From positions 1-24,976 of IMG/VR virus record IMGVR_UViG_3300005511_000854: a DNA stretch of 24,976 nt; one strand, 5' to 3'. The notes beneath the pieces were generated by a model, which was given only the letters and a program-made list of their open reading frames with translations, did no database searches and had not been told where the DNA came from. Both the position numbers and the translations under genes were made by a program. Shown here in pieces: positions 1-24,976 of the stretch. The DNA comes from a virus. Position 1 is the stretch's first letter; every line of letters starts with the position of its first letter.

Positions 1-618
1 TCACCGCGGTTGGCCGGCCGAGCCATTGCTCCATAACACCGCCACCGTAGGCGTTTCCTCTTCGAGCGCTTGCAATCGATCGTACCAGGGTTCGATGTCC
101 TGCGCGGCAGGCGAGTATCCTTCGGACCGCAAGCGTGCGGCAATCCAACGCGCCCGCAAGCTTTCAAGCTCGGCCCAGATCGCGCCGATGACTCCGCTGG
201 CTCGCGGTTCTCGCTGACAGACATTGATCCGCCCCGTTTCGATGGTTTCCCAAACAAGCGCTCCGATTTCGTCGGCGATCAGCCGGTCGATCGACGGACG
301 CCGGGTACTCCAGTCACGCAATCTCTCGCCGATCGGGATCAGGGCGTGCGCGGCATCGATCAACGCGGCGACCGCCGGGTCACTGGTCCAGCAATCGACC
401 GCGAGCAGACGCGCGCTTTCGGGATGGAAATCGGGCGAGGGCTGAAGAGCGGCAGGCGGCAATGATTGCTCCCACGCCGGAAAGGCGGCGAGAAATAATA
501 TGGGACGGATTGTCCAACTATTCAACACCGCAGGTGGCAGATAGCCCGATCCAGAATATAGTTTTCGGTGGGACGATCTGGCCAAATCAGCCGCCTTTTC
601 GCAAAGGCTTTCCGTCAT
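1..618 (-). CDS. Hypothetical protein, 205 aa
   Basis: I do not recognise the family. The stop codon is the first three bases of the window, so the gene is complete at its 3' end. The ATG at 618 lies inside the 3' end of the upstream HTH gene (32-nt overlap), suggesting the two are co-transcribed and possibly translationally coupled; no clear Shine-Dalgarno is visible before it. The protein is soluble, with no signal peptide or membrane segment. A Pro/aromatic-rich first third is followed by a helical, Arg/Glu-rich C-terminal half that includes a run of acidic and aliphatic residues around 'IGALVWETIETG' and 'IGAIWAELESLRARW'. It may be a phage control-region or host protein; no function is proposed. 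Confidence 0.6.
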   Translation of the reverse strand: MTESLCEKAADLARSSHRKLYSGSGYLPPAVLNSWTIRPILFLAAFPAWEQSLPPAALQPSPDFHPESARLLAVDCWTSDPAVAALIDAAHALIPIGERLRDWSTRRPSIDRLIADEIGALVWETIETGRINVCQREPRASGVIGAIWAELESLRARWIAARLRSEGYSPAAQDIEPWYDRLQALEEETPTVAVLWSNGSAGQPR

Positions 619-922
619 TGGCGAGCTGTGCGGCGCGCCATGTTTCGATCATGTGCGGACCGGGCACGTCAGGATAGGGTCCCTTTCCAGCCACGCGTCG
701 TCCGGTGAGCAGAAACTCGACCGATACTCCCGTGATCAAGGCAAATTGTTCCATCAGCGCATGTGGCATCGGGGTGCGCGATTCGTATTTGCGATAGCGC
801 TCGGCCGGCACGCCAAGCAGGGTCGACATCTGTCCAGCGGTCATCCCTCTGAGTTGGCGAAGCGCTTTCACCCTGGCGATGTAAAGGGCGTCGAACTCTT
901 CTGGCGCGATCGGATCTTTCAT
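587..922 (-). CDS. Xre/Cro-type helix-turn-helix transcriptional regulator, 111 aa
   Basis: An HTH of the Xre/Cro (HTH_3) family spans roughly residues 13-55. The segment 'RQLRGMTAGQMSTLLGVPA' gives the positioning and recognition helices, followed by 'RYRKYESRTPMP', the usual segment after the recognition helix. A short C-terminal tail (residues 60-111) has no recognised domain. The open frame extends upstream to 964, but I chose the ATG at 922 because a TATAAT box ends only six bases upstream of it, so an upstream start could not be on the transcript. The message would then be leaderless or nearly so. An operator-like palindrome lies at 980-996 and a half-copy covers the start codon, which suggests autoregulation. 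It is likely a phage repressor or a small accessory regulator, co-transcribed with the 205-aa gene downstream. Confidence 0.75.
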   Translation of the reverse strand: MKDPIAPEEFDALYIARVKALRQLRGMTAGQMSTLLGVPAERYRKYESRTPMPHALMEQFALITGVSVEFLLTGRRVAGKGPYPDVPGPHMIETWRAAQLANDGKPLRKGG

Positions 923-928
923 GGACAA

Positions 929-956
929 ATTATACCATGACTTCGATCCGTGGCAA
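929..956 (-). promoter_or_regulatory. Sigma-70-type promoter for the HTH regulator (TTGCCA-16-TATAAT)
   Basis: On the minus strand TTGCCA (951-956) is separated by 16 bases from a perfect TATAAT (929-934). Expected transcription start is at about 921-923, on the ATG of the HTH gene, implying a leaderless message. A perfect TATAAT is uncommon by chance in sequence this GC-rich. Confidence 0.6.
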
Positions 957-979
957 GGCGTCAAATGACAATTGATATG

Positions 980-996
980 TTGGACAATATGTCCAA
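980..996. promoter_or_regulatory. Operator-like palindrome TTGGAC-N5-GTCCAA
   Basis: TTGGACAATATGTCCAA is a perfect 6+5+6 inverted repeat located in the divergent region between the HTH gene and the rightward genes. A half-copy (TGGACAAAT, 922-930) sits over the HTH gene start and its -10 region. Position and symmetry fit binding of a dimeric HTH regulator, most simply the product of the adjacent gene. Binding itself is inference. Confidence 0.5.
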
Positions 997-1006
997 TCTA
1001 TCACCG

Positions 1007-1177
1007 ATGACCAGTGCCGCATGCTCCGACCGCGCCAGCAGATCGCCACCGGGCGAACCGCAAGCGAGGTGCGCGGACTGTGGACGCTCGCTCTGCGACC
1101 ATCCCGATCCGATCTACGGCGGCATCGTGCCCTCACCCTGTGGACCCTCGCCAGAGGCCGAACCGCGGACGGGCTGA
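1007..1177 (+). CDS. Small Cys-containing hypothetical protein, about 56 aa
   Basis: An open frame with GC-rich third positions runs to a TGA at 1175-1177. In-frame ATGs occur at 965, 977, 989 and 1007. I chose 1007 because the operator palindrome at 980-996 would otherwise be inside the coding region, but no Shine-Dalgarno supports any of these starts. The central segment 'CADCGRSLCDHPDP' has a Cys-x2-Cys pair and further Cys/His residues, suggestive of a small metal-binding knuckle; the rest is Pro/Ser-rich and probably disordered. The next gene starts 49 nt downstream. No family is recognised, and the ORF could be non-coding. Confidence 0.35.
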   Translation: MTSAACSDRASRSPPGEPQARCADCGRSLCDHPDPIYGGIVPSPCGPSPEAEPRTG

Positions 1178-1226
1178 GCCATCGCACCGGCCAGATCGAA
1201 CACTGAAATCATCAGGAGAAAAGACG

Positions 1227-1961
1227 TTGGCGGATATCAATCCGAACATCCGGCAGGTGGACGAGCGACGTGATAGCGGCACCGCGAGCAACCGTCTCGC
1301 GATGATCCGTGCCGGCGCCACACGCCGATTGGCGGCCCTTCCGCAACGTGACACGCGGCCCGACGCCGCCGATCGGTTAGCGGCCGCGCTGCAGCGTCGA
1401 GAAGAGTCGCAGCGGCGGCACGACGCAATGGTCGCGCGATGGCGGCACAAGAATGAGGGCACGCCTGAGACGCACGAAAAGGCGAATGCGCTACCCGAGC
1501 GGCGTCGGCAATCGCCCCTCCACCGAATGGAGCGGTTGGGCAAGATCAGCGCGGACGAGCGCGCCGCGGCCGAGGAGATTGCCGGCGTGGCCGAGCGCAT
1601 CCGGCGCGCCGGATCGATCCGGTCGGTGTCGCTGGAAACGCGGGTCGACTTCGCCAATTCCGGGCGGGATCAACTGGTCGAATCCCTGAAACGTGTAAGG
1701 TTGGAGGTCGCCTATCGCGCGTGGTGCGAGACGATCCCGCAGCCGAGAGCGATGGTGCTCGACATGGTGCTGAGCGACCAGTCGTTCGTGCAACTGGCGC
1801 GGGCGCACGGGATGCAATGGCGGACAGCACGCAAACGGCTGATCACAGCATTGCGGATGTGGCCCGAGATGGCCGCGGCAGCGCGACGGGATGTGGATCG
1901 GGAGGATGTCGAGGCAGTGTACGCGCAGCTGGGCACAGGCGAGCTGCTGGGATCGACGTGA
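1227..1961 (+). CDS. Phage-associated HTH protein (sigma region 4-like), 244 aa
   Basis: The start is TTG at 1227, preceded by an AGGAGA ribosome site at 1214-1219; the longer in-frame extension to 1014 is rejected because it lacks such a site and overlaps the small ORF upstream. Residues 1-100 are Arg/Glu/Gln-rich and low in complexity, probably helical or disordered. Residues 105-170 are charged and helical. Residues about 184-210 ('SFVQLARAHGMQWRTARKR') read as a helix-turn-helix resembling sigma-70 region 4 or phage late regulators. Located upstream of the packaging genes, it could activate or antiterminate late transcription; this role is inferred only from fold and position. No DNA target is known. 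Confidence 0.65.
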   Translation: MADINPNIRQVDERRDSGTASNRLAMIRAGATRRLAALPQRDTRPDAADRLAAALQRREESQRRHDAMVARWRHKNEGTPETHEKANALPERRRQSPLHRMERLGKISADERAAAEEIAGVAERIRRAGSIRSVSLETRVDFANSGRDQLVESLKRVRLEVAYRAWCETIPQPRAMVLDMVLSDQSFVQLARAHGMQWRTARKRLITALRMWPEMAAAARRDVDREDVEAVYAQLGTGELLGST

Positions 1962-2088
1962 TGAGATTTCGGAGGTGCGCGGCAAATATCTTCCCCGCAC
2001 TTTCGACATATAATTCGCAAGGGCCTTGCTTCAAGATCCGTCCTTTGCCGTAAAGCCCCTGCCCCATCGATTCGCAGGGAGACGCGAT

Positions 2089-3606
2089 ATGCGGGCGGTA
2101 TCATCTACTTATGATTTGCACGAGGACGCGAGTGCGAAGGCGGTCGATCATGCGATCGTGATTTGCGGCGGGGGGCCGACCGGGCTGATGCTCGCCGGCG
2201 AACTGGCGCTGGCGGGCGCCGATGTCGCGATCGTCGAGCGGCGGCCGAACCAGGAGCTGGCGGGGTCGCGCGCCGGAGGTTTGCATGCTCGATCGATCGA
2301 ATTGCTCGACCAGCGCGGCATCGCAGATCGGTTCCTCGACGCGGGAGAGACAATGCAGGTCACGGGCTTCGCGCTCACCCGCCTCGACATCAGCGACTTT
2401 CCCACCCGGCACAATTACGGGTTGGCTTTGTGGCAGAACCATATCGAACGCATCCTGGCCGAGTGGGTCGCGGAGCTCGGGGTGCCAAGCTATCGCGCGC
2501 GCGACGTGATCGGGTTTGTCGAGGGTGATAGAGGAGTCGAAGTCGCATTGTCCGACGGGAGTTCGCTGCGGGCCGACTATCTGGTCGGGTGCGACGGCGG
2601 CCGCAGCCTGATCCGAAAGACCGCGGGAATCGACTTTCCCGGTTGGGATCCCACGACCAGCAATCTGATCGCCGAGGTCGAGCTGGAAGAGGAACCCGAA
2701 TGGGGCATTCGCCGCGATGCGATCGGGCTGCATGGGCTGAGCCGGATGGACGACGGCAAGACAGTGCGCGTCATGATCACCGAGCAGCGCGCCGGGCGTG
2801 CCGGCGATCCGGGGCTGAGCGACCTGAGCGAAGGGTTGATCGCAGTGTATGGCACCGATTACGGGGTGCACAATCCGAGCTGGATTTCGCGTTTCAGCGA
2901 CATGACACGGCAGGCGGCAACGTATCGCAAGGGCCGTATATTGCTGGCGGGCGATGCCGCGCATATCCATTCGCCCGATGGCGGCCAGGGCCTCAACATC
3001 GGGTTGCACGATGCGGTGAACCTGGGGTGGAAATTGGCGCGTGTTGCCGCAGGGACGGCGCCCGACAATTTACTCGACAGCTATCATGCCGAACGTCACC
3101 CGGTCGCGGCACGCGTGCTGCGCAATACGATGGCGCAAGTCGCCCTGAGACGCGCGGACGAGCGCTCCGGCGCGCTGCGCGAGATCGTCGCCGAATTGCT
3201 GGGCATGGACGAACCGCGCCGACGCGTCGCGGGAATGATGTCGGGGCTGGACGTACATTACGATCTCGGCGAGGGGCACGCGTTGCTCGGGCGGCGGATG
3301 CCCGATCTCGACCTGGTAACCGCCGACGGCCCAGTGCGGGTGTTCGCATTGCTGCACGATGCACGACCGGTGCTGATCAATATGGGCGAGCCGGGCGCGA
3401 TAGACACCTCGCCCTGGGCGGATAGGGTGAAGCTGTTGGATGCGAACTATGGAGGCATCTGGGAGCTGCCGGTGATCGGCACGGTGCCCGCACCGACCGC
3501 GGTGCTGGTCCGGCCCGACGGCCATGTCGCCTGGGTAGGAGACGGCAGCGACGACGGGCTGAGCGACGCGCTGACCAACTGGTTCGGGCCGGCAGCGATA
3601 GCCTGA
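2089..3606 (+). CDS. FAD-dependent aromatic-ring monooxygenase (PheA/TfdB; Rox/RdmE-like), 505 aa
   Basis: A class A flavoprotein hydroxylase. The N-terminal dinucleotide-binding loop GGGPTG is at residues 27-32, the 'CDGGRS' motif at 168-173, and the ribityl-binding 'LAGDAAHIHSPDGGQGLN' segment at about 286-303. The C-terminal 100 residues form the thioredoxin-like tail seen in the Rox (rifampicin monooxygenase) and RdmE/aklavinone hydroxylase branch. These enzymes use FAD, NAD(P)H and O2 to hydroxylate aromatic substrates. Length is normal for the family and no motif is missing. I chose ATG 2089, which has AGGGAG at 2076-2081; the frame extends to 2026 without a ribosome site. A TATAAT at 2009-2014 could be its -10, but no convincing -35 is seen. 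It sits between a regulator and terS with its own leader, so it is probably cargo. The substrate cannot be read from the sequence. Confidence 0.9.
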   Translation: MRAVSSTYDLHEDASAKAVDHAIVICGGGPTGLMLAGELALAGADVAIVERRPNQELAGSRAGGLHARSIELLDQRGIADRFLDAGETMQVTGFALTRLDISDFPTRHNYGLALWQNHIERILAEWVAELGVPSYRARDVIGFVEGDRGVEVALSDGSSLRADYLVGCDGGRSLIRKTAGIDFPGWDPTTSNLIAEVELEEEPEWGIRRDAIGLHGLSRMDDGKTVRVMITEQRAGRAGDPGLSDLSEGLIAVYGTDYGVHNPSWISRFSDMTRQAATYRKGRILLAGDAAHIHSPDGGQGLNIGLHDAVNLGWKLARVAAGTAPDNLLDSYHAERHPVAARVLRNTMAQVALRRADERSGALREIVAELLGMDEPRRRVAGMMSGLDVHYDLGEGHALLGRRMPDLDLVTADGPVRVFALLHDARPVLINMGEPGAIDTSPWADRVKLLDANYGGIWELPVIGTVPAPTAVLVRPDGHVAWVGDGSDDGLSDALTNWFGPAAIA

Positions 3607-3649
3607 CCCATCGGATGGAGGGGCGGCCTCGGCTGTTCCTCCACCCGCC

Positions 3650-3766
3650 CGAGAAAATGAGAACAAAACGAGAAAACTTCTTGACTGCCACGAGAAAACG
3701 TGTATGTAGCAATCATCCAAATTTGCGTTTGACCGAAACGGCGTCGCGCAGTTTTCTCGCAGAAAA
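3650..3766. repeat. Four CGAGAAAA boxes ahead of the terminase genes
   Basis: CGAGAAAA occurs as direct copies at 3650-3657, 3669-3676 and 3691-3698 (start spacing 19 and 22 bp), and inverted at 3752-3759. The third copy is embedded in a CACG-AGAAAA-CGTG inverted repeat lying between the promoter -35 and -10. The inverted copy is part of a perfect TTTTCT-CGC-AGAAAA palindrome (3752-3766). The stretch is clearly richer in A/T than its surroundings. It may be an operator cluster or the terminase recognition region (cos/pac), which often lies just before terS. Confidence 0.55.
3681..3708 (+). promoter_or_regulatory. Candidate late promoter TTGACT-16-TATGTA upstream of terS
   Basis: TTGACT (3681-3686) and TATGTA (3703-3708) are 16 bases apart, with TG just before the -10. 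The expected transcript starts at about 3714 and carries a leader of about 150 nt before terS. A CGAGAAAA box occupies the spacer. The 256-nt gap between the monooxygenase and terS contains no other supported gene. Confidence 0.5.
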
Positions 3767-3790
3767 TCCACCGGTTCCAAGACACTCATT

Positions 3791-3812
3791 CGGCAACGTC
3801 CCTACGTTGCCG
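3791..3812 (+). other. Perfect 9-bp hairpin in the terS leader
   Basis: CGGCAACGT (3791-3799), loop CCCT (3800-3803), ACGTTGCCG (3804-3812). No T-run follows, so it is not a standard intrinsic terminator. It lies 50 nt upstream of the terS start and could act in the RNA leader or as a DNA element near the packaging site. Confidence 0.45.
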
Positions 3813-3862
3813 CGGCGGGTTGTTGCGGCGCGTCGGGCGGAGGGCGTTCGGGTGGAGTTCGG

Positions 3863-4336
3863 ATGGCGGAACGGAAGCGTGCGGGGTCAGGAACATCGGC
3901 CAAGGGCGCTACTGTCCTTACCGGGGTCTGTCCTGCCCCGGCGCCCCTTTACAACGCTGCGCGTAAAAGCAAACGAGCGACGATCGAAATCACCGACGCG
4001 ATGCGCGCCGACGTGCGGCGCTTCGCCGAGATCGGGATCCCCTACGCGATCATCGCACGGATCATGGACATGAGCGCGGCGACGTTGAAACGACGGTGCC
4101 GCGCCGAACTTGATGCGGGTGTCGAAGTGGCCAATGCGCGGATCGCGCTGACCCTGTTCGAAACCGCGATGAACGGAAACACCACCGCCATGCTGTGGTG
4201 GGAAAAGACGCGCGCAGGGCGGCGCGAGGGATCGGTCTCCGATCCGCATGGTATCGGCACGCGCGCCGCCGAGACGATCACGCCTGACATGTCGGCGCGT
4301 GAGGCGGCGGAACGCTATCGGGAAGAATTGGGGTGA
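3863..4336 (+). CDS. Terminase small subunit-like HTH protein, 157 aa
   Basis: The gene lies immediately before terL, with a 4-nt GTGA start/stop overlap, in the position and size range of a small terminase subunit. Residues 1-30 are basic and probably disordered. Residues about 37-75 form an HTH: 'RFAEIGIPYAIIARIMDMSA' followed by 'ATLKRRCRAEL'. Residues 80-115 are helical ('ANARIALTLFETAMNG') and fit the oligomerisation region of small terminases. The acidic C-terminus (to residue 157) could contact TerL. The start ATG has GGAG about eight bases upstream. Sequence motifs of small terminases are weak in general, so the call rests on HTH plus context. Confidence 0.8.
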   Translation: MAERKRAGSGTSAKGATVLTGVCPAPAPLYNAARKSKRATIEITDAMRADVRRFAEIGIPYAIIARIMDMSAATLKRRCRAELDAGVEVANARIALTLFETAMNGNTTAMLWWEKTRAGRREGSVSDPHGIGTRAAETITPDMSAREAAERYREELG

Positions 4337-6054
4337 GCGCGCTTTCCGCGCCGACTTTCCCGGCTTGGCCGCCGGACTATGTTGCCGAGCTGATGACACG
4401 GCAGCATCGGTTGCGGCGGCTGAAGGCGGATATGGGGCTGCGCGCCGGACTGGCCGAGCGGTATCGCAAGGATCCGGCCGGGTGGATCGCGCATTGGGCA
4501 GTGACGTACGACCCGCGCAAGGCGGCGAGCGATGCGCCGACCGTGATGCCGTTCGTGCCTTTTCCCCGCCAGATCGAGATGATCGCATTCCTGCACGCCT
4601 GTGTCGACCAGCAGCAGAGCGGGTTGATCGAAAAGGCGCGCGATATGGGCGCGACATGGCTGGCCTGCTCCTTTTCGGTGTGGTTGTGGCTATACAGGCC
4701 GGGTGCCGCCATAGGCTGGGGTTCCCGCAAGGAGCAATTGGTCGACAAAATTGGCGACCCCGACAGCATCTTCGAAAAGATGCGGATCATCATCCGCCAC
4801 TTGCCGCGGTTGATGCTGCCGGCCGGGTTCGACCCCCGCGACGACATGCCGAGCATGAAGATCATCAACCGCGCGAGCGGCGCCACGATCACCGGCGAGT
4901 CCGGCGACAATATCGGGCGCGGCGGGCGCAAGCTGATCTATTTCAAGGACGAGAGCGCCCATTACGAACGACCCGAGAAGATCGAGGCGGCGTTGGCCGA
5001 CACGACCAACGTGCAGATCGACATGAGCTCGGTCAACGGACCGGGTAATGTGTTCCATCGCCGGCGCGAAAGCGGGACCGAATGGGTGCCGGGCGCTGCG
5101 CTCGCCACCAATCGAGTCAATGTGTTCGTGATGGATTGGCGCGATCATCCCGCCAAGGACGCCGCCTGGTATGCGGAACGGCGCGCCAAGGCGGCGGCGG
5201 ACGGGCTGCTCCACGTCTTCGCGCAGGAAGTCGATCGCAATTACACCGCCGGGGTCGAAGGGATCATCATCCCCGGCGACTGGGTGGCGAGCGCGATCGA
5301 CGCGCATGTCGCGCTCGGGTTCGACGACGAAGGCGCGTGGCGTGCCGCGTTGGATCCTGCGGATGAGGGAGGCGACCGGCATGCGCTGGCCATCGCCAAG
5401 GGATCGGTCATCCATTCCGTCGACGATTGGGGTGAAGGCGATGTCGGCAAGGCGACGCGGCTGGCCGTCGACCGACTGCGCGGACGGACGGTGGCACTGC
5501 AGTACGACAGTATCGGCGTTGGCGCGGGGGTAAAGGCGGAAGCCAATCGGCTGCGCGATGAGGTGGACTCGGACGGGCGCGCATTGCTGCCGACGGGCAT
5601 TACGTTCCGGCCCTGGAATGCCGGCGCCGCGCCGCTTCGGCCGCGCGAGCATGTCGTGCCGGGCGATTGCGAAACGCCGATCAACGCCGATTTCTACGCG
5701 AACCTAAAGGCACAGGCCTGGTGGCAATTGCGACTGCGCTTCGAGCGGACGCACAAGGCAGTGACGGAGGGTGAAATTTACGACCCTGCCGATCTGATCA
5801 GCCTACCGCGCGATATGCCGGCGCTGGCATCGCTGCGGAAGGAATTGAGCCAGGCGACGCGCGCGGTGAACGGCGCGTTGAAACTGGTCGTCGACAAGAA
5901 GCCGGAAGGCACGAGGTCACCTAATAAGGCCGATGCGCTAGTGATGGCATTCTGGCCGGCGGAGGAGGCGGTGGCGTCGGCGGGGTTTCTGGACTTGGTG
6001 CGGAGGACGAACGCGACCGGGCGAGCACAGATTGATGAAGCACCGCAAAGTTAA
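4333..6054 (+). CDS. Terminase large subunit (packaging ATPase/nuclease), 573 aa
   Basis: TerL pumps DNA into the prohead and cuts concatemers. The ATPase half carries a deviant Walker A, 'EKARDMGATWL' (residues 100-110), of the R-x-x-G-x-(S/T) terminase type. The Walker B is 'LIYFKDE' (201-207), with D206 and catalytic E207. The C-terminal RNase H-like nuclease has candidate metal-binding acids at D341/D348 (first strand, 'DPADEGGDRHALAI'), D392 ('LQYDSIGVGAG') and D534 ('NKADALVMAF'). Length is typical. The GTG start overlaps the terS stop, implying translational coupling. Both catalytic centres look intact. Confidence 0.93.
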   Translation: MSALSAPTFPAWPPDYVAELMTRQHRLRRLKADMGLRAGLAERYRKDPAGWIAHWAVTYDPRKAASDAPTVMPFVPFPRQIEMIAFLHACVDQQQSGLIEKARDMGATWLACSFSVWLWLYRPGAAIGWGSRKEQLVDKIGDPDSIFEKMRIIIRHLPRLMLPAGFDPRDDMPSMKIINRASGATITGESGDNIGRGGRKLIYFKDESAHYERPEKIEAALADTTNVQIDMSSVNGPGNVFHRRRESGTEWVPGAALATNRVNVFVMDWRDHPAKDAAWYAERRAKAAADGLLHVFAQEVDRNYTAGVEGIIIPGDWVASAIDAHVALGFDDEGAWRAALDPADEGGDRHALAIAKGSVIHSVDDWGEGDVGKATRLAVDRLRGRTVALQYDSIGVGAGVKAEANRLRDEVDSDGRALLPTGITFRPWNAGAAPLRPREHVVPGDCETPINADFYANLKAQAWWQLRLRFERTHKAVTEGEIYDPADLISLPRDMPALASLRKELSQATRAVNGALKLVVDKKPEGTRSPNKADALVMAFWPAEEAVASAGFLDLVRRTNATGRAQIDEAPQS

Positions 6055-6067
6055 ACAATAAACCGAT

Positions 6068-6328
6068 CTACAAATTCCAACTCACGCCATCCGCCGAGAT
6101 GTCCAGCGCCGAAACACAAGACAGCGTACGCCAAGGCGTGAACCGGTTGTCGAACTCGACGAGGCTGTAGTGGCGACCACAGGTTCGCCAACTCATGCAT
6201 GGCGCCTTATTGGGTGGCTGGTCCCAGGCGATGGAACGCAAGCGCTGTAGCTCCGCCACGGCATCTTCGCGAGTGGGGAATGCGCCGCTCAGTTCGGCAT
6301 GTGCCTCGTCTTGGATGGCAAACATCAT
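6068..6328 (-). CDS. Small hypothetical protein (moron) between terL and portal, 86 aa
   Basis: This gene runs opposite to the late operon and fits exactly between terL and portal. Adjacent Met codons at 6328 and 6325 are both possible starts; no strong Shine-Dalgarno is seen. The sequence is a compact soluble domain: an N-terminal 'MFAIQDEAHAELSGAFPTREDAVAEL' pattern (a strand, then a helix that counts positions) is followed by a Cys/Trp region, 'APCMSWRTCGRHYSLVEFD'. I have the impression of a small domain seen in sphingomonad genomes, but I cannot name it. Function unknown. Its orientation suggests expression from the prophage independently of the late genes. Confidence 0.65.
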   Translation of the reverse strand: MMFAIQDEAHAELSGAFPTREDAVAELQRLRSIAWDQPPNKAPCMSWRTCGRHYSLVEFDNRFTPWRTLSCVSALDISADGVSWNL

Positions 6329-6410
6329 GCGACTTTAACAGCCTGGCGAGTGCTCGCCATCCGTCATTTGGCCACGATCCGGCGCGCTGGCGCCCGAAGA
6401 GGAGAAGTCG

Positions 6411-7730
6411 ATGCCCAAGGGCGGCGTGCAAACCAACATCACCTATAGTTGGAGCAACAGCAGCAACGAGAATGCCTGGGGGCCCTTCTCGCCCGGCTTT
6501 CCACTTACCCCGGTCGTACAGCAGCCGGTGCGCGGCTACGACTTCAAGCCCAATATCAACGCGACGTTGCAGCCGCGCGCTTATGAGCAGACCGGCTTTC
6601 CGGCATTGCGTGCGTTCGCCAATGTCGAATTGGTGCGGCTGGCGATCGAGACGCGCAAGGATCAGGTCGAGCGGCTCGACTGGCAGATCAAACCGGTCGA
6701 CGGTGCCGCCAAGATCGCCGACGATCCGCGTATCGCCGAACTGACGCGGTTCTGGCGCAAGCCCGACGGGGTCACGCCCTTCGCCACCTTCATGCGATCG
6801 AGCCTGGAGGACCTGCTGACGCTCGACGCGCCGGCGTTCGAAAAACGGCGCAATCGCGGTGGCAAGCTGATCGCGCTGGAGATCGTGCCCGGAGATACGA
6901 TCCACCCGATGGTCGACGATACCGGGCGGCGGCCGCGCGGACCGACTGACATAGCCTATCAACAGGTGATCAAAGGCGTGGTGTGGGCCAACCTGACCAA
7001 TGCCGACCTGCTCTATGCGCCGCGTAACGTGCGGCCGCACCATCTCTATGGCTTCGGGCCGGTCGAGCAGATCGTCGTCACGATCAACACCATCCTGCGG
7101 CGTCAGGCGGCGCAATTAAGCTATTTCACCGAAGGCAATGTGCCGGCCGGGTTGCTCAATGCGCCCGAAGGCTGGGATGCGGCGAAGATCCAGGAATTGC
7201 AGCAATGGTTCGATGACCGGATCGCGGGCAATGCTGCCGAGCAGAACAAGCTGATCTGGGGACCGCACGGATCGCAATTCACTGCGTTCAAGGCGGCACC
7301 GATCAAAGACGAGTTCGACGAATGGCTGGCGCGAATCGTCGCCTTCGCCTTTTCGCTGCCGCCTACCCCGTTCGTGCGCCAGATGAACCGATCGACCGCA
7401 ATGGAGGATCAGGAGCGCTCGCTCGAGGAGGGGCTCGAGCCGCTGCAGCTATGGATGAAGCGCTGGATCGACGACGTGATCCAGATCGAGTTCGGCTATG
7501 CCGACCTGGAATTCGCCTTCGTCAAGGCGACCAGCATAGACCCGCAGGTGCAGTCGGAGATCGACGACCGCGATCTGCGCAACGGATCACGGACGATCGA
7601 CGAGGTGCGGCATGCGCGGGGAGACGATCCGCTGGCGGATGGGTTAGGCGCGAAGCCGATGCTGTACACCAGCAGCGGTGCCGCTCCGCTGGGAAGTATT
7701 GGGAGTGGCACCTCCGTCCGTGATCACTGA
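6411..7730 (+). CDS. Phage portal protein, 439 aa
   Basis: The portal is the dodecameric ring at the capsid vertex through which DNA enters and to which the tail attaches. It is identified by position after terL, by length, and by the characteristic middle and C-terminal segments. These include 'VELVRLAIETRKDQVERLDW' near residues 69-88, the helical 'FGPVEQIVVTINTILRRQA' around 213, and the stem/wing segment 'MNRSTAMEDQERSLEEGLEP' around 325-345 followed by 'LQLWMKRWIDDVI'. The ATG at 6411 has AGGAG at 6400-6404. Two short inverted repeats (6344-6359 and 6381-6394) lie just upstream. The last 35 residues are Gly/Ser-rich and probably flexible. No sign of damage. Confidence 0.9.
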   Translation: MPKGGVQTNITYSWSNSSNENAWGPFSPGFPLTPVVQQPVRGYDFKPNINATLQPRAYEQTGFPALRAFANVELVRLAIETRKDQVERLDWQIKPVDGAAKIADDPRIAELTRFWRKPDGVTPFATFMRSSLEDLLTLDAPAFEKRRNRGGKLIALEIVPGDTIHPMVDDTGRRPRGPTDIAYQQVIKGVVWANLTNADLLYAPRNVRPHHLYGFGPVEQIVVTINTILRRQAAQLSYFTEGNVPAGLLNAPEGWDAAKIQELQQWFDDRIAGNAAEQNKLIWGPHGSQFTAFKAAPIKDEFDEWLARIVAFAFSLPPTPFVRQMNRSTAMEDQERSLEEGLEPLQLWMKRWIDDVIQIEFGYADLEFAFVKATSIDPQVQSEIDDRDLRNGSRTIDEVRHARGDDPLADGLGAKPMLYTSSGAAPLGSIGSGTSVRDH

Positions 7731-7837
7731 TCCGATTTGGCGTCAATCTTGATTGAGGTCGAGGGCGATCGAGGATAAGATAGCGTGCTTGAGCGAATAT
7801 CGGCGACTACATTCCGGGTTGAATGGGAGATCGGACC

Positions 7838-8110
7838 ATGTTGCGTATCGTCCTTGCCTTTACTCTTCTCTCGTTGCCTCTATCGGCAGGTGCGCAGACT
7901 TACTCGCGCACGCAGACAACGATCGGCGGCTACAGTTATCAGACGCTCGAAGCTGATCGGTCGAGCCTGGGGTCGGTACCGCCTTTGACCCGCAGCGATC
8001 CGGCGGACGCCAGGCAGTGTTTGATCCGGAAAAAGACAGGCAGAACCGTGTGCCATACCTACGCCGAGTGGGTGGAGATCGCCCGCGCGCTTGACGCAAA
8101 CCGCAAATAG
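7838..8110 (+). CDS. Small secreted protein (moron), 90 aa
   Basis: The start ATG at 7838 has GGGAGA at 7824-7829. The N-terminus is a classic Sec signal peptide: a short basic start, then 'IVLAFTLLSLPLSAGA' with probable signal peptidase I cleavage after AGA, near residue 20. The mature part of about 70 residues has two Cys in 'CLIRKKTGRTVCHTYAEW', which could form one disulfide in the periplasm. Small secreted proteins with this Cys-x(10)-Cys-x3-EW pattern are common in sphingomonads as far as I recall; no function is known to me. It sits between portal and protease, is not a structural gene, and is likely cargo. A TTGATT at 7749-7754 may be part of its own promoter, but the -10 is unclear. 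Confidence 0.75.
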   Translation: MLRIVLAFTLLSLPLSAGAQTYSRTQTTIGGYSYQTLEADRSSLGSVPPLTRSDPADARQCLIRKKTGRTVCHTYAEWVEIARALDANRK

Positions 8111-8693
8111 CTGCGGCCTGACACCGTCACAGCTCCTTACCGGGGCGCGCGTGGGACGCATCCTATGATCGACATCCTGCGGTCGTTACGCAGGTCGATT
8201 TCGCCTGGGCACGTAGGTCGGCGATGCGATGTTTCAGGCTGGCAGGATATTGAACGCCCAAAGCAGTACGTAACTTCGCAAGCTTCAACCAACCTGTTCT
8301 TCGAAAAACCACGAGAGATTGATTTCAAGGCGCAAAAGGCGGGCGCCAGCGATGTACGACCGCCGCCGGCTCTGAGGCCGACGGCGGTCGGCCCTATCGT
8401 GTCCTGCGCAGCCCGTGCAATCTTCTATTTAGTCTGATCGCTGCCTTGGATGGCGGCACTCTCGTTGCCGTGCTCGACGCCGTTTGCGCTTATCGCTGAA
8501 TTGTTGCCAGGCTGGGTTCAACGCTTGAACCTGCCAATCGCCATTCTACGAATGCCGGACGGATCCAACGAGTGGCCCATCCAAACGTCGATCCGTCTCG
8601 GATTACGCCCTCGCGCGCCCCTCAACTCCAGGTCCCGCATCGCCCGCGGTCATGCGGCGTGGTGCCTATACTCATCGAAAGGACAGCCATCGC
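8111..8693. other. 583-nt intergenic stretch without a supported gene
   Basis: No ORF here has convincing codon use plus a ribosome site on either strand. It contains three inverted repeats: CCTGCG-N7-CGCAGG (8176-8194), a 13-position stem at 8358-8389, and GGTTCAA-CGC-TTGAACC (8515-8531). TTGAAC of the last one, followed after 16 bases by TACGAA (8547-8552), could be a weak promoter for the protease-capsid genes. The part around 8240-8330 is less GC-rich than the flanks and could be the remnant of a lost cargo gene. Confidence 0.5.
8358..8389 (+). terminator. Strong hairpin, possible terminator without T-tract
   Basis: Left arm 8358-8370, six-base loop TCTGAG (8371-8376), right arm 8377-8389; 12 of 13 positions pair, with a single C/A mismatch. 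A run of T does not follow, so factor-independent termination would be weak. It may end the transcript of the secreted 90-aa gene. Confidence 0.35.
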
Positions 8694-10145
8694 ATGACGC
8701 GGTTTCGCCAGTTCGGCGCGATTACCAAGGTCGAGGATCAGGAGGATGGGTCCATCAAGGTCTGGGGCGTCGCCTCTTCCGAGACGCGTGACCAGCAGGG
8801 CGAGACGATCACCGCCGAGGCGATGAAGGCAGCCTTGCCCGACTACGAGCGCTTCCCGGCACTCCGCGAGATGCACGAGCCGAGTGCCGCAGGGCGCGTG
8901 GTCGAGGCCGAGGTCGACGACCATGGCATCACCCAGATCTGCGCGCATGTCGTCGATCCGCTGGCGATCACCAAGGTGCGCGCGGGCGTCTATGCCGGCT
9001 TCTCTGTCGGCGGGAAGGTGCTGAAGCGCGACACCGCCGACCGCAGCGTGATCACCGCGTTGAAGCTGGTCGAAATCAGCCTGGTCGACAGCCCCTGCAA
9101 CCCCGATGCCGTCATCAATATGTGGAAGGCCGATATGGATTATGTTCCAAGTGGCGACGAAGTGGTCGCGAAGGCCCGCGAATTGGCCGAAGACGCGGGG
9201 TCGAGACGGTACAAGGACTTCCTGTTCAAGGCGCGCGAGCGACTGATCGCCGCTGCGCTGGCGAGCGACCTGGACGACGACGATGAGGACGACCAGGACG
9301 GGGATCGTGAACCGAATGCGGGGGCAGCTCAAGCTGATAGCGATGATGATGCTCCCGCCGCGGATGTAGCCGGTGGCAAGCCTGAGGATCAGGACAAGCA
9401 ACCCTCCACCAAGCCGCAGCCAAAACCGAAGCCAGCCGACCAGTGGGCTGACAGCGATGCCGGCACGGACACTTCCGACGCGCCGCGCGAGAGCGACGCC
9501 CCGGTCGACGCTGACGACACACCGCCGCCCAAGCCCAAAAATAAGCCGGCGCCCGGTGACAAGGACCGCGTGAGGCGCGTCGCGACCGGCGGCGACTCCG
9601 ATAACCTCAGCAGCACCGGCAATGATGCCGAGGCTCCGCAAGCCGATGCCGATCGCGTCCAGGCGGCGCACGACCATCTCGTTGCGCTGGGCGCGCAATG
9701 CTGCAAGGAGAATTGCAGCGACGCGGACCAGCCGTCCGCAGATGCTGCTGGACGCCCTCGCGCGCAGGCGGCGGCTCCCGATCCCGATAAGAATACCGAA
9801 AAGCTGCAGCGCGGCGACGCGCTAAGCGACGCCATGATGGCCGATCTGGCCAAGCGCTTCGGCGACACGATCGCGATGCTGAACGCGACGATCGGCGATC
9901 TGACCAAACGCCTCGAACAGGTCGAGGCCGAGCCCGCCGCCCCCAGGACAGCTGCCGGGCCGCTGCGCGCGGTGAGCAAGGCCGAAGACGCCTCCCCCAA
10001 TTCCGCCAATGGCGCCTCGGCGATCAGTGCCGATGATCTCAAGAAAGTGATCGATACCCTGCCCGAGCAGGAGCGCGGCCAGTTCCTGCTGCGCATCGCT
10101 TTGTCCAACCCGACCCTGGTTCACGCGGCCCGCGCAGCCGCCTGA
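8694..10145 (+). CDS. Prohead maturation protease with C-terminal scaffold-like extension, 483 aa
   Basis: The N-terminal 150 residues are a HK97 gp4-type prohead serine protease: His61 in 'LREMHEPSAAGRVV', Ser104 in 'AGVYAGFSVGGKVL', and the third-residue region 'LVEISLVDSPCNPDAV' (E127/D132). This is about the whole length of a normal prohead protease. Residues about 190-390 are Asp/Glu/Pro/Lys-rich and disordered; a helical stretch at about 385-425 ('AMMADLAKRFGDTIAML', heptad-like) and a helical end follow. Such acidic coiled-coil tails are typical of scaffolding proteins, so the protein probably serves both as assembly scaffold and as protease. The start was chosen at ATG 8694 with AAAGGA upstream; the frame extends to 8652. 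The major capsid gene follows after 63 nt. Confidence 0.88.
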   Translation: MTRFRQFGAITKVEDQEDGSIKVWGVASSETRDQQGETITAEAMKAALPDYERFPALREMHEPSAAGRVVEAEVDDHGITQICAHVVDPLAITKVRAGVYAGFSVGGKVLKRDTADRSVITALKLVEISLVDSPCNPDAVINMWKADMDYVPSGDEVVAKARELAEDAGSRRYKDFLFKARERLIAAALASDLDDDDEDDQDGDREPNAGAAQADSDDDAPAADVAGGKPEDQDKQPSTKPQPKPKPADQWADSDAGTDTSDAPRESDAPVDADDTPPPKPKNKPAPGDKDRVRRVATGGDSDNLSSTGNDAEAPQADADRVQAAHDHLVALGAQCCKENCSDADQPSADAAGRPRAQAAAPDPDKNTEKLQRGDALSDAMMADLAKRFGDTIAMLNATIGDLTKRLEQVEAEPAAPRTAAGPLRAVSKAEDASPNSANGASAISADDLKKVIDTLPEQERGQFLLRIALSNPTLVHAARAAA

Positions 10146-10187
10146 CCCTGTCGCCAGGGCCGTCGCGCCCAGGCCTCACTCCTGCGC

Positions 10188-10206
10188 CTATCCAAAGGAC
10201 GGATAG
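10188..10206 (+). promoter_or_regulatory. Hairpin presenting the major-capsid ribosome binding site in its loop
   Basis: CTATCC (10188-10193) and GGATAG (10201-10206) pair perfectly, and the seven-base loop AAAGGAC (10194-10200) is the Shine-Dalgarno sequence of the major capsid gene, whose ATG begins two bases later at 10209. A ribosome site exposed in a loop could keep it accessible or stabilise the message end. The effect on translation is inference. Confidence 0.5.
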
Positions 10207-10208
10207 CA

Positions 10209-11738
10209 ATGACCAATTTGACTCCCGACGAGATCAAGAAATCGCTCGTCTCCAGCCTGTCGAATCCCGACGAGAATATTTCGCGTGCGATCATGCTGAT
10301 GGCGGGCGGCCGACCCGACATGGTCGAGAAAGCCATTTCGACCGGCACCGGCCTGGTCGCCTATGACCTGCAGGCGCCGGCCAAGAACCTCTATCCGGTC
10401 AACACGCCGATCATCAAATCGCTGCCGCGCGTTGGCGGCGGCGGCGGCACCGCGACCAATTGGAAGTCGGTCACCGCGCTGACCGGCTCAGGCTTCGACA
10501 ACACGCCCTGGGTGCCCGAGGGCCAGCGCGCCGGCCAGATGGCCTACACCACCGCTGATCGCGCGGCGCCGTACCGCACGCTGGGCGAGGAAGATCAGGC
10601 GACGTTCGAAGCGATCTCCGCCGGCCGCACGTTCGAGGACATCAAGGCATCGATGACGCAACGCCTGTTGCAGAAGACGATGCTGAAGGAAGAAGCGGGC
10701 GTGATCTTCGGCAACGCCTCGCTGGCGCTGGGTACACCGAGCGCACCGACGTTGAGCGCGGGCGGCACCGGATCGACCTTGCCGGGATCGGTGACCTATT
10801 CGGTGATCGTCGTCGCGCTGACGATGGAAGGCATGCGCAACAGCACGCTGTCGAGCGGCGTCGCGACGTCGAAATCGGTGACGGGCGCCGACGGCAAGAG
10901 CTTCTCGATCAACGGCGGCTCGTCGATGAAATCGGCGGCCGCGAGTCAGGCGACCACCGCCGGCCAGGCGCTGTCGTGCAGCGTCCCGGCGATCCAAGGC
11001 GCGGCCGGCTACGCCTGGTTCGTCGGCACCGCCGGGAGCGAGAAGCTCGAGGCGATCAGTTCAACCAACAGCGTCGTTTTCGCCAAGCCGCTTGCCGGGA
11101 CCGGCCAGGCGGCGAGCGCAGTCAGCGCGGATTGCTCGACCAACTCGACCGCGTTTGACGGTTTGCTCACGACCGCTTTGAAGCCGGGGTCGGGCGCATA
11201 CGTAAATTATCTCGCCACAGGTACGCCGGGCGCCGGCACGACACTGACTTCTTCAGGCCAGGGATCCGTGGCCGAGATCGACGTGATGATGCAGTCGATG
11301 TGGGACAATTATCAATGCTCGGTCGACGTGTTGTACGTGAACAGCCAGGAGCAGCGGAACATCACCAAGAAGGTGCTCGCGTCCGGCACCGCGTCGCTGC
11401 TCAATTACTTCCAGGACCCGAAGGCGGGTGAAGTCGCGCTGACCGCCGGCGGCGTAGTCGAATATTATTACAACCCGTACCTCAACAAGAAGATTCCGAT
11501 CCGTCTGCACCCCAATGTGTCGGCGGGGACGATCCTGGGCTGGGCGGGCGACCTGCCGGTGCAATATCAATCGAGCGAGGTGCCCAATGTCGCGGAGATG
11601 AAGGTCCGCCGCGATTACTACCAGATCGACTGGCCGATCACGACACGCGCCGAGATGTCGGGCGTGTATGTCGAAGAGACGTTGGCGGTGTACGCGCCGT
11701 TCGCGATGGGCGTGATCGCCAACATCGCCAACGGCTGA
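10209..11738 (+). CDS. Major capsid protein, HK97 fold, with Ig/FN3-like insertion, 509 aa
   Basis: It lies directly after the protease. Residues 50-170 read as an HK97-type N-arm, E-loop region and spine helix ('WVPEGQRAGQ', 'ATFEAISAGRTFEDIKASM'). Residues 315-509 read as the P-domain and A-domain ('EIDVMMQSMWDNYQCSVDVL', 'GWAGDLPVQYQSSEVP', 'MKVRRDYYQIDWPITTRAEM'). Between them, about residues 175-305, is an extra beta-rich module beginning 'PSAPTLSAGGTGSTLPGS' and containing 'GAAGYAWFVGTAGSEK', like Ig or FN3 domains displayed on capsid surfaces. HK97-type subunits are about 380 aa, so the insertion explains the length. The N-terminus before the fold is only about 45 residues, shorter than the HK97 delta domain, which fits a separate scaffold. 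The start is supported by AAAGGAC in a hairpin loop. Confidence 0.9.
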   Translation: MTNLTPDEIKKSLVSSLSNPDENISRAIMLMAGGRPDMVEKAISTGTGLVAYDLQAPAKNLYPVNTPIIKSLPRVGGGGGTATNWKSVTALTGSGFDNTPWVPEGQRAGQMAYTTADRAAPYRTLGEEDQATFEAISAGRTFEDIKASMTQRLLQKTMLKEEAGVIFGNASLALGTPSAPTLSAGGTGSTLPGSVTYSVIVVALTMEGMRNSTLSSGVATSKSVTGADGKSFSINGGSSMKSAAASQATTAGQALSCSVPAIQGAAGYAWFVGTAGSEKLEAISSTNSVVFAKPLAGTGQAASAVSADCSTNSTAFDGLLTTALKPGSGAYVNYLATGTPGAGTTLTSSGQGSVAEIDVMMQSMWDNYQCSVDVLYVNSQEQRNITKKVLASGTASLLNYFQDPKAGEVALTAGGVVEYYYNPYLNKKIPIRLHPNVSAGTILGWAGDLPVQYQSSEVPNVAEMKVRRDYYQIDWPITTRAEMSGVYVEETLAVYAPFAMGVIANIANG

Positions 11739-11784
11739 CCCCTCCCCCCTCCCGGGCGCCCACCCCCCTACCCCGGGATTTCCT

Positions 11785-11815
11785 GGCCCCGCCGCGATGA
11801 CCGGCGGGGCCTTTT
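11785..11815 (+). terminator. Intrinsic terminator after the major capsid gene
   Basis: A perfect 10-bp GC stem, GGCCCCGCCG (11785-11794) with CGGCGGGGCC (11802-11811), has a seven-base loop and is followed by TTTTCATTTT. It lies 46 nt after the capsid stop and only a few bases before the ribosome site of the next gene. Confidence 0.85.
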
Positions 11816-11838
11816 CATTTTCCGAAAGGAGACGCCGC

Positions 11839-12033
11839 ATGGCCGACAATCCTTCCCGGCGCCATGCGCCCAAGACGGCACCTGTCGATGGCGTCGCGAT
11901 GCGTCATGGGGACGGCGCCGGGTGCAGCTGGCGCGGACAATCTTTTGCGGCCGATGCCAAGGGTGTCGTGACCGTGCCGATCGCGGCGGCGGGCGACCTG
12001 ATCGCACACGGCTTCAGCTTCGTGGGCGGATGA
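11839..12033 (+). CDS. Small phage head protein of unknown function, 64 aa
   Basis: Start ATG 11839 with AAAGGAGA at 11825-11832; the frame is open further upstream, but that part overlaps the terminator. No signal peptide. The N-terminal half is polar; the C-terminal half is 'SFAADAKGVVTVPIAAAG' followed by DLIAHGF, a strand, turn and helix pattern ending in Gly-Phe. A similar ending is present in the 77-aa gene at 13529-13762. Position between capsid and connector suggests a minor head or decoration role, but this is inference only. Confidence 0.65.
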   Translation: MADNPSRRHAPKTAPVDGVAMRHGDGAGCSWRGQSFAADAKGVVTVPIAAAGDLIAHGFSFVGG

Positions 12034-12037
12034 CGTC

Positions 12038-12598
12038 ATGGCAGCGGGCGACCTCACCACTCTGCCGGCGGTCAAACGCTGGCTCAACATTTCGAGCGAC
12101 AATGACGACGCGTTGCTGACCGATCTGGTCACCGAGGTATCGGCGTTCGTCGAGAACACCATTCAGCGTAGCATCCTGACGGCGACCTATGTCGAAACCT
12201 ATCGCGGCACCGGCGGATCGCGGTTCCTGTTGCGGAACTGGCCGGTCCAGTCGGTGACGTCGGTCGAATGGGGCGAGACCCGGATCGACAATGCGGTCGA
12301 TGCGGTCGGCAATGCATCGGGTATCGCCACCGATGGGCGGAGTGTAATCCTGGTTGGATCGCGCACGCCATATGATCGGCCGGTACGGGTGACCTATGTC
12401 GCCGGATATGACGTGGTGCCAGCCGATCTGATGCTGGCGGTTACCGAATTGGTCGGCGAAGCCTATTCGGCACGCACGCATATCGGCGAGATCAGCCATG
12501 CGAGTTCGGGCGCGACCACCGTCGCATTCAGTCGCGAGGCGATGCATCAAGCGGTGCTGGCACGGCTCAGCAATTACATGCTGGCGGCGCCAATATGA
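12038..12598 (+). CDS. Head-tail connector (gp6-like adaptor), 186 aa
   Basis: Adaptor proteins of this family (HK97 gp6 / Phage_connect) form a ring under the portal. The N-terminal helical signature 'LPAVKRWLNISSDNDDALLT' followed by 'DLVTEVSAFVENTIQR' (residues 8-45) is the family hallmark. A beta-rich middle with 'LLRNWPVQSVTSVEW' and 'VRVTYVAGYDVVPADLMLAV' follows, then C-terminal helices to residue 186. It begins four bases after the preceding stop and overlaps the next gene by four bases. Confidence 0.88.
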   Translation: MAAGDLTTLPAVKRWLNISSDNDDALLTDLVTEVSAFVENTIQRSILTATYVETYRGTGGSRFLLRNWPVQSVTSVEWGETRIDNAVDAVGNASGIATDGRSVILVGSRTPYDRPVRVTYVAGYDVVPADLMLAVTELVGEAYSARTHIGEISHASSGATTVAFSREAMHQAVLARLSNYMLAAPI

Positions 12599-13083
12599 GC
12601 GTGACGCTGGATGCGGCGGCGCTGAGTGCCGGCCTGGATCGTCTGCCCTCGCAAGTGTCGGCGGCGGTCGAAGCCAAGATGGTGGCGGCGACCGCCGCGT
12701 TGCAACGGCGTGTGGTCGACGACAAGCTTCACGGCCAGATGCTGAACGCGCGCACGGGTCGGCTGGCAAGCGCGGTCGAGCGCCGAATCGAGGTCAAGGG
12801 CGGCAGCATCGTCGGCGAAATATTCGTCAACGATAGCGTACCTTACGCTGCGATCCTCGAACATGGAGGTAGCACGTCGCCGCACGAAATCGTGCCCGAC
12901 AAGGCCAAGGCGCTCGCCTTCGCCATGGGCGGCAAGCATGTCTTCGCGCGCGTGGTCCATCATCCCGGATCGCGCTTTCCGGCACGTCCCTATCTGGCGA
13001 GCGCGCTGAACGACGAGACAGACGAGATCACCGCGGCGCTGAAACTGGCGGCGATAGTCGCCGCGCAGGAGGCGATCGGATGA
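12595..13083 (+). CDS. HK97 gp10-like head-tail joining / tail completion protein, 162 aa
   Basis: This matches the HK97_gp10 pattern: an N-terminal helical region ('LDRLPSQVSAAVEAKM'), a strand region with 'ARTGRLASAVERRIEVKG', the diagnostic 'PYAAILEHGGSTSPHEIVP' with 'KAKALAF', and a C-terminal 'SRFPARPYLASALND'. These proteins act at the head-tail junction or in tail completion. Overlaps of four bases with both neighbouring genes indicate tight translational coupling. Confidence 0.87.
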   Translation: MSVTLDAAALSAGLDRLPSQVSAAVEAKMVAATAALQRRVVDDKLHGQMLNARTGRLASAVERRIEVKGGSIVGEIFVNDSVPYAAILEHGGSTSPHEIVPDKAKALAFAMGGKHVFARVVHHPGSRFPARPYLASALNDETDEITAALKLAAIVAAQEAIG

Positions 13084-13511
13084 CCATTCGCAACCAGGTG
13101 TTCGATGCGCTTTTGGCGCTGGCCGACATACGTTGGGGCAATGACGAGGTGTTCGTCGAGCGATCGCGCCGGCTCAAAATGTGGGACAAGGCGCCGGTAC
13201 CGGGGCTGTACCAGATCGAGGGCACCGAGACGATTGCCTCGCTCGACGGCCAGCTCGACAAGCATAGCCTGCGCGCGAGCTGGATCATCTATCATCGCGG
13301 CGGCAAGGACCAAGGGGCGACCCCCGCCGAAACCAGCAACGCGATCCTCGACGCGATCGGGGCCGCTTTTCGGCCAGCGCTTCCCGGCGCCCGGCAGACA
13401 CTCGGCGGGCTCGCCTATCGGGCGTTCATCGATGGCACGATCCACAAGGATAATGGCGACCTAGACGGTCAGGCCATGCTGATCGTGCCGATCACCGTCA
13501 TCCTTCCCTGA
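13080..13511 (+). CDS. Tail terminator-like protein, 143 aa
   Basis: It occupies the position between gp10-like protein and major tail protein where phages encode the hexameric tail terminator that caps the tube. Size (143 aa) and alternating helix and strand composition fit: an N-terminal helix 'NQVFDALLALADIRWG', central strands 'HSLRASWIIYHRGGK', helix 'ETSNAILDAIGAAFRPAL' and a final beta strand 'AMLIVPITVILP'. No individual catalytic motif is expected. The ATG overlaps the gp10-like stop by four bases. Confidence 0.75.
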   Translation: MTIRNQVFDALLALADIRWGNDEVFVERSRRLKMWDKAPVPGLYQIEGTETIASLDGQLDKHSLRASWIIYHRGGKDQGATPAETSNAILDAIGAAFRPALPGARQTLGGLAYRAFIDGTIHKDNGDLDGQAMLIVPITVILP

Positions 13512-13528
13512 GCATAATGGAGAAACCA

Positions 13529-13762
13529 ATGGCACGATCGCAATCCGCCGCGGCCGACCCCGATCCCGCGACGCCCACGACAGACAGCGATCCGGCAATC
13601 TCATCTATGCCGTTATGCTTCACGGCGCCGGCTCATGTCAGCGCGATCACGCTGTCCACCGAGCGCGAAATCCGCGTCGAGGACGGTGTGCTTAGCGTAC
13701 CCGACGACCTGAGCGAGGAAGAGCAGCGCCAGATCGTGCGGGCGGGATTCACCGCCACCTGA
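13529..13762 (+). CDS. Small phage protein of unknown function, 77 aa
   Basis: The start is ATG 13529, with GGAGAA at 13519-13524; an ATG at 13517 is in frame but lies on the ribosome site itself. The first 30 residues are Ala/Asp/Pro-rich and probably disordered. The remainder ends 'REIRVEDGVLSVPDDLSEEE' and then an aromatic 'AGF' close, similar in pattern to the 64-aa gene after the capsid. A terminator follows 31 nt after its stop. Role unknown; it may be a minor decoration or assembly factor. Confidence 0.6.
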   Translation: MARSQSAAADPDPATPTTDSDPAISSMPLCFTAPAHVSAITLSTEREIRVEDGVLSVPDDLSEEEQRQIVRAGFTAT

Positions 13763-13793
13763 TTACCAATCCCTTTCAAACACGAACGCCAAT

Positions 13794-13816
13794 GCCCGCT
13801 TCTTGCGGGCCTTTTT
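13794..13816 (+). terminator. Intrinsic terminator ahead of the major tail protein gene
   Basis: GCCCGC (13794-13799), loop TTCTT, GCGGGC (13805-13810), then CTTTTT. The T-run ends only 13 nt before the ATG of the next gene, so this terminator abuts the ribosome site TGGAGAA. Confidence 0.75.
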
Positions 13817-13829
13817 ATGGAGAAATGGC

Positions 13830-14591
13830 ATGGCCATGTACAATTTCGGTGCCGGGGTGCTGTGGGGCACCCCGACCTTTGATGCGACGGGCGCGGCGAT
13901 CGCCAATCCGACCCCGCTGATGCTCGCGGTAACGCAGGAAGTCTCGATCGACATCCAGGGCGACATCAAGGAACTCTATGGCTCCAACCAGTTCCCCGTC
14001 GCGGTCGGCCGCGGCAAGATGAAGATCACCGGCAAGTGCAAATACGGCCAGTTCAACGGCGCGGTGATGAACAGCCTGTTCTTCGGTCAGACGGTGACGT
14101 CGAGCCTCTACAGCATCGTCAATGACGTGACGGGGGCAGCCATTCCGGCAACGCCGTTCACGATCACCCCGACCGTGCCGGGCAGCGGCACCTGGGCGGG
14201 CGACCTGGGCGTGCGGGATGCCACCGGCAATCCGATGACGCGTGTCGCCTCCGCCCCCACCGCCGGCCAGTATAGCGTTACTGCCGGCGCGTATCTGTTC
14301 GCGGCCGCCGACACCGGCAAGGTGGTCTTCATCAGTTATAGCTACTCGGCGACCTCCACCGTCGCGAAGACCTCGGTGGTGCAGAATATCCAGATGGGCC
14401 AGGCGCCGACCTTCCGCGCCGACTTCTTCAACCAGCTGGGCGGTAACGGGCTGGCATTGACCTTGTTCGCCTGCGTCTCGAACAAGCTCGCGCTGCAGAC
14501 CAAGATCGACGACTTCATGATCCCGGAACTCGATTTCTCGGCATTCGCCGATCCGTCGGGCAACGTACTGAAATGGGGATCGGCGCAGTAA
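13830..14591 (+). CDS. Major tail protein (tail tube), 253 aa
   Basis: The tail-tube protein polymerises into the conduit for DNA. The call is based on position before the tail chaperones and on composition: a Gly/Ser/Thr-rich, all-beta protein. It opens 'MYNFGAGVLWGTPTFDATG' and contains 'TQEVSIDIQGDIKELYGSNQ' (residues about 34-53), which matches the tube proteins' 'v..vs.....e..eL.G.....v' pattern. An extended loop at about residues 105-175 ('TPFTITPTVPGSGTWAGD') may be a surface-exposed inserted part. The C-terminal 'IPELDFSAFADPSGNVLKWG' is typical of the family. I chose ATG 13830 with TGGAGAA upstream. Confidence 0.82.
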   Translation: MAMYNFGAGVLWGTPTFDATGAAIANPTPLMLAVTQEVSIDIQGDIKELYGSNQFPVAVGRGKMKITGKCKYGQFNGAVMNSLFFGQTVTSSLYSIVNDVTGAAIPATPFTITPTVPGSGTWAGDLGVRDATGNPMTRVASAPTAGQYSVTAGAYLFAAADTGKVVFISYSYSATSTVAKTSVVQNIQMGQAPTFRADFFNQLGGNGLALTLFACVSNKLALQTKIDDFMIPELDFSAFADPSGNVLKWGSAQ

Positions 14592-14592
14592 G

Positions 14593-14967
14593 ATGGCCAA
14601 GATCCATATCCTCGGGCGCGATTTCGCGATCGCGCCATACAAGCTCGGCGAGTTGCGTCGGGCCGCGCCATTCATCGACAACATCCAGCGGAAAACCGAC
14701 GGCAGCGGGTCGTTGTCCGACCTGATGGACTCGGCGGTCGACCTGCTCAACGTGCTGTCGATCGGGCTGGTCAAAGTCGATCCGATGCTGACGCCCGATT
14801 ATCTGGAGGCGAACGTATCGATGGACGAGTTCGTCGGATTGCAGACGGCCTTCGTGGACCTGAGCGAGGAATCGGGATTGCAACGCAAGGGGGAAGCACC
14901 GGCTCCCCCGGCGGCAATGCCGGAGGGAGCCTCGAGCGAGCACTCGCCGACCTCGTCCACGATCTGA
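14593..14967 (+). CDS. Tail assembly chaperone G, 124 aa
   Basis: It follows the major tail protein by one base and is of the usual gpG size. An N-terminal strand pair 'KIHILGRDFAIAPYKLGELR' and a helical body to residue 95 are followed by a low-complexity end, 'APAPPAAMPEGASSEHSPTS'. This last part is the region translated past the frameshift site. Chaperones of this type coat the tape measure and recruit tube subunits. The G and G-T ratio is set by ribosomal slippage at 14889-14895. Confidence 0.8.
   Translation: MAKIHILGRDFAIAPYKLGELRRAAPFIDNIQRKTDGSGSLSDLMDSAVDLLNVLSIGLVKVDPMLTPDYLEANVSMDEFVGLQTAFVDLSEESGLQRKGEAPAPPAAMPEGASSEHSPTSSTI
14889..14931 (+). promoter_or_regulatory. Programmed -1 frameshift signal in the tail chaperone gene
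   Basis: Within the gpG frame (AAG GGG GAA) the heptamer GGGGGAA (14889-14895) allows the P-site Gly tRNA to re-pair perfectly one base back; the A-site Glu tRNA would re-pair with a G.U wobble. Five bases later begins a strong stem-loop. GGCTCCC (14901-14907) plus CCGGC (14908-14912) pair with GCCGG (14919-14923) and GGGAGCC (14925-14931), with one bulged A and a six-base loop. Slip site, short spacer and hairpin match the lambda G/G-T arrangement. Confidence 0.75.
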
Positions 14968-15278
14968 TTGCCGCCGGAATCGAAGGTGGATCCAAGCGGG
15001 CGATCGAGGCGGAATGGGATTTGCTCGACGTCGAGGCGCAGTATCGCGTCTGGCGTCGAACCGGTCCACCGCTCAACATCGCCGCCGTCGCGATCGCGCG
15101 ATCATTGGGAGTCGATCTGGCTCCCGCGGAGCGCTCGCGCGAAAGCGAACCGCTCGACATCGAGCCTGACCGCCCGACCCTGGCCGGACTGGCCGCGAAT
15201 GTCGCGATGCCCGTCGCCGGCGGCGACACGCAAGCGGCATCGCGCGCCATCCTGATGAAATTGAAGGAGATGACATGA
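14895..15278 (+). CDS. T-frame extension of tail chaperone (expressed as G-T fusion, about 228 aa)
   Basis: This frame is -1 relative to gpG. It is open from well upstream of the slip site to TGA 15276-15278 and has no good independent start; TTG 15021 has no ribosome site. Shifting at 14889-14895 joins about 101 residues of G to 127 residues of T. The T part begins with a Gly-rich linker, then 'ALADLVHDLIAAGIEGG', and a conserved-looking 'AEWDLLDVEAQYRVWRRTG' segment reminiscent of C-terminal parts of alphaproteobacterial tail chaperones. The fusion would bind both the tape measure (T part) and the tail-tube subunits (G part). Its stop overlaps the tape-measure ATG. Confidence 0.72.
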   Translation, partial: STGSPGGNAGGSLERALADLVHDLIAAGIEGGSKRAIEAEWDLLDVEAQYRVWRRTGPPLNIAAVAIARSLGVDLAPAERSRESEPLDIEPDRPTLAGLAANVAMPVAGGDTQAASRAILMKLKEMT

Positions 15279-18214
15279 CCGACGCGGTGTTCATCCGGAT
15301 CGTCGCCGACACGTCCGGCGTGGGCGCCGCGTTGGAAGAGATCAAGAATGGCCTGGGTGACCTGAAGAGCGTCGTTCAAGGCATGGCCGAAGGCTTTGCC
15401 CAAGGCTTCGACGGCATTCGCAATGCCGCGGCGCTGGGCGAGCAAGCGATTGACGATTTCAACACCAGCCTGCGTGCCGCGAAGCCGGAGGAATTCGCCT
15501 CATCCCTCAGCAAGGCGACCCAAGCTGCCTCGGCGCATGCCAAGGCGATCAAGCAAACCGCTACCGAAGCGCGCACAGCCGCAAGCACCATCGCGGCTTT
15601 CGGCAGCGCGATCGGTGCGGCGTTCGCGATCGGCCAGCAATTGTTCGGCGCCGGCCAGAAAGTCGCCGAGATCGCCGTCGAAATGGGCAAGGCGGCCGAG
15701 GAAACCAATAAGTTTGCCCAGCGCCTAGGTATGCCGACGCGGCAGGTACAATTGCTGCAAGCAATGTCGAAGGCGACCGGCGCCGACTTCGATAAATTGT
15801 CCAACGGCACCGCCACCTTGGCAAAGAATTTCGCCAAGAGCCCCGAAGCCTTCAAAAAGCTCGGCATCGACATCAAGGCCGGGTCGGATCAAATGACGAT
15901 CCTGACCGCCGTCGCGGATAAGTTCGCCAAGACCGCCGACGGGCCGCAAAAGACCGCGACGGCATTCAAGCTGATGGGCAGTAGCGCGTCCGAGATGATC
16001 CCGTTCCTCAACCAGGGCGCGGGCGGGCTGGCCGAGCTCACGCAGAAGGCGCAGGAATATGGCGCCGTCAACGACGACGCGGTCCAAAAGGGAATGGCGC
16101 TCGCGGGCAGCGTCAACGAAGCCAAGCTCGCCTGGTCGGGTCTCAGCCAAACGCTAACCGCAGCTTTCGCTCCGGTGTTGAAGGAGGTCGTCGACGATTT
16201 CAATTCGATGGTCGCGGCCATCACCAAGTCGTACGAATCCGGCGGGGCGGCGAAGATCATCTTCGATGGCCTCTCGGAAGCATTCTCGGCCCTCATCCAG
16301 ATGGCGAGCGACCTGCTCGGCGGACTGGAAGGCCTGTTTCAGGTCACCGGCGGCGACAGCGTCGACTGGAGCAAGGAGATCAAGGATACGATCGACGAGG
16401 CCGTAGCCGGCTTCAAGGAGATGATCGTCCAGATCGTCTGGTTCGTCGCGAAAACCGAGGAGCAATATTACCTCTCCCGCTACCACACCGAGACATGGTG
16501 GGCAGGCGTCAAGCAGACATATGACGACTTCATGCTGGGCGTCGACGAAGTCGTTGCCAAGGTCCAGGTGCTCGGCATGGTCGTGCAGGAGGCGCTCAAC
16601 TTTCAGTGGGGCGATATTGCGGCGACCTGGGACAAGGGCATGGCACAGATCCAGGACGTCGTCGCGCGCCGGGGCGCAATGATCGCCGGCGAGGCTGCGA
16701 AGGCGAAGGCGGACGCTCGAATGAACCTGCTCGATGCAGCCATGGTCGGCATGAAATATACGGGCTGGTTCATGAACTTCATGAAGCCGGGGCCCCCGGC
16801 TTCCAAGGGCATCCAGTCGAGAACCGGCGACGGTGGCGGCGGCGATAGCAGAGGCAAATCGTCCAAGCCTAGCCCGGCCGCGAGCAACAAGAAGAGTGTC
16901 GTCGAGGAGGATCGCGCCGAACTGCAGGAAAGGCTGCTCGCTGAAGAGAATTGGGGCGCCAACGCGGCGCAGATCGAGCTCAATTTCTGGAAAGAGAAGC
17001 GAACCGCCGCCAATTTGGGCGCCAAGGACTTGGCGGCCATCGACAAGGAGATCCTGAAGGTCCGGCAAGCCGTCATGAAGGATGGCCAGCAGCAGGAGAT
17101 CGCCGGCATCAAGTCGACGCTTGCGATCGACATCGACGCCGCCAAGACGAAGATCGCTCTGGCCAAAGCCGGGCTGCAGGACAGACTCGACGCGATCGAC
17201 GAAGAGGAGCGCGCCGGCCGGATCAGTACGGTCCAGGCAATCACCGCGCGTGCCGAGCTCAACCGGCAACTCCGGGAGCAGGATAATGAGGCCGCGACGG
17301 CTGAGTATAAGGCGAAACTCAAGGCGTTGGACCAAGAGCTCAAGATCGCCTATCTGAGCCGTGACGTAGCGCTCGATCTCAAGCGGCAGAAAATCGAGCT
17401 CGAGAAGGAATATCAGAACCATATCCGTGTGTTGAACGCGCAGAACGCGACAGCGATGGCGAAGGATACCGCCGCTGCCGCCGACGCGGTCCGTGCCAAG
17501 TGGCAGAATGTTTTCCAACCGATCGTCCAGGCCTGGTCGCAGTCGATGCGCGGGATGCTCCAGGGAACCACCAATCTGCGCAAAGCCCTGCTGAGCATCG
17601 GCAGCGCGATCGAACAGGAAGCGTTCGAGTGGATCGAAAAGGCACTGACGCGGTTCTTGGTCGCGGAGGCCACTAAAACAGGCGCAGCCGAAGCAGGCGC
17701 CGCCGCGCGGAGCGGAATCGAGGAAGCGGCCTCCGTCAAGTCGATCGCCCTGAGCGCGATCACGGCGTTGAAGCAGATCGTCCACCAAGCCGCTGTCGCC
17801 GCTGCGGGTGCATATGCCGCGATTGCCCGCATTCCCTATGTCGGGCCGGTGCTGGCGCCCGCCGCGGCGGCCGCTGCGCTTTATGGGGTCTACGCGCTCG
17901 GCAAATCCGTCTTGAGCGCGGAGGGCGGCCTGGGCGAAGTACCCTCAGACGGCACATTGATCAGCGCGCACGCGCGCGAGATGGTGCTTCCAGCCAATCT
18001 CGCCGTGCCGCTGCGGCAGATGCTGCTGTCGGGTGGCGCGGCGAACAATGATCCGCCGCGCGCGGCAAACGATGGCGGTACCGCCTTCCACTACCATGAT
18101 CACGCCGGAACCCGCACGCCAGCCGACATCATGGCCAACCTCGACGCATTTGCCAGGACGATCAAGAGAGCCCACCGCGCCGGCAAGCTCGGCTTTGCAC
18201 TTCCAGCGAGCTAG
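15275..18214 (+). CDS. Tail tape measure protein, 979 aa
   Basis: It is the longest gene of the tail module together with the hub; its length sets tail length. Long helical, Ala/Lys/Gln-rich stretches cover residues 20-135 and 545-760 (coiled-coil-like, e.g. 'DRLDAIDEEERAGRISTVQA'). Hydrophobic segments lie around residues 105-120 and 825-880 ('LAPAAAAAALYGVYALGKS'), as expected for membrane-interacting tape measures. A Gly/Ser/Lys-rich linker lies at about 515-545. The C-terminus 'EGGLGEVPSDGTLISAHARE' followed by 'MVLPANLAVPLRQML' is the familiar ending of lambda-type tape measures. An AAGGAGA site (15264-15270) supports ATG 15275. The TAG stop shares the tetramer CTAG with the stop of the minus-strand gene beyond it. 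Confidence 0.92.
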   Translation: MTDAVFIRIVADTSGVGAALEEIKNGLGDLKSVVQGMAEGFAQGFDGIRNAAALGEQAIDDFNTSLRAAKPEEFASSLSKATQAASAHAKAIKQTATEARTAASTIAAFGSAIGAAFAIGQQLFGAGQKVAEIAVEMGKAAEETNKFAQRLGMPTRQVQLLQAMSKATGADFDKLSNGTATLAKNFAKSPEAFKKLGIDIKAGSDQMTILTAVADKFAKTADGPQKTATAFKLMGSSASEMIPFLNQGAGGLAELTQKAQEYGAVNDDAVQKGMALAGSVNEAKLAWSGLSQTLTAAFAPVLKEVVDDFNSMVAAITKSYESGGAAKIIFDGLSEAFSALIQMASDLLGGLEGLFQVTGGDSVDWSKEIKDTIDEAVAGFKEMIVQIVWFVAKTEEQYYLSRYHTETWWAGVKQTYDDFMLGVDEVVAKVQVLGMVVQEALNFQWGDIAATWDKGMAQIQDVVARRGAMIAGEAAKAKADARMNLLDAAMVGMKYTGWFMNFMKPGPPASKGIQSRTGDGGGGDSRGKSSKPSPAASNKKSVVEEDRAELQERLLAEENWGANAAQIELNFWKEKRTAANLGAKDLAAIDKEILKVRQAVMKDGQQQEIAGIKSTLAIDIDAAKTKIALAKAGLQDRLDAIDEEERAGRISTVQAITARAELNRQLREQDNEAATAEYKAKLKALDQELKIAYLSRDVALDLKRQKIELEKEYQNHIRVLNAQNATAMAKDTAAAADAVRAKWQNVFQPIVQAWSQSMRGMLQGTTNLRKALLSIGSAIEQEAFEWIEKALTRFLVAEATKTGAAEAGAAARSGIEEAASVKSIALSAITALKQIVHQAAVAAAGAYAAIARIPYVGPVLAPAAAAAALYGVYALGKSVLSAEGGLGEVPSDGTLISAHAREMVLPANLAVPLRQMLLSGGAANNDPPRAANDGGTAFHYHDHAGTRTPADIMANLDAFARTIKRAHRAGKLGFALPAS

Positions 18215-18837
18215 AGCGGGGTCCGCTTGGCGGCGCGGGCCGCGTCGCCCGCGCTCACCAGACGATCATATTCGTCGGTGGAGACAAGAAGGTCGCCCGC
18301 TCTGACGCTGCTAGCTACGGACTGATAATCGACCGTGAACCCGTTGCGTTTCCAAACGACGTGCTTCGCCAATACTGGAATCTTGCCGACGATCCGGCGA
18401 TCCTCGTCGGTCGAGGTCGGTTTACCGAACTTGGCGGTTAGCTGAGCGATGATATAAGCGGCCCCCTCATAGCCGGGTGTCGCAGCTCCTATCGCGATAA
18501 CCTTGTCGCTATCCTTCGAGAAATACACCATTATCATGTTGCCGGCACTGAGCTCGGGAGTCTGCTCGCGAGTGAAGACGACTGTCCCCTCCTTGAGTGC
18601 CGCCCAACCCAATTCATAGGGCTGCTGCACGCACGTCACCGGTTGATCCATTTCATAGGCTGGCACACCATCAGAACCCGCAGGGACACCCTCCATGTGT
18701 TGGCATTCCGGCAGCGTCACGGGCGCTCCCAGTTGCAGCCCAAACACCGACGGGAGCGTTTGTGCGTTTGCCGCACCGGCCGACAGGCAAGCCACGGGCA
18801 ATAACCATTTGATCTTGCGCTTTACCTTACCGACCAT
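18211..18837 (-). CDS. Secreted/periplasmic hypothetical protein (moron), 208 aa
   Basis: This gene is read against the tail operon. The N-terminus has a basic 'KVKRKIKW' followed by 'LLPVACLSAGAANA', a Sec signal peptide with probable signal peptidase I cleavage after ANA; the Cys inside it lacks a Leu at -3, so it is probably not a lipoprotein. The mature part starts 'LPSVFGLQLGAPVTLPEC', has a second Cys at about residue 67 ('DQPVTC'), and then mixed strands and helices ('AAYIIAQLTAKFGKPTSTDE'). Proteins with the opening 'GL.LG....LPEC' are found in many proteobacteria, but I know no function. GTG 18843 is an alternative start; I prefer ATG 18837. Likely expressed from the lysogen. Confidence 0.78.
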   Translation of the reverse strand: MVGKVKRKIKWLLPVACLSAGAANAQTLPSVFGLQLGAPVTLPECQHMEGVPAGSDGVPAYEMDQPVTCVQQPYELGWAALKEGTVVFTREQTPELSAGNMIMVYFSKDSDKVIAIGAATPGYEGAAYIIAQLTAKFGKPTSTDEDRRIVGKIPVLAKHVVWKRNGFTVDYQSVASSVRAGDLLVSTDEYDRLVSAGDAARAAKRTPL

Positions 18838-18964
18838 AACCACCCCGCCATGCGTGTTCCTTGAAGTGCGACGCTACCACCCGGCCCGCGCACCGCAAGT
18901 GGGGCTGCGCGTCGATAGATCGAAAACGGAGCAAAAAGCTTCCCACTTACAGGACGGAGGCGAC

Positions 18965-18992
18965 GCCTGCGTCACTAGGTGACCACGCAGGC
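18965..18992. other. Imperfect inverted repeat in the gap before the tail-tip genes
   Basis: GCCTGC (18965-18970) pairs with GCAGGC (18987-18992), and the inner GTCAC (18971-18975), TAG, GTGAC (18979-18983) is a perfect palindrome, leaving a three-base bulge CAC. It lies in the 284-nt space between the minus-strand secreted gene and the DUF2460 gene; no T-run follows on either strand. It could be an operator or part of a promoter region for either gene. No gene is supported in this gap. Confidence 0.4.
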
Positions 18993-19121
18993 CCCAACCT
19001 GCGGTTCTGAAATCGCGAACCGAAACGCATTGTGCGGAGCGCGTCAGCGACACCGCGACGGCGACGACCTTGTGCCCGGCCGCTCCCGAGGATCAGCGCA
19101 GCCATTCGATTGGAGACGAGA

Positions 19122-19778
19122 TTGCCCACGCTCTATCTACCGACACGCTGGCTCGTCACATCCGATCCGTCGATCGACGACCCAGACGTGTTTCCAACGC
19201 TGATCGGACAGTCGTTCCTGATCGCAAAGACGCCCACTTGGGCGACGAAGATCGCGACGGCATCGTCGGGCCGCGAGCGCCGGCGCAAGGCCTGGTCCTA
19301 TCCGCGCTGGCAGTTCAAGGTATCCTACGAGGTGTTGCGCGATCTCCCCGCCACGCCCGACCTCGAGCGACTGGCGGCGTTCTTCCTGCTGCACGGCGGG
19401 CAATATCAGGAATTCTTCTTCTTCGATCCAGGGGACAACTCCGTCACCGGACAGAAGTTCGGGATCGGCGACGGAGTAACAACCAAGTTCCAGCTTGTTC
19501 GGAGCATGGCGTTCGGCAGCGCGACCTTTTCCGAGCCGATCGGGAGCGTGCTGGGAACGCCGACCGTGTTTGCCGACGCCACGCCGATCGCGAGCTTCAC
19601 GGTTGGACCGCGCGGATCGATCACCTTCGCCAGCGCGCCCGCGACCGGGAAGATACTGACCTGGACCGGGCGCTTCATGTTCGTGTGTCGCTTCGACGAT
19701 GACGCACTCGAGCTCAACCAGATGATGCAGAGCCTGTGGTCGCAGGACGGGCTCTCCTTCACCACCACCAAGGCCTGA
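19122..19778 (+). CDS. DUF2460 tail-tip protein (distal tail-like), 218 aa
   Basis: Members of DUF2460 (Rhodobacter GTA Rcc01695 relatives) form the distal tail ring that joins tube to hub. Support: 'AWSYPRWQFKVSYEVLRD' (residues about 56-73), the diagnostic 'ERLAAFFLLHGGQYQEFFFF' followed by DPGD, then 'GIGDGVTTKFQLVR', and a C-terminal 'RFMFVCRFDDDALELNQM'. The start is TTG 19122, preceded by TGGAG at 19111-19115; the in-frame extension to 19032 is rejected because it is Arg-rich and unlike the family. Order DUF2460, DUF2163, NlpC/P60, hub is conserved in GTAs and many alphaproteobacterial phages. Confidence 0.88.
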   Translation: MPTLYLPTRWLVTSDPSIDDPDVFPTLIGQSFLIAKTPTWATKIATASSGRERRRKAWSYPRWQFKVSYEVLRDLPATPDLERLAAFFLLHGGQYQEFFFFDPGDNSVTGQKFGIGDGVTTKFQLVRSMAFGSATFSEPIGSVLGTPTVFADATPIASFTVGPRGSITFASAPATGKILTWTGRFMFVCRFDDDALELNQMMQSLWSQDGLSFTTTKA

Positions 19779-19780
19779 CC

Positions 19781-20647
19781 ATGAAAGCTGCATCGCCTGC
19801 GTTGATCGCCTTGCTTAACAGCGGCGAGGATTTCCAGATGGTCGATCTGTGGACGATCACGCTGGTCGGCGGCGCCGTCATCAGATGGTCGGGCGGTGAT
19901 GTCCCGATCGTATCGGGCGGTCATGTCTATGCACTCGGTCCGCTGATCGAGCGGCAGGATATCAGCGAGAAGATCGGGCTCGACGTCACGACCGTCGACA
20001 TGGCGATCACCGCTAATCCGGACGATCTGATCAATGGCGTGCCGATCATCCCGTTCATCCGGGGACATGGATTCGATGGCGCGAATGTCCGGCTTGATCG
20101 TGCCTTCCTGACCGATTGGAGCTTGCCAGTGGTCGGCACGGTGCTGAGGTTTTCGGGACGCGTTACCGCGATCAGCGCGATCACGGGCGACGGCGCCACA
20201 ATCACGGTGTCGTCCTGGACCGTATTGCTCAACGCCAACATGCCGGCCAACCTTTATCAGGCGGCCTGTCTGCATGCGGTCTACGATGCCGGCTGCGCGC
20301 TTAATCCGACCGCCTTCGCGGTCACCGGCACAATCGGCGCATCGCCGGCGCCGACGCTCACAATGTTCGACACCAGCCTGACGCCGCCGGCCAATGATTT
20401 CGCGCAAGGGCGGATCGTGTTCACATCCGGACCGAATACCGGCGTCTCTGCGACAATCATGGCCAACGACGGTGCGGGCCTGTTCCAACTCGTCTCGCCC
20501 CTCCCCGCTTTGCCGGTCGCCGGCAACACCTTCACCGCCTATCCGGGGTGCGATCTGACGCAGAGCCGGTGTTCCGTCCGCTTCAACAATCTCGGGCGGT
20601 TCAAGGCGACGCCGTACGTCCCGGTGCCGGAAACGGCGTTCGGATGA
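19781..20647 (+). CDS. DUF2163 / BR0599-type tail-tip protein, gpL-like with four cluster cysteines, 288 aa
   Basis: This is a DUF2163 N-terminal domain with a BR0599-type C-terminal domain, equivalent to Rhodobacter GTA Rcc01696 and related to lambda gpL. Family segments are 'KAASPALIALLNSGEDFQMV' at the N-terminus and 'YPGCDLTQSRCSVRFNNLGR' near the C-terminus. It has Cys163, Cys172, Cys257 and Cys264: spacing of 9 within the first pair and 7 within the second. As I recall, this equals the spacing of the [4Fe-4S] ligands in lambda gpL, so an iron-sulfur cluster is likely. An insertion of about 60 residues between the pairs (about 178-245) looks like a small beta domain. ATG 19781 is chosen over upstream starts, which overlap DUF2460. 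The ATG of the next gene overlaps its stop. Confidence 0.88.
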   Translation: MKAASPALIALLNSGEDFQMVDLWTITLVGGAVIRWSGGDVPIVSGGHVYALGPLIERQDISEKIGLDVTTVDMAITANPDDLINGVPIIPFIRGHGFDGANVRLDRAFLTDWSLPVVGTVLRFSGRVTAISAITGDGATITVSSWTVLLNANMPANLYQAACLHAVYDAGCALNPTAFAVTGTIGASPAPTLTMFDTSLTPPANDFAQGRIVFTSGPNTGVSATIMANDGAGLFQLVSPLPALPVAGNTFTAYPGCDLTQSRCSVRFNNLGRFKATPYVPVPETAFG

Positions 20648-21072
20648 CGCGCGCGGATGTGGTGCGCGAAGCACTCGGTTGGGAGGGAACGCCATACCAT
20701 CATCGGGCGCGGTTGCGCGGCGTGGGGGTAGACTGCGCGATGCTGCCGGCGGCGGTCTTTGAAGCGGTTGGGCTGATCCCGCGGGTCGAGCCTGATTACT
20801 CGCCGCAATGGATGCTGCATCGTGACGAGGAGCAGTTCCTGGGCTGGGTCACGCGGTTCGCGCGCGAGATCCCGCGCGCGACCGTCGGACCCGGCGACCT
20901 CGCGATCTGGAAGTATGGCCGCTGCTATTCGCATGCGGCGATCGTCATCGACCTGCCCGACGTGCTGCACGCGGTGATCCGTGGCGGCGGCGTCGTGCGC
21001 GGCAATGCCGACCGCGACGAGGAGCTGCGCTCCCGGCCGGTCAAATTCTTCACCTTGTTCGAGGACCAATGA
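20644..21072 (+). CDS. NlpC/P60 family peptidase of the tail tip, 142 aa
   Basis: Cysteine peptidase that cleaves peptidoglycan stem peptides, placed at the tail tip to help DNA entry (gpK/Rcc01697 equivalent). Catalytic Cys31 is in 'RGVGVDCAMLPAAVFE', His97 in 'GRCYSHAAIVID' and the third residue is probably His109 in 'VLHAVIRGG'. The conserved 'VGPGDLAIWK' strand precedes the His. Length matches the minimal domain without extra modules. The ATG overlaps the stop of DUF2163 and its own stop overlaps the hub start, so the tail-tip genes are translationally coupled. Confidence 0.9.
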   Translation: MTRADVVREALGWEGTPYHHRARLRGVGVDCAMLPAAVFEAVGLIPRVEPDYSPQWMLHRDEEQFLGWVTRFAREIPRATVGPGDLAIWKYGRCYSHAAIVIDLPDVLHAVIRGGGVVRGNADRDEELRSRPVKFFTLFEDQ

Positions 21073-24008
21073 TGGGCGGCAAGTCTACCTCGACCACATC
21101 ACCGAAGCTCAACGGGCTGCAGGTCCAATCGTCTACCCTGGGCCTGCCGATCTCGCTTGGCTGGGGTCGTGGCCGGATGAAGTGCAACCTCATCTGGTAC
21201 AACGCTTTCACGGCGATCCCGCATACGACCAAGACCAGTGCAGGCAAGGGCCTGGGCGGTGGATCGAAGAACACGACCTACACCTATACCGCCTCGATCA
21301 TCATGGGCATCTGCGAAGGCGGCGCGAGCGGCATTCAAGGGATCCGCACGATCTACAAGGATACTGCGGTGCTGACGACGCTCTCGACCGCCGGGCTGAG
21401 CCTGGCAACGGGCGCGGCTACCCAGCCCGTCTGGGGCTATCTGACGTCCAAATTCCCCGCTCAGGCGATCAATTATTCCGGCATCGCCTATGTCTATGCC
21501 CAGGATTACGATCTTGCCGACAGCGCCACCCTGTCCAACCATAGCTTCGAGATCGACTTTGCCACGCAGCTCGGCAGCGGCGTGTGCGATGCCGATCCGA
21601 AGGATATCATCGCCGATTTCCTGACCAACCCCGCTTATGGCGTGCCGATGTGGGGGGCGGGCCTGATCGGCGACCTGTCCGATTATTCGCTCTATTGCCG
21701 CGCCAACAACCTGCTGCTTTCGCCAATGCTCGAATCGCAGTCGAGCGCGGCATCGATCCTGGAGGAATGGCTGACCGCGACCAACGCGGCGGTCTATTGG
21801 TCGGAAGGGATGCTCAAGATCAGGCCGTATGGCGATGCCGCGGCGACGGGCAATTCGGTGACATGGACGCCCAACCTGACGCCCATGTACGACCTGACCG
21901 AGGACGATCTGGTGGTCGACGACAGCGGCAACGCCGTCTCGATCGAGATCGTCGACCAGTCCGACGCCTATAACATCGTCCAGTTCGAATTCCTGGATCG
22001 CAGCCAGCAATATAATGTCGGCATCGCGACCGCCCAGGACCTCGACAACATCGTCACCTATGGCCGGCGCAAACAGGACCCGACCACGGTCCATTGCATC
22101 TGCGACGCGGCGATCGCGCGCAAGGCGGTCCAGCTTTATGGCCAGCGCGTGCTCTACACGCGGGAGAAATACACGTTCAAACTGCCGTGGAACTTCGCGC
22201 TGCTCGAGCCGACCGATCTCGTCACGCTAACGACCGCGACCGACTCGCTCTCGCTCAACCGCGTGCTGGTGCGGATCACCGAGATTGGCGAGGACGCCGA
22301 CGGACTGCTGTCGATCACTGCCGAGGGCGTGCCGGTCGGAACCGCGTCGGCCGCGCTCTATGCCTCGCATTCGAGCGGACCCGATCGGCAGCCCAATGCG
22401 GCGGACACTCCAGGCTCGGTTTCGACGCCTGCCCTGATCAATGCGCCAACCTCGCTCACCAATGACGATCCGGAGATATGGTGCGCTGTCGCGTCGTCGT
22501 CTCCGAATTGGGGTGGCTGCGAAATTTGGGTGAGTGTCGATAACGTCACCTATTCGCGCGCGGGCACGATCAACGGCCCGGCGCGCTATGGCGTGCTGAC
22601 GGCGGCGCTGGCCAGCCATGCCGATCCGGACACGGCGAACACGCTCGCGGTCGATCTCACAGCATCACGCGGCGAGCTCGGTTCGGCGACGGCGGCCGAG
22701 GCCAATGCTGGTGGTTCGCTATGCATGGTCGGCGACGAGTTGGTCACTTATCAGACCGCGACGCTGACCGGGGCCGGCACTTATAACCTGACGACCTTGC
22801 GCCGCGGATTCGCTGGGACGTTGCCGGCAAGCCATGCCGTCGGCCAGCGCTTCATCCGGCTCGACGATGCCGTGTTCAAGTTCAGCTATGCGAGCCTCAA
22901 TGTCGGCTCGACAATCTACGTCAAATTCCCGTCGTTCAACATCTTCGGCCAGGAGATCGAGGATTTGTCGGCGCTGTCGCCTTATACGGTCTCGCTTACG
23001 CCCTCGACGGCGCTGCCCGATCCGGTCACCGGCCTGGCGCTTGCCCATGCCTGGGACGGCAGTTCGCTGTCGGTCGTGTGCGATCCGTCGGCGCGCGCCG
23101 TCACCTACAAATTCCGCTTCTATCTGGCCGACCGGACCACGCTCAAGCGCGAGATCGTGACGTCCACCCCGGCGGCGACCTATACCTCGGCGCTGGCGGC
23201 GCAGGACGGCGTGAGCCGGGTCTATCATGTCGAGGTCATCGCCTCGAACGCGGCGGGAGACGCGCCGCCGTCATCCTGGCTGGTCGTCACCAACAATGCT
23301 CCGCCCGCAGTGTCGTCGCCGGCGGCGACCGGCGGCACGACCAACGGCACGATGACATGCACCGCCTCGAGCGACCCGGATCTCGCCGGCTATGTCATGT
23401 TCTATTCGTCGACCAGCGGCTTCAATCCCTCCACCTCGGGCGGAGTGCTGTCGGCGGGCATTCCGTCTATCACGGTCTATGGGTTGGCGGCCGGTACCTA
23501 TTATGGGCGCATCGCCGCCTATGACGGCTGGACCGCTGATCCCGCGTTCCTCAATTTGTCGGCCGAACAGACGTTCACCATCTCCACCGGCGGCGGCAGT
23601 TCGCCGGGCGGAGGCGGCGATGGCGGGGGCGGCTATAACGGCCGCTGCGTCATCGATTCAGCGCTGATCCTGATGGCCGACGCCGAGCGTTCCGGGCCCG
23701 GTATCCAGAAGCCGGCATCGGCGGTCGAAGTGGGCGACTGGGTTTGGACGCAACACGAAATCACGCGGGCATGGGGCGCTTATCCGGTCACGGCGATCTC
23801 GTTCTCGCTCGACCCGGTGTTCGCCGCCGACGGTTATCCCGAGGCAACGCCGCGTCACCGGTTCTGGCGCGACCGCTGGATGATGATGGAAGAGATCGGT
23901 GTCGCCGCCGGCGAAGCGCGCGTCGCCAAGATCACCGTCGGCGACGCCCATACCTACGTGTCCGATGGCGTGCTGTCGCACAATTACAAAGTGCAGCCGA
24001 CGCTATAG
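21069..24008 (+). CDS. Tail hub/host-specificity protein with two FN3-like modules and C-terminal Hint domain, 979 aa
   Basis: The N-terminal 430 residues are the phage tail hub (Phage-tail_3/gpJ-like), with 'SLGWGRGRMKCNLIWYNAF', 'YGVPMWGAGLIGDLSDYSLY' and 'NIVQFEFLDRSQQYNVGIA'. The TIM-barrel of the Rhodobacter GTA megatron is absent. Residues about 440-645 are a beta-rich region with 'YQTATLTGAGTYNLTTLRRG'. Two FN3-like modules (about 648-745 and 750-838) follow. A Gly-rich linker (841-859) leads to a Hint domain. Cys860 begins block A ('CVIDSALILMAD'), then 'VEVGDWV' (886-892), block B 'ATPRHRFW' with T927 and H930, and blocks F/G 'DAHTYVSDGVLSHN' ending H971-N972. Seven residues remain (YKVQPTL). 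Hint domains self-cleave or splice; the +1 residue here is Tyr, so ordinary splicing is unlikely and autocleavage or another acyl transfer is more plausible. Confidence 0.88.
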   Translation: MMGGKSTSTTSPKLNGLQVQSSTLGLPISLGWGRGRMKCNLIWYNAFTAIPHTTKTSAGKGLGGGSKNTTYTYTASIIMGICEGGASGIQGIRTIYKDTAVLTTLSTAGLSLATGAATQPVWGYLTSKFPAQAINYSGIAYVYAQDYDLADSATLSNHSFEIDFATQLGSGVCDADPKDIIADFLTNPAYGVPMWGAGLIGDLSDYSLYCRANNLLLSPMLESQSSAASILEEWLTATNAAVYWSEGMLKIRPYGDAAATGNSVTWTPNLTPMYDLTEDDLVVDDSGNAVSIEIVDQSDAYNIVQFEFLDRSQQYNVGIATAQDLDNIVTYGRRKQDPTTVHCICDAAIARKAVQLYGQRVLYTREKYTFKLPWNFALLEPTDLVTLTTATDSLSLNRVLVRITEIGEDADGLLSITAEGVPVGTASAALYASHSSGPDRQPNAADTPGSVSTPALINAPTSLTNDDPEIWCAVASSSPNWGGCEIWVSVDNVTYSRAGTINGPARYGVLTAALASHADPDTANTLAVDLTASRGELGSATAAEANAGGSLCMVGDELVTYQTATLTGAGTYNLTTLRRGFAGTLPASHAVGQRFIRLDDAVFKFSYASLNVGSTIYVKFPSFNIFGQEIEDLSALSPYTVSLTPSTALPDPVTGLALAHAWDGSSLSVVCDPSARAVTYKFRFYLADRTTLKREIVTSTPAATYTSALAAQDGVSRVYHVEVIASNAAGDAPPSSWLVVTNNAPPAVSSPAATGGTTNGTMTCTASSDPDLAGYVMFYSSTSGFNPSTSGGVLSAGIPSITVYGLAAGTYYGRIAAYDGWTADPAFLNLSAEQTFTISTGGGSSPGGGGDGGGGYNGRCVIDSALILMADAERSGPGIQKPASAVEVGDWVWTQHEITRAWGAYPVTAISFSLDPVFAADGYPEATPRHRFWRDRWMMMEEIGVAAGEARVAKITVGDAHTYVSDGVLSHNYKVQPTL

Positions 24009-24043
24009 CCCCCCTCACCTCGCAGCCCCGAAAGGCCGCTTTG

Positions 24044-24976
24044 ATGCAATATTACGAGTTCATCGCCTCCCGTGGCGACACGGGGGCCGTGTTGCCGCTT
24101 GCCAAGGTCACCGTGTTTCTGGCGGGTACGACGACGTTGGCATCGATCTTCGACAATACCGGTGCCGGCCTGACCAATCCGATGACGGCGGCGATATCCG
24201 GGCTGGCGGGGTTCGCCGCGGCCAACGGCGCCTATGACGTTCAGATAGCATCGGCGGACGGATCGTATCTTGCGCCAAAGGTGCACGATCTGCAGCTTTA
24301 CGACCTGACGCAGTTGGATGCGCAGGTGGCCACGGTTACGGCGGCCATGACCTCTCCCGGCTTCGTTGCGGTCGTCGCCGACCTGGCGCTCGGCGCAGCG
24401 AGCAAGATCGGGACCGTGGCTGCAGATCTGTTGAGCGGCGCCAGCAATATTGCGCTGGTGGCGGCGGATTTGGCTTTGGGCGGAGCGTCGCTGATCAGAC
24501 AGGCGATATCGAGCGCGGCGGCAGCGGCGTCTTCTGCTGCGGCGGCGGCAGCGAGTGCGGCCTCGGTCGGATGGTGGTTTCGGGGCCCGCCGGGCTTCGC
24601 CCTTACCGACTCTGCCGGCTATCGTTGGCTCAATATAACGCTCTCCGACATCAAACACGCCGCCGTCGATCTGATCAAGTCACGTCTAACTGCGATGGAG
24701 ACATACGCGGCGAAGATGCCGCTCATCGGTACGCCGGGCCTTGCATCGTGGACGCTCACTGACAGCAACGGCTATAATTGGCTGAAGATCACCCCCACCA
24801 CTCTGCAGCACAAGGTCATTGAGGCGATGTCGAACCGGATCGTAGCAGCCCTTCGCGGGCCTGCCGATCCGTCGATCGCCAACATGCGCATCATCGCCGA
24901 ACGTATCGGCCTACATGTCTCAGGGGAATCGCTATCACTTGGACACGGCTCACCCGTCGTGTCGATCGGCACCAGC
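24044..24976 (+). CDS. Tail fibre / receptor-binding protein, N-terminal 311 aa (partial)
   Basis: The frame is open from ATG 24044 (GAAAGG upstream) to the last base, so the gene continues outside the window. Residues 1-100 ('YYEFIASRGDTGAVLPLAKV') resemble fibre attachment domains with a beta-rich fold. Residues about 115-165 carry three near-repeats of 'VAADLALGGAS', followed by an Ala/Ser-rich helix (about 152-176). Two 51-residue-spaced copies of LTDSxGYxWLxIT occur at residues 187-199 and 238-250. The visible C-terminus, 'SLSLGHGSPVVSIGTS', could open a further domain, for instance an SGNH-type hydrolase whose first strand ends in G-(D/T)-S, but too little is visible to claim it. Probably recognises the host surface. 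Confidence 0.8.
   Translation, partial: MQYYEFIASRGDTGAVLPLAKVTVFLAGTTTLASIFDNTGAGLTNPMTAAISGLAGFAAANGAYDVQIASADGSYLAPKVHDLQLYDLTQLDAQVATVTAAMTSPGFVAVVADLALGAASKIGTVAADLLSGASNIALVAADLALGGASLIRQAISSAAAAASSAAAAAASAASVGWWFRGPPGFALTDSAGYRWLNITLSDIKHAAVDLIKSRLTAMETYAAKMPLIGTPGLASWTLTDSNGYNWLKITPTTLQHKVIEAMSNRIVAALRGPADPSIANMRIIAERIGLHVSGESLSLGHGSPVVSIGTS

Follow-up and report, generated by a model that had tools for sequence, protein, structure and literature searches.

The Tail Hub Gene and Its Neighborhood

The window analyzed here is the whole 24,976-nucleotide stretch of viral record IMGVR_UViG_3300005511_000854, and toward its 3′ end lies a gene encoding a 979-aa tail hub protein with its stop codon at 24006-24008 (Table 1). 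The protein matched the Pfam domains Phage-tail_3 (residues 223-406, E = 2e-32) and Rcc01698_C (residues 505-596, E = 4e-20), both above the curated cut-offs, and PHROG tail protein 1101 (E = 2e-114); the match to NCBIfam GTA_megatron was partial (169.5 of 800 bits) and did not reach the equivalog cut-off. By sequence, it is a GTA "megatron"/gpJ-like protein, i.e., a GTA/siphophage tail hub. As a terminase, a portal, a tape measure, and further tail genes are found upstream, we consider the window a siphophage-type fragment. One tail-region gene (19032-19778) has a match to phrog_2913, a family of phage glycoside hydrolases (E = 2e-46), as is also seen in GTA-like tails, and we read the 174-aa ORF directly 5′ of the hub as NlpC/P60-like from its sequence and position. 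The nearest cellular copies of the domain described below come from Sphingomonas (L077, a prophage of S. asaccharolytica NBRC 15499, 92% identical; L078 in S. glacialis, 69%), and the phage host is therefore probably a Sphingomonas.

Table 1. Features of the hub locus, in window coordinates
Feature	Position	Strand	Evidence
174-aa ORF directly 5′ of hub, minor tail protein (phrog_329)	20548..21072	+	PHROG match
Tail hub gene, GTA "megatron"/gpJ-like	21069..24008	+	Phage-tail_3, Rcc01698_C, and PHROG matches
Exchangeable cassette, C-terminal third of hub	22965..24043	+	Gly-rich Gp38-adhesin-type end instead in sister phages
Two fibronectin-III-like (FN3) domains, about residues 647-840	23007..23588	+	AlphaFold2 model of 640-979, PDB matches
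Gly-rich linker, residues 841-859, ending at Arg859	23589..23645	+	Sequence, model
Hint domain, Cys860-Asn972, 113-aa mini-Hint	23646..23984	+	Profiles, model, relatives
Heptapeptide Tyr973-Lys974-Val-Gln-Pro-Thr-Leu979, hub C terminus	23985..24005	+	Sequence
Next gene, tail-fiber-like, N terminus MQYYEFIASRGDTGAV..., cut by window end	24044..24976	+	N terminus common to sister loci

Identification of the Hint Domain

The translation bears out the residues from which the initial annotation had proposed a complete Hint (intein/hedgehog-type) domain: Cys860 (codon TGC, 23646-23648), Thr927-x-x-His930, His961, and His971-Asn972, followed by Tyr973. Searched as a single sequence, the domain gave no Pfam match above a curated cut-off and nothing significant in the Pfam, PHROG, PADLOC, and PDB searches, and its score against NCBIfam intein_Cterm was 15.4 bits with a cut-off of 15.6. 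A plain annotation run would thus miss the domain. Once relatives were aligned, the profile matched both inteins and bacterial intein-like (BIL) domains: the DnaX mini-intein 7cfv (E = 1e-10), BIL2 of Tetrahymena BUBL1 (about 1e-9), the Clostridium thermocellum BIL 2lwy (E = 1.9e-9), and the NpuDnaB intein 4o1r (E = 1.1e-8). Among 47 relatives, 24 matched the Pfam family Intein_splicing and 22 matched PT-HINT at E ≤ 0.1.

The AlphaFold2 model of the domain has a Hint fold (pLDDT 95.3, pTM 0.87) and superimposes on the Ssp DnaB mini-intein 1mi8 with a Z score of 15.2 and an rmsd of 1.8 Å over 110 residues. Z scores to BUBL1 BIL2, hedgehog 1at0, and BIL 2lwy were 14.6, 13.7, and 13.4, respectively, and BUBL1 BIL2 ranked first in Foldseek. 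Cys860, Thr927-x-x-His930 (block B), His961 (block F), and His971-Asn972 all align with the intein blocks, and the segment combines the fold, the N-terminal Cys, and the block-B T-x-x-H of the Hint superfamily. Profile search and structure prediction, the computational checks suggested in the initial annotation, both came out in its favor, and with the modeled fold we regard it as confirmed that hub residues 860-972 form a complete Hint domain. The interval originally given, 23586-24008, does contain the domain, but the Hint starts only at Cys860 (23646) and 23586-23645 is mainly Gly-rich linker.

In a wider model of residues 640-979 (pLDDT 83), two FN3-like domains are followed by the linker, the Hint, and a loose seven-residue tail; the FN3 and Hint parts were each supported separately in the PDB comparison. 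The linker is disordered in the model, with pLDDT below 50 at residues 847-858. The placement of the Hint at the C-terminal end of the hub, behind a flexible linker, was thus described correctly, with only seven residues after Asn972.

Relatives and Conservation of the Catalytic Residues

Viral contigs and prophages yielded 139 distinct Hint domains of nearly full length, collected without selecting for catalytic residues. The set came from five viral-collection scans returning loci, one bacterial-genome scan, and 299 genomes searched from the family to which S. asaccharolytica belongs; five of these genomes had a match, at least one (G105) reading as ordinary PT-HINT. The plasmid collection gave no match, and the annotated phage collection gave one, an unannotated fecal contig 47% identical. 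The catalytic residues were kept almost throughout: Cys1 in 133 of 138, the block-B His in 136 of 139, the penultimate His in 136 of 139, and the terminal Asn in 137 of 139. Against these values of at least 96%, most other positions vary among the relatives, and single block-F residues are lost in some.

After masking of the Hint, the host proteins fell into 28 sequence groups, an approximate number as it comes from single linkage. They include hub-type tail fibers (phrog_5616/1101), phrog_376 tail proteins, lambda gpI-like tail assembly proteins (phrog_32, Pfam Lambda_tail_I), and others. The Hint lies within 25 residues of the C terminus in 77 of the 132 relatives with a visible end. In a midpoint-rooted tree of 95 Hint domains, a supported side (99/97) holds 48 C-terminal domains, the window's included, and a single internal one; the other side holds 41 internal and 5 C-terminal domains. 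The window Hint therefore belongs to a protein-ending lineage. The phage tail proteins with these Hints form a large, apparently undescribed family.

Eight prophages (L212-L215, L217-L219, and L221) share the order TAPK-like gene, gpI-like gene with Hint, J, and next gene (see L210:3631-9843), and in all eight both the gpI-like gene and the gene after J have a C-terminal Hint. The contig of L010 has another gene, an 867-aa frame in which the Hint matches are weak and split (G004:C1:13629-14498), perhaps reflecting an intein in a further phage gene. S. asaccharolytica carries, on a different contig, an additional C-terminal Hint that is divergent and lies in a frame of 375 aa (L093, G001:C23:34416-34796).

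A conserved pattern follows the terminal Asn. At +1, Cys and Ser were found in 0 and Thr in 4 of 137 relatives, while Lys or Arg occupied +1 or +2 in 132 of the 137; at +3 to +8, the K/R rate per site is 7.7%. C-terminal Hints typically read HN-(I/A/L/V/Y)-K, with K at +2 in 82%, and internal Hints HN-K-(S/T), with K at +1 in 82%. In the window hub, this near-invariant basic residue is Lys974. Among the few Sphingomonadales PT-HINT loci readable after HN, K occurs at +1/+2 in two, and HN is followed by Cys or Ala-Cys in the rest; with just a handful of loci, this control is too small to call the lysine phage specific.

Exchange of the C-Terminal Cassette

Over roughly residues 1-648, fifteen complete sister hubs are 74-79% identical to the window hub, but they end in a Gly-rich domain; the one tested, L103, matched the Gp38 adhesin PF05268 above the curated cut-off (E = 1.2e-5). 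At the DNA level, three sister phages match the window at 81-87% identity up to about 22964-22994 and again from 24044. As the flanking identity stops and resumes at these points, we interpret the difference as a clean cassette exchange: in otherwise collinear phages, the FN3-linker-Hint cassette is swapped for a Gp38-type adhesin while the hub body is conserved. A Gly-rich Gp38-type C terminus is found at L101-L118 and L124, a natural adhesin/Hint swap in Sphingomonas-type phages. In T-even phages, Gp38 recognizes receptors. The presence of a Gp38-type adhesin at this place in the sister hubs suggests that the Hint occupies the receptor-facing end.

In 13 of the fifteen Hint-less sisters, the next gene starts with the same type of fiber N terminus as in the window. 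Hint-bearing and Hint-less hubs thus precede the same N terminus, and the Hint is not needed for attaching the next-gene fiber. The earlier suggestion that the hub end might be attached to another tail protein is weakened for this partner, and conjugation of the hub to the next-gene fiber was dropped as a candidate.

Natural Losses and Selection

Some relatives have lost part of the catalytic set. In the related genes of L067, L068, and L070, the Hint stands at the gene start without an N-extein; Cys1 and the block-B His (changed to Asp) are gone and His-Asn is kept. These small genes, at about 4944-6008, continue with HN-K-G-G and Pro-rich sequence. In the four-Hint protein of L165 and its near copies, Hint 1 has kept Cys1 and S-P-T-H and lost His-Asn, and Hint 2, about 15 residues further on, has lost Cys1 and kept His-Asn. 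The complementary losses indicate that the outer junctions survive in such a tandem and the inner ones do not. Four tandem Hints between Pro-rich linkers are seen at L165:2331-5846 and also in L166, L168, L170-L172, and L178-L180. The sequences would fit catalytic residues vanishing where the matching junction no longer matters; as these are just two evolutionary events, the pattern is suggestive rather than conclusive.

Among close hubs, dN/dS was 0.07-0.33 for the Hint and 0.05-0.18 for hub residues 1-648. The Hint is thus under purifying selection, with a constraint somewhat weaker than that on the hub body.

Comparison with Known Systems

A-type BIL domains are defined by a terminal His-Asn and the lack of a +1 nucleophile (PMC7765530, PMC7664689), and in BIL domains lacking that nucleophile N- and C-cleavage predominates (PMC7664689). 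The window Hint keeps His-Asn and has Tyr973 at +1 in place of Cys, Ser, or Thr, in line with the BIL-like rather than splicing-intein layout recognized at the outset; its His971-Asn972 separates it from B-type BILs, which lack the C-terminal His-Asn. With the A-type BIL of C. thermocellum (2lwy), it shares the fold, the N-terminal Cys, the terminal His-Asn, and the absence of a +1 Cys/Ser. It differs in being short (113 aa) with a near-invariant Lys at +1/+2, and in ending a phage tail protein, whereas A-type BILs have been described in variable, nonconserved bacterial proteins.

The closest domain by Foldseek, BUBL1 BIL2 (6y75/6tmm), comes from a eukaryotic locus, where it is flanked on either side by Ubl domains, whereas the window protein has no Ubl and an FN3 pair precedes its Hint. 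A parallel to BUBL exists only in relatives such as L061/L062, in which Lambda_tail_I precedes the Hint; the gpI protein family has a Ub-like domain (PMC1779556). Mini-inteins (Ssp and Npu DnaB, Spl DnaX) resemble the domain in fold and splicing-block residues, but the window Hint is C-terminal and has neither a +1 nucleophile nor an insertion into a conserved site. PT-HINT (PF07591) shares the fold and a weak profile match in relatives but is followed by a toxin that the window Hint lacks. The hedgehog (Hog) sterol-recognition region is absent, as the protein ends seven residues after Asn972 and leaves no room for it. With the Gp38 adhesin (PF05268), an unrelated Gly-rich domain, only the cassette position is shared.

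Predicted Self-Processing and Alternative Explanations

The retention of the catalytic residues across the family suggests that these tails probably cut or rejoin their own ends. The last 120 residues of the hub probably make up a catalytically competent Hint of the A-type-BIL-like kind, which self-processing is predicted to separate from the hub. In a newly made hub, Cys860 would take over the Arg859-Cys860 bond as a thioester, assisted by the block-B His930, and Asn972 would cyclize, the cut falling before Tyr973. Without Cys, Ser, or Thr at +1, the thioester would be resolved by an amine or by water and the Hint would leave the hub. The Gly-rich hub end would stay free or join a nearby amine, for which the alpha-amine of Tyr973, the side chain of the conserved Lys974, and another protein are candidates. 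Where sister phages have a receptor-binding adhesin, this phage would then end in a processed tail tip. Against this reading, catalytic residues can stay conserved in a fold after the expected reaction has been lost, or serve a different one, and the seven-residue tail makes C-terminal cleavage alone look trivial here.

It is an attractive possibility that an amine, perhaps that of Lys974, resolves the thioester: BUBL1 BIL2, the top Foldseek match, reportedly transfers to lysine in a reaction ending in an isopeptide bond (PMC8616854), and Lys974 is thus a candidate acceptor. This residue could just as well have a structural or electrostatic function. Only tentatively do we propose the more specific outcome that the conserved +1/+2 lysine resolves the thioester into a branched, isopeptide-linked tail end and, in gpI-type relatives, acts on a protein with a ubiquitin-like domain.

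The position at the receptor-facing end, equivalent to that of the Gp38-type adhesin, would also suit a Hint that the mature tail retains in a thioester-loaded state and that passes the hub end on to an amine or alcohol of the host surface or of a partner tail protein, giving covalent adsorption or crosslinking. BUBL1 BIL2, closest by Foldseek, links the domain upstream of it to lysine residues on other proteins (PMC8616854), and the FN3 pair preceding the Hint resembles, among other FN3 proteins, the lambda central tail fiber gpJ (8xci). We nevertheless find such a covalent tip unlikely: a thioester kept in store is lost to hydrolysis, neither the conserved Asn nor the short tail with its Lys would be needed, and the shared fiber N terminus of Hint-less sisters speaks against the next-gene fiber as the partner. 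The adhesin-like position and the absence of single block-F residues in some relatives would equally agree with a fold that serves for binding or capping only, its catalysis vestigial. This, too, seems quite unlikely, as Cys1, the block-B His, and His-Asn stand out among otherwise variable positions and their losses follow whether or not the matching junction is there.

The DnaB and DnaX mini-inteins are the closest by profile and fold, but that the domain is a selfish mini-intein, or the remnant of one, that normally splices is very improbable: the +1 position lacks Cys and Ser in 137 relatives, 77 relatives lie within 25 residues of the C terminus, and the Hint sits behind linkers in the 28 host-protein groups rather than in conserved active sites. 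A plain, class 1 splicing intein was rejected because the tails are short and a +1 nucleophile is missing: in the hub, Tyr973 stands at +1 and just seven residues resume after Asn972. Still less likely is the release of a C-terminal toxin by a PT-HINT, which we hold to be extremely improbable despite the weak PF07591 matches of 22 of the 47 relatives. In HINT-toxin architectures, the toxin is located after the domain (PMC3482391); with only seven residues following the Hint here there is no toxin to release, and the short tails of the 77 relatives led us to reject this candidate.

Novelty and Implications

Inteins are known from phage enzymes such as the phiCbK TerL (PMC3556154) and from mycobacteriophages (PMC5050341), and some phage proteins already have "Hint" in their database names. 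In the open-access literature searched, inteins were described for terminases and replication proteins of phages, and no Hint in tail proteins was found; within the same scope, we found no description of the conserved +1/+2 lysine or of self-processing of phage tails by Hint chemistry.

As the family is large and includes natural half-active mutants, it opens the persistence of BIL-like domains to direct testing. A domain with a near-invariant Lys that needs no +1 Cys, Ser, or Thr for cleavage or ligation could become a protein-conjugation tool. If the proposed reaction of the +1/+2 lysine is true, it would be a prokaryotic-virus counterpart of the BUBL BIL reaction and, for the gpI-type relatives, would hint at Hint-driven ubiquitin-like conjugation in phage tails. 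If the Hint is active, the tip of the virion would differ from the tip read from the sequence, which bears on the annotation of receptor binding and on host range.
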